Shown here in pieces: positions 1-64,000 of a stretch of DNA of 64,000 bases (position 1 is its first letter; the number at the start of each line of letters is the position of its first letter). The DNA is taken from positions 372,001-436,000 of the forward strand of contig NZ_LBHB01000002.1 of NCBI RefSeq assembly GCF_001010945.1. Reading direction: 5' to 3'. Origin of the DNA: Aurantiacibacter luteus. Its GTDB lineage: Bacteria > Pseudomonadota > Alphaproteobacteria > Sphingomonadales > Sphingomonadaceae. Below the pieces are notes generated by a model that saw only the letters and a program-made list of their open reading frames with translations, was not told where the DNA came from and searched no databases. Position numbers and translations under genes: made by a program.

Positions 1-1871
1 TGGGTCAACGCCCCGCCGCCGAGCCGCCCGAGGCCCAGCACCACCAGCTCGCTGCCATCGATGGTCCCGTGATTGCGCCGGAAGTCGCGTGTGGCGAGGC
101 CCGCGCCGGTCGCCACCGCCGCCTCCGCCACGCGGCTCAGCCCCTCGGCGATTTCGAGCGGGTCGTGGCGGCATTCGATCAGCTGCACGCCCAGCGCGAA
201 GCGTTCCTCCCCCACGACCTGCCTGAGGTGCGAGAGCGCCGCCTCGTAATCGCTGTCCTCGGCCACCGCCATGCGCGCCACCAGCTCTACCGTGTCGCCC
301 GGCAGGTCGCCGCCGCTCGCATCGAACAGCCGGTCGAGAAGCTCGGGCCGCCGCGCCAGCGCATCGGCGAGCGGCTGGGCGAGGGTGAGGATGGCGAGCA
401 CGCGCTGGAGCAGGCCAGGCCGCTCCTCGAACAGGCGGAACAGGTTGATGGCGGTGGGCAGGCGTTCGAGGAAGGTTTCCCACCGCGCCAGCGCGCGGTC
501 GGGATCGGGCGCATCGCCCAGCGCCTGCAACAGGTCGTGGCGCATGGCGGCAAAGGCCTTGCGCGCCTCGGCGCTGCGCAGCGCGCGGTAGCTCTCGCGC
601 CAAGTGTCGGTGCGCTTGTCGAAGCGATCGCGGAAATCCTGCGGCACACTGACCTGCACCGGCTCGGCGGCATCCTCGCCCAGCAGATCGTCGTAACGTG
701 CGGCGACCGCGGCGCAGATCTCGGTCAGTTCGCTTACCAGCGCCGCGCCGTCCGCCAGCCCGTGCAGGTGGGCGACATTGTCGATGGCCTCGCCGCTCGC
801 GGGAAGCTGGTGCGTCTGCCGGTCGTCGACCATCTGCAAGCGGTGCTCGATCGTGCGCAAGGCATCGTAGCTTTCGCCGAGCACCCGCGCGTCCTCGCTC
901 TCGATCACGCCTGCCTCGGCCAGCGCATCGAGCGCAGCGCGAGTGCCGCGCAGCCGCAGCGCGGGGTTGCGCCCGCCGTAGATCAGCTGGTGGGTCTGGG
1001 CGTAGAACTCGATCTCGCGGATGCCGCCGCGCCCCTTCTTCACGTCGAAGCCGGGGCCGGGCACCTGCGGCCCGCGATAGGACTGCCGGATGCGCGCGGT
1101 CAGGCGGCGGATTTCCTCGATGGCGGTGAAATCCAGGCTGCGCCGCCAGACGAAGGGGCGGATGTCGGCAAGGAAGGCCTCGCCGCGCGCCGCGTCTCCC
1201 GCGCAGGCCCGCGCGCGGATGTAGGCGGCCCGCTCCCATGCCAGCGCCGAGCTCTCGTAGTGCGAGATCGCTCCGCCCACCGGGATCGCCAGCGGGCTGA
1301 CCTCGCTCGCGGGCCTGAGGCGCAGGTCGACGCGCAGGACATAGCCCTCGCCCGTGGCCTTGGAGAGCATCTCCACCACCTGCCGCGCATACCGCTGCGC
1401 AGCCTCGCCCGGCTCGTCGCGCTCGCGCCGCGCCAACAGGTCGGGGTGGTAGAGCAGGATGGGATCGATGTCGGAGGAGTAGTTCAGCTCGTGCGCGCCC
1501 TGCTTGCCGAGCGCGAGGCCGATGAATCCCGTCGCATCCGCCCCCTCCACGCGGTTTGCCACAACGGCGCGCATGGCGGTATCGAGCGCGCGATCGGCGA
1601 AGTCCGACAGCTCCTGCATGACCTGCGCCAACGGAAACGCGCCGGCGAGATCGCCCACCGCCGTCACCAGCGCCAGCGACAACCGCTCGCGCCTCAGCGA
1701 CAGCGCGGCATCCTCGATCCCCGTTCCGCTCGCCTTTGCCGCTGCCAGCGCCTCGTTGCCCCGCCCCTCGGCCAGCAGGGCGCTCAGCTCGGGACGTCGC
1801 TCGAGCGCCAGGCGCAGGAACGGCGAATGTACCCGCGCGCGGTCCAGTCCGGAATGCCAATCTGCCGTCAT
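1..1871 (-). CDS. glnE: GlnE, glutamine synthetase adenylyltransferase/removase (partial)
   Basis: Bifunctional enzyme that attaches and removes AMP on glutamine synthetase in response to nitrogen status through PII. About 623 N-terminal codons are inside the window and the C-terminal end runs off the left edge. The N-terminal nucleotidyltransferase (removase) domain is clear: GKQGAHELNYSSDIDPILLY at about residues 122-141 carries the metal-binding D-x-D. The GlnD-type helical domain follows, and the second (adenylyltransferase) domain begins near the edge at VVLGLGRLGGG. The ATG at 1871 is preceded by AGGAC. It is divergent from the M28 peptidase, with 76 bases between them. Family assignment is secure; only the missing end is unknown. 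Confidence 0.95.
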   Translation of the reverse strand, partial: MTADWHSGLDRARVHSPFLRLALERRPELSALLAEGRGNEALAAAKASGTGIEDAALSLRRERLSLALVTAVGDLAGAFPLAQVMQELSDFADRALDTAMRAVVANRVEGADATGFIGLALGKQGAHELNYSSDIDPILLYHPDLLARRERDEPGEAAQRYARQVVEMLSKATGEGYVLRVDLRLRPASEVSPLAIPVGGAISHYESSALAWERAAYIRARACAGDAARGEAFLADIRPFVWRRSLDFTAIEEIRRLTARIRQSYRGPQVPGPGFDVKKGRGGIREIEFYAQTHQLIYGGRNPALRLRGTRAALDALAEAGVIESEDARVLGESYDALRTIEHRLQMVDDRQTHQLPASGEAIDNVAHLHGLADGAALVSELTEICAAVAARYDDLLGEDAAEPVQVSVPQDFRDRFDKRTDTWRESYRALRSAEARKAFAAMRHDLLQALGDAPDPDRALARWETFLERLPTAINLFRLFEERPGLLQRVLAILTLAQPLADALARRPELLDRLFDASGGDLPGDTVELVARMAVAEDSDYEAALSHLRQVVGEERFALGVQLIECRHDPLEIAEGLSRVAEAAVATGAGLATRDFRRNHGTIDGSELVVLGLGRLGGGALT

Positions 1872-1947
1872 GGCGGCTGTCCTGCCCTTGCTCCCTTCGC
1901 GGCGCAATGCCACATGCACCCGCTACATCAGAGAGAGGTTGCCCCGC

Positions 1948-3639
1948 ATGATCCGCACATTCGCGCCCATCGCCCTGCTGGGGCTGGCCGCCTGCACCAC
2001 CACGAGCGCGCCCACCGCTACGCTCGACATTCCCGAGATCGCGCCCGGCCGGATCGACGAGGCCGCGATGCGCGCCGTGGTCGAGCGGCTTGCTTCCGAC
2101 CAGTTCGATGGCCGCGCGCCGGGCACGCCGGGCGAGGCGCTGACCGTCGCCTACATCACCGAACAATTCCGCGCCGCCGGGCTGCAACCGGGCAACAACG
2201 GCAGCTGGACCCAGCGCGTCCCCTTCGTCGACATCACCGGCGACAACTTCGCGCCCCTGACAATCGCGGGCGGCAGCGGATCGCCGATGCAGTTCGCCTA
2301 TGGCGACGACTGGGTGGGCACGACCTACCGCGAGGCGCCGCGCATCGACCTGGCGAACAGCGAGCTGGTCTTCGTCGGCTACGGCATCAACGCGCCCGAA
2401 AAGGGCTGGAACGACTACGCAGGCGTGGACATGCGCGGGAAGACCGCGGTCATCCTCGTCAACGATCCCGACTACGCGACCGAGGGCCTCGACGGCCCGT
2501 TCAACGGCCGCGCCATGACCTATTACGGACGCTGGACCTACAAGTTCGAGGAGGCCGCACGGCAAGGGGCCGCCGCCGCCCTCATCATCCACGATACCTT
2601 CCCCGCCGCCTACAGCTGGAACGTGGTCGAGAGCAGCTGGACGGGCCCGCAGGTCTATGCCCAGCGCGCCGATCACGGGGCGAGCCAGACGATGATGAAC
2701 GGCTGGGTGCAGCTGCCCGTCGCCGAGCGCATCGCGCGCGCCGCCGGGCAGGACCTTGCCGCCCTGCGCGCCGCCGCCGGACGCCAGGGGTTCCGCGCCG
2801 TGCCGCTGGGCCTCACCGCCTCCACCAGCTTCACCAACACCGTGCGCAGCTTCGATTCGCAGAACGTCATCGGGGTGCTGCCGGGGCGCGAGGCACCCGA
2901 AGAGTACGTCCTCTACACCGGCCACTGGGACCACCTCGGGCGCTGCCTGGCGGACGCGAGCGGCGACGACATCTGCAATGGGGCGGTCGATAACGCCACC
3001 GGCATCGCCGCGCTGGTCGGCCTGGCGCGGGCCAATGCCGCCGCCGGTCCGGCGCGCCGCAGCCAGGTGTTCCTGGCAGTGACGGGCGAGGAATCGGGGC
3101 TGCTCGGCTCCGACTACTATGCCGCCAACCCGGTCTTCCCGCTGGCGCAGACGGCAGGCGGGCTGAATGTCGATGCGCTGCTGCCCACGGGCCGCGCCAG
3201 CGACGTGACCATCACCGGTGGCAGCAAGAGCCAGCTAGACGCCTTTCTCGCCTCGGCGCTGCGACTGGAAGGCCGCACCGGCACCGCCGAGCCTACGCCA
3301 GAGCGCGGCTACTACTACCGCTCGGACCATTTCAGCATGGCCAAGCGCGGCGTGCCGATGCTCTACATCGATCCGGGCGAGAACCTGGAAGTCGGCGGCA
3401 CCGCGGCGGGCGCGGCGGCGCAGGCCGATTACACCGAGAACCGCTACCACCAGCCGGGTGACGAGTACGCGCCCGACTGGAACTTTGCCGGCATCAGCCA
3501 GCAGGTGCAGCTCTACTACCGCCTCGGTCGATCGCTGGCGATGAGCCGCAGCTGGCCGCGTTGGAACGAGGGTGACGAGTTCCGCGCGGTGCGCGACGCG
3601 AGCTGCGCCGCGGCTTCCGCCAATGCGCCGAGTTGCTGA
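1948..3639 (+). CDS. Exported M28 family aminopeptidase with PA insert
   Basis: A 563-residue zinc peptidase predicted to act in the periplasm or on the outer membrane. It starts with a lipoprotein-type signal (MIRTFAPIALLGLAACTTT, lipobox LAAC). A PA-like insert lies at about residues 130-260. The M28 catalytic part follows: TGHWDHLG near 325 (His ligand), NGAVDNATG near 348 (bridging Asp) and TGEESGLLGS near 380 (general base and ligand Glu). A later YRSDHFSMAKRGVP segment supplies the last His. The longer upstream reading frame is ignored because the ATG at 1948 has a GAGAGAGG ribosome site and begins the signal peptide. It is followed after 3 bases by the agmatine deiminase gene, so the two are probably co-transcribed. 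Substrate is unknown. Confidence 0.93.
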   Translation: MIRTFAPIALLGLAACTTTSAPTATLDIPEIAPGRIDEAAMRAVVERLASDQFDGRAPGTPGEALTVAYITEQFRAAGLQPGNNGSWTQRVPFVDITGDNFAPLTIAGGSGSPMQFAYGDDWVGTTYREAPRIDLANSELVFVGYGINAPEKGWNDYAGVDMRGKTAVILVNDPDYATEGLDGPFNGRAMTYYGRWTYKFEEAARQGAAAALIIHDTFPAAYSWNVVESSWTGPQVYAQRADHGASQTMMNGWVQLPVAERIARAAGQDLAALRAAAGRQGFRAVPLGLTASTSFTNTVRSFDSQNVIGVLPGREAPEEYVLYTGHWDHLGRCLADASGDDICNGAVDNATGIAALVGLARANAAAGPARRSQVFLAVTGEESGLLGSDYYAANPVFPLAQTAGGLNVDALLPTGRASDVTITGGSKSQLDAFLASALRLEGRTGTAEPTPERGYYYRSDHFSMAKRGVPMLYIDPGENLEVGGTAAGAAAQADYTENRYHQPGDEYAPDWNFAGISQQVQLYYRLGRSLAMSRSWPRWNEGDEFRAVRDASCAAASANAPSC

Positions 3640-3642
3640 CCC

Positions 3643-4626
3643 ATGACCTTTCGCATGCCCGCCGAATGGGCCGAGCAGGAATGGATCTGGATCGGCTTTC
3701 CCGCCCACGCCGACCTGTGGGAGGAGAATTTCGTTCCCGCACAGGAGGCCATGGCCGCCTTTGCCAATGCCGTTGCCGAGACCGGGCAGCAGGTGCGCAT
3801 GGTCGTGCGCGATGCGGCGGCGGAGATGCGGGCGAAGGACCTCGTTTCCGGCGCGGTGACGTTCGAGCGGCATCCCTACGGCGACATCTGGATCCGCGAC
3901 ACCGGACCACTGGTGCTGCTGGGCGATAACGGCCAGCGCCGCGCGCAGGGCTTCCGCTTCAACGGCTGGGGCGACAAGTACCTGCTCGAGGGGGACCAGG
4001 AGACCGGCGAATCGCTCGCGACCCGTGCGGGGCTCGACTACGCCAAGGCCGACTGGATTCTCGAGGGCGGCGCGCTGGAGACCGATGGTACGGGGCTGCT
4101 GGTCACCACCGAGCAGTGCCTGCTCAATCCCAACCGCAACCCTTCGCTCAGTCGCGGGGAAATCTGGGCCAACCTGCAACGCGACCTGGGCTTCGACCGG
4201 GTGCTGTGGCTGGGCGACGGTCTTCTCGGCGATCACACCGACGGCCACGTCGACAACCTTGCGCGCCTGGTGGGCGAGAACGCTATCGCCATTCCGGTGG
4301 CGAGCGGGGCCGACGATCCCAATCGCGCCGTTTATGACGACTCCCGCGCCCGTGCGAAGGACTTCGGGCTGACGGTGCACGACATCCCCTCCCCCGGCTG
4401 GATGGGTGAAGGAGACGAGGCCGAGCCGGCGAGCTACATGAACTGGGCGGTGTGCAACGACGTGGTCGTGGTGCCGACCTATGGCTCCCCGCACGATGCC
4501 GACGCGGTGGCCGCCATTGGCGATCTCTTCCCCGGCCGCGCCTCCGTAGGCATTCGCGCCGACGCCGTGCTGACGGGCGGCGGCAGCTTCCACTGCGCCA
4601 GCCAGCACGTGCCCAGGGCGGGTTGA
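3643..4626 (+). CDS. Agmatine deiminase family protein
   Basis: A 327-residue member of the peptidylarginine/agmatine deiminase family (guanidino-modifying fold), expected to hydrolyse agmatine to N-carbamoylputrescine and ammonia in the cytoplasm. Visible landmarks are GDIWIRDTGP (about 83-92), ILEGGALE, GDHTDGHVDN and the nucleophilic cysteine in GGGSFHCASQ near residue 317. The gene starts 3 bases after the peptidase stop. No N-carbamoylputrescine amidase (AguB) gene lies beside it, so the usual two-step putrescine route is not encoded here as a cluster. Arginine-related substrates cannot be excluded. Confidence 0.88.
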   Translation: MTFRMPAEWAEQEWIWIGFPAHADLWEENFVPAQEAMAAFANAVAETGQQVRMVVRDAAAEMRAKDLVSGAVTFERHPYGDIWIRDTGPLVLLGDNGQRRAQGFRFNGWGDKYLLEGDQETGESLATRAGLDYAKADWILEGGALETDGTGLLVTTEQCLLNPNRNPSLSRGEIWANLQRDLGFDRVLWLGDGLLGDHTDGHVDNLARLVGENAIAIPVASGADDPNRAVYDDSRARAKDFGLTVHDIPSPGWMGEGDEAEPASYMNWAVCNDVVVVPTYGSPHDADAVAAIGDLFPGRASVGIRADAVLTGGGSFHCASQHVPRAG

Positions 4627-4674
4627 TCGCCGGTCTTAACGTTTCGTTAGGATTTTGCGCGGACAATCGCGGGC

Positions 4675-4797
4675 ATGACCAAGGCTATCGCCCTCACCCG
4701 TGATCTCGCCGCGAATCCGCTGGAGTCGCTGCGCATGGGAATCGTGGCGGGCTGCGCGCTGGCGCTGATCGCCGCGGGCCAGGTCCTGCCTTTCTAG
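4675..4797 (+). CDS. Small single-span membrane protein (hypothetical)
   Basis: A 40-codon ORF too short for routine calling. It begins MTKAIALTRDLAANPLESLR and ends in one hydrophobic segment (GIVAGCALALIAAGQVLP). The charged N-terminus followed by a membrane span and a short tail looks like a small inner-membrane protein. Its TAG stop shares bases with the TAG stop of the convergent permease gene (CTAG at 4794-4797). I see no strong Shine-Dalgarno sequence. Codon use is typical of the neighbours. Function unknown, and a chance ORF remains possible. Confidence 0.45.
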   Translation: MTKAIALTRDLAANPLESLRMGIVAGCALALIAAGQVLPF

Positions 4798-5543
4798 GCC
4801 AGCAGCTTCAACAGCGCCGCGAGCGCCGCTCCCGCCAGCGTCAGTCCCACGAAAGTCCGCCACAACGGATCGGCGATTCGCCCCGATGCGTGGTGGCCGA
4901 GCCAGTTGCCGAGCAGGACCGCGGGGAACAGCAGCAGGCCGAGCAGAACCACGCGCCAGCTCAGCACGCCCATGGCCACCGCCGAGACCAGCCCCGCGGC
5001 AGAGGCGATGGTGAAGACCAGCATCATCGAGGCCTTGGCCACGTCGCGCGGGATGTCGCGGCCGACGTAGTAGGGCACTACCGGCGGTCCGGGCATGGCA
5101 GCAAAGCCCGTGAGCAGACCGCTGGCAAGCCCCGTCGCGCCCGTCGCCAGAAGCCCCGGCATGGCCGCCGCCCGGCGCGGCAGCAGCACGGCGAAGAAGG
5201 CGGAGAGCGCCACCAGCGCGATCAGCAGCCGCGCCAGCGGATCGGGTGTCGCCAGCAGCGCCAGCATTCCCACAGGCACGGCCAGCACCACCAGCGCGCC
5301 TATGGTCCATGCCGAGCGCTCGGCCTTGCGCACGAGCGTGCGAATCTCCGCCAGCCCGATGAGCACCGAGAGCACGTTCGCAAGCAGCACCGCCTCGATC
5401 GGCACGAGCGTGAGCGCCAGGATCGGCACCAGCAGGATGGCCATGCCGAACCCCGTCAGCCCGCGCACGAAAGCGGAGCCCAGGGCGGCGAGCAAGGCGG
5501 CGGCCACTTCCCAACCGGTAAAGGCGAAGGCCGCCGGAAGCAT
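4794..5543 (-). CDS. TauE/SafE family sulfite exporter-like permease
   Basis: A 249-residue integral membrane protein with about eight hydrophobic segments and the family's paired glycine-rich motifs (FVRGLTGFGMAIL near residues 25-37 and GLLTGFAAMPGPPVVPYYV in the second half). Family members export sulfite, sulfonates or other organic anions. The substrate here is not readable from sequence. Its ATG overlaps the TGA of the preceding lipoprotein gene (TGATG at 5541-5545), so the two are translationally coupled. The pair follows thrS on the same strand. Confidence 0.85.
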   Translation of the reverse strand: MLPAAFAFTGWEVAAALLAALGSAFVRGLTGFGMAILLVPILALTLVPIEAVLLANVLSVLIGLAEIRTLVRKAERSAWTIGALVVLAVPVGMLALLATPDPLARLLIALVALSAFFAVLLPRRAAAMPGLLATGATGLASGLLTGFAAMPGPPVVPYYVGRDIPRDVAKASMMLVFTIASAAGLVSAVAMGVLSWRVVLLGLLLFPAVLLGNWLGHHASGRIADPLWRTFVGLTLAGAALAALLKLLA

Positions 5544-5869
5544 CAGGTGGGGCTGTGATCCATCCCGCTGTGGTCCATGCCCGAATGATCCATCATGTGT
5601 TCGTCGCCAGTCGGCGTGGCAGAGGGATCGGGCAAAGGCTCGGTCACCGCGCGGGCACTTGGCGCTGGCATGGGGACCTGCGTGGCGCGGGCGGGCGGCG
5701 GCGGGGCATCTGCGGACGGCGCCTCGAGTGTTTCGGCAGGCTGCGGCGTGGCGCTCGCTATCGGAGCCTCCGGTGCAGCCGACGCCTTGGTCTCGGGCTC
5801 GGCGACGGGTTCCTCGGCCGAACAGGCGGCGAGCATGGCAGCGGCAGTGAGGGCAATCGGCATTCGCAT
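5543..5869 (-). CDS. Lipoprotein with Met/His-rich tail (hypothetical)
   Basis: A 108-residue low-complexity lipoprotein. The signal MRMPIALTAAAMLAACSAEE has a lipobox (LAAC). A long Pro/Ala/Glu linker follows, then the C-terminal tail HMMDHSGMDHSGMDHSPT, a triple MDHS repeat. Met/His repeats of this type are known in periplasmic copper-binding proteins, so metal binding is a reasonable guess and not a demonstrated role. The ATG at 5869 sits 9 bases after GAGGAG, so I prefer it to the GTG at 5875. It is coupled to the TauE-type permease by a one-base stop/start overlap and begins 16 bases after the thrS stop. Confidence 0.75.
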   Translation of the reverse strand: MRMPIALTAAAMLAACSAEEPVAEPETKASAAPEAPIASATPQPAETLEAPSADAPPPPARATQVPMPAPSARAVTEPLPDPSATPTGDEHMMDHSGMDHSGMDHSPT

Positions 5870-5885
5870 CGTCACGGTCTCCTCC

Positions 5886-7910
5886 TCAGCGCAGGTCCGG
5901 CGGCGTCGCCTCGTCCTTCAGCATGGCGAGCGCCTCGTCGAGGCTCATCACTTTCTGGTGCTGTTCGCCCAGCGTGCGGACGGCGACGGTGCCCTCCTCC
6001 GCCTCGCGCTTGCCGACGACCAGCAGGTGCGGGACCTTCTGCAGCGAGTGCTCGCGCACCTTGTAGTTGATCTTCTCGTTCCTGAGGTCGCTCTCCACGC
6101 GGATGCCCGCGGCCTCCAGCTTCGCCGTGACCTCGCGCGCGTAGTCGTCGGCATCGGATACGATCGTCGCCACCACCGCCTGCACCGGCGCCAGCCAGCA
6201 CGGCAGGCGGCCGGCGAAATGCTCGATCAGGATGCCGATGAAGCGTTCGTAGCTGCCGAAGATCGCGCGGTGGAGCATGACCGGGCGGTGCTTCTCGCCG
6301 TCCTCGCCCACGTAGCTCGCATCGAGGCGGTCGGGCAGCACCCGGTCGCCCTGGATCGTGCCGACCTGCCAGGTGCGGCCGATGGCGTCGGTGAGGTGCC
6401 ATTCGAGCTTGGGGGCATAGAAGGCGCCCTCGCCGGGCAGTTCTTCCCAGCCGAAATCGTCGTTGTCCATGCCCGCCTCGGCCACGGCGTCGCGCAGTTC
6501 CTGCTCGGCCTTGTCCCAGTCCGCGTCGCTACCGAAGCGCTTCTCGGGCCGCAAAGCGAGCTTGACGTGGTAGCTGAAGCCGAAGTCCTTGTAGACGCTG
6601 TCCGCCAGCTGGCAGAACGCGCGGACCTCCTCGACCACCTGATCCTCGCGCGCGAAGATGTGTGCGTCGTCCTGCGTGAATTGGCGCACGCGCATCAGGC
6701 CGTGCAGCGCGCCGTGCGGCTCGTTGCGGTGGCAGCAGCCCATCTCGCCGAGCCGGATCGGCAGGTCGCGGTAGGAGGTGATGCCCTGCTTGAAGACGAG
6801 CACGTGCGCCGGGCAGTTCATCGGCTTGATCGCCATCCACGCGGCATCCGCGGCCACGGTGGGGTGCGAGCCGGCCTCGCTCTCGTCGACCTCGGGGACC
6901 ATGTCGGGGACGGCGAACATGTTCTCGGCATACTTGCCCCAGTGGCCCGAGCGTTCCCACTGGCGCACGTCCATCAGCTGCGGCGTCTTGATCTCGCGGT
7001 AGCCGGAGCCATCCATGCGGCGGCGCATATAGGCCTCGAGCTCGCGCCAGATGCGATAGCCCTTGGGGTGCCAGAAGACGCTGCCGTGCGCCTCCTCCTG
7101 CAGGTGGAACAGGTCCATCTCGCGGCCCAGCTTGCGGTGGTCGCGCTTTGCGGCTTCCTCCAGCTTGTGGAGATGCGCATCGAGCTGCTTCTTGTTGAGC
7201 CAGCCGGTGCCGTAGATGCGGGTGAGCTGCGCATTGTTCTGGTCGCCGCGCCAGTAGGCCCCGGCCACGCGCATCAGCTTGAAGGCCTGTGGATCGAGCT
7301 TGCCGGTGCTGGCGAGGTGCGGCCCGCGGCACATGTCAAGCCAGCTGCCTTCCTCGCCCGGATTGCCGGAATGGTAGACCGTCAGCTCCTCGCCTTCCGG
7401 AAGCTCCTGCGCCCACTCGGCTTTGAAGGTCTCGCCTTCGGCCTCCCACTTGTCGATCAGCTGCGCGCGTGACCACACCTCGCGCACCAGCGGCTTGTCG
7501 GCGCGGATGATGCGGCGCATCTCCTCCTCGATCGCGGGGAGGTCGTCCATGCCGAAGGGCTCGCGATTGTCCGGCGCCTTGACGTCGTAGTAGAAGCCGT
7601 CGTCCGTCGCTGGGCCGAAGGTGATCTGCGTGCCCGGCCACAGCGACTGCACCGCTTCGGCCAGCACGTGGGCGAAATCGTGGCGCGCCAGTTCCAGCGC
7701 GTCGGCCTCGTCGCGCGCGGTGACGAGTGCCAGCTCGGCATCGCCCTCGAACGGGCGGTTGAGGTCGCGCAGTTCGCCGTTCACGCGCGCGGCGAGCGCG
7801 GCCTTGGCGAGGCCGGGGCCGATCGCGGCGGCGACGTCGGCGGGCGTGCTGCCGCGCTCCATCTCGCGCGTGGAGCCGTCGGGCAGGCTGATCTTGAGAA
7901 GTTCGGTCAT
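5886..7910 (-). CDS. thrS: Threonyl-tRNA synthetase
   Basis: Charges tRNA-Thr with threonine in the cytoplasm. The 674-residue protein has the full class II architecture. The TGS domain comes first ([20 protein letters not shown] onward). The editing domain follows with the [11 protein letters not shown] helix and CRGPHLAS. Then come the catalytic core (motif 2 around [14 protein letters not shown], zinc ligands MNCPAHV and [10 protein letters not shown]) and the anticodon-binding domain at the C-terminus. The start at 7910 matches the family, while a 15-residue upstream extension in the same frame has no family support. Upstream lie a Thr-rich leader peptide gene and attenuator-like hairpins, indicating control by charged tRNA-Thr. 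Confidence 0.97.
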
Positions 7911-8003
7911 GGTCTCTCTATCCGTTCGCTCCGGCGCCATGGCACAAGCCTGCACGCGCTTGAAGCGGCGTTTGGGAGTTTGCGGGTTCGGGAGGAAACG
8001 CCA

Positions 8004-8021
8004 CCGCCCGAAACCGGGCGG
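8004..8021 (-). terminator. thrS: Attenuator hairpin upstream of thrS
   Basis: In the minus-strand transcript a perfect 7-bp stem (CCGCCCG / CGGGCGG, loop GTTT), extendable by a G-U and a C-G pair, lies just after the leader-peptide stop. It is followed by GCGTTTCCTC, a moderately U-rich run. The 5' arm (8016-8022) can instead pair over 7 bases with 8048-8054 inside the leader reading frame, giving a competing antiterminator. The U-tract is imperfect, so termination strength is uncertain. Confidence 0.6.
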
Positions 8022-8033
8022 CGCAGGGCGTGT

Positions 8034-8105
8034 CTAGAACGCGACCTGCCGCCCCCGGTTGCCCGGAGTGGTGGTAGTCGTCGTCATGGTCACACGCTGG
8101 GCCAT
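8034..8105 (-). CDS. Threonine-rich leader peptide of thrS
   Basis: A 23-codon ORF on the thrS strand, ending 123 bases before thrS: MAQRVTM, then six consecutive threonine codons (8067-8084; ACG ACG ACT ACC ACC ACT), then PGNRGRQVAF and a stop. Seven of 23 residues are threonine, the amino acid charged by the downstream enzyme, and all but ACA of the Thr codons are used. The ORF lies exactly over RNA segments that form alternative hairpins (8053-8068 and 8048-8054 with 8016-8022) ahead of a terminator-like stem. The predicted transcription start lies at or next to the ATG, so translation may be leaderless, as known for the trpL leader of Sinorhizobium. There is no Shine-Dalgarno sequence. 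Its role as an attenuation leader is inferred from this layout. Confidence 0.7.
   Translation of the reverse strand: MAQRVTMTTTTTTPGNRGRQVAF
8053..8068 (-). promoter_or_regulatory. Pause/anti-antiterminator hairpin in thrS leader
   Basis: In the minus-strand RNA, CUCCGG and CCGGGG flank a GCAA tetraloop and form a 6-bp stem (one G-U) starting within the last Thr codon of the leader ORF. It competes with the 8048-8054 : 8016-8022 antiterminator pairing. A ribosome stalled on the Thr codons would cover its 5' arm and release the antiterminator strand, as in textbook attenuators. Confidence 0.5.
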
Positions 8106-8111
8106 GCGCGT

Positions 8112-8140
8112 CACATAGGGCGCAAAGGTTTCATTGTCAC
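8112..8140 (-). promoter_or_regulatory. Putative sigma-70 promoter for the thrS leader
   Basis: Reading the minus strand, GTGACA (8135-8140, 5 of 6 to TTGACA) and TATGTG (8112-8117) are separated by 17 bases. The expected start of transcription is at about 8105, coincident with the leader-peptide ATG. The -10 match is weak (TAT only). Position and strand fit thrS control. Confidence 0.4.
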
Positions 8141-8170
8141 TAGCGCCGCTCGACCCCATGTCTGCCGGGC

Positions 8171-8893
8171 ATGACCGAGTTCCACACCGTCGACGGCCTT
8201 CGCATCGCATACCGCCACACGCCCGGCAGCGGCCCGGCTGTCGTCTTCCTGCCCGGCTACATGTCCGACATGGCGGGCAGCAAGGCGAGCGCCGTATTTG
8301 CCTGGGCTGCGTCGGCGGGCCGCGAATGCCTGCTGCTCGACTACTCGGGCTGCGGGGAGAGCGGCGGCGATTTTGCGCAAGGGACGCTGTCGCGCTGGCG
8401 CGGCGAGGTGCTGGCGCTGATCGAGGCAAAGGTGCAGGCCGAGCGCGTGGTCCTCGTCGGCAGTTCGATGGGCGGCTGGCTCATGGTGCTCGCCGGGCTG
8501 GCGCTCGGAGAGAGGCTGCACGCACTGGTCGGCGTGGCCGCCGCGCCGGACTTTTCCGACTGGGGATTCGATGAGAGCCAGAAGGCGGTGCTGCGCCGGG
8601 GCGAGACGATCTACGAGGACAGCGCCTACGGCTACGATCCCATGCCCACACACGCGAAGTTCTGGGTCGATGCCGAGGCGAACCGCGTTCTGGGTGCAGC
8701 CATCGCCCTCACCTGCCCGGTGCGCCTGCTGCACGGGCAGGAGGATGCCGACGTGCCGCCCGAAGCCTCGCTCCGCCTCGCCGCCACGCTCGCCGCAGAG
8801 GACGTGCAGGTGACGCTGGTGAAGGGCGGCGACCACCGCCTCAGCCGCGAGAGCGACGTGGCGTTGCTGCTGCATACGCTGGAGACCCTATGA
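8171..8893 (+). CDS. Alpha/beta hydrolase
   Basis: A 240-residue cytoplasmic serine hydrolase. The nucleophile elbow is VGSSMGG with Ser near residue 99. The acid lies in GQEDADVP (about 190) and the histidine in GGDHRLS (about 221). The compact size and the LLLDYSGCGESGG strand resemble ABHD10/acyl-protein thioesterase-like hydrolases, but the substrate cannot be read. There is no signal peptide. Its stop overlaps the next gene's start (ATGA at 8890-8893), so it is co-translated with the flavin monooxygenase. Confidence 0.88.
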   Translation: MTEFHTVDGLRIAYRHTPGSGPAVVFLPGYMSDMAGSKASAVFAWAASAGRECLLLDYSGCGESGGDFAQGTLSRWRGEVLALIEAKVQAERVVLVGSSMGGWLMVLAGLALGERLHALVGVAAAPDFSDWGFDESQKAVLRRGETIYEDSAYGYDPMPTHAKFWVDAEANRVLGAAIALTCPVRLLHGQEDADVPPEASLRLAATLAAEDVQVTLVKGGDHRLSRESDVALLLHTLETL

Positions 8894-9879
8894 CCGATCT
8901 TTCCGTCCTCGACCTCGTCCCCGTCCGCCAGGGCGGCACCGTGTCCGAAGCCATCGCCGAGGCCGGCAAGCTGGCGCAGGTTGCCGAGCAGGCGGGCTAC
9001 AAGCGCTTCTGGGTCGCAGAGCACCACGCCAGCGTGGGCATAGCGGGCGGCCCGGCGGCGGTGATCCTTTCGCACATCGGCCACGTGACGAGCACGATCC
9101 GCGTGGGTTCGGGCGGGATCATGCTGCCCAACCACAATCCCTTTGTCATCGCCGAGCAGTTCGGTGCCCTCGACGCGCTGTTCCCGGGCCGGGTGGACCT
9201 CGGGCTGGGCCGCGCACCGGGAAGCGCGCCGATCATCGGACAGGCGCTGCGCAAGGACCTGCACCGCGCGGCAGAGTATTTCCCGCAGGACGTGGTCGAA
9301 CTTCGCGCGCTGCTGACGGGCGACCTCAACCTGCCGATCGTCGCCACGCCGGGGCTCGGCGCAAAAGTGGAGCTGTGGATGCTCGGCTCCAGCCTGTTCG
9401 GCGCGCAGCTCGCCGCGCGGCTCGGGATGCCCTACGCCTTTGCCAGCCATTTCGCCCCGCGCCACCTCGATGCTGCGCTGGAAACCTATCGCGCCGAATT
9501 CCGCCCCTCCGCCTATCTCGAAAAGCCGCACGTCATGGCGGCGATGGGCGTTCTGGCGGCCGACAGCGACGAGGAAGCGCGCTACCTCGGATCGAGCCAG
9601 GACCAGGCCTTCGTCGCCCTGCGCACCGGCGATCCGGGCAAGCTGCTGCCGCCGGTCCGCGACTATCGCGAGAACCTTCCCGCCGACCAGCGCCTGATGC
9701 TGGAAAGCATGGACGAGGCCCGCGCCGTCGGCTCGCCCCAAACCGTGCGCGCCCGGATCGAGGCGTTCCGGCGCCGCACCGAGCCCGACGAGATTATCTG
9801 CGCCGGAGCGACATTCGACCCCGCGGCACGCCAGCGCTCGCTCGAACTGACCATGGATGCGCTTGCGCTCGTCAGTTAG
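8890..9879 (+). CDS. LLM class flavin-dependent oxidoreductase
   Basis: A 329-residue luciferase-like monooxygenase of the single-component alkanal-monooxygenase-like group. The typical N-terminus (LDLVPVRQGGTVSEAI), RFWVAEHH, VGSGGIMLPNH and LGLGRAPGS flavin/TIM-barrel segments are all present. It is expected to use reduced FMN and O2 supplied by a partner reductase. The substrate is unknown. Overlap with the hydrolase gene suggests a shared small-molecule degradation step. The 144 bases downstream hold only a weak GCCCG/CGGGC hairpin (9909-9922). Confidence 0.9.
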   Translation: MTDLSVLDLVPVRQGGTVSEAIAEAGKLAQVAEQAGYKRFWVAEHHASVGIAGGPAAVILSHIGHVTSTIRVGSGGIMLPNHNPFVIAEQFGALDALFPGRVDLGLGRAPGSAPIIGQALRKDLHRAAEYFPQDVVELRALLTGDLNLPIVATPGLGAKVELWMLGSSLFGAQLAARLGMPYAFASHFAPRHLDAALETYRAEFRPSAYLEKPHVMAAMGVLAADSDEEARYLGSSQDQAFVALRTGDPGKLLPPVRDYRENLPADQRLMLESMDEARAVGSPQTVRARIEAFRRRTEPDEIICAGATFDPAARQRSLELTMDALALVS

Positions 9880-10033
9880 TTACGACTGTAACTTTTGCGC
9901 GTGCAATGGCCCGAAAGCGGGCTTAAGGCGCGCGGGAACTTCCGTAGTGGCCTTTCGCTGCTAGGGTTCATGAGAGAGTCGGAGAGACGGCCTGCTTCCA
10001 CTTCGCGGGCCGCGACGGAGGACAGTGCAGGCC

Positions 10034-13000
10034 ATGGCGACCAAGCCCCGCGCTAAAAGCGCATTTGCCCAACTCAACCGCGAGGAACGCGGCATCGCCT
10101 CGGTGCTGCAGGATCGCATCAGTTCCTCCATCCTGCCCGGCGAGACCCCGCTCGAAGGCCATGCCCTCGAAGAAGCGACCGCCTTCGTCATCGAGGCCGC
10201 GCGCCAGCGCGAGGAGGCGCAGTCCTCCATCCTCGTCCGCTCCGCCGCCGAGGGGCGCCGCTTCACCCGCGTGGCGGTGATCAACAAGGACATGCCCTTC
10301 CTCGTCGATTCCATCGCCGCGACGCTCGCTGCGCGCGGGCTGTCGATCGACGTGCTCGTCCACCCGATCCTGCCCGTGCGCCGCAAGGCCGGCGCGCTCG
10401 CCGAACTGCCCGATGGCGAGACCGGCGAGAAGAAGGAAAGCTGGATCTACATCGAGACCGCGCGGGTCGATGCGAAGGAACGCCGCGCGCTCGAGAAGGA
10501 CCTCGGTACCGCCATCGAGGACGTGCGCGCCGCCGTTGCCGACTGGCCGCGGATGCGCGAGCAGATGGAGGCCGATGCCGATCGCCTGTCCGACGCGGAA
10601 GGCGCGGCGCTGCTGCGCTGGCTGGCGGGCGGCATGATGACGCAGCTAGGCCACGTCACCATGGATCGCGAGGGCCGGCACAAGGGCGCGCTCGGCATCT
10701 GCCGCGCCTCCACCCCCGACCTCATCGCCGAGGATGCCTGCAAGCGCGCCTTCGCCTGGTTCGACGGCAATTCCGCGCGCGGCCAGAAGACAGCGGGTAG
10801 GGGCGCGCCGGGCAAGGTGCCGCTGATCATCAAGGCCAATCGCCTCAGCAAGGTCCACCGCCGCGTGCCGCTCGACCTGTTCATCGTGCCCTTGTTCGAG
10901 GACGGGCGCGTCGCCGCGCTGTCGATCCACGCCGGCATCTGGACCAGCGCCGCGCTTGTTTCTCCGCCGGAAACCGTCCCGGTCCTGCGCCAGCAGCTCA
11001 AGGCGATCATGGAGCGGATGGATTTCGAACCCGGCAGCCACGACTACAAGTCGCTGGTCCACGCGCTCACCACGCTGCCGCACGATCTCATCATCGGCTT
11101 CTCGGACGAGGACATCACCCGCGTCGCGACCGCCATGATGGGCCTGGCCGACCGTCCGCGCCCGCGCGCGACGCTGGTCAAGGCGCCCCTCGGCCGCCAC
11201 CTGTTCGGCTTCGTCTGGCTGCCGCGCGACACCATGAGCACGCAGGTCCGCCTCGGTGTGCAGGACCTGCTGGAGGATCACACCGGCGCGACCACGCTCG
11301 ACTGGAGCCTGACCATCGAGGGCGGCAACCTCGCGCTCCTGCGCTTCGTGATGGACTATCGCGGAATGAAGGGCGAACCCGATACGCCCGCCATCGACCG
11401 CGCGCTGGGCGAGATGCTGCGCGGCTGGAACGATGCCGTCGAGGAGGCGCTGGCCGCCACCGAGGACGAGAGCCGCGCCGTCACGCTCACCGCGCGCTAT
11501 GCCGCCGCCTTCCCCGCCTACTACCGCAGCACCTACGGCCCGGCGGAAGCGGCCATCGACATCGGCCGCCTGCGCCAGCTCGCCACCAGCGTGGAGGAAA
11601 AGGGCGAGGGACGCGACGCGCGCCTTTACCACTCCGACAAGGACGAGGCGGGCCGCCTGCGGCTCAAGGTCTACCAGCACCAGGGGTCGCTGCCGCTGTC
11701 CGATGCCGTTCCTGCGCTCGAGAACTTCGGGTTCAAGGTGCTTTCCGAGGTGCCGACCAACCTCGAGGGCGAGGACACGGGGACGATCCACGATTTCGTG
11801 CTGGCGCTGCCCGCGGGGGTCGAAGCGCAGGCCATCCTCGATCGCGCGGGGCCCATCGAGCACGCCGTCACCGCCGTCCTCAACGAGCGCGCCGAGGACG
11901 ACGTGTTCAACCGCCTCGTCATCGTCTCGGCGCTGGAATCGCAGGAAGCGGACTGGCTGCGCGCCTTCTATCGCTACCTGCGCCAGTCGGCGATCGCCTT
12001 TACCATCTATACCGTGGTCGATGCCCTCGCCGGCGCGCCCAAGGTGACCCGCGGGCTCATCGCGCTCTTCCGCACGCTGCACGACCCAGCCTTCGAGGGT
12101 GACCGCGAGAAGGAGACCGCGCGCGTCGAGGGCGAGATCCGCGCCGGGCTGGCCGAGGTGGTGGCGATCAACGACGACCGCCTGCTTCGCCGCTACTGGG
12201 ATACCCTGCGCGCCGTGCTGCGCACCAACGCCTTTGCCCCCGCGGGCGAGGAGGCGCTGGCCTTCAAGCTCGACAGTTCGCTCGTCCCCGGCCTGCCGCG
12301 GCCCGTGCCCTGGCGCGAGGTGTGGGTCTATTCTCGCCGCGTTGAAGGCATCCACCTGCGCGCCGGGCCCGTGGCGCGCGGCGGGCTGCGCTGGTCCGAC
12401 CGGCGCGACGACTTCCGCACCGAGATCCTCGGCCTGATGAAGGCGCAAAAGGTCAAGAACGCCGTCATCGTGCCCACCGGCGCGAAGGGCGGCTTCTATC
12501 CCAAGCGCCTGCCGAACCCCGCCGTGGACCGCGATGCCTGGGCCGCCGAGGGCAAGGAAAGCTACAAGCTGTTCATCCGCACGCTGCTCTCGATCACCGA
12601 CAACCTGGTGGAGGACAAGGTCGTGCACCCCGATGGTGTGGTCATCCGCGACGGGGACGATCCGTATTTTGTGGTCGCCGCCGACAAGGGCACGGCGACA
12701 TTCTCCGACACCGCCAATGCCATAGCGCTGGAGCGGGGTTTCTGGCTGGGCGACGCCTTCGCCAGCGGCGGCTCCAACGGCTACGACCACAAGGCGATGG
12801 GCATCACTGCGCGCGGCGCCTGGGTCTGCGTGCAGCGCCACTTCCTCGAGATGGGCGTCGACGTTCAGACCGATCCGGTGCGCGTGGTGGGCTGCGGCGA
12901 CATGTCGGGCGACGTGTTCGGCAACGGGATGCTGCTGTCGAAGTCGATCCGCCTCGTCGCCGCCTTCGACCACCGGCACATCTTCATCGATCCCGATCCC

Positions 13001-14788
13001 GATGCCGCCGCGAGCTGGAAGGAGCGCCAGCGCCTGTTCGGCCTCGATCGCTCGAGCTGGGCCGATTACGATGCCAAGCTGCTGTCGAAGGGCGGCGCGA
13101 TCATCCCGCGCACGGAAAAGCGCATCGAGCTGTCGGCACAGGCCATGGAGGCGCTCGGCATCGCGCAGGGCGACCTCAAGGACGGTGCGCTCGATCCGGA
13201 AAGCCTGATCCGGCTGATCCTCAAGAGCCCGGTCGACCTCGTCTGGTTCGGCGGCATCGGCACCTACGTCAAGGCCGCGTCCGAGAGTAACGCCGATGTC
13301 GGCGACCCGGCCAACGATGGCCTGCGCATCAACGGCGCCGACCTGCGCGCCAGGGTCGTGGGCGAAGGCGCGAACCTCGGCCTGACGCAGGCGGGCCGCG
13401 TCGAGTTCGCGCTCGGCGGAGGGCGGGTCAACACCGACTTCATCGACAATTCGGCCGGCGTCGATTGCTCTGACAACGAGGTCAACATCAAGATCGCGCT
13501 GACCGCCGCGCGCCGCGCCGGGAAGCTGTCGGAGGAACGGCGCAACGCCCTGCTCGCCGACATGACCGACGAGGTCGCGGCGCTGGTGCTGGAGGACAAC
13601 CGGCTGCAGGCCCTCGCGCTGTCCATCGCCGAGACCGGCGGCCCGCGCGCCATCGGGGCGCAGGCGCGGCTGATCGAGATGCTCGAAGACATGGGCGGGC
13701 TCGACCGGGCCAACGAGGGCCTGCCCGACGGCGAGGGGCTGAAGCGCCGCGCCGCCGACAATCACGGCCTCACCCGGCCCGAGCTGGCGGTGCTGCTGTC
13801 AATGTCCAAGCTCGTCATCCAGGACGCGGTCGAGCGCGGCGAGCTCCCCGCCGACCCGGCCGCCGACGCGCTGGTGCTGGGCGACTTCCCGCCGCAGTTT
13901 CAGGGCAAGTTCAAGGCCCAGCTCCTGAACCACCGCCTGCGGCCCGAGATCGTCGGCACCGTGGTCGCCAACCGCCTCGTCAACCGCATGGGGATGCTGC
14001 ACCCCTTCGAATTGGCCGAGGAGGAGGGCGAGGACCTCGCCTCCGTCGGAGCTGCCTTCGTGGCGGCGAGCACCCTGCTCGGCATGGACGAGATCTGGGC
14101 GCGGATCGATACCGAGCCCATGCCCGAAACCGCGCGGCTCATGCTGTTCGACCAGGCGGCGCTGGCCCTGCGCGGCCATGTCGCCGACCTGCTGCGGGCG
14201 GGCAACGGCGAGGTCTCACCCTCTGCCGTGCAGAGCGAGATCGGCGCGATGGTCACCAAGCTCAACGAGCAGGTCGAGACCCTGCTGGGCGACGAGGCGC
14301 GCGCGCACGTCGAGCAGATCGCCGGCCGGATGTGCGAGAAGGGCGCTAGCGAGGAGATGGCCGACATGGTCGCCCGCCTGTTCGCCGTGGACGGGGCCAT
14401 CGGTCTCTCGCGCCTCGCCAGCGATACCGGCATCGCGCCGGTGGAACTGGCGCACGCCTTCATCGATCTCGGCACCCTGCTGGGCATCGACTGGGCGCAG
14501 TCGCGTTCCGCCATCATGAGCCCCGCCGATCCTTGGGAGCGGCTGCTGGTGGCCGGCCTCGCCCGCGATTTCCAGCAGATGCGCTTCGATTTCCTGCGCC
14601 GCCTCGCCCGCAAGCGCGGCAAGGACGCGGGCGATCCGCGCGCCATGATCGAGGCCTGGGCGGCGAAGAATGCCGGCATGATCGCGCAGTTCCGGCGCAT
14701 GATCGCGCGCGCGCAGGCGGCGACGCCGGTCGCTCCGGCCATGCTCGCGCAGATCGCCAGCCAGGCGCGCAACCTGCTGCAGGGTTGA
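10034..14788 (+). CDS. gdhB: NAD-dependent glutamate dehydrogenase (large type)
   Basis: A 1,584-residue enzyme of the 180-kDa Bac_GDH class, converting glutamate and NAD+ to 2-oxoglutarate, ammonium and NADH. The long N-terminal regulatory region (ACT-like segments, about 1-700) is followed by the dehydrogenase core. The core begins near residue 780 with [20 protein letters not shown], then the catalytic lysine in [12 protein letters not shown] (about 816) and the NAD-binding [15 protein letters not shown] near 955. Length matches the class. Start choice is ambiguous: GTG at 10025 lies 3 bases and ATG at 10034 lies 12 bases after GGAGG. I keep the ATG. It is a single gene with its own upstream region. 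The symbol follows use for other large NAD-GDHs. Confidence 0.95.
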
Positions 14789-14822
14789 CGGCATCGGCGT
14801 TTTGCGGGCACCGCTGGCGGCC

Positions 14823-16061
14823 ATGACCAACCATGACGTCGTCATCGTGGGCACGGGGCACGGCGGCGCGCAGGCCGCCATCGCCCTGCGCCAGCAAGGC
14901 TTTGCCGGATCGATCGCGATGATCGGCCGCGATGCCAACCCGCCCTACGAGCGCCCGCCGCTGTCAAAGGATTATCTCGCGGGCGAAAAGCCGTTCGAGC
15001 GGATCCTGATCCGGCCCGCGGCCTTCTGGGCCGAACGCGACGTGCACCTGCGCCTCGGCGCCAGCGTCACCCGCGTCGATCCCGAGGCGAAGGTGGTCGA
15101 ACTGGCGGGCGGCGAAACCTTGCATTACGGGCACCTCATCTGGGCAACCGGCGGCGATGCGCGGCGACTCTCGTGCCCCGGCGGGCACCTGGCGGGCGTC
15201 CACACGGTGCGCGACCGGCGCGATGTCGACACCCTGATGGCCGAGATCGAAGGCGGCGCGCGCCGTTTCGTGGTCGTGGGCGGCGGCTACATCGGGCTCG
15301 AGGCGGCCGCCGTGCTCACCAAGCTGGGCTGCGAGGTGGTGCTGGTGGAGGCGCAGGACCGCGTGCTGAACCGCGTGGCCGGACCGGAACTCTCGGCCTT
15401 CTACGAAGCCGAGCACCGGGCCCACGGCGTCGACCTGCGCACCGGCACCGGGGTAGAGCGGCTGGCGGGCGAGGAGCGCGTGTCCGCCGTGGTGCTGGCC
15501 GACGGCGAGGAAATCCCCTGCGACGGGGTGATCGTGGGCATCGGCATCGTCCCCTCGGTGGGCACGCTGATGGCGGCGGGCGCAGCGGGTTCCAACGGCC
15601 TCGACGTCAGCGACATCTGCCGCACCAACCTCGACGACGTCTACGCCATCGGCGACTGCGCCGCCCATGCCAGCGTCTGGGCGGATGGCGCGGTGATCCG
15701 GCTCGAAAGCGTGCAGAACGCGCATGACATGGCAACCATCGTGGCCAAGGCCATCTGCGCCAGCGACGGCGAAGAGGGCCCGGAGCCCTACACGGCCTTC
15801 CCGTGGTTCTGGTCCAACCAGTACGACCTCAAGCTGCAGACCGCCGGGCTCTCCACCGGTTACGATGCCACCGTCCTTCGCGGCGACCCGGCGGAGCGCA
15901 GCTTCTCGGTGATCTACCTCAGGATGGGCAGGGTGATCGCAGTGGACGCGGTCAACCGCACGAAGGATTACGTGCAGGGCCGCAAGCTGATCGAGGCCCG
16001 CGCGGTCGTGGAGCCGGAGCTGCTGGCGGACACCGAGGTGCCGCTCAAGGAGATGGTGTAA
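14823..16061 (+). CDS. FAD-dependent ferredoxin/rubredoxin reductase
   Basis: A 412-residue pyridine nucleotide-disulfide oxidoreductase fold protein. The N-terminal FAD site [11 protein letters not shown] is followed by the family signature [16 protein letters not shown]. The NAD(P)H site [16 protein letters not shown] lies near residue 155, and the second FAD motif [10 protein letters not shown] is near 275. The C-terminal reductase domain ([14 protein letters not shown]) matches reductases that feed Rieske or P450 ferredoxins. No ferredoxin or oxygenase component lies adjacent. Its end overlaps the convergent queG end by 17 bases. Confidence 0.9.
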
Positions 16062-17112
16062 GGCGCCCTAGCGCCCAGTCGGCTGCCTCCGCTACAACGG
16101 GGTCGGGATCGGCGCGCAGCGCATCGACCTGCTCGGCCAGCGCCGCATCGCCCGAGTTGCCCGCCGCGATCAGGCAGTTGCGCACGAACCTGTCGCGCCC
16201 GATGCGCTTGATGGGGGAGCCGGAGAACTTGGCGCGGAAGGCCGTGTCGTCGAGCGCCAGCAGCTCGGCGAGGCGCGGGGCGAGGAGATCCTCGCGCGGG
16301 ACGAAGGCCTGGTGGCGCGCGGCCGTATCGGCGAACTTGTTCCACGGGCAGACGGCCAGGCAGTCGTCGCAGCCGTAGATGCGCGCGCCCATCGCCTCGC
16401 GGAATTCGTGCGGGATCGGCCCCTTGTGCTCGATGGTGAGGTAGGAAATGCAGCGCCGCGCATCGAGGCGGTAGGGCGCAGGGAACGCATCGGTGGGGCA
16501 GGCGTGCTGGCAGGCGCGGCAAGACCCGCAGCGGTCCGGATGCGAAGCATTCAACGAAAGCTCAAGCGTGGTGTAGATTGCCGCGAGGAAGAGCCAGCTG
16601 CCGTGTTCGCGGCTGACGAGGTTGGTGTGCTTGCCCTGCCAGCCCAGCCCCGCCGCCTCGCCCAGCGGCTTCTCCATTACCGGCGCGGTATCGGTGAACA
16701 CCTTGAGCTCGGTCCCCGGCCTCTCCTCCACCATCCAGCGCGCCAGAGCCTTGGCCGCCTTCTTCAGCACGTCGTGGTAGTCGCGCCCCTGTGCATAGAC
16801 CGAGACCTTCGCCTGCTGCGGGCGCAACGGATCGACGTCCGGCGCATAGCTCATGCCGAGCGCGATGACGCTCCGCGCTTCGGGCCACATCGACTGCGGA
16901 CCCTGCCGCACCTCGGCGCGGTCCTCCATCCAGCCCATGGTGCCGTGGTGGCCCTCGCCGAGCCAGTCGTGCAGCCGCCCCGCCCGCACGGCGTCGTCCT
17001 CGGCCGAAGCGATGCCGAAGGCGACGAAGCCCAATTCGCGCGCCTTGGCCTCCAGCCGCGCCTCGAAGGGCAGGGTATCCGGTGAATTAACCATGTTGCG
17101 CGGGCGGCTCAT
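16045..17112 (-). CDS. queG: Epoxyqueuosine reductase
   Basis: Performs the last step of queuosine synthesis, reducing epoxyqueuosine in the wobble position of GUN-decoding tRNAs with cobalamin and two 4Fe-4S clusters. The 355-residue protein shows the N-terminal cobalamin-binding region, the two cluster motifs [16 protein letters not shown] and [14 protein letters not shown], and a short C-terminal HEAT-like tail. The internal [11 protein letters not shown] segment carries the catalytic Asp region. The minus-strand ATG at 17112 is used. An in-frame Met at residue 7 is possible. Confidence 0.95.
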
Positions 17113-17139
17113 TCATTACTGAGCCTTAGGGCAGGCGGG

Positions 17140-18114
17140 ATGGATATGGCGACAGGCGAATTTCAGACGATCGACACCCGTCCGCTCGCTGTCGAGGCGC
17201 GCGGCCTGGTCAAGCGCTTCGACCAGACGCTGGCCGTGGACGGAGTCGATCTCGCCATCCCGGAAGGTTCGATCTACGGCGTGCTCGGCCCCAACGGCGC
17301 GGGCAAGACCACGACGCTCAGGATGCTGCTCGGCATCATCGACCCCGATTCGGGCACACGCCGGGTGCTGGGGGCGGAGAACCCGCAGGATGTCGCCCGG
17401 CTGATCGGCTATCTACCCGAGGAGCGCGGGCTCTACCCCTCGATGAAGAGCTACGAGGCCATCGCCTTCATGGGCGCGCTGCGCGGCGTGCCGCTGGCCG
17501 AAGGCCGCGCGCGCGGCAAGGCGCTGATGGAGGAGCACGGCCTCGGCCACGCCATCGACCGGCAAATCCGCCAGCTCTCCAAGGGCATGGCGCAGACCGT
17601 GCAGCTGCTCGGCACGCTGGTGCACGAGCCGCGGCTGGTGGTCTTCGACGAGCCGTTCAGCGGCCTCGACGCGATCAACCAAGGCAAGCTGGAGGTGCTG
17701 ATCCGCGGCCTCGCAGACCGGGGCACGACGGTCATCTTTTCCACCCACGTCATCGCCCATGCCGAGCGCATGTGCGAAGGCATCGCGATCATCGCCGGGG
17801 GCCGCGTGCCCTACGCGGGCAGCGTGGAGACCGCGCGCGACCGCATCCCGGCGCAGGTGCGGCTGGAAACGCGGCGGCGCGACGGCGCCTGGCGCGCGGC
17901 ACTGCCCGAGGACACCCGGCAGGTCGGCGATTTCTGGAGCTTCGCCCTGCCCGAAAGCGGGGTCGAACCACTCTTGAAGGCGCTGATCGAGGGCGAGGCG
18001 GGCGTGCTTTCGCTCAGCATCGAACGCGCGGGTCTGCACGATGCCTTTGTCGCCATCGCCGGCGAGGCGGCGGCGGCGGACATGGCCGTGACCGAAGTGG
18101 GAGAGCCGGCATGA
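17140..18114 (+). CDS. ABC transporter ATP-binding protein (NatA-like)
   Basis: A 324-residue nucleotide-binding subunit of an ABC-2 type exporter. The Walker A is GPNGAGKTT (about 57-65), the signature LSKGMAQ and the Walker B LVVFDEPFSGLD. A roughly 100-residue C-terminal extension is typical of the NatA/CcmA group. It is followed by its permease with an ATGA stop/start overlap at 18111-18114. NatAB systems export sodium, but the substrate is not determinable here. Confidence 0.93.
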   Translation: MDMATGEFQTIDTRPLAVEARGLVKRFDQTLAVDGVDLAIPEGSIYGVLGPNGAGKTTTLRMLLGIIDPDSGTRRVLGAENPQDVARLIGYLPEERGLYPSMKSYEAIAFMGALRGVPLAEGRARGKALMEEHGLGHAIDRQIRQLSKGMAQTVQLLGTLVHEPRLVVFDEPFSGLDAINQGKLEVLIRGLADRGTTVIFSTHVIAHAERMCEGIAIIAGGRVPYAGSVETARDRIPAQVRLETRRRDGAWRAALPEDTRQVGDFWSFALPESGVEPLLKALIEGEAGVLSLSIERAGLHDAFVAIAGEAAAADMAVTEVGEPA

Positions 18115-19376
18115 ACCGCGCCGTCGCATCGGGCGGACGCCTGCCGCTGCTGAAGGCCGCCTGGGTCGTGGCCCGGCGCGACTTTTCCGCCATCCTGTTC
18201 AGCCGCGCGTTCTTCTTCTTCCTGCTCGGCCCGCTGTTCCCCGTCGTCGTGATGGTGATGGCAGGCGGCGTGGGGGCACAGGTGCAGAGTTCCGCGGCCA
18301 CAGCCGATATCGGCCTCGCCATGCAGTCCGAGGACGTCGACCGGATGCTCGACGCGCGCGAGGAGCTGGCCCGGCAGCTGGGCGGTGTCGTCCCACCGAT
18401 GGTCGAGGTCGCCAGCCTCGCAGCCGGCGAAGACTTCGACGCGCGGGCGACCCTGGAAACCACCGAAGGCAGCCTCGCCGCCATCGTCACCGGCACGCCC
18501 GAAGCGCCCGTGCTCACCGCGACCGAAAGCCGGGTCGCGCGCTGGAGCGGGCTCGTCGCCACGATCGGAGCCTATGCCAGCGACCCGGGCGCGCGCGCCT
18601 ATCCCCCGGTTGCCACGCAGGTTGTCGGCACCAGCGGCGCGGTGGAGAATTCGGGCCGGCTGCGCACTGCACAGGGCGGGCAGGTGCTGCTGTTCATGCT
18701 CATCATGCTGCTCGCCAGCATGGTGCTCTCCAACCTCGTCGAGGAGAAGGGCAACAAGATCATCGAGATCCTCGCCGCCGCCATTCCGATGGACGCGGTG
18801 TTCCTGGGCAAGCTGTTCGCCATGCTCGGCATCTCGGTGGTCGGCATCGCCGTGTGGGGCAGCACGGCGGCGGTGCTGCTGACGGCGGGCGGGCAGTCGC
18901 TCAGCGACCTCGCCAATCCCGGCGTCGGCTGGCCCATGTTCTTCGTGCTGTTCGCGCTCTATTTCGCGATGGGCTACCTGCTGCTGGGCTCGATCTTCCT
19001 CGCCGTGGGATCGCTGGCGACCACCGTGCGCGAGGTGCAGACGCTGTCGATGCCGGCCACCATGTTCCAGATCATCGTGTTCTTCCTTGCCAGCCTGGCG
19101 GTGACCGACCGGGGCGGCTGGCTGGAATGGACGGCGATGGTCTTCCCGCTCTCCAGCCCCTTCGCCATGGTTGCGCGCGCCGCATCGGACGAGGCGCTGT
19201 GGCCGCACGCGCTGGCGCTCGGCTGGCAGGCGCTGTGCGTGGCGGTGTTCGTGCGCGCGGGCGCTGGCCTGTTCCGCCGCCGGGTGATGAAGAGCGGCCC
19301 GCAGGGCGCGCGGCGGCGCGGCGTGTTTCGCATGCTCGCCTCGGCGTTCAGGAACGGTTCGTCCCGGCCCGTGTAG
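18111..19376 (+). CDS. ABC-2 type transporter permease (NatB-like)
   Basis: A 421-residue inner-membrane partner of the preceding ATPase. One N-terminal transmembrane helix (about 30-50) is followed by a large extracytoplasmic domain (about 55-185) and five or six C-terminal helices starting at GGQVLLFMLIMLLASM. The conserved NLVEEKGNKIIEILAAAIP motif follows the second helix and is diagnostic of NatB-type permeases. The upstream part of the longer reading frame is antisense or out-of-frame noise. The ATG at 18111 overlaps the ATPase stop. Confidence 0.92.
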   Translation: MNRAVASGGRLPLLKAAWVVARRDFSAILFSRAFFFFLLGPLFPVVVMVMAGGVGAQVQSSAATADIGLAMQSEDVDRMLDAREELARQLGGVVPPMVEVASLAAGEDFDARATLETTEGSLAAIVTGTPEAPVLTATESRVARWSGLVATIGAYASDPGARAYPPVATQVVGTSGAVENSGRLRTAQGGQVLLFMLIMLLASMVLSNLVEEKGNKIIEILAAAIPMDAVFLGKLFAMLGISVVGIAVWGSTAAVLLTAGGQSLSDLANPGVGWPMFFVLFALYFAMGYLLLGSIFLAVGSLATTVREVQTLSMPATMFQIIVFFLASLAVTDRGGWLEWTAMVFPLSSPFAMVARAASDEALWPHALALGWQALCVAVFVRAGAGLFRRRVMKSGPQGARRRGVFRMLASAFRNGSSRPV

Positions 19377-19386
19377 GGTCACTGTC

Positions 19387-19887
19387 ATGACCCATTCCAA
19401 TGCAACCCGCCGCTCCGCCCTGTTCTGGCTCGGGGCCGCCGCCTCCGTTCCCGTCCTCGCCGCCTGCGGCGTGGATCCCGCAGCCGCGCAGCAGAGCTTC
19501 CGCGTCACCCGCACCGATGCCCAGTGGCGCGAACGGCTGACCGCCATGCAGTACCGCGTGCTGCGGCAGGAGGCGACCGAGCGTCCCTATTCCTCGCCGC
19601 TCAACAACGAGCACCGGCGCGGCACCTATCATTGCCGGGGTTGCGGCAACCGCCTGTTCTCCAGCGCGCACAAGTTCGATTCGGGCACCGGCTGGCCGAG
19701 CTTCTGGCAGCCGATCGATTCGGGCGCCGTCGGCTACAAGACCGATCGCCTGCTCGGCTATGCCCGCACGGAAGAGCACTGCGCCGATTGCGGCGGGCAC
19801 CTCGGCCACCGCTTCGACGACGGCCCACGCCCGACCGGCCACCGCCACTGCATCAACGGCGTGGCGCTGGAGTTCCGTCCGGCATAA
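19387..19887 (+). CDS. msrB: Exported peptide-methionine (R)-S-oxide reductase
   Basis: Reduces methionine R-sulfoxide in proteins. The 166-residue protein has a twin-arginine-like signal (ATRRSALFWLGAAAS) with a lipobox-like LAAC, so it is probably exported. The domain is complete: zinc cysteines at 83/86 (CRGCG) and 132/135 (CADCG), the TGWPSFWQP loop, and the catalytic Cys near 155 in HRHCINGVALEF. The gene begins 10 bases after the ABC permease and may share its transcript. An exported MsrA is encoded about 11.5 kb away. Confidence 0.95.
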   Translation: MTHSNATRRSALFWLGAAASVPVLAACGVDPAAAQQSFRVTRTDAQWRERLTAMQYRVLRQEATERPYSSPLNNEHRRGTYHCRGCGNRLFSSAHKFDSGTGWPSFWQPIDSGAVGYKTDRLLGYARTEEHCADCGGHLGHRFDDGPRPTGHRHCINGVALEFRPA

Positions 19888-19910
19888 CGCGCCACACGCC
19901 CAGCACACCG

Positions 19911-20017
19911 TTATAGCCCGCCACCTGCGCGGACCTTGCTGATGCCGCCGAACGAGGTTTTCTCCTCTTCGACGATTACGATGCTTTTGCCGGTCTCGTT
20001 GGGCTGGTAACCGGCGG
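19911..20017 (-). pseudogene. Orphaned C-terminal tail of the PilZ protein (other frame)
   Basis: Directly after the pilZ-type gene stop, the minus strand carries a coding-like stretch in the -1 frame: LTAGYQPNETGKSIVIVEEE and onward to RAGGGL and TAA at 19911. Codon choice is typical of the organism. It has no in-frame start or ribosome site of its own. One extra G in the G4 run at 20022-20025 would fuse it in frame to the PilZ protein. It is most simply the former C-terminus, cut off by a one-base deletion, by a sequencing error, or joined by frameshifting. Confidence 0.55.
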
Positions 20018-20641
20018 TCAGCCCCTGCGCTGCAATGCCTGCGCGATGCGGGCCAGTTCGCCGTACTGTAGCGTGTTCTCGAACACGAGGCCGCAGGTGC
20101 CCTCCCGCCGCCAGCGAATCTTGGCAAAGATATCGGGCAGGCCGTCCGCGCGCAGCTTAACCCGCTGGTCGAGCGCGAGGCGGCTGGAGCAGGCGACCTT
20201 GGCGCCCTGCTGCGAAATGTCCTGGATGGTGGCGTACTCGCTGCGGCCCATGCACTCGATCTCGGCCTGCGCCGTAAGGTTGAGCCGCACCGGGCGCTTG
20301 GAAAAGCGACTCGGGCTCTCGATGATGCGGGCGATGTCGGCCTGCGAGGTGAAGCGGAACCCCGCGCGGTCCTCTTCCTGCCAGCGCAGGTCCACGCCGT
20401 AGCGATCGCCGTTCTGCAGTTCGATCACCATGTTCGCCACTTCGGGCAGGGGATGGAAGATGCGCATGGAAATGCCGTTCTCGGAAGCATCGCGGATGAC
20501 GCACAGGAACTCGCCCTCGCGCGTGACCAGCTTGGCTGCGCGGATCAGCAGCGTATACCGCTGCGCCGCGCGCTGTTCGCTGGTGGCGGCGCGCACCGGC
20601 GGCATGGGCTCGTCGTCATCCCAGCGCAGAAGTTCGCCCAT
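20018..20641 (-). CDS. Tandem PilZ domain protein
   Basis: A 207-residue cytoplasmic protein with two PilZ-like units, likely c-di-GMP responsive. The first has RAAQRYTLLIRAAKL followed by IRDASENGISMRI (the R-x3-R and D-x-S-x2-G elements, about 23-65). The second has RLNLTAQAEIECMG and IQDISQQGAKVAC (about 100-135). The protein ends abruptly with QALQRRG. A further coding-like segment of about 36 codons continues in the -1 frame beyond the stop, so the annotated C-terminus may be artificial. The ATG at 20641 follows GGGGAATGTGAC. No linked cyclase or phosphodiesterase gene is visible. Confidence 0.85.
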   Translation of the reverse strand: MGELLRWDDDEPMPPVRAATSEQRAAQRYTLLIRAAKLVTREGEFLCVIRDASENGISMRIFHPLPEVANMVIELQNGDRYGVDLRWQEEDRAGFRFTSQADIARIIESPSRFSKRPVRLNLTAQAEIECMGRSEYATIQDISQQGAKVACSSRLALDQRVKLRADGLPDIFAKIRWRREGTCGLVFENTLQYGELARIAQALQRRG

Positions 20642-20804
20642 GTCACATTCCCCAATGCTTGCGGGGACTTGGCCGACGCTTCGATCCCCGCTTTCGATGG
20701 GCAGGCTCTAGCGATGGTGCGCCTATCAACTCGCATCCCGGCCCATCGGCAATTTCCGCAACCGGAGGTAAAAATGCAGTTAATCTCTGCCCGCCCGGGC
20801 GGCC

Positions 20805-20889
20805 TGGTACGGGCGGCGGGACTCGAACCCGCACGAGCAAAGCTCAGGGGATTTTAAGTCCCCGGCGTCTACCATTCCGCCACGCCCGC
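20805..20889 (-). tRNA. tRNA-Leu (anticodon UAA)
   Basis: A complete cloverleaf on the minus strand. The acceptor arm is GCGGGCG paired with CGCCCGT, the discriminator is A and CCA is encoded (20805-20807). The anticodon stem GGGGA/TCCCC holds the loop CTTAAAA, giving UAA. A long variable arm (GAGC-TTT-GCTC) marks class II tRNA-Leu, and the T-arm GCGGGTTCGAGTCCCGC is standard. It reads UUA/UUG, rare codons in this GC-rich genome. Confidence 0.96.
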
Positions 20890-21074
20890 CCTGCACGCCT
20901 GCGCATGGCTCGCCGGTGCCTAGCGCCCGCGATGCCCACTTGCCAATGGGGTGCGTTGTCGGCGGCTGCCAGGATTAATCAAATGCGCGCAGTGCTCGCC
21001 ATACGAAGTGGCGACCGCAAGCAAACGTGGTTACCGTGATTGCCGCAGTGGGCGTGCCAGCGCATGGTGCGGCG

Positions 21075-21458
21075 ATGCTGTTTCTCTCCGTGCTCCTAGC
21101 CGCGCCGCTCGCGAACCAGGCTGTCGACAGCCAGCGCTATTCAGGCGACTGCATCTACCCGCCGGAACTCGCCAAACGCGCGCCCGAGACCTTGCTGCTG
21201 ACGTGCCAGCGTGCCGAGATAACGGCCACCTCCATCGCTTTCGGCCTCGCCGGATGGGACGTGGAGACGCGGTTTCACGGGCGGTTCGACGGCAACCGGC
21301 TCGATCTGGACAGCGTGACGCTGACGAATGGGCGGACGGTGGCAGTGCGCGGGTTGTGTCAGGTTTCCTACGCCAATTCGCGGGTGTCGACGATCGCCTG
21401 CACCGCGGTTAGCGATGCGGAAGGGTCGTTGGCGGTAAACTTCGTACGCCTTGGCTAG
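21075..21458 (+). CDS. Secreted protein of unknown function
   Basis: A 127-residue protein starting MLFLSVLLAAPLANQAVDSQ, a short signal peptide, with a soluble remainder containing four cysteines (GDCIYPP, LTCQRAE, RGLCQVS, IACTAVS) that could form two disulfides in the periplasm. The start at 21075 begins the hydrophobic signal. A longer frame from 21027 would put 16 residues before it. I do not recognise the family. It is a single gene between tRNA-Leu and the convergent ihfB. Confidence 0.6.
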   Translation: MLFLSVLLAAPLANQAVDSQRYSGDCIYPPELAKRAPETLLLTCQRAEITATSIAFGLAGWDVETRFHGRFDGNRLDLDSVTLTNGRTVAVRGLCQVSYANSRVSTIACTAVSDAEGSLAVNFVRLG

Positions 21459-21529
21459 CCGGAAAGCAGGGCTCCCGAGCCACCGCTTACGGAGGAAGAA
21501 TGAGCCCGCAGCCATGCGTGGCAACTCTG

Positions 21530-21628
21530 TTACAGATCAGCCATGACGCGGTCTAATTCAATGCCGAACGCTTCACGAAGCCGGTCCGCGGCCGACGCCC
21601 CTGTCGGTCCTTCATCCGGCAACCGGCA
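21530..21628 (-). other. In-frame coding-like extension after the ihfB stop
   Basis: The ihfB reading frame continues past its TGA for 32 more sense codons: CRLPDEGPTGASAADRLREA, then FGIELDRVMADL and TAA. Amino-acid composition and codon use look protein-like. It could be a UGA-readthrough tail, a separate tiny ORF from the TTG at codon 3, or chance. No ribosome site is apparent. Confidence 0.3.
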
Positions 21629-21910
21629 TCATTCCGGGTTTAGCCGCTCGCGCATTTCCTTGCCCGGCTTGAAATAGGGCACGCGCTTGGCCGGCACGTC
21701 CACCGCTTCACCCGTGCGCGGGTTGCGCCCGGTGCGGGCCTCGCGCTCGCGCGTGGAAAAAGTGCCGAAACCGCGCAGCTCGACGCGCCCCCCCTCGGCC
21801 AGCCGGGCGGTGATCTCGTCGAAGAAGATGTCGACGACCTGCTCGACCTCGTCGGGGCGCAGATCGGGGTTGTCGGCCTGGAGCGCCTGAAGGAGTTCGG
21901 ACCTGATCAT
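21629..21910 (-). CDS. ihfB: Integration host factor subunit beta
   Basis: A 93-residue DNA-bending protein of the HU/IHF family, which pairs with IHF-alpha (not in this window). The N-terminus [19 protein letters not shown] and the [27 protein letters not shown] arm region are characteristic. The proline at the arm tip lies in the RNPRTGE segment. The beta assignment rests on the MIRSELL start and the VELRGFG version of the beta-sheet. Upstream at 22030-22050 is an unusually AT-rich patch (TATTAATATAATTGC) that may hold its promoter. Confidence 0.93.
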
Positions 21911-22003
21911 ACCGGTTCCCCGAGTAACTGTGGGTGCGACCCCTCGATCCGCAAGGAGCCCCGGCGAACCGGGACGATGACAGGATTGTAACCTGCCAGA
22001 TTA

Positions 22004-22020
22004 CGTTGCGGAGCGCAACG
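22004..22020. terminator. Hairpin between GntR gene and ihfB
   Basis: A perfect 7-bp inverted repeat (CGTTGCG, loop GAG, CGCAACG) sits 46 bases beyond the GntR-type gene stop and 94 bases before ihfB. It may terminate the regulator transcript, but no proper U-run follows on the minus strand. Confidence 0.35.
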
Positions 22021-22065
22021 CATATGCACCTTTATTAATATAATTGCATTGCAGGCCGGAGCTAG

Positions 22066-22404
22066 TCAGGTCCGTTCGAGCAATTCCCTCGCATCCAGAC
22101 CCAGCCTCTCGATGCGACGGCGGATCGCCGGCCACTCCTCGCCGAGAAAGGTTTCGCGCTCGGCCGCGCGCAATTGCGCTGCCGCGCCTTCGCGCACGAA
22201 CATCCCGACGCCGCGCTGCACGCGGATCAGGCCATCTGCCTGGAACTGCTGGTAGGCCTTGGCCACGGTCAGCGGGTTGGCCCCCTGCTCGGCGGCATAG
22301 GCGCGCACGCTGGGCAGCATGGCCCCTTCGGCATAGCGCCCGTCGATGATCGCAGCGGCGATGCGGTCGCGCAGCTTGAGGTAGACGGGTTTGCTCTCTG
22401 CCAT
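22066..22404 (-). CDS. GntR family transcriptional regulator (short type)
   Basis: A 112-residue DNA-binding protein. The winged-helix domain (PVYLKLRDRIAAAIIDGRY onward, helix-turn-helix around LPSVRAYAAEQGANPLTVAKAY) fills residues 5-75. Only a short helical tail follows, as in the YtrA-like subgroup that lacks a ligand domain. It is divergent from the POT transporter gene with 192 bases between the two starts, so it may control itself or that transporter. No clear operator dyad could be picked by eye. Confidence 0.88.
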   Translation of the reverse strand: MAESKPVYLKLRDRIAAAIIDGRYAEGAMLPSVRAYAAEQGANPLTVAKAYQQFQADGLIRVQRGVGMFVREGAAAQLRAAERETFLGEEWPAIRRRIERLGLDARELLERT

Positions 22405-22596
22405 GACAGGTGCATCAGTGCCATAATACAGCGGGGCGGGTCAAGTGCCTCGGGGGAGGTGCGAATGGCGAGCCTTCAACTTCCGTTCACCCGGTTGCGA
22501 CTGAAACAATGGCTTCACATAAGCGAAACGGTCGCTAGGGTGGCGCGATTCCGGTCGCCACGGCGATCCAAGAAACACGAGGGACAGGTCACACCG

Positions 22597-24180
22597 ATGG
22601 CTTCAGCACCGCTTCCGCACGGCGACAGCGCCGGCACTTTCCTGGGCCACCCCAAGGGGTTGTTCATGCTCTTCTTCGCCGAGATGTGGGAGCGCTTCTC
22701 CTACTACGGCATGCGGGCGCTGCTGATTTTCTACCTGACCAAGCATTGGCTCTATTCCGATGCCGAGGCGGGAGTGATCTATGGCGCCTACACCGCGCTG
22801 GTCTACATCACCCCGGTGGTCGGCGGCTATCTCGCCGACAGGTATCTCGGCCAGAGGAAGGCGGTGCAGTTCGGTGCCGTGCTGCTCACGCTGGGCCACT
22901 TCTTCATGGCCTTCGAAGGCTCGCCAGGGGCAGGCCACACGGACAATCCGGTCATCAACGTGTTCTGGTTGGCGCTGGCGCTCATCATCGTGGGCTCGGG
23001 CTTCCTCAAGGCGAACATCTCGGTGATCGTCGGCCAGCTCTATCCGCGTACCGACGTGCGCCGCGACGGTGCCTACACCATCTTCTACATGGGGATTAAC
23101 CTCGGCGCCGCGCTCGGCTCGCTGCTGTGCGGCTACATCGGCGAGACTTACGGCTGGGCCTACGGCTTCGGCCTCGCCGGCATCGGCATGCTCGCCGGCC
23201 TGGTCGTCTTCGTTCTTGGCCGCGGCCTGCTGCTCGGCCGGGGCGAGCCGCCCGCCCTGCTCTCCAAGGGCCGCGAGTTCGCCATGTACGCCGTCGGCAT
23301 CGGCCTCGTCGCGCTGTGCTGGGTGCTGGTGCAGTACCAGTCGGCGGTCGGCCTCCTGCTGATGGGCTTCGGCGGCCTGCTGGTCGCCTATGTCATCATC
23401 GTCGCTGTCACCAAGCTGGCCCCGGACGAGCGCGACCGCATTTTCGCCGCGCTGTTCCTGATCATCACCTCGATCATCTTCTGGGCGTTGTTCGAACAAG
23501 CCGGCTCCAGCCTCAACCTGTTCACCGATCGCCACGTCGATCGCGGCGGGGTTCCGGCATCGGTGTTCCAGTCGGTGAACGCCATCTACATCATCCTGCT
23601 TGCACCGCTGTTCGCCACGGCGTGGACGTGGATGGGGCGCAAGGGGATCGAGCCTTCGACCCCGTTCAAGTTCGGCCTCGGCATCGTGCAGGTGGGCCTT
23701 GGCTTCCTCGTCCTCGTCTGGGGCGCGGCCTCGGTGGGCGTGGACGTGCCGACCCCGGTGATCTTCATCTTCCTTATCTACCTGCTGCACACCACCGGTG
23801 AGCTGTGCCTCAGCCCCGTGGGCCTTTCGGCGATGAACCGCCTGGCTCCGGCGCACATGGCCTCGCTCATCATGGGCGTGTGGTTCTTCGCTTCCGCCAC
23901 CGGCAACTTCGCCGCCGGCCTCATCGCCGCGGCGACGGGCGCCGAAGGCGTGGGCGAGGAAGCGGGCAAGCAGGTCGTGCTCGACGTCTACTCGACGGTC
24001 GGCTGGGTTGCGGTGGGCGTGGGCGTTTTTGTCCTCGTCATCAGCCCGCTGATCAAGAAGCTGATGCACCTCGACACGCTGCGCGACGACAACGTCGGCG
24101 ACGACCTGCTCGGCCAGGCCGAGGGTCCGGGCGAGCCGCAGGGCGCGGGTATCCACCCCGCGACCGAGCCGCGCGCCTGA
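22597..24180 (+). CDS. POT family proton-dependent peptide transporter
   Basis: A 527-residue, roughly 14-helix major facilitator protein importing di/tripeptides with protons. Diagnostic motifs are the E-x2-E-R-F-like MWERFSYYGMRALLIFYLT (about 32-50) and the PTR2 pattern GGYLADRYLGQRKAVQFG. Also present are the FYMGINLGAALGSLLCGYIG helix and the FALFEQ-like FWALFEQAGSSLNLF. The ATG at 22597 with upstream GAGGGA begins a canonical N-terminus. Extra upstream codons in the frame are not used. It precedes the amidohydrolase pair by 79 bases, which contain a long GGGGCCG/CGGCCCC inverted repeat (24208-24240). Confidence 0.95.
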   Translation: MASAPLPHGDSAGTFLGHPKGLFMLFFAEMWERFSYYGMRALLIFYLTKHWLYSDAEAGVIYGAYTALVYITPVVGGYLADRYLGQRKAVQFGAVLLTLGHFFMAFEGSPGAGHTDNPVINVFWLALALIIVGSGFLKANISVIVGQLYPRTDVRRDGAYTIFYMGINLGAALGSLLCGYIGETYGWAYGFGLAGIGMLAGLVVFVLGRGLLLGRGEPPALLSKGREFAMYAVGIGLVALCWVLVQYQSAVGLLLMGFGGLLVAYVIIVAVTKLAPDERDRIFAALFLIITSIIFWALFEQAGSSLNLFTDRHVDRGGVPASVFQSVNAIYIILLAPLFATAWTWMGRKGIEPSTPFKFGLGIVQVGLGFLVLVWGAASVGVDVPTPVIFIFLIYLLHTTGELCLSPVGLSAMNRLAPAHMASLIMGVWFFASATGNFAAGLIAAATGAEGVGEEAGKQVVLDVYSTVGWVAVGVGVFVLVISPLIKKLMHLDTLRDDNVGDDLLGQAEGPGEPQGAGIHPATEPRA

Positions 24181-24259
24181 CCGGGGCCGCCACAGGAAAC
24201 TGACATCGGGGCCGTCGTCGCAAGGGAGCGGCGCGGCCCCATCGACCGAGGGGATTACG

Positions 24260-25645
24260 ATGCATTCGACTGCACGCGCCGTCATCGCGCTTGCCGGGGC
24301 CGCGACGCTCGCGGCCTGCACCGCTGCGGACACAAGCTCGCCGCGCAGCGCCTCATCCGCCGAGGCGCACGAATATCCCGATACCCCCTATCCCTCGACC
24401 TACGAACGCTATCCCGGCGTGCCGACCGCCATCGTCGGCGCGACCGTGTATGACGGGCTCGGCGGGCAGATCGACAACGGCACGGTGCTGTTCGCCGACG
24501 GCGAGGTGGTGGCGGTGGGTGATGCCAGCCTGGCCATCCCGGTCGGCTACACCCGCATCGACGGCACCGGCAAGTTCGTGACGCCGGGCATCATCGACAT
24601 CCACTCGCACCTCGGCGACTATCCGACCCCCAGTGTGGACGCGCATTCGGACGGCAACGAGGCGACCGATCCCACCACGCCCGAAGTCTGGGCCGAGCAC
24701 TCGATCTGGCCGCAGGACCCGGGCTTCAGCCGCGCGCTCGCCAACGGCGGTGTCACCGCGCTGCAGATCCTGCCCGGCAGCGCAAACCTCATGGGCGGGC
24801 GCTCGGTCACGCTCAAGAACGTGCCCAGCCGCACCGTGCAGGGCATGAAGTTCCCTGGCGCGCCCTACAGCCTCAAGATGGCCTGCGGCGAAAACCCCAA
24901 GCGCGTCTACGGCGGCCGCGGCCGGATGCCGTCGACCCGCATGGGCAACTTCGCCGTCAACCGCGAGACCTGGATCCAGGCGCGCGAGTACATGGCCGAG
25001 GAAGATCCCGACCGCGACCTCGCGATGGAAACGCTCGCCGGCGTGCTGCGCGGCGAGATCCTCATCCAGAACCACTGCTACCGCGCCGACGAGATGGCGC
25101 AGGTGCTCGATATGGCGGACGAGTTCGGCTATCGCGTCAGCGCCTTCCACCACGCCGTGGAAAGCTACAAGATCGGCGACATGCTGCGCGAGCACGACGT
25201 GTGCTCGGCCGTCTGGGCCGACTGGTATGGCTTCAAGATGGAAGCCTACGACGCCATCCCCGAAAACGCCGCGCTGCTCTACCAGGCGGGCGCCTGCGTG
25301 GTGATCCACTCGGACGACGAGAACGGCATCCAGCGCCTCAACCAGGAAGCTGCCAAGGCGCAGGCCGACGGCGCGCGCATGGGCATCCAGATTGCCGACG
25401 CGCAGATAATCCGCTGGATCACCTTCAACGCCGCCAAGGCCATGGGGATCGACCGCTGGACCGGCAGCCTGGAGCCCGGCAAGATGGCCGACGTGGTGCT
25501 GTGGAACGGCGATCCGCTCAGCGTCTACTCACGGCCCGAGATGGTGTGGATCGACGGCGCGACCATGTACGACATGAACAATCCGCAGCTGCGTCCGGTG
25601 AGCGATTTCGAGCTCGGCCAGCCTGGCGAGGGAGACACGAAATGA
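24260..25645 (+). CDS. Amidohydrolase lipoprotein (catalytically complete)
   Basis: A 461-residue imidazolonepropionase-like metal-dependent hydrolase with a lipoprotein signal (LAGAATLAACTAA), so it is likely periplasmic or outer-membrane anchored. The TIM-barrel ligands look intact: IDIHSHLGD (H-x-H), QNHCYRAD, SAFHHAVES and VIHSDDENG (final Asp). The PGKMADVVLWNGDPL segment is the usual C-terminal sandwich domain. The substrate is unknown. Family members act on peptides and cyclic amides. Its stop overlaps the start of a paralogue (ATGA at 25642-25645). Confidence 0.9.
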   Translation: MHSTARAVIALAGAATLAACTAADTSSPRSASSAEAHEYPDTPYPSTYERYPGVPTAIVGATVYDGLGGQIDNGTVLFADGEVVAVGDASLAIPVGYTRIDGTGKFVTPGIIDIHSHLGDYPTPSVDAHSDGNEATDPTTPEVWAEHSIWPQDPGFSRALANGGVTALQILPGSANLMGGRSVTLKNVPSRTVQGMKFPGAPYSLKMACGENPKRVYGGRGRMPSTRMGNFAVNRETWIQAREYMAEEDPDRDLAMETLAGVLRGEILIQNHCYRADEMAQVLDMADEFGYRVSAFHHAVESYKIGDMLREHDVCSAVWADWYGFKMEAYDAIPENAALLYQAGACVVIHSDDENGIQRLNQEAAKAQADGARMGIQIADAQIIRWITFNAAKAMGIDRWTGSLEPGKMADVVLWNGDPLSVYSRPEMVWIDGATMYDMNNPQLRPVSDFELGQPGEGDTK

Positions 25646-27012
25646 GCGCGCGTTTCCTCATCGGCGCCGCCCTGCTGGCGCTCGCCGCTCCCGCCACGGC
25701 GCAGGACATGGCGATCACCGGGGCGACGCTTGCCACCGGCGACGGCTCCGACCCGGTCGAGAATGCCACCCTCGTGGTGCGCGGCGGGCGCGTGGTCGCT
25801 GCGGGGGCGGGCGTGGCCGTTCCCGCCGGAATGCAGGCCATCGACGGGCGCGGCATGTGGGTGACGCCGGGCATCTTCGCCTCGATCACCAACCTAGGCC
25901 TCGTCGATGTCGATGCGGTCAGCGACAGCAACGACGTCGACGCCGACGATTCGCCATTCTCCGCCGCGCTCGACGTCGCCCCGGCGATCAACCCGGCAGC
26001 GCAGGACATGGCCATCAGCCGCGCCGGCGGCGTGACGCGCGCGACGGTCACGCCGGGCGCGGGTTCGAGCATTTTCGCCGGCCAGGGCGCGGTGATCGAT
26101 CTCGGCGCGGACTTCGACGCGGTGACCCGCCGCCGCGCCTTCCAGTACGTCGAGATGGGCGAGCGCGGCGCGCGCCTCGCGGGCGGCAGCCGCACCTCGG
26201 CCCACGCGCTGCTCAGGAACGCCCTGCGCGAGGCCGGCACCTACGGCGAGGACGCGCAGCTCACCGGCTCCACGCGCAATGCCGACGTGAACACGGGCGA
26301 CGACGTGCCGCTCGACCCGCGCCTGACCGGCCGGGCAGAGCGCGACGGCGACGTGCTGCTGACCCGCTTCGATGCCGCCGCGCTGGTGCCGGTGGTGACC
26401 GGGCGGCAGAAGCTCTACGTCCACGTCGAGCGGGCGGTTGACATCCTCTCCGTGCTAGCGCTCCGCGAGGAATTCCCGCGGCTCGACATGGTGCTGATCG
26501 GCGCGACCGAGGGTTGGATGGTGGCCGACCGCATCGCCGCTAGCGGCGTACCGGTCATCGCCGCGGCGCTGAACGACCTGCCCGTCAGCTTCGAGCAGCT
26601 CGCCGCCACGCAGAGCAACGTCGGCCGCATGGTCGATGCCGGGGTGACGGTGGCCATCGCGGGCTACGGCAGCAGCGGCGACCACCCGCGCGGCCTGCCG
26701 CAGCAGGCGGGCAACATGGTCGCGCTCAGCCGCATCCCTGGTGCGACGGGCCTGACCTGGGGCGAGGCCTTTGCCGCCATCACCTCGGTCCCGGCGCGCA
26801 TTGCGGGCCTCGGCGCGGGTGCCGGCACGCTGGCGGCAGGCGCGCGCGGCGACGTGGTGGTGTGGGACGGCGACCCGCTCGAGCTCTCGAGCGCTCCGGT
26901 GCGCGTCTTCATCGACGGGATCGAGCAGCCGCTCGACAATCACCAGACGCGCCTGCGCGACCGCTACCGCACGCTGGACGAAAGCCAGCTGCCCCCGGCC
27001 TACCGGCACTAG
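25642..27012 (+). CDS. Amidohydrolase-like protein, metal site lost
   Basis: A 456-residue paralogue of the preceding enzyme with a cleavable signal peptide (MSARFLIGAALLALAAPATA). The fold is recognisable at both ends (AITGATLATGDG, GMWVTPGIF, GARGDVVVWDGDPLELS). The H-x-H position, however, reads PGIFASITNLG, and the site equivalent to HSDD reads AGYGSSGD. Only YVHVERA keeps a barrel histidine. It is therefore probably non-catalytic and may pair with the upstream active protein. Translation is coupled to the upstream gene by a four-base overlap. Confidence 0.85.
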   Translation: MSARFLIGAALLALAAPATAQDMAITGATLATGDGSDPVENATLVVRGGRVVAAGAGVAVPAGMQAIDGRGMWVTPGIFASITNLGLVDVDAVSDSNDVDADDSPFSAALDVAPAINPAAQDMAISRAGGVTRATVTPGAGSSIFAGQGAVIDLGADFDAVTRRRAFQYVEMGERGARLAGGSRTSAHALLRNALREAGTYGEDAQLTGSTRNADVNTGDDVPLDPRLTGRAERDGDVLLTRFDAAALVPVVTGRQKLYVHVERAVDILSVLALREEFPRLDMVLIGATEGWMVADRIAASGVPVIAAALNDLPVSFEQLAATQSNVGRMVDAGVTVAIAGYGSSGDHPRGLPQQAGNMVALSRIPGATGLTWGEAFAAITSVPARIAGLGAGAGTLAAGARGDVVVWDGDPLELSSAPVRVFIDGIEQPLDNHQTRLRDRYRTLDESQLPPAYRH

Positions 27013-27017
27013 AGGCG

Positions 27018-27698
27018 ATGGTCCCGGCGCTCACCTCGCTGATCGCCGCGTCGCTCGCCTTTGTCGGCACGCATTTCGCGCTCTCGCACCCCCTGCGCGC
27101 GCCGCTCGTGCGCGTGCTGGGGGCGACGGGCTTCATGCTGGTCTACTCGCTGGTCGCCTTCGCCTGCCTCGGCTGGATGGCCTGGGCGTTCCGCGCCGTA
27201 CCGCCTCAGTTCCTCGGCGGAAGCGGGGTCGCCGGATGGATCGTCGCCAGCCTGCTCACGCTGCTGGCGAGCGTGCTGCTGATCGGCAGCTTCGCCCGCA
27301 ACCCTGCGCTGCCCGCACCGGGCGCGGAGCGGCTGGCCGCCACGCGCGAGCCGACCGGCGCCTTTGCCGTCACTCGCCACCCGATGATGTGGAGCTTCGC
27401 CTTCTGGGCGCTGGCGCACATCGCGCTGTGGTGGTCCTGGCGCACCAACGTGGTCGCGATTGCCGTCATCACGCTCGCACTGCTCGGCGCACACCTGCAG
27501 GACCGCAAGAAGGCCGCGCTGATGGGCGAGGCGTGGGTCACGTGGGAGGCGCGCACCAGTTACTGGCCCCGCGTCACCGCCCTGCCGCGCGCGGGGCTGC
27601 TGCCGTGGCTGCTCGGCACGGCGCTGTGGCTGGCGGCGACATACGGTCACGTCCACGCGGCGGGGGTGCCAGCGGGGCTGTGGCGGTGGGTGGGCTGA
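27018..27698 (+). CDS. NnrU family membrane protein
   Basis: A 226-residue protein with about six hydrophobic helices. The family's sequence VTRHPMMWSFAFWALAHI and the cytoplasmic loop LLGAHLQDRKKAALMGEAW are visible. NnrU-type proteins are heme/isoprenoid-related membrane proteins linked to denitrification in some alphaproteobacteria, and the domain also occurs in carotenoid isomerases. No nitrogen-oxide genes lie nearby. The start at 27018, five bases after the amidohydrolase stop, has AGAGGCG upstream. It is convergent with the next gene. Confidence 0.8.
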   Translation: MVPALTSLIAASLAFVGTHFALSHPLRAPLVRVLGATGFMLVYSLVAFACLGWMAWAFRAVPPQFLGGSGVAGWIVASLLTLLASVLLIGSFARNPALPAPGAERLAATREPTGAFAVTRHPMMWSFAFWALAHIALWWSWRTNVVAIAVITLALLGAHLQDRKKAALMGEAWVTWEARTSYWPRVTALPRAGLLPWLLGTALWLAATYGHVHAAGVPAGLWRWVG

Positions 27699-27704
27699 TC
27701 GCTG

Positions 27705-28115
27705 TCAGCGCGGCGGCGCAACGTCGGAGCGCGGTGCCACCTGTCGACACTTGGCATCGCGCTCTGCGTGCAGATCACCGAAATTGAGACTCATCGTGTA
27801 GTCGCCCGATGCCCGGTCGATGAAGATGCCGCCGTCCACTGTGCGATGAAGCACGAACAGCCGGTCGGTCACCTCGGCGATTGGGTTCCACTGCTGGCAG
27901 TCATCGGCGCAATATTGCCGCTGGGCAAGATCGATTTCATAAAGAGCGCTCCAGTCCCGGACGGAGGCTGGGGAGTGCGCAGGTCCACTGCGCTCGCTGC
28001 CTGTGCAGGAGAGCGCGATGCGATGGTCACCCGAGCCAGATTCAGCCGACACGGCGGTGCATCCCATTATGAGAACGGCAGCCAAGACGGTTGATTGCCG
28101 TCGAAAGCCCGGCAT
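27705..28115 (-). CDS. Exported protein of unknown function
   Basis: A 136-residue protein starting MPGFRRQSTVLAAVLIMGCT, a lipoprotein-like signal with MGC. The mature part has paired cysteines (YCADDCQQW) and ends RQVAPRSDVAPPR. I do not recognise it. The GTG or longer starts before 28115 would overlap dxs, so the start of the signal peptide is preferred. It lies 26 bases after dxs on the same strand. Confidence 0.6.
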   Translation of the reverse strand: MPGFRRQSTVLAAVLIMGCTAVSAESGSGDHRIALSCTGSERSGPAHSPASVRDWSALYEIDLAQRQYCADDCQQWNPIAEVTDRLFVLHRTVDGGIFIDRASGDYTMSLNFGDLHAERDAKCRQVAPRSDVAPPR

Positions 28116-28141
28116 CGATCGCGTCCGAGCCCGCCGGACCG

Positions 28142-30076
28142 TCAAGCCCGCGCTTCCTCCACGCCCGCGCTGTTGTGCCTGAGCGCGCTCAGCACCGTTT
28201 CCACGATGTGCGGCGCGTTGAGGCCGGCCTCGTCGTACTGCTTCATCGGATCGTCGTGGTCGAGGAAGAGGTCGGGCAGGCGCATGGTGCGGATCTTCAG
28301 GCCGCCATCGGTCAGGCCCTCGTCGCTCGCCATGGTCAGAACATGGGCGCCGAGGCCGCCGATGGCCGATTCCTCGATCGTCACCAGCACGTCGTGGCTG
28401 GCGGCGAGGCGGCGGATGAGGTCTTCGTCAAGCGGCTTGGCGAAGCGCATGTCGGCGACCGTGGTGGCAAGGCCCTTGGCTTCCAGCTGGTCGGCGGCCT
28501 TTTTCGCCTCTTCGAGCCGGGTGCCGAGCGAGAGGATGGCGACCTTGCCGCCCTTCTCGTCGCCTCGCACAATGCGGCCCTTGCCGATCTCCAGCTTCTC
28601 AAGCTGTGCCGGTATCTCCACGCCGATTCCGTTGCCGCGGGGATAGCGGAAGGCGATGGGCCCCTCGTCGTACTCGGCGGCGGTGTAGGTCATGTGCGCC
28701 AGTTCCGCCTCGTCGGCGGCGGCCATGACGACGAAGTTCGGCAGGCTGGCGAGATAGGTCACGTCGAAGCTGCCCGCATGGGTGGCCCCGTCCGCGCCCA
28801 CCAGCCCCGCGCGGTCGATGGCGAAGCGCACGGGCAGGTTCTGGATCGCCACGTCGTGCACCACCTGGTCGTAGGCGCGCTGGAGGAAGGTGGAGTAGAT
28901 GGCCGCGAACGGCCGCATGCCCTGCGCCGCGAGGCCGGCGGCGAATGTCACGCCGTGCTGCTCGGCAATGCCGACGTCGAAGGCGCGGGTGGGGTGGGCA
29001 GCCGCGAACTTGTCCACGCCCGTGCCGCTCGGCATGGCGGCGGTGATGGCGCAGATGCGCTCGTCCGTCTCGGCCAGCTTTGCCAGCGTTTCGCCGAACA
29101 CGTTCTGGTAGGCGGGCGGGCCACTGGCGGACTTGGCCTTTTCGCCAGTCACCACGTCGAATTTCGGCACGCCGTGATACTTGTCGGCGCTGTTCTCGGC
29201 GGGTGCGTAACCCTTGCCCTTGGTGGTCACGACGTGGACGAGGATCGGCCCCTGCTCGCTGTCGCGCACGTTCTCCAGCACCGGGATCAGGTGGTCGAGG
29301 TTGTGCCCGTCGATGGGGCCGACGTAGTAGAAGCCCAGCTCCTCGAACATGGTCCCGCCGGTCACCATGCCGCGGGTGAACTCCTCGGCCTTTTCGAGTC
29401 CCGAATGGACCCGGCGCGAGAGCTTGCGCGCCACCTTGGAAGCGAGGCTGCGCAGGCCGAGATACTCGCTCGAGGAGACCATGCGCGCCAGATAGGCCGA
29501 GAGGCCGCCCACCGGCGGGGCGATCGACATGTCGTTGTCGTTGAGGATGACGATGAGGCGATTGCCCGCCTGTTCGGCGTTGTTCATCGCCTCGTAGGCC
29601 ATGCCGGCGCTCATCGCGCCGTCGCCGATCACCGCGATGCCGCGGCCGGGCTTGTCCTGCAGCTTATTGGCGACGGCAAATCCCAGCGCCGCGCTGATCG
29701 AAGTGCTGGAGTGCGCCGCGCCGAAGGGATCGTACTCGCTCTCGGTGCGCTTGGTGAAGCCCGACAGGCCGCCGCCCTGGCGCAGGGTGCGGATGCGGTC
29801 ACGCCGGCCGGTGATGATCTTGTGCGGATAGGCCTGGTGGCCGACGTCCCAGATCAGGCGATCCTCGGGCGTGTTGAAGACGTAATGGATGGCCACGGTC
29901 AGTTCGACGACGCCCAGCCCGCTGCCCAGGTGCCCGCCGGTGGAGCCGACGGCATCGATCATCTCGCTGCGCAATTCGTCGGAAAGCTGGCGCAACTGTT
30001 CCGGCTTCAGGCGGCGAAGATCGGTCGGGGTGTCGACGGTGTCGAGCAGCGGGGTTTCCGGGCGGGAAGACGTCAT
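28142..30076 (-). CDS. dxs: 1-deoxy-D-xylulose-5-phosphate synthase
   Basis: First enzyme of the MEP isoprenoid pathway, condensing pyruvate and glyceraldehyde 3-phosphate with thiamine diphosphate. The 644-residue protein shows [18 protein letters not shown], the TPP/Mg motif [13 protein letters not shown] followed by LNDNDMS (about 150-180), and [17 protein letters not shown] with [14 protein letters not shown] in the pyrimidine domain. The C-terminal transketolase domain is complete. ATG at 30076 is preferred over GTG at 30082. The product feeds carotenoid, quinone and hopanoid synthesis. Confidence 0.96.
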
Positions 30077-30152
30077 GGACACAAGCTCTACACGCGAAAA
30101 TCTGGCGTGTCGATGAACGGTTCATCGACAGAACTGCACGCTTCGTCGGCGG

Positions 30153-30617
30153 TCAGACCGCGCAATCGCTACACAGGCCGCGCAATTCGACTACCGGGCT
30201 GACTTGCGAAAAGCCATGCGCCTTGCCCGCCTCGCGCAGCGCACCCGTCAGCTTGTCGTCGTCGAAGTGATCGGCCTGGCCGCAATCGTCGCAGATCAGG
30301 AACACGCAGTCGTGGCGGCAGCCGGGATGCGTGTTGACGAGATAGGCGTTGGCGCTTTCGATGCGGTTGGCGAGGTTGGTGCGCACGAACAGGTCAAGGA
30401 TGCGATAGACGCTGTTGGCGGCCACGCGCTTGCCGCGCAGCTTGCCCACGTCCTCGGCGATGTCGTAAGCGCTGGCCGGACGTTCCTGCGCGGCGAGCGT
30501 GCGAAACACGTCCTCGCGCATGGCGGTCCACTGCTCGCCCGCGCCGGTGAGCGCGGCGGAAGCTTCCTCGATCAGCTTGTCGCCGGAATGTTCGTGGTGA
30601 TGATGATGCGTGGCCAT
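30153..30617 (-). CDS. Fur family regulator, Zur-like
   Basis: A 154-residue metalloregulator. The winged helix (about 30-95, containing VAANSVYRILDLFV) is followed by the dimerisation domain with two structural zinc cysteine pairs, ICDDCGQ and LCSDCAV. The sequence NTHPGCRHDCVFLICDDCG is more like Zur than Fur. An unusual N-terminal stretch ATHHHHHEHSGDK is rich in histidine and could add a metal site. A zinc-uptake role is inferred. No znu genes lie nearby. Confidence 0.88.
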   Translation of the reverse strand: MATHHHHHEHSGDKLIEEASAALTGAGEQWTAMREDVFRTLAAQERPASAYDIAEDVGKLRGKRVAANSVYRILDLFVRTNLANRIESANAYLVNTHPGCRHDCVFLICDDCGQADHFDDDKLTGALREAGKAHGFSQVSPVVELRGLCSDCAV

Positions 30618-30660
30618 GCCCCGTTACATAGGGGCACGCCGCCGCATCGGCAATCGCGGC

Positions 30661-31335
30661 TCAGCCGGTGCGGAAGCGCTCGCGCCAGAGCGAGGGGAAC
30701 TGCGTGCGCAGCGCCTGCACCTTGGGCGCGTCCCAGCGGCGGATGTAGCCGTGGTTCGGATTGTTGAGCATGAAGTCCTGGTGATAGGCCTCCGCCGGGA
30801 AGAATCGCTCGTAGCTCTCGACCCGCACTACGATCGGGCGCTGCCACACGCCGGAGGTACCCATCTGCCTGACGTAGGAGGCGGCGACGGCGCGCTGTTC
30901 GGCCGTCGTCGGGACGATGGCGGCGCGGTACTGGGTGCCCCGGTCCGGGCCCTGGCGGTTGAGCAGCGTCGGGTCCGCGCCCACCGAGAACAGGATCTGC
31001 AACAGCTGGTCGTAGCGCACCTGGGTGGGATCATAGGTGACGCGCACGGCTTCCGCGTGGCCCGTGCCGCCGGCGCTCACCCGTTCGTATGTCGCATCGG
31101 CCGCGCGGCCGCCGTGATAGCCCGAAACCGCGCTCGAAACTCCGCGCACGTGGCTGAACACGCCCTCGATGCCCCAGAAGCAGCCGCCGGCGAAAATCGC
31201 CGTCTGCATCCCGCGCTCGCGCGAATGGCGGGTGGCGACGGGAGCGTTGAAAACCTCGTCGGCCAGCGCCGTGGCAGGCAGCGAAAGTGCCGCGCCGCCC
31301 AGCGCGGCGGCGAGAAACAGCGACTTGATCCGCAT
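30661..31335 (-). CDS. msrA: Exported peptide-methionine (S)-S-oxide reductase
   Basis: Reduces methionine S-sulfoxide in proteins. The 224-residue protein carries a clear signal peptide (MRIKSLFLAAALGGAALSLP followed by ATALADE), so it is predicted periplasmic. The active site GGCFWG has its catalytic Cys at residue 52, followed by GVSSAVSGYHGG and RRWDAPKVQ. The start at 31335 begins the signal peptide and overlaps the stop of a tiny upstream ORF (TGATG). The exported MsrB elsewhere in the window provides the complementary stereospecificity. Confidence 0.95.
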   Translation of the reverse strand: MRIKSLFLAAALGGAALSLPATALADEVFNAPVATRHSRERGMQTAIFAGGCFWGIEGVFSHVRGVSSAVSGYHGGRAADATYERVSAGGTGHAEAVRVTYDPTQVRYDQLLQILFSVGADPTLLNRQGPDRGTQYRAAIVPTTAEQRAVAASYVRQMGTSGVWQRPIVVRVESYERFFPAEAYHQDFMLNNPNHGYIRRWDAPKVQALRTQFPSLWRERFRTG

Positions 31336-31439
31336 CAGGCGACTCCAAGTTTCGGCAGGATGTCGATCGCCAGGATTGTGGCGGTGATCCCGAAGCCCAC
31401 GAAGAAGGAGCGGAAGAGGTCGGATTTGAGAAAGGTCAT
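31335..31439 (-). CDS. 34-residue membrane protein coupled to msrA
   Basis: A small ORF starting MTFLKSDLFRSFFVGFGITA and ending TILAIDILPKLGVA, which is one amphipathic N-terminus plus one hydrophobic span. Its TGA overlaps the msrA ATG by one base (TGATG at 31333-31337), implying translational coupling. Upstream is a weak GGAC. Composition and coupling suggest a real gene. Function unknown. It may anchor or assist the exported MsrA or only tune its translation. Confidence 0.65.
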   Translation of the reverse strand: MTFLKSDLFRSFFVGFGITATILAIDILPKLGVA

Positions 31440-31535
31440 GGCGTTTGTCCGTTGGATATCCGCCCTGTCTAGAAGACGAGGCGTTACCTTCCGCTGAACC
31501 CGGTGGTTGTCGCAGGTTCAGGCGGCGGGCCCGAC

Positions 31536-33125
31536 CTAGTGGCGGAAGTGCCGCTTGCCGGTGAACACCATGGCCACGCCCGCCTCGTCGGCGGCTTTGA
31601 TCACCTCCTCGTCGCGCATCGAACCGCCGGGCTGGATCACCATGATCGCCCCCGCTTCCACGGCAGACAGCAGGCCATCGGCAAAGGGGAAGAAGGCGTC
31701 CGAAGCCACGGCGCTGCCTTGCGTGCGCGGCGCGTCCCAGCCCGCCGCTTCGGCCGCTTCCACGGCGCGCTGGGCGGCGATGCGGCTCGAGTCGCGGCGA
31801 TTCATCTGGCCCGCGCCGATGCCCGCGGTCGCGCCATCCTTCACATAGACGATAGCGTTGGATTTGACGTGCTTGGCAACCTTCCACGCGAACAGCGCAT
31901 CGGCCATTTCCGCGTCGGTCGGCTGGCGCTTGCTGACCACCGTGAGGTCGGCTTCGCCCACCATGCCGTCGTCGCGCGACTGGAGGAGGTAGCCGCCCGC
32001 GATGCTCTTGAGCTCAAGCCCGGGGCGCGCGGGATCGGGCAGACTTTCGACCAGCAGCAGGCGCAGGTTGGGCTTGGCGGCAAAGGCCTTGCGGGCGGCG
32101 GCGTCGGCACCTGTCGCGATGACGACCTCGGTGAAGATCTGCGTGATCGCCTGTGCTGTGGCCGCGTCGAGCGGGACGTTGCTGGCGACGATGCCGCCGA
32201 AAGCCGAGACGGGATCGCAGGCGAGCGCGGCCTGCCAAGCCTCCAGCAAGGTGTCCGCCACGGCCACGCCGCAGGGGTTGGCGTGCTTGACGATGACCAC
32301 GGCGGGACGGTCGGCGGGAAACTCGGCGACCAGGCCCAGTGCCGCGTCGGCATCGTTGAGATTGTTGTAGCTGAGTTCCTTGCCCTGCACCTGCTCCGCC
32401 TGCGGCACGCCCCTGCTGGAGGGTCCGGCGGGCAGGTAGAGCGCCGCGTGCTGGTGCGGGTTCTCGCCGTAGCGCAGCGTATCGCCGCGCGTCATGGCGA
32501 GGCTCAGCGAGGCGGGAAAGCGCTCCTGCTGGTCGGCAAAGGCGAACCACTGGCCGATGGCGCTGTCGTAGGCGGCGGTGGTGGCAAAGGCCTTGGCCGC
32601 CATGCGCTTGCGGAAGGCCAGCGTCGTCGCGCCGTCGTGGCCCGCCAGTTCCTCGTAGAGACCGTCGTAGTCCGCCGGATCGGTGAGGATGGTGACATAG
32701 GCGTGGTTCTTGGCTGCCGAGCGCACCATGCTCGGCCCGCCGATGTCGATGTTCTCGATCACGGTGTCGCGGTCGGCTCCGCTCGCCACGGTCTGCGCGA
32801 AGGGGTAGAGGTTGACCACCACGAGGTCGATCGCGCCGATCTCGTGCGTGTCCATCGCCGCGGCGTGGTCCGGATCGTCGCGCACGGCGAGCAGGCCGCC
32901 GTGGATCATCGGGTGTAGCGTCTTCACCCGGCCGTCCATCATCTCGGGAAAGCCGGTCACGTCCGAGACGTCGCGCACGTCCAGCCCCGCCTCGCGCAGG
33001 GCCCGCGCGGTGCCGCCGGTGGAGACGAGCTCCACCCCGTTCTTCGCCAACCGGCTGGCGAGTTCGACAACGCCGGTCTTGTCGGACACCGAAAGCAGCG
33101 CCCGCCTGATCGTCACGTCGGTCAT
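31536..33125 (-). CDS. purH: Bifunctional AICAR transformylase/IMP cyclohydrolase
   Basis: Catalyses the last two steps of IMP synthesis. The 529-residue protein has the N-terminal IMP cyclohydrolase (MGS-like) domain ([42 protein letters not shown]). The larger transformylase domain includes KHANPCGVA and the conserved C-terminal [16 protein letters not shown] and RHFRH end. The ATG at 33125 is chosen over a 20-codon extension. It begins 7 bases after the heparinase-like gene, so rpe, that gene and purH form one operon. Another purine gene, purD, is 27 kb away. Confidence 0.97.
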
Positions 33126-33132
33126 GTCACTT

Positions 33133-34989
33133 CTATCCCATTTTCTTGAGCAGCCAGGCAAAGGCCCCGCCCCCGCGCGAGGCAAGGCCCTGGATCACCA
33201 GCTGCTGTACCGGATGCGGGCGACCGTTGCCATCGACCCACAGGCTTTCCTCAATCTCCAGCGCCTCCGCGCCGGTGACGAACTGCCACAGCGCGCCGTC
33301 GGGCAGCAGGAGGCTTGCGCCCTTGCCGCCATCGGTCAGCGTCGCCTCGACGTGGCGGCCGAGGTGGAAGCGGATGGCGTAGGGCACCTTGCCGCGCTGG
33401 CCCTTGCGGCCCGAGGGGACGAGCACGTCCTCGCCGCGCAGCTCGCTGCCGTCGTCGCGCAGGATGAGAACGCGCTTGTGCAGAAGACCGAAGCGGCTGG
33501 CATAGCCATCGTGGCTGGCCTCGAGCCGCCGCGCGCCGCCACCAATCGCTGCGTCCTCCAGCTTCACCGCGCGCAGATCCACCTCGACCTCGCCGACCCC
33601 GCCGCCGAGCTTGCCGTCGAGCAGCACGGCGGTGGAATTGGCATCCCCCAGCGTCAGCGTGGAATGCGCGGCGGTGGCGCGCAGGCCCTGCTCGATGCGG
33701 ATCGGCACCTGTCCGCCCGCCACGGCCGCCCCGCCGCAGTTGACGATCAGGCGATGGTCGCCGTGGCTGAACTCGAAGGCCAGCGTGCTGGCGCAGCCGT
33801 TCCTCGCATGGCGCCCCAGTGGCGGCGGCGCGGCGTCGACCTGCAGCACGGCGGGCTTGGCGACGAGCCGCTGGTAGCCCCAGCCGCGCGGGTCCTTCAG
33901 CGGGCGGGCGCGCACACCGGATGCCTCGACCAAAGCGGCGAGCCTGTCCGCGCTCACGGCATTGGCGCCCTGCCAGCTGCCGAGGCCGCCGTCGCCATGG
34001 GTCAGCGCCAGCAGCGGCGGGACCAGCATGGCCTGCACCCGGCCGATGGCCTGCGGGATCTCTTCCCCGCAGGCGCGATAACACGCGGCAAGCTCGATCA
34101 GCATGGAAATGGCGGCGATCTGCGCCACGGGCGAGCGCGACAGGACGCCGCCGTCCTCGCCCACCAGTTCGCCCAGCGCGCGGGCGAGGCCCGCCTCGCC
34201 GAACAGGCGGCGCGGCTTGCCTTCGGGCAGCAGCAGGCCGGCGGCGGTGATGGCGCACCAGCCGGCGACCTCGCCCAGGCGGTCGTCGGCCTTGCCCACG
34301 TTGCGGTCGAGCCAGCGCGCGGTCTGCTCCATCGCCGCCATCGCCCGGCCGCGCAGCTTGCCGTCCTTGCCGGACAGCAGCAGCGGGGCGTGGACCAGCC
34401 AGCCGAGCAGGCGCAGGCCCGCGTTCTCGACCCGCCATGCAGGGCCCTTGCCCACGGACTTGCCGTCGGCGGGATTGGCATCGAGCCAGGTCGCGAGCAC
34501 GCGCTCGGCAACGCCCGTGCACTGAGGGCGCGGGGCGCAGGCGTCGAGGTCGCGCAGCCAGGTGAAACCGTGCACCGTGCGCTCGAACGGCGGGGTCAGC
34601 TTGGCGGTCGGGCCGAAATCGACCTGGCCGATGGGCGCCTTCACGCCGTGGACGAGGAAGTGCCCCGCGCGCAGCGCTACGCCCGATGCGCGCTCGCCCT
34701 CCAGCGGGCTCTCAACCGTCGCCAGCAGCCGCGGGCGGGCAGGCTTGCGGAAGGGCTTGTGCAGCACCGCGCCGGGCACCCCCAGGCGGTAGGCGAAGCG
34801 CACCAGCCGCTCGCCGGGCGTGATTTCGGGCGGAGCGAAGTCGGTGACGACCAGTGCACGATCGGCCGAGATGGTCTCTGGCGCCTCCACGAGGTCTTCG
34901 CCCGCGCCGTCGTCCAGCGCAAAGGCCCGCGCCTCGGCATCCTCGCGCCGACGCGCGACGCGCGCCAGCTCCAGCGTCTCGGCATTCAT
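33133..34989 (-). CDS. Heparinase II/III family protein
   Basis: A 618-residue protein with an N-terminal alpha-toroid region (about 60-330) and the C-terminal beta-sandwich heparinase II/III domain (about 370-610; [43 protein letters not shown]). There is no signal peptide, so a cytoplasmic location or unknown export is implied. The known enzymes are polysaccharide lyases, and the substrate here is not known. Placement between rpe and purH is common in alphaproteobacteria. It overlaps the rpe stop (ATGA at 34986-34989). Confidence 0.87.
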
Positions 34990-35651
34990 CCGCTTTCCCC
35001 CCGCAAGGCGGCAATGTTGCGCGCGTAATGCTCCGGCCCGCCCTTGAAGGTAGCCGAGCCCGCGACAAGCACGTCCGCGCCCGCATCGACGCAGAGCCGT
35101 GCCGTCTCGGCATTCACGCCGCCGTCGACCTCGATCAGCACCTCGTGCCCGCCCTTGTCGATCATGGAGCGGATGGCGGCGATCTTGCGCAGCTGGCTGT
35201 CGATGAAGCTCTGTCCGCCGAAGCCGGGGTTGACGCTCATCACCAGCACCAGGTCGATCTCCTCAATGAGGTAATCGAGCATCTTGGCGGGCGTTCCGGG
35301 ATTGAGCGACACGCCAGCCTTGCAACCCAGCGCCCGGGTGGCCTGCACCGTGCGGTGGATATGCGGCCCCGCCTCGGGGTGTACGGTGATGATGTCGGCC
35401 CCGGCCTTTGCGAAGGGCTCCAGCCAAAAGTCCACCGGGGTGACCATCAGGTGCACGTCGAAGGTCTTGGCTGAATGCGGGCGCAGGGCCTTCACCACGT
35501 CGGGCCCGATAGTGAGGTTAGGGACGTAATGCCCGTCCATCACATCGACGTGGATCCAGTCGCAACCGGCCTCGTCGATGGCGCGCACTTCCTCTCCCAG
35601 CCGGGCGAAGTCGGCGGACAGGATCGAAGGCGAGATGAGCGGGCGCGCCAT
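34986..35651 (-). CDS. rpe: Ribulose-phosphate 3-epimerase
   Basis: Interconverts ribulose 5-phosphate and xylulose 5-phosphate. The 221-residue TIM-barrel protein has all landmarks: [33 protein letters not shown] (metal-binding His and Asp), [19 protein letters not shown] and [11 protein letters not shown]. It is the first gene of the minus-strand operon rpe, heparinase-like, purH. The 208 bases upstream, up to the DUF2141 gene, show no recognisable element. Confidence 0.96.
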
Positions 35652-35859
35652 GAGTTAACGAAAAGCGATAGGGGCGCGCGAATCGCGCCTCAAGGCGGAC
35701 AAGGGCGAATTACCCTTCATCGCCGGGGAAAACTCAGGGCGCAGAGCGCCTCGCGATGCTTAAGGCGCCATTCAGTGCCTTTCCGCCAGAGGCGCAGGCC
35801 AAACGCCCGCGCGCCCCTTGTGCGCAGCGGCGATCACGCAAACAGTGCAAAGCAGGATC

Positions 35860-36360
35860 ATGAACAAGCCCATCTTCTCCACCGCAGCCGCGCTCATGGC
35901 CGCGGCCTTCGCGCTCGGCCCCCTCGCCGCCCCGGCGAGCGCGCAGCAGTACCGCAACGAGCTGCGCCATTCGTCCGCGCCGTGCCAGGGCAGCGGGCCC
36001 GCCGTGTGGCTGACGGTATCAGGCGTCTCCGTTTCTCAGGGCACGTTGCGGGTGCAGCTCTACCGCGGCACCCGTGCCGACTGGCTGGAAAGCGGCCGCT
36101 GGCTCAACCGCATCGAGGTGCCCGCGCGCGCCGGGACGATGCAGGTGTGCATGCCCGTGCCCGCCGCGGGCGACTACGCCATCGCCGTGCGCCACGATGT
36201 GAACAACAACGGCAGCACCGACCTGCGCACCGATGGCGGGGGCATGTCAAACAACCCCAGCATCAACATCTTCAACCTCGGCCGGCCGAGCGTGGACCGC
36301 ACCCGGTTCTCGGTGGCGCGCGAAGTGAAGCCCATGTCGATCCGGATGCGCTACATGTGA
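35860..36360 (+). CDS. DUF2141 domain exported protein (copy 1)
   Basis: A 166-residue periplasmic or secreted protein: signal MNKPIFSTAAALMAAAFALG and onward to PASAQ, then a beta-rich DUF2141 domain. The family hallmarks are present (GTLRVQLYRGT, VPAAGDYAIAVRHDVNNNG with an Asp/Asn-rich loop). It ends in SIRMRYM, nearly the same end as the second DUF2141 protein in this window. The ATG at 35860 has AGGATC upstream. Family function unknown. The DVNNNGSTD loop resembles a calcium-binding turn. Confidence 0.85.
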   Translation: MNKPIFSTAAALMAAAFALGPLAAPASAQQYRNELRHSSAPCQGSGPAVWLTVSGVSVSQGTLRVQLYRGTRADWLESGRWLNRIEVPARAGTMQVCMPVPAAGDYAIAVRHDVNNNGSTDLRTDGGGMSNNPSINIFNLGRPSVDRTRFSVAREVKPMSIRMRYM

Positions 36361-36364
36361 TCCG

Positions 36365-37264
36365 TCAGGTCTGGCGTTTCGCGCGCCAGACCCGCCACAG
36401 CACAGCCGGCCCCAGCACCAGCGCGGCGAGCGCCGGGTGGCGCTCGTGCCAGGGGGCGAGCTCCACTTTCACGCCCGAATGCCGCTCCACCTTCCAGGCG
36501 GCGTAGCGGCCTGCGCCCTCGAAGGTATGGGTCGCGCGCAGCAGCCGGGCGAGGTTCATCGGCTTGCCAAGGCGCCGCCGCACGCGCCACCAGCGCAGCA
36601 CGCGGGCGCGCTCGGCCGGCGGCATCGCGGGGCGGATGATCGCGCCCTCGCACGCGAAGCCAATGCCGGCGCTGCCGAGCGCGGCGGGCAGCAGCCCGTC
36701 GAAATGCCGGGCGTTGAGCGTGAGGATGGAGTCCTCGCGGCCCGGTCTTTCCACCCGCAACTCGGCGCGGTAGGTGGCGCGGAACAGCGCGCGCCAGAAG
36801 TCGGCCTCGGTCCCGGCGTCGGGCCCCACCGCCACCGCCAGCCGCGCCGCCGTGCGCGCCGCGGCCCCGATCGCCTCCGCCACCTCAGCGCGCGCCGCGT
36901 CGTCGCGGCACCAGGCGAGCGCGGCGGGCTGCACGAAGCGCGCCCAGATCGTGGTATCCCGGCTCTCGCCCGCAGCCGCGGCGGCGAACTTGGCGAGCGT
37001 CATCGTGGCGATCTTGGCGCGCAGCGTTTCGCCGCCCTCCTCCCACTCGCGGTAGGAAACGCGCGGCCACATCCCGCGCTCCGCCGGGCCGGGCAGCAGG
37101 ACGTAGAAATCGAGCACGCCCTCGCGCGCGCCGGTCCTGAGGTTGGAGCCGTAGAACAGCACCGCCAGCGCCCCCGCCTCCTCGGCCAGCCGCGCGGCAA
37201 AGGCGGTCACCGCCGGGTCGACCGTGCGAGCGAGCGCCTGCCCGACGCGCGCGGCAAGGCTCAC
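36365..37264 (-). CDS. Putative Tam41-like nucleotidyltransferase
   Basis: A 299-residue protein not obviously named by any bacterial family I know. The N-terminal region reads VLFYGSNLRTGAREGVLDFY (YGS at 38-40, Asp 52), a nucleotidyltransferase-like glycine-serine plus acidic pattern. Further segments (TLRAKIATMTLAKF, TIWARFVQPAALAW, DFWRALFRATYRAELRVE, then NARHFDGLLP) line up in order and spacing with mitochondrial Tam41 CDP-diacylglycerol synthase. The gene starts with GTG, overlapping the stop of a diacylglycerol kinase-type gene (GTGA at 37261-37264), so product and substrate enzymes would be coupled. A hydrophobic C-terminal stretch (ALAALVLGPAVLWRVW) may bind membrane. Function is inferred, not shown. 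Confidence 0.5.
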   Translation of the reverse strand: MSLAARVGQALARTVDPAVTAFAARLAEEAGALAVLFYGSNLRTGAREGVLDFYVLLPGPAERGMWPRVSYREWEEGGETLRAKIATMTLAKFAAAAAGESRDTTIWARFVQPAALAWCRDDAARAEVAEAIGAAARTAARLAVAVGPDAGTEADFWRALFRATYRAELRVERPGREDSILTLNARHFDGLLPAALGSAGIGFACEGAIIRPAMPPAERARVLRWWRVRRRLGKPMNLARLLRATHTFEGAGRYAAWKVERHSGVKVELAPWHERHPALAALVLGPAVLWRVWRAKRQT

Positions 37265-38301
37265 GGCGTCACGAAACGCAGCGGCGCTCCCGCACTCAGG
37301 CGATAGGTGCCGGGCGGAAAGGCCTCTCCGTCGAGCACGAAGGTATCGCCAAGGTCGATGTCGAAGCTGTCCCCGCCCAGCCGGTGGACCCCGCGCCGCA
37401 GGGTCGCCTCGCTCGCCCGCCCGCGCATCACCGCGCCGATCCGCAGCAGCAGGCTGCGCCGAGGGTTGTCGAGCACGATCATCCGCACCTTGCCCGCCAG
37501 CCCGCGCATCGGGTCGAGCCCGGCGGGAAGATGCTCCAGCGAGGAGGCGAACAGCAGGAACCGCTCGCCCTCCGGCAGGCCGCCGAAATGCGGCACCTCG
37601 CGCCCGTCCGCCTCCGACACGCGCATCGCCGTGCCGCTGCGCCAGCCGTTGTCGCTGCTGCCGAAGAAGGCCTGCAGCACGCTCCATGCCGCGGTGAAGC
37701 CGACGACGGCGGCGTTGAAGGCGCCTAGATCGTGGCTCTTCTGCCCAAGCGCGATGCAGCGGTTGAACAGGCCGGCGCCGAAGATGAAGCCGCGCACCTG
37801 CGCGCGCGCATCGTCGCGCTGGGCGATCACCAGCGGGCGACGCTCTGTCATGCGCCCGTCCGCCATCGCGGCGAGCGCGGCATCCAGCGTCCAGTCGGTG
37901 GGGATGGCGAGGTCGATCGCCAGCGCATTGGTCTTGCCGGCAGGCAACACGATCAGCGGCGGCCAGTCCTCGCCGAAGATGCCCGCGCCGCAGGTCAGCA
38001 CGTCGCGGATGGTTCCGTCGCCGCCATCGATGGCGATGCCGTCGACCTGCCGCGCGGCGAAATCGGCGAGGATGTCGATCAGCTCGCTGCGCCGGTCGGG
38101 ACGCGCGACGATCACGTCGTCGCGCTCGGTCGTCGGGGCATCGGCGCTCTCGTTGCGATGGCTGCGGGCGTTGCGGATGAGGCCTACCAGCGGCCGGGCG
38201 CGGACCGGCGACGATGCGCGCTCGTTCGCGGGACGGCGGCGCACGCCCGCCTCCTCGCCAACCTGGGGGAGGCGCTCGAATGTATGAATTCCGCCGAGCA
38301 T
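37261..38301 (-). CDS. Diacylglycerol/lipid kinase family protein
   Basis: A 346-residue member of the DAGK catalytic family, expected to phosphorylate a membrane lipid such as diacylglycerol, giving phosphatidate. The nucleotide motif GGDGT is at 93-97 (AIDGGDGTIRDVL), with VLPAGKTNALAIDL after it. The C-terminal beta-sandwich ends with FVLDGEAFPPGTYRLSAG. ATG at 38301 (upstream AGGGCGAG) is preferred over a 9-codon longer start. It is co-translated with the Tam41-like gene. Sphingoid-base or ceramide kinase activity is also possible in a sphingomonad. Confidence 0.82.
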   Translation of the reverse strand: MLGGIHTFERLPQVGEEAGVRRRPANERASSPVRARPLVGLIRNARSHRNESADAPTTERDDVIVARPDRRSELIDILADFAARQVDGIAIDGGDGTIRDVLTCGAGIFGEDWPPLIVLPAGKTNALAIDLAIPTDWTLDAALAAMADGRMTERRPLVIAQRDDARAQVRGFIFGAGLFNRCIALGQKSHDLGAFNAAVVGFTAAWSVLQAFFGSSDNGWRSGTAMRVSEADGREVPHFGGLPEGERFLLFASSLEHLPAGLDPMRGLAGKVRMIVLDNPRRSLLLRIGAVMRGRASEATLRRGVHRLGGDSFDIDLGDTFVLDGEAFPPGTYRLSAGAPLRFVTP

Positions 38302-38501
38302 CGTGGGCTCGCCCTTACACCGCCGCAACCGTAAATGGCTATGGCGATTGTGCAGCGCGCCCGCAAGTTGTCGCCCCGGCGCAACAGCGGGGAGGCACCC
38401 TTGCCGCGTCCGGTGCCGAGGGCATCGCGTTCCGCTTGGCGCTTGCCAGCCCCGCCCGCCGCGGCGTAGTCAGCAAGCCCGATTTCCCTGCGGAGATAGC
38501 C

Positions 38502-39713
38502 ATGCTGACCGAAACCCTGCTCGACGCCGCGCGCGGGCACGCCGATGCCATCGTCGCGCTGCGCCGCGCCATCCATGCCGAGCCCGAGCTGGGGCTGGAA
38601 ACGCCGAAGACGCTGGCCAAGGTCAAGGCCGCGCTCGCCGACCTGCCGCTCGAATGGCACGAGGGGCCGGGCTGCACCGGGTCGGTGGCCGTGCTGAGAG
38701 GCGCGAAGCCGGGCAGGAGCGTGCTGCTGCGCGGCGACATGGACGCATTGCCGATGACCGAGCGCACCGGGCTCGACTTCGCCTCCACCATCGAGGGGCG
38801 GATGCACGCCTGCGGCCACGATGCCCACACCGCCATGCTGGCGGGCGCGGCGCGGGTGCTGGCGGGCATGCGCGACACGCTGGCGGGCGAGGTGCGCTTC
38901 ATGTTCCAGCCGGGCGAAGAAGGCTTCCATGGCGCCCGCTTCATGCTGGAGGACGGCCTGCTCGGCGGCAGCGGCGACTACGCCCTCCCCGACGCCGCTT
39001 TCGCCCTGCACATCTGGCCCAATGCGCCGCACGGACGGCTCGAGGCGCGCCCCGGCGCGATGATGGCGAGCGCGGACATGATCGAGATCACCGTCACCGG
39101 CAAGGGCGGCCACGCCAGCCTGCCGCAGGACACGATCGATCCGGTCCCCGTCGCCGCCGAGATCGTCATCGCGCTGCAGACCATGATCACCCGCCGTTTC
39201 GCCGCGACCGAGGCGACCGTGCTCACCATCGGCAAGATCGAGGCGGGCACCACCAACAACGTCATCCCCGACAGCGCCTACCTGCTCGGCACGGTGCGCA
39301 CCCTGTCGCCCGAGCGGCGCGCGGCGATGAAGGAGGCCGTGCGCGAAGTGGCCGAGAACATCGCCCGCGCCCACCGCTGCACGGCCGAGCTCACCATCAC
39401 CCCCGGCTTTCCGCCCACCATCAACGACCCACGCGCGGTGGCGCTGGGCGAGGCGGTGGCCACGGATCTCGGCGGCGAGCACCCCTGGCAGACCCGCCCC
39501 GCGCCCACGATGGGGGCCGAGGACTTCTCCTACGTGCTGGAAAAGGTGCCGGGCGCCATGTTCTTCCTCGGCGTGGCGGCCGAGGGGGTGGACTGGCAGG
39601 GCTGCTGCGGCCTCCATTCCAGCCACATGGTCCTCGACGAAGCGGTGCTGCCCAAGGGCACGGCCTTCCTCGCCGGCTGCGCGACGCGGTTCCTCGAGCG
39701 CGGTTTCGACTAG
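38502..39713 (+). CDS. M20 family amidohydrolase (hippuricase-like)
   Basis: A 403-residue cytoplasmic metallopeptidase of the M20D group (aminoacylase, hippurate hydrolase, N-acyl amino acid hydrolases). Metal ligands and catalytic acids are visible in RGDMDALPMTE, GRMHACGHDAHTAML (about 95-109) and QPGEEGFHGARFM. The dimerisation lid has GKGGHASLPQDTIDPV, and the final ligand lies near the C-terminus (GLHSSHMVLDE). The ATG at 38502 with CGGAGATAG upstream removes a spurious N-terminal extension. Substrate unknown. Confidence 0.93.
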   Translation: MLTETLLDAARGHADAIVALRRAIHAEPELGLETPKTLAKVKAALADLPLEWHEGPGCTGSVAVLRGAKPGRSVLLRGDMDALPMTERTGLDFASTIEGRMHACGHDAHTAMLAGAARVLAGMRDTLAGEVRFMFQPGEEGFHGARFMLEDGLLGGSGDYALPDAAFALHIWPNAPHGRLEARPGAMMASADMIEITVTGKGGHASLPQDTIDPVPVAAEIVIALQTMITRRFAATEATVLTIGKIEAGTTNNVIPDSAYLLGTVRTLSPERRAAMKEAVREVAENIARAHRCTAELTITPGFPPTINDPRAVALGEAVATDLGGEHPWQTRPAPTMGAEDFSYVLEKVPGAMFFLGVAAEGVDWQGCCGLHSSHMVLDEAVLPKGTAFLAGCATRFLERGFD

Positions 39714-39834
39714 CGACCCGAACGAGCTCTGCGCGATAAAGGATTGGTTGCACTCGTAACCTGTTGCGCGCAAGATTCTGTAGGCAGAGGCGACGTCAGG
39801 CCGCCCCGCCGTTGCAAGAAAGGTCGCCTGCGCG

Positions 39835-41211
<1,377 letters not shown>

Positions 41212-41260
41212 GTCGTACCTCTGCGGCCCGGGTGGCGGCTCCTCAAGGTGCGAAAAAAAC

Positions 41261-41337
<77 letters not shown>

Positions 41338-41503
41338 CGTCGGGGCCGCGGTTAGCAAGGGTGGGCTATAGCGCCAAGCCAATTCTCGCCAGCATCGCTT
41401 TCGGAAGTCGTAACAGCGCTTCGCCTTCGCCGGTGAGTTTGCGCGCACATAGGGGTCAATGCGCTCGCATGACTAACAAACCTTTGTGACGTCCGAGTGA
41501 GCC

Positions 41504-42121
41504 CTAGCTGATCGAGCGCATGACTGGCGGCGAGACCTCCCATCCGCGCGCGGTACGGGTGGCCATGGCCTCGAACCCCTCGCCGCCGAGATTGCCGTAG
41601 GTGCGCGACAGCGCGAGCACCAGCCTGCCGTCGCTCGATCGCCCGGCGACGTGCGCGGAATAGAGCGTGGCGGGCGTGCCTTCGCCGAGCACGAAGGGAT
41701 AGATGTCGAACCCGCAGCGCGAGGCGGGCAGGAAGCGGGTATCGGCCTGCCCCTCGATCCCCTCGAGCATGGCCAGCAAGGCAGGCGTGGGATCATAGGG
41801 GGTGTTGTTGCCCTCGTAACCGACGGCCACGCAGGCCACCTCCTGTCGCGGCACGGGTGGATAGCCACCGATTAACCGGGTGAAGGCGGCGCGCCAAAGC
41901 GCTTCGTCGATGGGGCGGAAACGCTCGAAATCGGCATCGGCGACCGGCTGCGCCCTGGCCACAACCTCGGCCGGGAGCGGCGGCGGGCCGCTGGTTTCGG
42001 GCTGGTCCGCCTGGGCATGCGACGCATCGGCGGATGCCGCCCCGGCGACGACGGCACCGGGGGTCGCCGTGCAGGCGGAAAGCGCCAGCCACGCCATCGC
42101 TCCGACCACCATGGTCCGCAT
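41504..42121 (-). CDS. Lipoprotein of unknown function
   Basis: A 205-residue protein starting MRTMVVGAMAWLALSACTAT, a lipoprotein signal with lipobox LSAC. A Pro/Ala-rich spacer follows, and the folded part (about 60-205) contains VACVAVGYEGNNTPYDPTP, SRCGFDIYPFVLGEG and GNLGGEGFEAMATRTARGW. I do not recognise the family. The start at 42121 is preferred because AAAAGGGG precedes it by 8 bases. It is divergent from the next gene (44 bases between starts). Confidence 0.7.
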   Translation of the reverse strand: MRTMVVGAMAWLALSACTATPGAVVAGAASADASHAQADQPETSGPPPLPAEVVARAQPVADADFERFRPIDEALWRAAFTRLIGGYPPVPRQEVACVAVGYEGNNTPYDPTPALLAMLEGIEGQADTRFLPASRCGFDIYPFVLGEGTPATLYSAHVAGRSSDGRLVLALSRTYGNLGGEGFEAMATRTARGWEVSPPVMRSIS

Positions 42122-42165
42122 CGCTAACCCCTTTTCAACCACTACCGTCCTATGCGCAGGACACG

Positions 42166-42555
42166 ATGAACGCGCCCCAAACAGGCTTCGGCACCGGCCG
42201 CCACTCCGCCACCGCGAGCGCCACGGCCATGCGCTGGGCGGCGCTGGGCGAGGCGGGCAAGGTGGTGGCGCTGCTGGCGGGTGTCACGCCCGAGCAGGGC
42301 GGCACCGCCATGCGCAATTTCCCCGCGCTCATCCGCGACTGCGCGCCGTGGCGGCGGCGACTGGCCGACAATGGCTGCGTGGACCTTGCCGCGGTGATGG
42401 AGCCGGGCATTGCCGCGCTTCTCGCCATCAACGCCCGCGGCGCCGATTGCCGGCCCGCCGCCCTCGCGCTGTGGCGCGAATTCACGGCGGCACGCGAAGC
42501 CATGCTCGCCCTGTTGCCGCCGAGCGGCGGATTGGGACCGCGCCGGAGCGCCTGA
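42166..42555 (+). CDS. Hypothetical protein (129 residues)
   Basis: A small soluble, alanine-rich, probably helical protein beginning MNAPQTGFGTGRHSATASAT, with AGGA 5 bases before the ATG. The middle (WAALGEAGKVVALLAGVTPE) and the end (REAMLALLPPSGGLGPRRSA) give no recognisable motif. It lies 72 bases before the SOS-boxed mmcB. I assign no function. Codon bias agrees with a real gene. Confidence 0.55.
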   Translation: MNAPQTGFGTGRHSATASATAMRWAALGEAGKVVALLAGVTPEQGGTAMRNFPALIRDCAPWRRRLADNGCVDLAAVMEPGIAALLAINARGADCRPAALALWREFTAAREAMLALLPPSGGLGPRRSA

Positions 42556-42592
42556 TACGGCGCGCAAGACCATGCACTGGCACGATCGGCGC

Positions 42593-42615
42593 TTGACCGT
42601 GTTCCCATTTCGTTC
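42593..42615 (+). promoter_or_regulatory. LexA (SOS) box and -35 element upstream of mmcB
   Basis: GTTC (42601-42604), seven bases, GTTC (42612-42615) is a perfect alphaproteobacterial LexA operator (GTTC-N7-GTTC). A TTGACC -35-like element lies at 42593-42598 just upstream, so LexA would cover the core promoter. The mmcB start codon is 12 bases downstream. mmcB is an SOS gene in Caulobacter, which supports the reading. Confidence 0.85.
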
Positions 42616-42627
42616 CAGTTTCGCCGC

Positions 42628-43170
42628 ATGGATGATTCGGCAACCTCGACGCTTGCAGCACCTCTGGCCTCACCGCTTTCGCCCTCGCCCGAGGACGAGG
42701 AGTTTGCCCGTCGCTCGCGCGCGGTGTGCCGGGGCATCTGCCGCCTGTTCGCGCGCAACGGCATCTGGGCGCTGACGGAAATGCCGCTGAGGAACGGTCG
42801 CCGGGCGGACCTGATGGGCATCGATGCCAAGGGCAAGATCGTCATCGTCGAGGTGAAGACGGCGCGGGGCGACCTGCTGGGCGACGGCAAGTGGCCCGAC
42901 TATCTCGATTTCTGCGACCGCTTCTACTGGGGCCTGCCGCCCGAGCTCGACAGGGCGGTGCTCGAAGGGCCCGATTACCGCCCCGATTGCTGCGGGGTGA
43001 TCGTCGCCGACGAATACGACGCGGAGATCGTGCGTCCCGCGCCCAGCCACCCGCTCGCCGCCGCACGCCGCCGGGTCGAGGTGGAGCGGCTGGCGCGCAC
43101 GGCGCTGCGCCGCCAGCTCGTTGGGCTGGACCCGCACTGCGGCAACTGGGGCGGCGAGCTGGCGGGCTGA
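42628..43170 (+). CDS. mmcB: MmcB family DNA repair protein
   Basis: A 180-residue protein of the family whose Caulobacter member is needed for mitomycin C resistance. The core has nuclease-like features (LRNGRRADLMGIDAKGKIV then IVEVKTARGDLLGDGKWPDY, the D-x(n)-E-V-K pattern of PD-(D/E)XK enzymes, about 58-90), followed by DFCDRFYWGLP. An overlapping LexA box (42601-42615) predicts induction by DNA damage. The short 5' untranslated region (12 bases from the box) leaves little room for a ribosome site. Confidence 0.92.
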   Translation: MDDSATSTLAAPLASPLSPSPEDEEFARRSRAVCRGICRLFARNGIWALTEMPLRNGRRADLMGIDAKGKIVIVEVKTARGDLLGDGKWPDYLDFCDRFYWGLPPELDRAVLEGPDYRPDCCGVIVADEYDAEIVRPAPSHPLAAARRRVEVERLARTALRRQLVGLDPHCGNWGGELAG

Positions 43171-43188
43171 TTCGCCTGCCGCAGCGCC

Positions 43189-44934
43189 TCATCGCTCGAT
43201 GAAGCGTTCCTGCAGCCAGTCGCTGACGATGGCGAGCGCTGAAGGCGCAAACGTTTCCTCTATCTCGGCATATTCGCCCGGACTGCCCGTGGTCGCGGTC
43301 TGAAACAGGTGGTTGAGCCCGGGAAGCTCGATCGCCGTCACGTCGGGATTGCCCGCCGTCGCCGCGGCAATGGCGGCGAGGTTGGCCCCGGCCGGCACCT
43401 GAAGGTCGAGCGAACCGTTGATGGCCAGCAGCGGCACGGCAATGCGGGCAAGGTTGGGCACCGGATCGTAGGCGAGGAAATAGCGGAACCACGGCGTGCC
43501 GTATTCGCTCAGCATCATGTCGGGCGAGGCGCCCGGCGGCGCGCCCATGGCCTCCATCGCCTCGGGCGTCAGCACGGCCCGCGCCGCCGCCAGCGACGCA
43601 GCCTCGTCCTCCCCGCTGGCGAGCGCGGCATAGAACCGGTCCAGCACCGGCTCGCCGCGGTCGAGCACGTCCTGCGCCATGCCCATCCGCTCGCCCACCA
43701 GCCGCCGCTGCGCCAGCAGCAGCTCGTCCAGCCGCGTGCCCGGACCCGCCAGCATCACGAGGAAGGCGACGGCGGGATTGTCCGCCATCGCGATCGGCCC
43801 GATCATCCCGCCCTCGGAATGGCCGATGAAACCCACCGCGTCGGCGCGGATGTCCGCCCGGCTGGCGAGATAGCGCGCCGCGGCATTGGCATCGGTGGCA
43901 AGGTCGGCGGAGGTGGCGCTGGCATAGTCCCCGCTCGATCCGCCCACGCCGCGATCGTCGAAGCGCAGCACGGCCATGCCGCTGCGCGTCAGGTGGTCGG
44001 CGAGGACGGCGAAGGGCTTGTGCCCCATCAGCGATTCGTCGCGGTCCTGCGGGCCCGATCCGGTGATCAGCACGGCGGCGGGGAAGGGCCCCTCGCCCTC
44101 GGGCAGGGTCAGCGTCCCGGCGAGGCGCACATCGGGAAAGTCGGGGTTGCCGAAGGCCACCTCCTCCACCGTGTAGGGGAACGGCGCCTGCGGCATCTGC
44201 GGGCGATTGCGCGCGGCCGGACCGGCCAGTTCGCCGCGCACGAGCGTCAGCGGCAGGGGATCGGTGCCCGGAAGACTCCATTCGCCGACGAGCTCGCTGC
44301 CGTCCGCCGACAGCGTTCCGCTGAACCCCTGCCCGCCCGGGGCATAGGCGAAGCTGACCTGTTGCCCGTCGCGCGCAAGGCCGGTCAGCGGCAGGCCCGT
44401 CGCCGCCTGGTCGGGCGAATCGAGTGTCGCCAGCGTGCCGTTATCCCCTGTGACCACGTTGACGACGAGGCGCAGCCTGGCCTGGTTCATCTGCAGGACG
44501 CCGCGCCAGCTGCCGTCGAGCCCCTCCACCACCGGGGCGGAGGGAAGCTCGCCCGGCGCGAAGTCGAGCGGCAGCGTCAGCCCCTGGCTGAGCGTGCCCC
44601 GCCAGCTGCCCGTCGCCGCGTCCCACGTGCCTTCCCAGCTCGCCCCGATCGGCGCGACGCGCCAGCGCAGGGTGTCGCCCTCGGCGGCGATCTCGGTCAT
44701 CTCCATGAGGCTGCCCGGCGCCTGGCTGGCGGGCTCGAGAGTGCCCCGCAGCGTGCCCGCCTCGTCACGGGTAACGCGCATCACCAGCGCCACGGGGCCC
44801 TGCGGTGCCTCGACCGTGCCGTGCCAGGTTCCGACCGGATCGGGCGCGACCTCCTGTGCCGACGCCGCCCCTCCGCAGAGCAGCGCGAACGCCGCCAGAG
44901 CTGCCATTGCCCACTTCCCCAACCTGCCGACCAT
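43189..44934 (-). CDS. Exported alpha/beta hydrolase with N-terminal beta domain
   Basis: A 581-residue protein with a signal peptide (MVGRLGKWAMAALAAFALLC and onward to ASA). Residues about 25-250 form a beta-rich domain made of two similar units (DPVGTWHGTVEAPQGPVALV and LDGSWRGVLQMNQARLRLV). The hydrolase follows: ITGSGPQDRDESLMGHKPF, nucleophile GHSEGG near 370, INGSLDLQVP and a late LNHLFQ histidine. This layout matches secreted serine aminopeptidase/acyl hydrolases of Bacteroidetes and sphingomonads. Substrate unknown. It is convergent with mmcB and divergent from the hydroxylase gene. Confidence 0.88.
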   Translation of the reverse strand: MVGRLGKWAMAALAAFALLCGGAASAQEVAPDPVGTWHGTVEAPQGPVALVMRVTRDEAGTLRGTLEPASQAPGSLMEMTEIAAEGDTLRWRVAPIGASWEGTWDAATGSWRGTLSQGLTLPLDFAPGELPSAPVVEGLDGSWRGVLQMNQARLRLVVNVVTGDNGTLATLDSPDQAATGLPLTGLARDGQQVSFAYAPGGQGFSGTLSADGSELVGEWSLPGTDPLPLTLVRGELAGPAARNRPQMPQAPFPYTVEEVAFGNPDFPDVRLAGTLTLPEGEGPFPAAVLITGSGPQDRDESLMGHKPFAVLADHLTRSGMAVLRFDDRGVGGSSGDYASATSADLATDANAAARYLASRADIRADAVGFIGHSEGGMIGPIAMADNPAVAFLVMLAGPGTRLDELLLAQRRLVGERMGMAQDVLDRGEPVLDRFYAALASGEDEAASLAAARAVLTPEAMEAMGAPPGASPDMMLSEYGTPWFRYFLAYDPVPNLARIAVPLLAINGSLDLQVPAGANLAAIAAATAGNPDVTAIELPGLNHLFQTATTGSPGEYAEIEETFAPSALAIVSDWLQERFIER

Positions 44935-45044
44935 GCGTACCGCTCCCGAAACCTGGGCGCAGGATAGCAAAACCGCAGCCGAAGTCAGCCACCTGTCGCG
45001 CCGGGACTGTCGGCCACGCCGGCGGCTTGCTATGGCGAGGCACC

Positions 45045-45791
45045 ATGCTCGCCGCCGTCCTCGCCTCCGCGCTCGCCATGACCACCATCGTGGCGGTGCG
45101 CTACCTCGTCACGAGCGGGCTGTTCGCCTGGGCGACGGGCAAGGTGCGGCCCGGCCACTACGCCGGGCTCGATGCGCAGATCCGGCGCGAGATCGGCTGG
45201 TCGCTGGCCTCGGCGGCGATCTACGGGGTGCCGGCCGGCGTGGTCGTATGGGGTTGGCGGCAGCAGGGGTGGACGCGGATCTATACCGACCTCGCCGACT
45301 ATCCCCTGTGGTGGCTGCCGGTTTCGCTGCTGGTCTACCTGTTCCTGCACGATACCTGGTTCTACTGGACCCACCGGCTGATGCACCGCCCCAAGTGGTT
45401 CCGCATCGCCCACGCCGTCCATCACGCCAGCCGCCCGCCCACCGCCTGGGCGGCGATGAGCTTCCACCCGATCGAGGCGTTGACGGGCGCGCTGGTCATT
45501 CCGGCGCTGGTGTTTTTCGTGCCGATCCACGTCGGCGTGCTCGGCCTGGTGCTGGCGATCATGACGGTGATGGGGGTCACCAATCACATGGGCTGGGAGA
45601 TGTTTCCGCGCGCTCTCGTTCATTCTCGCGCAGGGAACTGGCTGATAACGGCGAGCCATCACCAGCGGCATCACGACGAATATCGCTGCAATTACGGGCT
45701 TTATTTCAGATTCTGGGATCGATTGTGCAACACCGACAAGGGCCTGGCCGCCACGAAGGCCGCACCAAACCCCGCCGCCTCGCCGTCCTGA
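45045..45791 (+). CDS. Fatty acid hydroxylase/sterol desaturase family protein
   Basis: A 248-residue di-iron membrane oxygenase. Four or five hydrophobic helices surround the histidine clusters HDTWFYWTHRLMH (H-x(8)-H-x3-H, about 103-115), HAVHHASRPP and ITASHHQRHHDEY. The pattern is that of the superfamily which includes carotenoid, sterol and sphingolipid hydroxylases. Which lipid is modified cannot be read. Its 3' end overlaps the next (DUF2141) gene by 67 bases, so both are probably co-expressed. Confidence 0.9.
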   Translation: MLAAVLASALAMTTIVAVRYLVTSGLFAWATGKVRPGHYAGLDAQIRREIGWSLASAAIYGVPAGVVVWGWRQQGWTRIYTDLADYPLWWLPVSLLVYLFLHDTWFYWTHRLMHRPKWFRIAHAVHHASRPPTAWAAMSFHPIEALTGALVIPALVFFVPIHVGVLGLVLAIMTVMGVTNHMGWEMFPRALVHSRAGNWLITASHHQRHHDEYRCNYGLYFRFWDRLCNTDKGLAATKAAPNPAASPS

Positions 45792-46213
45792 GCGCGCTCG
45801 CCGCGCCGCTGGTGGTGTCCGCCGCGCCGCCGCCTGCGGGCGTGGACGTGACGGTGAGCGTCACCAACATGAGGAACACCGACGGCGTGGTGCGCGCCTG
45901 CATGACGCGCGACCAGGGCCACTTTCCGCGCTGCCAGGACGCGGCGCAGGGCTATCGCACCGTCGTGCCCGCCGGCGAGGCGCGCGTGCTGGTCTTCCAC
46001 GATGTCGCCCCCGGCACCTACGGCATCGCGCTGCTGCACGACGAGAACGGTAACGGCCGCGCCGACCGTGCGCTGGGCATGATGCCGCGCGAGGGCTTCG
46101 GCTTCTCGCGCGATGCGCCGGTGCACATGGGGCCGCCCTCTTTCGGTGACGCGGCCATCCACATCGGCTCTTCACCAATTCGGCAAACCATCCGCATGCG
46201 ATATATGCTGTAA
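45725..46213 (+). CDS. DUF2141 domain exported protein (copy 2)
   Basis: A 162-residue protein, GTG start assumed at 45725, overlapping the hydroxylase gene. The start is uncertain because this is the only plausible start before the signal-like segment RRLAVLSALAAPLVVSAAPP. The domain shows VDVTVSVTNMRNTDGVVRAC, VAPGTYGIALLHDENGNGRAD (an Asp/Asn-rich possible calcium loop) and LGMMPREGFGFSRDAPVHMG. It ends TIRMRYML. Copy 1 at 35860 shares this end and the loop. Co-occurrence of DUF2141 and a lipid hydroxylase hints at an envelope role, which is inference only. Confidence 0.75.
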   Translation: MQHRQGPGRHEGRTKPRRLAVLSALAAPLVVSAAPPPAGVDVTVSVTNMRNTDGVVRACMTRDQGHFPRCQDAAQGYRTVVPAGEARVLVFHDVAPGTYGIALLHDENGNGRADRALGMMPREGFGFSRDAPVHMGPPSFGDAAIHIGSSPIRQTIRMRYML

Positions 46214-46325
46214 GGAATTCAACGCCTTGCGATAAAAGTCGCGACTATTCACCGGCGCAACTTCACCGAAAATTTACCACGTCGCGCCAAAAGGGCCCCA
46301 GCCAATCGAAAGGGGCTTTGAGGGC

Positions 46326-47801
46326 ATGGATACTCTGCGCGGCAATTTCGGCTCGCTCGAACCGCACGACCTGGATTCGACTCCCGATGTCTACGATGAC
46401 GCCGGAATCGCGCGCGACGACGACAGCGACGCGGCGGGCGATGCCACTCCTCCGCCCGCCATCGGCCAGGACGAGCGCCGGATGCAGGTGCGCGCTTACA
46501 ATTTCTGGGCCGGCCTGCTCGAGGATCGCAACTTTCCCGCGATCGAGGATCTCGACCCCGCCGGGCTGCCGGATTTCGGTCCGCACTCCGTACTGCTCGA
46601 TTTCACCGACGGGATCGAGAACCCCAGCATCCAGTATATCGGCGACAAGCTTGGCCACGAATGCGCCACCTCGCACGATGAGCTGCCCCGGCGCCTGTCC
46701 GAAGTGCCGCCGCGATCGCTGCTCTCGCGCATCACCGACCATTACATGCAGATCCTCGCCAACCAGTCGCCGATCGGCTTCGAGGCGGAATTCGTAAACA
46801 ATGCCGGCGCCACGATCCTCTATCGCGGCATCCTGCTGCCCTTCTCCAGCGACGATGCGACCATCGATTACATCTACGGCGTCATCAACTGGAAGGAGAT
46901 GGCGGGCAGCGAAGCGACCGGCGAGCTGATGCTGGAGATCGACCAGGCGCTGGACGAAGCCGCGGAGGAAACCTCGCGCCCGCTGCGCTCCACCGCCCTG
47001 ACCGACTGGGCAGACGGCCCGGCGAGCCCGCTGGACGAATCCGGCGAGAACGAGGACGAGGGCGGCGATTACGCGCCGCTCGCGTTCAGCGCCCGCCCCT
47101 CGTTCGACCTGTCCGGCCAGCCGGGCAGCGAGGACATGGCCCTGGCCGTGCCGCCTGTCGAATCGATGGTCGTGGAACCGATGGCCCTCGAACCGATGGC
47201 CCTGGCCGACTGGCTGGCAGCCGCGCGCGAGATGGCGCAGGAAGCCCGCAGCGGCGAGGAGCGCACCCGCGCCGCGCTCTACGAGGCCGTGGGCCGGGCC
47301 TGGGACTTCGCGCTGGCCGCCGCCGACGCGCCTGCCGATTTCGCCGAGCTGCTGGAGGATTCGGGGCTGGCGATGCAGGATCGCGCGCCGATGACTCCGG
47401 TGGTCAAGCTCGTCTTCGGCATCGATTACGACAAGACCCGCCTCACCGAATATGCCGCCGTGCTCGCCTACGCGCAGCGCCGGGGCATGGCGCGCGGAAC
47501 GCTCGGCCAGTACCTCAAGACCGTGGACGGCGGGCTCAAGAGAGTCGTCGCGGCGGAGCGCGACTATCGCCGCGGCAATGACGGCGAGGCCCCTGCGCCC
47601 GCGCGTGCCCAGCCGCGCAAGGCCATCGCGAAGAAGCTGCGCGCGCTGCCCGCGGCCCGGTTCGATGCCATCGCGCAGGACGGCGAGGAATTCGCGCTGG
47701 TGCTGATCCGCCGCACGCCTTCGGGCCACGTGGCCCTGCTCGGCGAAGTGCCGCAGGATGTCTCGCTGGTGGAAAAGGCCGCCCGTCGCTTGATCGGCTG
47801 A
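46326..47801 (+). CDS. PAS-like (PAS_5) domain protein of unknown function
   Basis: A 491-residue soluble protein. After an acidic N-terminus (about 1-45), residues 50-195 read like a PAS_5-type sensory domain (RAYNFWAGLLEDRNFPAIED, GPHSVLLDFTDGIENPSIQY, RITDHYMQILANQSPIGFEA, LPFSSDDATIDYIYGVINW). An acidic linker contains MALEPMALADW repeats. The C-terminal third (about 360-491) is helical, with Arg/Lys-rich AQPRKAIAKKLRALPAARF. No kinase, cyclase or DNA-binding output domain is recognisable. The gene stands alone with 112 bases upstream. Confidence 0.75.
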   Translation: MDTLRGNFGSLEPHDLDSTPDVYDDAGIARDDDSDAAGDATPPPAIGQDERRMQVRAYNFWAGLLEDRNFPAIEDLDPAGLPDFGPHSVLLDFTDGIENPSIQYIGDKLGHECATSHDELPRRLSEVPPRSLLSRITDHYMQILANQSPIGFEAEFVNNAGATILYRGILLPFSSDDATIDYIYGVINWKEMAGSEATGELMLEIDQALDEAAEETSRPLRSTALTDWADGPASPLDESGENEDEGGDYAPLAFSARPSFDLSGQPGSEDMALAVPPVESMVVEPMALEPMALADWLAAAREMAQEARSGEERTRAALYEAVGRAWDFALAAADAPADFAELLEDSGLAMQDRAPMTPVVKLVFGIDYDKTRLTEYAAVLAYAQRRGMARGTLGQYLKTVDGGLKRVVAAERDYRRGNDGEAPAPARAQPRKAIAKKLRALPAARFDAIAQDGEEFALVLIRRTPSGHVALLGEVPQDVSLVEKAARRLIG

Positions 47802-47866
47802 GGGCCGGGCGTCGGGGCAGTCACCGGGGGTGGGCATGGGACGGGCCGTCGGCTAGTCCGGCGCGC

Positions 47867-48994
47867 ATGGTGTTCTCCCGCCGCGTTTCCACGCGCATCC
47901 AGCCCTATTTCGGCCACCGCAGCCGCACCCGCCTGACGCTGTCGGCGCGAGCGCTGCGGCAGCCGCCCGCCACTTTCGAGACCACCTCGCGCTGGCAGGC
48001 CATGCGCACCATGCTGCGCCAGTTCGCCAGCCGCGAGGTGCCCGGTGTCGCCGTGCGGCTGGTGATCGAGGGCGCGAACGGCCCGCTGCTCGATACCGCC
48101 GCGACGAGCGATGGCGAGGGCTACGTGCATTTCGACGTGGCGCTCGATCCGCCGTGGGACCTGCCCGAATATCCGCTGTGGGAGCAGGCGCACCTGCACT
48201 GGACCACGCCCGAGGGTGCGCAGCAGGTGGACGCGCACGTGCTCGCGCCGGGGCGCGCGGGGGGTCTCGCCATCATCTCCGACATCGACGACACCATCGT
48301 GGAGACCGGCATCACCGGCGGGCTCAGGAATGTGGTGCGCAACTGGCGGCGGGTCTTCGCCGAACTGCCGCAGGAGCGGGTGGCGGTGCCGGGAGCGGAC
48401 ACCTTCTACGGCGAGCTCGGCGGCGGGTCGGACACGGGCGACGAGACTCGCGGGGCAGAGCACATGCCGGCGACGCGGCGGCCGTTCTTCTACGTGTCCT
48501 CCTCGCCGTGGAACCTGTTCGCCTATCTCGTCGCCTTCATGCGGGTGAAGGGCCTGCCGCTGGGTCCGATAACCTTACGCGACTGGGGGCTGAACCGCGC
48601 GACCTTCGGCTCGTCCAGCCACGGCGAGCACAAGAGCGCAGCCATCGACGCCATCCTCGCCATGCATCCCGAGCTGCGCTTCGCGCTGATCGGCGACGAT
48701 ACGCAGGGCGACCTGCCCGCCTTCGCCCGGGCCGCGGCCGCCTGGCCGGAACGGGTGGCGGCGGTGTTCATCCGCAAGGCCGCGGCGGAGGATTTCTCCT
48801 CCGAGGAACGGGCAGCCGAAGCGGCGCTGAAAGCGGCGGGCATCCCGCTGTGGCTCGGCCAGACCTACGACGAGGGGCACGATTTCCTGCGCGCCATCGG
48901 CGTCACTCCCGGCGGGGAGACCGAACAAATCGTGCGCGTGGTGGAAAAGGTCGCCGCCGAGGACGAGCAAGCAGACGGCAGTCCCGCCGGGTGA
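47867..48994 (+). CDS. App1 family phosphatidate phosphatase
   Basis: A 375-residue protein. An N-terminal beta-sandwich-like region (about 20-130) precedes the HAD-like catalytic domain with SDIDDTIVETG (D-x-D-x-T at 139-143), FFYVSSSPWNLFAYL and FALIGDDTQGDLPAF. The yeast relative App1 dephosphorylates phosphatidate to diacylglycerol. Together with the DAG kinase at 37-38 kb it would close a phosphatidate/diacylglycerol cycle. No signal peptide. The gene begins 65 bases after the PAS-like gene. Confidence 0.9.
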   Translation: MVFSRRVSTRIQPYFGHRSRTRLTLSARALRQPPATFETTSRWQAMRTMLRQFASREVPGVAVRLVIEGANGPLLDTAATSDGEGYVHFDVALDPPWDLPEYPLWEQAHLHWTTPEGAQQVDAHVLAPGRAGGLAIISDIDDTIVETGITGGLRNVVRNWRRVFAELPQERVAVPGADTFYGELGGGSDTGDETRGAEHMPATRRPFFYVSSSPWNLFAYLVAFMRVKGLPLGPITLRDWGLNRATFGSSSHGEHKSAAIDAILAMHPELRFALIGDDTQGDLPAFARAAAAWPERVAAVFIRKAAAEDFSSEERAAEAALKAAGIPLWLGQTYDEGHDFLRAIGVTPGGETEQIVRVVEKVAAEDEQADGSPAG

Positions 48995-49031
48995 TCTTCA
49001 TTTCCCGTTCAGCGCCGCCAAGGCTACAGCC

Positions 49032-50423
49032 GTGGTCGACACGATGACGCGGCTTCCCTCCCTTCTCGCGCGCGCGCTCGCCGTGCTCGCCCTCGCCGGC
49101 CTCGTGGCCCAGCCCGTCGCAGCTCAGAGCCAGGGCCCCTCGGTGCTGCGCGACGCGGAGACCGAGGCGCTGTTGCAGGACCTCGTCGACCCGCTGGCCG
49201 ATGCCGCGGGCCTCGGCAGCGGCGCGGTCGATATCGTGCTCATCAACGATCCCAGCATGAACGCCTTCGTCGCCGGCGGTCAGCGGATCTACATCCATTC
49301 CGGCACGATCAACGAGGCCGATTCGGTGGGCGAGGTGCAGGGCGTGCTGGCGCACGAGCTCGGCCACATCACCGGCGGGCACATCAACCGGATGTCCGAA
49401 GGCATGGCCAATGCCGGGCGCATCAGCCTGCTGTCCACCCTCCTCGCGGTCGGCGCCGCTCTTGCGGGCGCGGGCGAAGCGGCGATGGGCATCATGCAGG
49501 CGGGCCAGCGCGCCGCGCTCGGCAACTTCCTCGCCTTCAGCCGCACGCAAGAGGCGAGCGCCGACCAGGCGGGCGCGCAGTACCTGTCCGAGGCCGGCAT
49601 CTCCGGGCGCGGCAGCCTCACCTTCTTCGAGCGGCTGCAGAGCTACGAATTCCGCCGAGGCATCAGCCAGGACCGCGAGAACGAGTATGCCCGCAGCCAC
49701 CCGATGACCGGCCAGCGCCTCGCCACCCTGCGCGAGGGATACGAGGCCGACCGCGCATGGGCCGCGCCCGACGATGCCGCGCTGCAGCAGCGGTTCGAGC
49801 GGGTGAAGGCCAAGCTGTTCGGCTACCTCGCCGAGCCCGAGCGCACGCTGCAGTATTACCCGATCTATCTCGACACCGTCCCCGCCCGCTATGCCCGCGC
49901 GCTCGCCTATCACAAGGACGCGCGCATGGACGATGCGCTGGCGGAAGTCGGCACGCTCGTCAGCCTCGAGCCGGACAACCCCTATTTCCTTGAGCTCGAG
50001 GGCCAGATCTTGCTCGAATCCGGCCAGGTGCCGCAGTCGCTGGCCCCCTTGCGCGAGGCGACGCGGCTGACCGGCTCGAACCCGCTTATCGCCTCGATGC
50101 TGGGCCATGCCCTGCTGGCGACCGACGATCCCGCCAACCTCGACGAGGCCGAGAGCGTGCTGCGCGCCGCCGTGGGCCGCGACCGCGAGAATCCCTTCGC
50201 CTGGTACCAGCTCGGCGTGGTCTACGGCCTGCGCGGCGACCAGCCCCGCGCGCGCCTGGCAAGTGCGGAACAGCAGGTCATGTCGGGCAATCCGCAGGCC
50301 GCGATGATGAACGCGCAGGCCGCCGAGGCCGGGCTGGAGCCCTACACCGCAGACTGGATCCGCGCGCAGGACGTGCAGCTGCAGGCGCGCGGCATGCTTG
50401 AACAGATGGCCGAACGCAACTAG
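49032..50423 (+). CDS. BepA-like M48 metalloprotease with TPR repeats
   Basis: A 463-residue periplasmic zinc protease. A signal peptide (ARALAVLALAGLVAQPVAAQ) precedes the M48 domain with HELGH (108-112), GGHINR and the third ligand in FSRTQEASADQAGAQYL. TPR-like helices fill about 280-440 (DAALQQRFERVKAKLFGYLA onward). It resembles BepA/YfgC, which assists or degrades outer-membrane assembly substrates such as LptD. The GTG at 49032 has AAGG nearby, while the ATG at 49044 has no ribosome site. It is 11 bases ahead of the DsbA-like gene. Confidence 0.92.
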   Translation: MVDTMTRLPSLLARALAVLALAGLVAQPVAAQSQGPSVLRDAETEALLQDLVDPLADAAGLGSGAVDIVLINDPSMNAFVAGGQRIYIHSGTINEADSVGEVQGVLAHELGHITGGHINRMSEGMANAGRISLLSTLLAVGAALAGAGEAAMGIMQAGQRAALGNFLAFSRTQEASADQAGAQYLSEAGISGRGSLTFFERLQSYEFRRGISQDRENEYARSHPMTGQRLATLREGYEADRAWAAPDDAALQQRFERVKAKLFGYLAEPERTLQYYPIYLDTVPARYARALAYHKDARMDDALAEVGTLVSLEPDNPYFLELEGQILLESGQVPQSLAPLREATRLTGSNPLIASMLGHALLATDDPANLDEAESVLRAAVGRDRENPFAWYQLGVVYGLRGDQPRARLASAEQQVMSGNPQAAMMNAQAAEAGLEPYTADWIRAQDVQLQARGMLEQMAERN

Positions 50424-50434
50424 CGCCATCCGCA

Positions 50435-51127
50435 ATGCGAACGCTCGTCACCATCGCCCTCTCGCTCGTCGCCGGCGTGGCCGGGGCCGCCGCGTGGGAC
50501 TATGCCGGCCTCGGGCCCGATCGCACGCGCGACTACCTGATGGAAAATCCCGAGGTCCTGCCCGAGGCGATCGGCGTTCTGCAGCAGCGCGAAACCGCCG
50601 CGCGCCTCGCCCCCGTGCGCGCCGAGCTGGAACAGGCTTTCCCGGGGGCCGTCCTGGGCAACCCCAATGGCAGCGTCACGCTGGTCGAATTCAGCGACTA
50701 CGCCTGCGGGTACTGCCGCATGAGCGTGGAGCACGTGAACCAGCTGATCGCCGCGAACCCCGACCTGAAGGTGGTGATCCGCGAATACCCGATCCTGTCC
50801 GAAGGCAGCGCGAATGCCGCGCGCATGGCGCTCGCCGCCGCGCAGCAGGGCAAGTTCGAAGCCTTCCACAACGCCATGTTCGCCGCCGAGAGCCCGAGCC
50901 CCGAAAACATCGCCGCCGCGGCGCGCAGTGCCGGGGTCGATGTCGAGCAGGCCAATACCGCCATCGCCGCCGGCGCGTTCGAGGCGCAGTTGCAGAACAA
51001 CGTGTTCCTCGGCCAGACCCTGCAGCTGTCGGGAACGCCCGCCTTCATCGTCGGCGACACCGTGCTGAACGGCGCGGTCGGGACCGAGCAGCTGGACCAG
51101 GCCGTTGCCGAGGCGCGCGATTCGTAA
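50435..51127 (+). CDS. DsbA family thiol-disulfide protein
   Basis: A 230-residue exported thioredoxin-fold protein: signal MRTLVTIALSLVAGVAGAAA, a helical N-terminal segment (RDYLMENPEVLPEAIGVL) as in the ScsC/Com1 group, active site SDYACGYC (Cys at 91 and 94) and the cis-proline loop LSGTPAFIVGD near 205. It likely oxidises or isomerises disulfides in the periplasm, fitting with the BepA-like protease encoded just upstream, whose substrates in E. coli need correct disulfides. Inferred partnership only. Confidence 0.92.
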   Translation: MRTLVTIALSLVAGVAGAAAWDYAGLGPDRTRDYLMENPEVLPEAIGVLQQRETAARLAPVRAELEQAFPGAVLGNPNGSVTLVEFSDYACGYCRMSVEHVNQLIAANPDLKVVIREYPILSEGSANAARMALAAAQQGKFEAFHNAMFAAESPSPENIAAAARSAGVDVEQANTAIAAGAFEAQLQNNVFLGQTLQLSGTPAFIVGDTVLNGAVGTEQLDQAVAEARDS

Positions 51128-51205
51128 GGCCAGCCGCCTTCTGCGGGAGGCGCATCGTTGCGAAACCCTCTGACGCGCGGCGCCGCATCGGCTAAGGGGC
51201 AGCGC

Positions 51206-52405
51206 ATGGCGATGCTGCCGTTCAAGCCGACCCCGTTCTTCGCGGACAAGAACCGCGCCTTCTGGCGCTTGCAGCTGATCGGCTGGACGGGTGCCTTCCT
51301 GCTGCGCGTGGTCGGCGGCATCGTGAACGGACAGGAAGCCAGCTTCTACGTCACCGTGCTGATCGAGGCGATCACCGGCTTTTCCATCAGCACCGTGCTG
51401 TCGGTCGTCTACAACCAGCTGATCACGAAGAAGGCGCTCGTGACATGGGGCGTGACGGCGCTGGTCCTGCCCGCCGCGGTGCTGCTGTACGCCTTCATCC
51501 AGACCTGGGCGATCCAGTTGGGCCGGGCCGAGCCGGGCGGCTTCACCCAGCAGCTGATCGGCTATTTCATCTTTCCCCTCGCGCTGCTCGGCGCGTGGTC
51601 GGCGCTGTATTTCGCCATCAACTTCTTCCTGCAGGTGGAAGAACAGGCCGACCGGCTGGAGCGGCTGGAAGCGCAGGCGACCAGCGCCCAGCTCGCCATG
51701 CTGCGTTATCAGCTGAACCCGCACTTTCTGTTCAATACACTCAATTCCATCAGCACGCTGGTGCTGCTCAAGCAGACCGCGCCGGCCAACGCCATGCTGA
51801 CGCGCCTGTCCGGCTTCCTGCGGCACACGCTGGTGACCAAGCCCGGCGCCAAGGTGACCGTGGCGCAGGAGGTGGAGACGCTGAAGCTCTACCTCGACAT
51901 CGAGCGCATGCGCTTCGAGGAGCGGTTGCGGACCGAGTTCCGCATCGAACCCGAGGCGGCGAACGCCTGCATTCCCTCCTTCCTGCTCCAGCCGCTGATC
52001 GAGAATTCGATCAAGTACGGCGTCTCCGCGCAGGAGGAAGGCGCGCGCATCAGCCTGGCCGCCAAGGTCGTGGGCCAGCGCCTGCGGTTGACCGTCAGCG
52101 ACACCGGGCCGGGCCTGCAGGGCAACCAGAACGCCGCCGAGGCGGTGGCGCGCGGCACGCAGTCCAGCACCGGCGTCGGCCTCAACAACATCAATGAGCG
52201 GCTCGGCCAAGCCTACGGCGAGGACCACCGCTTCGACATCGAGACCCCGCCCGACGGCGGCTTCACCGTGATCATCGAGGTTCCCTACGAGAGCCCCGAG
52301 GAACCGGACGAGGCCGCCGCCACGCAGAAACTTCCCCGCCCCTCGCGCATTGAGGCGGGGGTGGACCGTTCTTTCGGCAACCCCCCAACCGGAGCCCCCG
52401 CATGA
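51206..52405 (+). CDS. LytS/YehU-type sensor histidine kinase
   Basis: A 399-residue membrane kinase. Four hydrophobic helices (about 20-145) form the sensor region, then the His_kinase domain with MLRYQLNPHFLFNTLNSIS (phospho-accepting His near 173) and the ATPase domain (LLQPLIENSIKYGV, SDTGPG, GVGLNNINERL). ATG at 51206 follows TAAGGGG, and an upstream TTG start is rejected. The stop overlaps the start of its LytTR response regulator (ATGA at 52402-52405). The stimulus is unknown. LytS-like systems often sense envelope or small metabolites. Confidence 0.94.
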   Translation: MAMLPFKPTPFFADKNRAFWRLQLIGWTGAFLLRVVGGIVNGQEASFYVTVLIEAITGFSISTVLSVVYNQLITKKALVTWGVTALVLPAAVLLYAFIQTWAIQLGRAEPGGFTQQLIGYFIFPLALLGAWSALYFAINFFLQVEEQADRLERLEAQATSAQLAMLRYQLNPHFLFNTLNSISTLVLLKQTAPANAMLTRLSGFLRHTLVTKPGAKVTVAQEVETLKLYLDIERMRFEERLRTEFRIEPEAANACIPSFLLQPLIENSIKYGVSAQEEGARISLAAKVVGQRLRLTVSDTGPGLQGNQNAAEAVARGTQSSTGVGLNNINERLGQAYGEDHRFDIETPPDGGFTVIIEVPYESPEEPDEAAATQKLPRPSRIEAGVDRSFGNPPTGAPA

Positions 52406-53199
52406 CCATCCGCACCATCCTCGTCGACGACGAGAAGCTCGCCATCCAGGGCCTGCAGCTGCGCCTCGAGCCGTTTTCCGACATCGAGGTGATCGAGACC
52501 TGCGCCAACGGCCGCGAGGCGATCCGCGCGATCAAGACGCTGAAGCCCGACCTCGTCTTCCTCGACATCCAGATGCCCGGCTTCGACGGCTTTTCCGTGG
52601 TCAAGGGCGTGATGGAGATCGAACCGCCGCTGTTCGTCTTCGTCACCGCCTATTCCGAACACGCCATCCGCGCCTTCGAGGCCAATGCCGTCAACTACCT
52701 GATGAAGCCGGTGGACGAGGACAAGCTGGCCGACACCGTCGAGCGCGTGCGCCAGCGCCTCGCCGAAAAGCGTTCGAGCGAGGAGGCGGACAAGCTGAAG
52801 GACGTGCTGGCCGAGGTCAGCCCCGAAAGCCTGGAGGAGATCGATAGCGGCAGCGAGGAGAGCGCGGGCCGGTACGAGAAGATGATCAACGTCAAGGATC
52901 GCGGCCAGATCTTCCGCGTCGATGTCGACAGCATCGAGCATATCGAGGCCGCGGGCGATTACATGTGCATCTACACGGGCGACAATTCGCTGATCCTGCG
53001 CGAGACGATGAAGGATCTCGAACGCCGCCTCGACCCCAAGAACTTCCAGCGCGTCCACCGCTCGACCATCGTCAACCTCGACCAGGTGCGCCAGGTCAAG
53101 CCGCATACCAACGGCGAATGCTTCCTGGTGCTGGACAGCGGGGCGGAGGTGAAGGTCTCGCGCTCCTACAGGGATGTGGTGGCGCGTTTCGTGCATTGA
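52402..53199 (+). CDS. LytTR family response regulator
   Basis: A 265-residue cytoplasmic DNA-binding protein and cognate partner of the preceding kinase. The receiver domain (1-120) has VDDE, the phospho-acceptor Asp 55 in LVFLDIQMPG, the switch Thr in FVTAYSEHA and Lys in YLMKPVD. An acidic linker (about 125-155) leads to the LytTR DNA-binding domain (INVKDRGQIFRVDVDSIEHI, FQRVHRSTIVNLDQVRQVKP). Targets are unknown. The following 170 bases are a hairpin-rich repeat region, so transcription may end there. Confidence 0.95.
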   Translation: MTIRTILVDDEKLAIQGLQLRLEPFSDIEVIETCANGREAIRAIKTLKPDLVFLDIQMPGFDGFSVVKGVMEIEPPLFVFVTAYSEHAIRAFEANAVNYLMKPVDEDKLADTVERVRQRLAEKRSSEEADKLKDVLAEVSPESLEEIDSGSEESAGRYEKMINVKDRGQIFRVDVDSIEHIEAAGDYMCIYTGDNSLILRETMKDLERRLDPKNFQRVHRSTIVNLDQVRQVKPHTNGECFLVLDSGAEVKVSRSYRDVVARFVH

Positions 53200-53213
53200 T
53201 TCATTCGCTTCAA

Positions 53214-53233
53214 GAAGCCGCCTCCGCGGCTTC
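53214..53233 (+). terminator. Hairpin after the LytTR gene
   Basis: GAAGCCGC (53214-53221), loop CTCC, GCGGCTTC (53226-53233) form a perfect 8-bp stem 14 bases after the response regulator stop, followed by GTCCTCG without a U-run. It may slow or end transcription of the kinase/regulator operon. Confidence 0.4.
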
Positions 53234-53293
53234 GTCCTCGCTAGACGCGCTCCGCTTCGCTACGCGCCCGCTGCGGGCGGGCGGTCACCCTTG

Positions 53294-53349
53294 CGGTCGC
53301 TTTGCGACCGTGTAACCCTTCTCCGCTCATCCTGAGCTTGTCGAAGGAT
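53294..53349. repeat. Dispersed sphingomonad-type palindromic repeat
   Basis: Two elements lie between the LytTR gene and nadC. The first is a perfect stem CGGTCGC-TTT-GCGACCG (53294-53310). The second is the interrupted palindrome ATCCTGAGCTTGTCGAAGGA (53329-53348). From memory, near-identical copies of the second (TCCTGAGCTTGTCGAAGGA) are scattered between genes in many sphingomonads and other proteobacteria, much like REP sequences. The GC-rich stretch before it (53250-53290) looks like part of the same unit. Confidence 0.6.
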
Positions 53350-53371
53350 CGTCCTTCTTCCAGGAGCTGAC

Positions 53372-54232
53372 ATGCCGTTCGAACTCACCGGCTTCGACCT
53401 CGATGCCTTCGTCCGCTCCACGCTCGCCGAGGACTTGGGGCAGGGCCTGCCCGGCGGCGGGCGTGACGTGACCGCCGATAGCGTCATCCCGGCGGACGCG
53501 CGCTTTTCCGGCGTGATGGACAGCCGCGATGCCATCCGCGTCGCCGGGCTGCCGGTGGCCGCGGCCTTTTTCCGCGCGCTTGATCCCGACATGGAGATCA
53601 CGCTGCTGGTGGAGGAAGGCGCGGCGGTGGAGCCGGGCACCGACCTCATGCGCCTCACCGGCAACGCCCGAGCCATGCTGACCGCAGAGCGCAGCGCGCT
53701 CAACACCGTGCAGCACCTGTCGGGCATTGCCACAATGGTGCGGCACTATGTCGATGCGATGGCCAATCCGGCCTGCACCCTGCTCGATACGCGCAAGACC
53801 ATTCCGGGACTGAGACACCTCGAGAAATACGCGGTGCGCATGGGCGGGGGCAGCAACCACCGGATGGGCCTGTGGGATGCGGCGATGATCAAGGACAACC
53901 ACATCCTCGTCGCCGGCAGCGTGGGCGAGTCGGTGCGCCGCGCGCGCGAAGCGGGCGTGGCCGACATCATCTGCGAGGTCGACCGGGTGGACCAGATCGA
54001 ACCCGCGCTGGAGGCAGGGGCCACGCGGCTGCTGCTCGACAACATGGGCCCCGACACCCTGCGCGAAGCCGTCGCCCTGGTCGCGGGCCGGGTGCCGACC
54101 GAAGCCAGCGGCGGCATCACCCTCGAGACCATCCGCGCCAAGGCCGCCACCGGGGTCGACTACGTGTCGGTCGGTCGCCTGACCCAGAGCGCTCCCGCCG
54201 CGGATATCGGCCTCGACTTCACCCCTCTCTGA
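53372..54232 (+). CDS. nadC: Nicotinate-nucleotide pyrophosphorylase (carboxylating)
   Basis: Quinolinate phosphoribosyltransferase of de novo NAD synthesis, converting quinolinate and PRPP to nicotinate mononucleotide. The 286-residue protein shows LAEDLG..GRDVTADSVIP at the N-terminus, ERSALNTVQHLSGIATMV, LDTRKTIPGLRHLEKYAV (PRPP and quinolinate binding) and MIKDNHILVAGSV. The C-terminal EASGGITLETIRAKAATGVD closes the barrel. ATG at 53372 follows AGGAG. It stands apart from nadA/nadB, which are not in the window. Confidence 0.97.
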   Translation: MPFELTGFDLDAFVRSTLAEDLGQGLPGGGRDVTADSVIPADARFSGVMDSRDAIRVAGLPVAAAFFRALDPDMEITLLVEEGAAVEPGTDLMRLTGNARAMLTAERSALNTVQHLSGIATMVRHYVDAMANPACTLLDTRKTIPGLRHLEKYAVRMGGGSNHRMGLWDAAMIKDNHILVAGSVGESVRRAREAGVADIICEVDRVDQIEPALEAGATRLLLDNMGPDTLREAVALVAGRVPTEASGGITLETIRAKAATGVDYVSVGRLTQSAPAADIGLDFTPL

Positions 54233-54269
54233 CGCCTAGAACGGCGGCCGAAATCAGGGGAGGGTTCGC

Positions 54270-54680
54270 ATGCGCCCGGATTCGATCAAGAAGTTCGACC
54301 TGTTCTATCTCGCCGCCATTGCCATCAGCGTGGCACAGGCGCTGCTCAACTACGATTCAATGAAAGCCGCGCTGGAAGCCGAGCTCGTCGCCGCCGACAT
54401 GGCCGGACAGGCGGGGACCATGCTCGCCCTTGGCCTAGCCGTCGGCTTCGGGGTGAGCCTGCTGCTGTGGTTCCTCGTCTCGCGCGCCCGACAGGGCTGG
54501 GCACGCTGGGTGCTGCTGGCCTTCGTCGTCTACCGGGTGCTGTCGATACCCTCGGCGCTATCGAGCGGCCTGGGCTCGCTCAGCATCACCGGGCTCATCG
54601 CCGCGCTGCTGCAGGTGATCGCCATGTGGTTCCTGTTCCGACCGGATGCGCGCGCGTGGTTCGCGTCTCGCGCCACCTGA
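54270..54680 (+). CDS. Hypothetical four-helix membrane protein
   Basis: A 136-residue inner-membrane protein. Hydrophobic helices lie at about 11-27, 50-69, 79-96 and 105-122. The N-terminus MRPDSIKKFDLFYLAAIAIS and the short charged loop SRARQGWARWVL are notable. I do not recognise a family. Its last 25 bases overlap the ribonuclease T2 gene, so the two are translated from one message. Confidence 0.7.
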   Translation: MRPDSIKKFDLFYLAAIAISVAQALLNYDSMKAALEAELVAADMAGQAGTMLALGLAVGFGVSLLLWFLVSRARQGWARWVLLAFVVYRVLSIPSALSSGLGSLSITGLIAALLQVIAMWFLFRPDARAWFASRAT

Positions 54681-55375
54681 TCGCCGGCCTGCTGGCGCTC
54701 GCGCTTTGGCCGCAGCAGGCCATGGCGCAGGCCTACCAGTGCCGCATCCCGCAAGGTCCGATCACACTGCCGATCGCCCAGCGCGACGGGCCCGTGCGCC
54801 AGACGCGGGTGACGGGCTATACCCTCGCGCTGACCTGGAGCCCGGAATTCTGCCGGTTCCGGCAGGACAGCGCGCGCCATGCCCGGATGTGCTCGGGGCG
54901 CGAGGGGCGCTTCGCCTTTACCGTCCACGGCCTCTGGCCCGAGGGTGCGGGCGGGCAGTGGCCGCAGTGGTGCCCAGCGCGCCGCCAACCCTCGCCGCAG
55001 GCCGCCGCCGGGGCCATGTGCATGATGCCCGATGCCGCGCTGATCGCCCACGAGTGGGCGCGCCACGGGTCTTGCATGACGAGCGACCCCGACACCTACC
55101 TGCGCGTCACCGGCATCCTGTGGCGGAGCCTGCGCTGGCCCGACTTCGACCGCCTCTCGCGCCACCGCGGCCTGACCGCCGGCGATGTGCGGCAGGTCTT
55201 CGCCGATGCCAACCCGCACTGGGAGGCGGAGGACGTGGGCCTCGTCCTCTCGAACCACGGATGGCTGACCGAAATGCGCCTGTGCTACGGCGCGGACTTC
55301 ATGCCCACGGCCTGCGACGCGCGTCGCTTCGGCCCGCCGGACGACACGCGCGTCAGCATCTGGCGGGGGCTGTAG
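54656..55375 (+). CDS. Ribonuclease T2 family protein
   Basis: A 239-residue exported endoribonuclease, cutting single-stranded RNA by 2',3'-cyclic phosphate chemistry. The GTG start at 54656 begins a signal peptide (MVRVSRHLIAGLLALALWPQ then QAMAQA). Both catalytic segments are present: FTVHGLWPEG (His 91) and HEWARHGSC (132-140), with several cysteines for disulfides. The upstream part of the longer frame is excluded. It lies between a small membrane protein gene (25-base overlap) and another (1 base away). Likely role: periplasmic RNA turnover or scavenging. Confidence 0.93.
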   Translation: MVRVSRHLIAGLLALALWPQQAMAQAYQCRIPQGPITLPIAQRDGPVRQTRVTGYTLALTWSPEFCRFRQDSARHARMCSGREGRFAFTVHGLWPEGAGGQWPQWCPARRQPSPQAAAGAMCMMPDAALIAHEWARHGSCMTSDPDTYLRVTGILWRSLRWPDFDRLSRHRGLTAGDVRQVFADANPHWEAEDVGLVLSNHGWLTEMRLCYGADFMPTACDARRFGPPDDTRVSIWRGL

Positions 55376-55376
55376 C

Positions 55377-55550
55377 ATGGGGCGCGGCGGCAACCTCCTC
55401 GCCTTCGCGGTCCTGGCGCTCGTCATCGGGCTTGCCATCGCGTGGATCGCGGACCTGCCGTGGTGGATCGGGATCGGCCTTGCGGCGCTGTCGCTCACGA
55501 TCAACGGCTGGCTCGCCTGGCGCGAGGATCGCGGCAGCTTCAACGAGTGA
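55377..55550 (+). CDS. 57-residue two-span membrane protein
   Basis: A small ORF one base after the ribonuclease T2 stop. It starts [20 protein letters not shown] and continues through [20 protein letters not shown] to a polar end ([10 protein letters not shown]). Two hydrophobic spans with a short tryptophan-rich turn are evident. Tight spacing and good codon use support a real gene in the same operon. Function unknown. Confidence 0.6.
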
Positions 55551-55555
55551 TCGCG

Positions 55556-56011
55556 TCAGCGCCGCTCTGCGAAAAAGCCGCGCAGCAGCTGGGCCGCCTC
55601 GCCCTCGCCCATGCCGGGATAGACCTGCGGCACGTGCAGGCACTGCGGGTGGGCGAAAACGCGCGCGCCGTGGTCCACCGCGCCGCCCTTGGGATCGGGG
55701 GCGCCGTAATACAGCCGGGCGATTCGCGCGTGGGCGATCGCGCCCGCGCACATGGCGCAGGGCTCCAGCGTGACGTGGAGGTCGCAGCCGGTCAGCCGCT
55801 CGTCGCCCAGCGCCTCGGCCGCGCGGCGAATCGCTACGATCTCGGCATGGGCGGTGGGGTCGCTGGTGCTGCGGGTGAGGTTGTGCCCCTCGCCCACCAC
55901 TGCGCCCCCGCGCGTCACCACCGCGCCCACGGGCACCTCGCCCACGGCCGCCGCCGCGCGAGCCAGCTCGAGCGCGCGCTGCATGGGCGGGGAGACGGGC
56001 CATTTCGCCAT
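55556..56011 (-). CDS. tadA: tRNA-specific adenosine deaminase
   Basis: A 151-residue zinc deaminase that converts the wobble adenosine of tRNA-Arg(ACG) to inosine. The zinc motifs HAE (55-57) and PCAMC (84-88) are intact. The C-terminal FFAERR and the [16 protein letters not shown] context match TadA more than guanine deaminases. It is convergent with the RNase T2 cluster and divergent from rpmB. Its start region lies 109 bases before rpmB. Confidence 0.9.
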
Positions 56012-56033
56012 GACCTTCGCGCTACCGCGTCGC

Positions 56034-56062
56034 TTGACGAATCTCCACCCCCCCTGTATGCG
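56034..56062 (+). promoter_or_regulatory. Putative sigma-70 promoter of rpmB
   Basis: TTGACG (56034-56039) and TATGCG (56057-56062) are separated by 17 bases, 57 bases ahead of the rpmB start codon. The -35 is a 5 of 6 match, and the relaxed -10 is usual for this group. Position between divergent tadA and rpmB fits. Confidence 0.5.
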
Positions 56063-56119
56063 CGCGCCTTTCCCGGACCATTGCTGTCCCGATCAACGTT
56101 TGAAACGAGAGAATTCGCC

Positions 56120-56416
56120 ATGTCGCGCATCTGCGAACTTACCGGCAAGGGCCGCCAGGTCGGCCACAACGTCAGCCACGCCAACAACAAGACCAAGCGC
56201 GTCTTCCTGCCCAACCTGCAGAACGTCACGCTGATGAGCGAGAAGCTGGGCACCAGCCACAAGTTCCGCGTATCGACCCACGGCCTGCGCAGCGTCGAGC
56301 ACAACGGCGGCCTCGACAACTGGCTGATGAAGACCCGCGACGAGAAGCTCTCCACCCGCGCCCAGAAGGTGAAGCGCGAGCTGAAGAAGGCGGCCAAGGA
56401 CGCCACCGCCGCCTAA
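56120..56416 (+). CDS. rpmB: 50S ribosomal protein L28
   Basis: A 98-residue basic ribosomal protein. The N-terminus [20 protein letters not shown] is diagnostic, with [18 protein letters not shown] and the C-terminal Lys/Ala-rich tail ([14 protein letters not shown]). The upstream in-frame extension is not used, because ATG at 56120 has a GAGAG ribosome site. It is a single-gene unit between a promoter at 56034 and a strong terminator at 56442. Confidence 0.97.
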
Positions 56417-56441
56417 GCGCGCGGACCTTCGAGGAAACACG

Positions 56442-56478
56442 AAAAGGCGCGGCGGGAGCGATCCCGGCGCGCCTTTTT
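56442..56478. terminator. Bidirectional intrinsic terminator
   Basis: AAAAGGCGCG and CGCGCCTTTT flank an inner CGGGA/TCCCG stem with one mismatch and a GCGA loop, making 15 pairs in all, ending in T5. It follows rpmB by 25 bases. The reverse strand also ends in a T-run, and the stop codon of the convergent phytase-like gene touches it, so it serves both directions. Confidence 0.9.
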
Positions 56479-57449
56479 CATTGCGCCGCTGGCAGGGTGC
56501 GCGGGTCGAGAACCAGCTTCGCCAGCAAGGTACGCTGGAACGAGGCCGAGTTGTCGTCGGCGATCAGCCAGAGGTCGATGCGTCCGTCGCCGCGTGATTC
56601 GCTGGCGAGGCCTTCCCAGTTCTCCGGCGGAACCAGTGCATCGAGATCGACCAGCAGGCGCACCATCAGCGCATCGCCGCGCTCCAGCTCGGCAGGGTCG
56701 GCGATGCCCAGCGCGGCGGTGAAGGGCGGGTAGCCCAGCGCCAGCTTGCGCAGCAGCACCAGCACCCGCCCGTCGGGCAGCGCGGCGAGGTCTGTCGCAT
56801 CGTAGTCGTGGGGAATGGAGACCGCGAAGCTTTGCGCCGCCCCTTCTTCCGTCGGATCGCCGGAAAACAGCAAACCGGTAGCCCGCGCTTCGGGCAGCAC
56901 GATAAAGCGCCCGTCGGCCAGGCGCTCCATCGCCTCGGGCCCGGCGTTGCTGCCCCATTCGGTCCATTCCGGGGGCCGCCGCGCCGCCTCGAAGCGACTC
57001 GCGGCATCGTACCGCAGCACCGCGTTGGCGTTCTCTAGCGCCAACCACGTGCGCCCGCTCGCGGGATCGCGCATGGCCGCCTCGATGTCGGGAAAGGCGG
57101 AGGAGAGCGGGCCGCGATCGTCGACCCTGTCGAACCGAACGCGGCCCTCATCGCCCGATCCGGGGCGGGCAAAGGCCATGCGCATGCCGCGATCCGACCA
57201 GGCGACGAGGTCCTCGCCCGGCCCCAGCGTCACCAGCGCCGAGTAGCCGCCGAAATCGATATTCGGGCTGGCGAGCTGCCAGACGCCTTCTCGCGTGAAG
57301 CCGCCGATCGCCTTTGCTTCCGGCAGATCGTCGACCGGCGCGATGGCCAGCACCTGCGCCTGCCGGTCGGGCACATGGGTTCGCACGAAGGTCCCCGGCG
57401 CAAGGCCGAGCATCAGCGCGGCGATGGCGAGGGCGCGGCGTTTCGGCAT
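56478..57449 (-). CDS. Exported esterase-like phytase family protein
   Basis: A 323-residue beta-propeller-like protein (PF13449-type). Signal MPKRRALAIAALMLGLAPGT; repeated blade segments include GGYSALVTLGPGEDLVAWSD, SGRTWLALENANAVLRYDAA, NAGPEAMERLADGRFIVLPE and DYDATDLAALPDGRVLVLLR. The family name is historical, and enzymatic activity is not established for such short members. The start at 57449 begins the signal peptide. It follows the M23 peptidase gene by 20 bases. Confidence 0.82.
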   Translation of the reverse strand: MPKRRALAIAALMLGLAPGTFVRTHVPDRQAQVLAIAPVDDLPEAKAIGGFTREGVWQLASPNIDFGGYSALVTLGPGEDLVAWSDRGMRMAFARPGSGDEGRVRFDRVDDRGPLSSAFPDIEAAMRDPASGRTWLALENANAVLRYDAASRFEAARRPPEWTEWGSNAGPEAMERLADGRFIVLPEARATGLLFSGDPTEEGAAQSFAVSIPHDYDATDLAALPDGRVLVLLRKLALGYPPFTAALGIADPAELERGDALMVRLLVDLDALVPPENWEGLASESRGDGRIDLWLIADDNSASFQRTLLAKLVLDPRTLPAAQ

Positions 57450-57469
57450 GATGATGCGGGGCCGTGCCG

Positions 57470-58390
57470 CTAGGGCATGGGGCCGAGGAACAGCAGCGGA
57501 TCGAGCCGCGCCTCGCGCCACTTGAGGCTCCAATGCAGGTGCGGCCCCGTCGCCCGCCCGGTCGCCCCGACGAGCCCGATGCGGTCGCCCTGCGAGACCC
57601 GGTCGCCCACGTTCACGAAGATCTGCGAGGCGTGGAGAAAGGCGCTGTTGAGGCCCGCGCCGTGGTCGATGACGATGAGCTTGCCTTCGAGGCTGAAGGG
57701 ATCGTGCGCCGCCAGCGTGACCACCCCGTCGGCAGGCGCAACGAAGGGCGTGCCCGCGCCCGGCGCGATGTCGAGGCCGGAATGGTAGCTCGCCGGTTCG
57801 CCGCGATAGACGCGCTGCGAGCCGAAGCGACCGGAGATGCGGCCCGTTACCGGCCAGGCGAAGTCCTGCGTCCAGCCGTCGGTGTCCGAATTGGCCTGGC
57901 GCGCGGCCTCGATGGCGTTCAGTTCGGGCTCGCGGATGCGCCAGAAGGCATCCGTCATCCCGCCGCCCGGCGTGCGGGCGACGTTGATGTGCTCGATGTT
58001 CCAGGCGCGGGGGCTGACCGCCACGGGGCTGCGGATGGTGCGTCCGTCGGCGAGGGTGGCGATCAGCTCGGCGCTCGGCTCGGCGTCGCGGTCGAAGGCG
58101 GCGAAGAAGCGGCCCTGCGGGTCGAGCTCGAGCGGAGCATCGCCCAGCCGCGCGGACACGGTGCCACCGGGCGCGGTGCCGCGGATCCAGCCGCCCTGCG
58201 TCAGCTGCCCGTCGAACAGGAAGGTGCTAGGGCCGTTGGGCGTTGCTCGGGGCGTCGGCGTTGGCGCGGGCAGCGGCTGGACGACCTCCGCGCGCGTGGT
58301 GGCGACGGGCGCGGGCGGCGCGTCGGGGGCGGGAATGGCGGTGCACGCGGCGGCCAGCACCGGCAGCGCGGCTATGGCAATCCGCCTCAC
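57470..58390 (-). CDS. M23 family (LytM) metallopeptidase, lipoprotein
   Basis: A 306-residue envelope protein: lipobox signal MRRIAIAALPVLAAACTAIP, a Pro/Thr-rich linker, a beta domain (about 50-150) and the LytM peptidase at the C-terminus. Zinc ligands are in ASYHSGLDIAPG and TGPHLHWSLK, with LIVIDHGAGLNSAFLHASQI between them. It likely cleaves peptidoglycan cross-links or activates amidases. It is co-transcribed with DUF2093 upstream (ATGA overlap at 58387-58390) and the phytase-like gene downstream. Confidence 0.93.
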   Translation of the reverse strand: MRRIAIAALPVLAAACTAIPAPDAPPAPVATTRAEVVQPLPAPTPTPRATPNGPSTFLFDGQLTQGGWIRGTAPGGTVSARLGDAPLELDPQGRFFAAFDRDAEPSAELIATLADGRTIRSPVAVSPRAWNIEHINVARTPGGGMTDAFWRIREPELNAIEAARQANSDTDGWTQDFAWPVTGRISGRFGSQRVYRGEPASYHSGLDIAPGAGTPFVAPADGVVTLAAHDPFSLEGKLIVIDHGAGLNSAFLHASQIFVNVGDRVSQGDRIGLVGATGRATGPHLHWSLKWREARLDPLLFLGPMP

Positions 58391-58584
58391 AGTTGGCCGA
58401 GCGCGCGCTTGGTCGACAGTTCGGCGCTCGCGTAGGGCTCCTGCAGGTCCACGCTCCAGTAGCGCAGCTCCTCTAGCGGCACGGGCACCCCGCTCGCGGC
58501 GCAGGTGACGAAGTGGCCGGGGCGGATCACGCGAAAGCCGTTGGGGCCGTAGACCAGCGTGGCGGGATTGTCGGAGGAGTTCAT
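58387..58584 (-). CDS. DUF2093 domain protein
   Basis: A 65-residue protein with the full DUF2093 signature: ATLVYGPNGFRVIRPGHFVT, then CAASGVPVPLEELRYWSVDL. The family is restricted to alphaproteobacteria and lies next to xseA in many of them, as here. Function unknown. The ATG at 58584 sits 6 bases after GCGGGG, so it is preferred over the one two codons upstream. Confidence 0.88.
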   Translation of the reverse strand: MNSSDNPATLVYGPNGFRVIRPGHFVTCAASGVPVPLEELRYWSVDLQEPYASAELSTKRALGQL

Positions 58585-58616
58585 CAGCATCCCCGCAATC
58601 TAGGGGCTGCGGCCCG

Positions 58617-60194
58617 CTAAAGCAATTTCGGCTGCGCGTCCGTGGGCTTCGGCTGGACCGGTTTGCGGGGCGGCTTCGCCACGGGCGTGGCCTCTCCGGT
58701 CGTCACCTGCATCGTCCCGTCGGCGAACTCCAGCGTCAGCACCGGTTGCTGCTCGGCGAGCGCGCGGGTGGCGACGACCGGGTGGCCCGGCGCGCAGACG
58801 AGCGCGTAGCCGCGCTTTAGCGGCGCCTTGGGGTCGAGCTGCAGACGCAGCCGCTCCAGCGCCGCCAGCCGCGTGGCGCGCTCGCCCAGCGGGCGCGTGA
58901 CCAGCGCAGGCGTCAGGCGCGTCGCGGCGAGGCGTTCGCCGGCGCGGGCGAGGCGCTGCTCTACCGCCGAGGGGCCGAGCCGCACCGCTGCCAGACGTTC
59001 GCCGAGCCGCTCCAGCCGGGCGCGCATCATCGCCGGGCGCGGGCTTGCCGCCGCCAGCCTGTCGCCGGCGCGGTCCAGCCGGGCGCGCAGGATCGCGGGC
59101 GAGAGACGCAGGTCGGACAACCGCTCGCGCCCCTTGGCCGCGCGGTCCACCAGCGCGCGGCGCAATCGCTCACCCGCCTCGTCGAGCCGCTGCGCGCGCG
59201 GTTGCAAGAGGGCTTCGGGCGTGGGCAGGCGGTCGCCGCGCGCCGCCAGTCGCTCGCGCCCCAGCTCCACCGGGCGCATCACGCACTTGCGCTTCCGGAG
59301 CGTCAGGTCGGCGAGCGTGTTCGCCAGCTCGCGTCGTACTGGCACGGCCAGCTCGGCGGCGGCGGTGGGCGTGGGCGCGCGCATGTCGGCGGCGAAATCG
59401 CACAGCGTCGTGTCGGTCTCGTGCCCCACGGCGCTGATGACGGGGATGGGCGAGGCGGCGACGGCGCGCACCACGGCTTCCTCGTTGAAGGCCCACAGGT
59501 CCTCGATCGAGCCGCCCCCGCGCGCCACGATCAGCAGGTCGGGCCGCGCCATGCCGGCGGGCAGCTGGGCGAACCCGCGCACGGCGGCGGCCACCTGCTC
59601 GGCGGCGCCCTGCCCCTGCACGATTACCGGCCAGACCATGACGTATGTGGGGAAGCGGTCCTCCAGCCGGTGGAGGATATCGCGGATCACCGCGCCCGTC
59701 GGCGATGTCACCACGCCGATGGTGCGCGGGGCGAAGGGCAGCGCGCGGCGATTGGCGAACAGGCCCTCGGCCTCGAAGCGCTGGCGGTTCTTCTCCAGCA
59801 GCGCGAGCAGCGCGCCCTCGCCCGCGATCTCCATGCGCTCGACCACGATCTGGTACTTGCTGCGCCCCGGGTAGGTGGTGATCTTGCCCGTCGCGATCAC
59901 CTCGATCCCGTCCTCGGGCCGGAAGGCGAGGCGCGCGGCCGTGCCCTTCCACATCACCGCGTCGAGCACCGCGCCTTCGTCCTTCAGGCTCATGTAGACG
60001 TGGCCCGAGGCCGCGCGCTTGTAGCCCGAGATCTCGCCGCGCAGGCGCACGAAGCCGAAGCGGTCTTCCACCGTGCGCTTCAGCGCGCTCGACAATTCGG
60101 TGATGGTCAGGGGCGCGGAATTGTCGCCGTCGCGTCCGCTCGCTAGGAGGCCGCTGTCATCGTCGTCGCCGTAACTGTCGTAGGAGCCTGCCAT
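58617..60194 (-). CDS. xseA: Exodeoxyribonuclease VII large subunit
   Basis: A 525-residue subunit of the single-strand exonuclease used in mismatch repair and DNA degradation. N-terminal OB fold (about 30-125; [40 protein letters not shown]), then the catalytic domain ([66 protein letters not shown]). A long helical region with 21-residue tandem repeats (about 360-450) is the likely XseB-binding coiled coil. ATG at 60194 follows CAGGA. This start shares bases with the divergent purD start. Confidence 0.96.
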
Positions 60195-61485
60195 GAACAT
60201 CCTGGTGCTGGGATCGGGAGGCCGCGAGCATGCCCTGTGCTGGAAGCTGGCGCAATCCGCCGCCGTGACGAAGGAGGGCGGGACGCTCTACGCCGCGCCG
60301 GGCAATCCGGGCATTGCGGAGTGCGCGAAGCTGGTGGCGCTCGATGCGGGCGACCACGCGGCGGTGGTCGATTTCTGCCGCGAGCGCGCCATCGGCCTCG
60401 TCGTGATCGGCCCGGAAGCGCCGCTGGTTGATGGCCTCGCCGACAGCCTGCGCGCCGCCGACGTTCCCGTCTTCGGCCCCTCGCAGGCCGCCGCCCAGCT
60501 CGAGGGCAGCAAGGCCTTTACCAAGCGATTGTGCGAGCGGGCAGGCATCCCCACCGCGCGCTATGTGGAGGTGACCAGCTATGCCGAAGGGGTGGCGGCG
60601 CTGAGCACCTTTACCGCCCCCTTCGTCATCAAGGCCGATGGCCTCGCCGCGGGCAAAGGCGTGACCATTGCCGAATACAATGACGCCGCGCGCCATGCCC
60701 TGATCGACATCTTCGGCGAGGGCGAACCGCAGCCCGGCGCCAAGGCGGTGATCGAGGAGTTCATGCACGGCGAGGAGGCCAGCTTCTTCGCCCTCACCGA
60801 CGGCGAGACCGTGGTGCCTTTCGGCAGCGCGCAGGATCACAAGCGCGTGGGCGACGGCGACACCGGACCCAACACCGGCGGCATGGGCGCCTACAGCCCG
60901 GCGCGGGTGCTGACCGAGGCGTTGCAGGCCGAGGCGATGGAGCGCATCGTCCTGCCGACCGTGCGCCAGATGGCCGAGGACGGCATGCCCTATTCGGGCG
61001 TGCTCTATGCCGGCCTGATGCTGACGCCCGACGGCATCAAGCTGGTCGAATACAACGCCCGCTTCGGCGACCCGGAATGCCAGGTGCTGATGACGCGGCT
61101 GGAGGGCGACCTTGCCGAGATCATGCTCGCCTGCGCCGAGGGCACGCTGGCGGGCCTGCCCGAACCGCGCTTCAGCGACGACACCGCGTTGACCGTGGTG
61201 ATGGCGGCGAAAGGCTATCCGGGCACGCCCGAGAAGGGCGGCGCAATAGACCTGTCGCAGGTGGGCGGCGGGGTGACGATCTTCCACGCCGGAACCGCGC
61301 TCAGCGACGGACACCTCGTGGCAAACGGCGGCCGCGTCCTCGCCGTCACCGCCGCGGGGCGCGATGTGCGCGAAGCCCGCGACCTTGCCTACACCGCCGT
61401 CGATGCCATCGATTTCCCCACCGGCTTCTGCCGCCGCGACATCGGCTACCGCGAAATCGCCCGCGAGGAGGAGCGCGAGAGCTAG
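60193..61485 (+). CDS. purD: Phosphoribosylamine-glycine ligase
   Basis: Second step of purine synthesis (GAR synthetase). The 430-residue ATP-grasp enzyme shows [77 protein letters not shown] and [22 protein letters not shown] precedes the start by 6 bases. The start codon overlaps that of divergent xseA by two bases, so each promoter must lie inside the other gene. Its last four bases overlap the end of the next minus-strand gene. Confidence 0.97.
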
Positions 61486-61853
61486 ATCCCCAGCTCGTCG
61501 CAGAAAACGACGTATTCGGCATCGATCGCGTCGATCAGCGCCTTGTCCGGCGCGTAGAAATAGAGGTCGGGCGCGTCGATGTCGTCCATGAAGACCGAGA
61601 AGCGCACCGGCACGGTGCGGCCCTCATAAGTGAAGTCTCGGCGCATCTCGCGCTCGTCCTCAGGCTCGGTTTCCTCGGCGAAACGAGCGAGCGCATCGAC
61701 GTCGAGCCCGATGCCCCGGCGCTCGTGCAGGCGTTGCAGGAACGGGCGCACGTTCTCCAGGTCGAAGTTCATCGACGCTTCGCAGGTGGCGGGCGCCAGC
61801 GGCTTCGGGTCCTTCTCGCCGCCGCCGCCGAACAGCTTGCCGAACAATCCCAT
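61482..61853 (-). CDS. Hypothetical acidic protein (123 residues)
   Basis: A small soluble protein starting [20 protein letters not shown], a flexible Gly-rich N-terminus. A compact alpha/beta part (about 28-123; [60 protein letters not shown]) follows. I do not know the family. Convergent with purD (4-base overlap). The upstream region 61854-62116 has repeated TTGACA-type elements that may be its promoters. Confidence 0.7.
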
Positions 61854-62013
61854 CTCGAGCCTCCCCCAGGCGAATGTCCGCGTCAGTTTGCCTGCTGCAA
61901 CGACAATGGCAAGCCCGAAGACGCAGGGGGTTTCCTACAGGTTCGCCGGCGCTCCATCGCGCCACGACCATGAAGCGCGCTCCCCTTTCGAACTTTCCCG
62001 CGCTTACGTGCAA

Positions 62014-62094
62014 AGTGTCAACTTCGCCCTGGCAGTCAAACCGTTGACGACATTGCCTTTTCATCCGACAGGCTGCTTGACAGTGTCAACTTCG
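62014..62094. promoter_or_regulatory. Repeated TTGACA element with dyad
   Basis: AGTGTCAACTTCG occurs twice (62014-62026 and 62082-62094), 68 bases apart. On the minus strand both contain AGTTGACACT, a -35-like core. The second is a 13-base dyad TTGACA-G-TGTCAA (62077-62089), operator-like. The region lies between the adenosine kinase gene end and the start of the 123-residue protein gene. Two minus-strand promoters or a regulator site are the simplest readings. Confidence 0.4.
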
Positions 62095-62116
62095 AGGGTG
62101 CGGCCCCGGCGCGCCG

Positions 62117-63127
62117 TCACCCCAGCTTCTCGTCCATCAGCGCCTTCAGGTCGGCCTCGGGCCGGGCGCCGTAGTGGCTGATGATCTCGGCTGCCGCGAT
62201 GGCGCCGCGCCTCAGGCACCGTTCGGCATCCTCGCCGCGAGTGTGGCCGTAGAGGAAGCCCGCCGCGAACAGGTCGCCCGCGCCGGTGGTGTCGACGACC
62301 TTGTCGATCGGCTCGGCGGCGACCTCGCTGCGCTTGCCATCGGCCATGCAGACCGCGCCCTTCGCGCTGCGGGTGGCGACGACGACGGGCACCTTGCCGT
62401 CCAGCGCGGCGAGGCCGGCGTCGAAGTCCGCCTCGCCAGTCAGCGAGGCCAGCTCGTGTTCGTTGACGAACAGGATGTCGATCAGGCCGTCGGCGATCAG
62501 CGCGCGGAAATCGTCGCCGTGGCGGTCGATGACGAAGCTTTCGCTGGCGGTGAAGGCGACTTTGCGCCCCGCGCCGCGCGCGACCTCGATGGCCCGGCGC
62601 ATGGCGCTGCGCGGTTCCTCGGGATCCCACAGGTAGCCCTCGAGATAGAGCACGGCGGCGCTGGCGATCGTCTCGTCGTCCAATGCGGCGGGCGGCAGGA
62701 ACTGGCTGGCGCCGAGGAAGGTGTTCATCGTGCGCTCGCCATCGGGCGTCACGAAGATCAGGCAGCGCGCGGTGGGCGGGTTGGCCTCGGTGTTGTCGGT
62801 GGCGCGCACGGGCGTATCGAAATCGATGCCCATGGCGCGGATGTCGTGGGCGAAGATGGAGCCAAGCTGGTCGTCCGCCACCTGGCCGATGAAGGCGCAC
62901 TGCGCGCCCATGGCGGCAAGGCCCGCCAGCGTGTTGGCCGCCGAACCGCCCGAAATCTCGCGCGCGCTGCCCATGGCATCGTAGAGCTCGCCCGCACGCG
63001 CGGTGTCGACCAGCGTCATGCCGCCCTTGGCGAGGCCCAGTTCCTCCACCAGCTCGTCCGAAGAGGGGGCCATCACGTCGACAATGGCATTGCCGATGGC
63101 GATTACGTCGTAACGGGGAGCGGTCAT
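62117..63127 (-). CDS. PfkB family adenosine kinase
   Basis: A 336-residue ribokinase-fold kinase, most likely adenosine kinase (adenosine to AMP). The N-terminus DVIAIGNAIVDVMAPSSDEL, GGSAANTLAGLAAMGAQCAF (PfkB signature 1) and the catalytic anion hole DTTGAGDLFAAGFLYG (about 280-295) are present. The ATG at 63127 with AGGAG upstream removes a 29-codon extension. Divergent from the EI24 gene with 80 bases between. Other sugar or nucleoside substrates are possible. Confidence 0.88.
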   Translation of the reverse strand: MTAPRYDVIAIGNAIVDVMAPSSDELVEELGLAKGGMTLVDTARAGELYDAMGSAREISGGSAANTLAGLAAMGAQCAFIGQVADDQLGSIFAHDIRAMGIDFDTPVRATDNTEANPPTARCLIFVTPDGERTMNTFLGASQFLPPAALDDETIASAAVLYLEGYLWDPEEPRSAMRRAIEVARGAGRKVAFTASESFVIDRHGDDFRALIADGLIDILFVNEHELASLTGEADFDAGLAALDGKVPVVVATRSAKGAVCMADGKRSEVAAEPIDKVVDTTGAGDLFAAGFLYGHTRGEDAERCLRRGAIAAAEIISHYGARPEADLKALMDEKLG

Positions 63128-63207
63128 GGGTTCTCCTGAGGAATTATGGGCGGCTGCGGCCGGCGCGGCGTTGACTTGGCGAAAGGCGCGGGCAATCGCA
63201 AGCGGCG

Positions 63208-63906
63208 ATGGCAACGGTCCCCACCTCGCTTGCGCTCGGCTTCGGGCAGCTGTTCGACGGCGCGGTGCTGCGCATCCTGCTGAAAAGCGTGGCGGTGACG
63301 CTGGCGATCTTCATCGCGGTGGCCGTGGGCGGGGTCTGGCTGATCGACTGGGCGCTGGCGGGCGCGGGGCTGGAGGACACGGCCTTTGCCGGCGCAGGTC
63401 CGCTGCGCGAGGCGATCTCGCTGCTCGCCACGATCCTCGGCCTGTGGCTCGGCTGGCGACTGGTGGCCATGGCCGTGGTGCAATTCTACGCCGAGGACGT
63501 GGTGCGCGCGGTGGAGCGGCGGCACTACCCGGCCGAGGCGAGCGCGGCGCGCGAGGTGCCGTTCGGCCTCTCCATGCGCTACGCCACTCGCTCGCTTCTG
63601 CGCGCGCTGCTGGCGAACCTCGCCGCGCTGCCTGTGGCGGCCGTGCTGCTGGTGACGGGGGTGGGCACGTTTGTTGTGTTCTGGCTGGTCAACGCCGTGC
63701 TGCTGGGGCGCGAGTTGCAGGACATGGTCTGGCTGCGCCACCGGCAGGGGGAGGACGATCTCGCCCCGATCTCGCGCGGACAGCGGCTTGCGCTCGGCGG
63801 CGTCATCGCGGCGCTGCTGGCCGTCCCCTTCCTCAACCTCGTCGCCCCGGTGCTCGGCGCGGCGAGCGCGACACATCTCGTTCATCGCAGCGCCCGCAGG
63901 AGTTGA
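63208..63906 (+). CDS. EI24 domain (CysZ-like) membrane protein
   Basis: A 232-residue protein with about four transmembrane segments (27-50, 68-88, 135-165, 195-215). The N-terminal amphipathic start ATVPTSLALGFGQLFDGAVL and the loop VFWLVNAVLLGRELQDMVWL are typical of the EI24/CysZ family. CysZ takes up sulfate in enterobacteria, but the transport role of alphaproteobacterial members is not established. It precedes a lipoprotein gene by 7 bases. Confidence 0.82.
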   Translation: MATVPTSLALGFGQLFDGAVLRILLKSVAVTLAIFIAVAVGGVWLIDWALAGAGLEDTAFAGAGPLREAISLLATILGLWLGWRLVAMAVVQFYAEDVVRAVERRHYPAEASAAREVPFGLSMRYATRSLLRALLANLAALPVAAVLLVTGVGTFVVFWLVNAVLLGRELQDMVWLRHRQGEDDLAPISRGQRLALGGVIAALLAVPFLNLVAPVLGAASATHLVHRSARRS

Positions 63907-63913
63907 CACCCCT

Positions 63914-64000
63914 ATGCGTCTGATACCCCTCGCCTTTTCCACCTTGCTGCTCGGCGCCTGCGCCACGGCGGTGCCGCAACAGGCTCCGCCCGCGCCCGCC
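63914..64000 (+). CDS. Lipoprotein, truncated by window end
   Basis: The first 29 codons of a gene: MRLIPLAFSTLLLGACATAV followed by PQQAPPAPA. This is a clear lipoprotein signal with lipobox LGAC and a proline-rich linker. Nothing can be said of the mature domain. It is 7 bases downstream of the EI24 gene, so it is probably in the same operon. Confidence 0.75.
   Translation, partial: MRLIPLAFSTLLLGACATAVPQQAPPAPA

Follow-up and report, generated by a model that had tools for sequence, protein, structure and literature searches.

Upstream of thrS in Aurantiacibacter luteus, the 64,000-nucleotide stretch of contig NZ_LBHB01000002.1 analysed here (the window) carries what we read, with a probability of roughly 80%, as a ribosome-mediated attenuator of this gene, a putative element with which the cell very likely raises its output of threonyl-tRNA synthetase when charged threonine is short. 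As judged by comparison with relatives, its architecture is larger than that of the original prediction and consists of six arms, predicted to form two mutually exclusive sets of pairings, namely A:B, C:D and E:F versus B:C and D:E. The same comparison grounds the conserved Thr-rich ORF and its constant position upstream of thrS, together with the spacing of its promoter and covariation in both sets. As regards the attenuator proposed earlier, the Thr leader ORF, the exclusive stems and the leaderless transcript were borne out in this way, and the 3:4 terminator with its U-rich run was not.

Leader ORF, promoter and place before thrS

The gene, its leader and the promoter P1 were located as follows.

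5886..7910, minus strand: thrS, threonyl-tRNA synthetase, with full-length relatives in 80 loci and a TIGR00418 match in its own genome
8034..8105, minus strand: leader peptide ORF thrL, 23 codons, with a Thr-rich ORF placed alike in the thrS loci of 52 of 80 relatives
8067..8084, minus strand: six consecutive Thr codons, read in the sequence
8112..8117, minus strand: -10 box TATGTG of promoter P1, ending 6 nt before the leader ATG
8135..8140, minus strand: -35 box GTGACA of P1, with a 17-nt spacing to the -10 box that is kept in 48 of 53 loci

The start codon of thrS is the ATG at 7910, and its stop codon ends at 5886. The predicted 23-codon ORF with six successive Thr codons was indeed present on the thrS strand (8034-8105, minus), and translation of 8105-8034 gives MAQRVTMTTTTTTPGNRGRQVAF, followed by the stop codon. 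The leader frame stays open upstream of 8105, and the ATG at this position was taken as the leader start because of the position of the promoter and the arrangement in relatives.

Two properties of the leader were dropped as evidence. Runs of six ACN codons numbered 14 in the own genome (overlaps counted) compared with 16 for the reversed control pattern; being about as common as this control, the Thr run does not count by itself. Global fold stability gave no signal either, with a z of -1.1 and 23 out of 200 shuffles equally stable. On the comparative data, what stands above chance is conservation: 52 of the 80 relatives have a Thr-rich ORF ahead of thrS, and the stems covary. These 80 thrS loci were fetched by protein similarity; 28 of them had no leader, and addition of the window gave 53 leader-bearing loci. 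With starts as set by the analyst, the leader ORFs comprised 19-25 amino acids including 5-12 Thr, and the longest unbroken Thr run varied from 2 to 9, with at least four in 49 of the 53 loci. The distance from the leader stop to thrS was 50-221 nt, mostly 117-169 nt (52 loci).

In 42 of the 53 loci, 6 or 7 nt separate the end of the -10 box from the leader ATG, and the top-scoring -35/-10 pair upstream of the leader had a mean score of 7.85 of 12, compared with 5.71 in mononucleotide shuffles. Because of this short distance, a transcription start at or beside the leader ATG, and hence the leaderless mRNA already proposed, appears well supported. A strict promoter and terminator scan of 7850-8250 listed nothing, P1 included.

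Alternative pairings and covariation

The z values given below were obtained with an own-versus-other test, in which an arm is asked whether it pairs better with its own partner than with those of other loci (n = 51; a few columns are shared between some segments). The following pairings were defined in the window.

8053..8068, minus strand: hairpin A:B (earlier 1:2) with a GCAA loop; z -3.6, 94.4% of cells paired
8016..8057, minus strand: helix B:C (earlier 2:3), arms about 8057-8040 and 8031-8016; z -3.2, 95.5% of cells paired, two-sided changes in 3 of 10 pairs
8004..8021, minus strand: hairpin C:D (earlier 3:4); z 0.2, pairing in 98.0% of cells, with one pair GC in 27 and AU in 9 sequences
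7987..8012, minus strand: hairpin D:E, arms 8012-8004 and 7995-7987; z -9.5, two-sided changes in 4 of 7 pairs, one pair CG in 24 and GC in 13
7967..8002, minus strand: hairpin E:F with its core arms at 8002-7996 and 7973-7967, a candidate terminator with a weak U-tract; z -7.2, 97.2% of cells paired, one pair UA in 23 and CG in 19

The 1:2 pairing with its GCAA loop was found at 8053-8068 as predicted (CTCCGG-GCAA-CCGGGG, 8068-8053; six pairs including one G-U), as was the 3:4 pairing at 8004-8021 (CCGCCCG-GTTT-CGGGCGG, 8021-8004). For 2:3, which had been described as 7 bp between 8048-8054 and 8016-8022, all seven pairs were confirmed within the longer helix listed above. The last well-supported hairpin is E:F (7967-8002), which lies beyond the earlier 3:4.

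Two alignments were used. A1 (51 rows) left out L020, which carries an insert, and L052, in which stems are deleted, while A2 (42 rows) was also made without L016, L022, L034, L037, L049, L057, L068, L072 and L076, owing to odd loops or strong divergence. In the own-versus-other test, 15 non-partner arm pairs gave z values between -1.5 and +2.3, and F with the stretch just after it gave a weak signal (z -2.2, 51 loci). The nearly invariant C:D showed no signal in these 51 loci. The loci beating their own median amounted to only 25% for A:B and 49% for B:C.

RNAalifold arrived at A:B, C:D and E:F of its own accord. In the 42 sequences, 97.0% of the cells of this set were paired, and 31 two-sided cells were counted compared with 10.7 in shuffles; two of five measures were reached by shuffles, namely pairs changed on both sides (40 of 500) and further pair types (250 of 500). 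The alternative set, B:C with D:E, had 93.0% of its cells paired and 37 two-sided cells versus 12.7 in shuffles, in a count that favours both helices, as their columns were chosen on the same alignment. In both exclusive sets, two-sided changes were well above shuffles and slid controls.

By eye, L020 contains a palindromic insert of about 90 nt in the E:F loop, with both arms kept.

Proposed switch and end of transcription

The two sets suggest the following course of events. When charged tRNA-Thr is scarce, a ribosome would stall in the Thr run and cover arm A; B would then pair with C, leaving D free for E, and formation of D:E would block E:F, so that RNA polymerase would continue into thrS. 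With ample charged tRNA-Thr, the ribosome would reach the stop codon and cover B, C:D and then E:F would form, and transcription would stop near 7967-7960. It is the stalling, the order of folding, the response to threonine and the ending of transcription by E:F that we infer here. Equilibrium folding of 51 loci with a modelled ribosome edge fits this model only partly, as the fed state raised E:F in 25 of the 51 loci and lowered it in 11. For the window, the expected pairs of B:C (15.3 vs. 0, the zero of the fed state being given by construction) and of D:E (3.6 vs. 0.2) behaved as the model predicts, and those of E:F hardly changed (2.3 vs. 2.0).

The U-rich run that had been placed after 3:4 turned out to be weak. 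The tail after C:D reads TGGCGTTTCC in the window, with 4 T in the next 8 nt, and over 42 loci the mean was 2.3 T in 8 nt. After E:F, whose loop spans 22-30 nt, this mean was 2.8, and no proper U-tract was found after either hairpin in the 42 loci. Terminator-like sites with T-rich tails were about as frequent in positions 1-60000 of the window as in shuffles (3 vs. 6.8, 8 vs. 8.8 and 10 vs. 7.8). Contrary to the original prediction, C:D is probably not the terminator: it sits in a six-arm chain, and E:F appears the better candidate because D:E and E:F, both covarying, lie downstream of it. Since neither C:D nor E:F is followed by a convincing U-tract, the word terminator is meant here in a putative sense.

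It is possible, if doubtful, that the leader and its RNA switch work as outlined and that Rho or another factor, and no intrinsic hairpin, ends transcription. The missing U-tract after both C:D and E:F would fit such an ending, and the thrS leader of Streptomyces lividans is likewise reported to have a hairpin and no U-rich stretch (PMC8079986); however, the E:F helix is precisely conserved, which Rho would not require. A four-arm, trp-type attenuator as first proposed, in which C:D terminates and the farther helices are incidental, is unlikely. The GC-rich C:D with its short loop and its almost complete pairing, along with the four T after it in the window, would suit this role, but the tail is poor in T across the loci, covariation is stronger in D:E and E:F than in C:D, and L020 keeps its E and F arms around the insert. 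We consider it quite unlikely that the switch controls translation of thrS or decay of its mRNA instead of transcription; the absence of a canonical terminator would agree with this, yet some 57 nt lie between the end of E:F and the thrS ATG in the window, and by eye no arm extends over the start region. The RGRxVAA-like tail that recurs in many leaders would suit an ORF that encodes a small protein with an independent function, RNA pairing being secondary. This reading is very improbable, since arm B, which is conserved in its pairing with C, codes for this tail, the N-terminus is variable and the checked model matches sit before thrS.

Next to the attenuator, a further conserved element was recognized.

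7937..7965, minus strand: CTTC ... TGTGCCATGG conserved element, candidate second thrS promoter P2, from the motif count over loci

The CTTC ... TGTGCCATGG motif was present in 47 of 52 leader-bearing and in 7 of 28 leader-lacking loci, at a shuffle rate of 0.0025. It directly follows arm F, and its -10 part is unusual. It may be a second thrS promoter. Tentatively, the locus could be drawn as a leaderless, his-type, family-wide thrS attenuator; it would end transcription with no U-tract and have P2 next to its F arm, in which case P2 would supply a threonine-blind floor and P1 a threonine-gated boost. A tRNA-Thr anticodon mimic at 7937-7950, such as an operator of the E. coli type would have near the ribosome-binding site of thrS, was set aside, as the TTGTGCC stretch keeps no Thr anticodon across relatives (by eye).

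Known leaders and distribution within the family

The his operon attenuator of enteric bacteria combines a run of cognate codons with A:B, C:D and E:F versus B:C and D:E. The thrS element has the same A-F chain and a cognate codon run, a likeness of topology only, for which no homology is claimed; unlike it, the his attenuator serves a biosynthetic operon and has a canonical terminator. Rfam family RF00506 is the Thr leader of the thr operon, which shares Thr codons in the leader peptide with the thrS element and belongs to another gene. In Escherichia coli, thrS is controlled by a translational operator bound by ThrRS, i.e., by protein binding and with no Thr leader peptide known, the target gene being the same. 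Neither the RF00506 model nor that of the T-box riboswitch gave a match in 7850-8250 up to E = 10 or in the window at gathering score. The Rfam matches of the window at gathering score were two tRNAs, and those in 7850-8250 up to E = 10 were three weak ones to unrelated families.

The thrL of S. lividans TK24, which precedes thrS, is reported as a short leaderless ORF of 18 amino acids with two Thr, one hairpin and no U-rich stretch (PMC8079986); it resembles the element studied here as a short, leaderless, Thr-containing ORF before thrS that lacks a U-rich stretch, by description only, and differs in its actinobacterial host, its two Thr and its single hairpin. Within the Alphaproteobacteria, uORFC-8-2 of Rhodobacterales likewise places an aminoacyl-tRNA synthetase gene under a leader peptide attenuator, in this case a Cys leader of cysS that has two Cys codons in tandem, two stems and also a U-run (PMC8632094). 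The trpL of Sinorhizobium meliloti, also alphaproteobacterial, is reported as a leaderless leader mRNA acting as a transcription attenuator, with Trp codons and trpE(G) as target instead (PMC7298713), and His leaders are described before hisS in bacilli (PMC2965389). No report of a thrS attenuator in sphingomonads was found in the open literature, among the matches listed. The putative thrS leader of sphingomonads is, on the comparative evidence, an addition to known leader-peptide attenuators such as those of S. lividans thrS and Rhodobacterales cysS; sphingomonad thrS would join the alphaproteobacterial members, with clear comparative support for both alternative RNA states, and would be suited to asking how attenuation runs when the leader mRNA is leaderless and a U-tract is absent.

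A covariance model built from A2 was searched against 396 genomes of the order and matched 139 of them, in 25 of 84 genera, with one match each and all in the family of the window. In a class sample of 289 genomes it matched 3, again all from this family; both searches used stricter filters, with which weak matches were perhaps lost. In all 33 loci of one group (L082-L114, one of them the window), the match lay before thrS with a Thr-rich ORF. Of the 21 weakest matches, 20 were checked; 17 lay before thrS with a Thr-rich ORF, one was doubtful (L115) and two were false, L117 and L120 being inside unrelated coding genes. An additional copy of the element before other genes was rejected, with a single match in each of the 139 genomes and the two matches inside coding genes being false. 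In 36 of 36 genomes listed for both the model and the thrS profile, the model match preceded that of the profile by 269-316 nt on the same strand.

A quick tree of ThrS with 81 rows calls for at least 15 changes in leader presence, compared with 23.4 after shuffling, and 7 of these changes were forced by well-supported branches. We read the element as old and its scattered absence as putative repeated loss, the tree leaving the direction free. By eye, the upstream DNA of the leader-lacking loci L015, L025, L045 and L060 looks similar and contains the start of a divergent gene, a pattern expected if the leader had been replaced with the neighbouring gene. In L052, a metagenome-assembled record, the leader ORF lies 50 nt before thrS and arms C-F are missing, through either a natural deletion or an assembly error. 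The putative natural losses and this candidate deletion would be ready controls.

In other alphaproteobacterial families, 70 thrS upstream regions, from 229 genomes with thrS, contained one clear Thr leader of different sequence (L166) and a weak candidate (L191). In L166, a Thr-rich ORF, MRTHPVLRSTATTTTTATGGRWRMRA, and then a GC-rich hairpin precede thrS (about 456-538), perhaps as an independent thrS attenuator. A DNA search in the family of L166 gave only short matches. The Thr-rich ORF of L221 was set aside, as there is no thrS beside it.

The element would also explain a conserved small ORF before thrS that one annotated record, with a gene table known to be incomplete, does not list. This is the 23-amino-acid ORF MTPMRITTTTTTTPGNRGWSVAA of Qipengyuania citrea E4 (L224), where thrS and its Thr leader are found on the 270-kb plasmid record plas1 (217968-219950), a replicon that may be essential if the strain has no other thrS copy.
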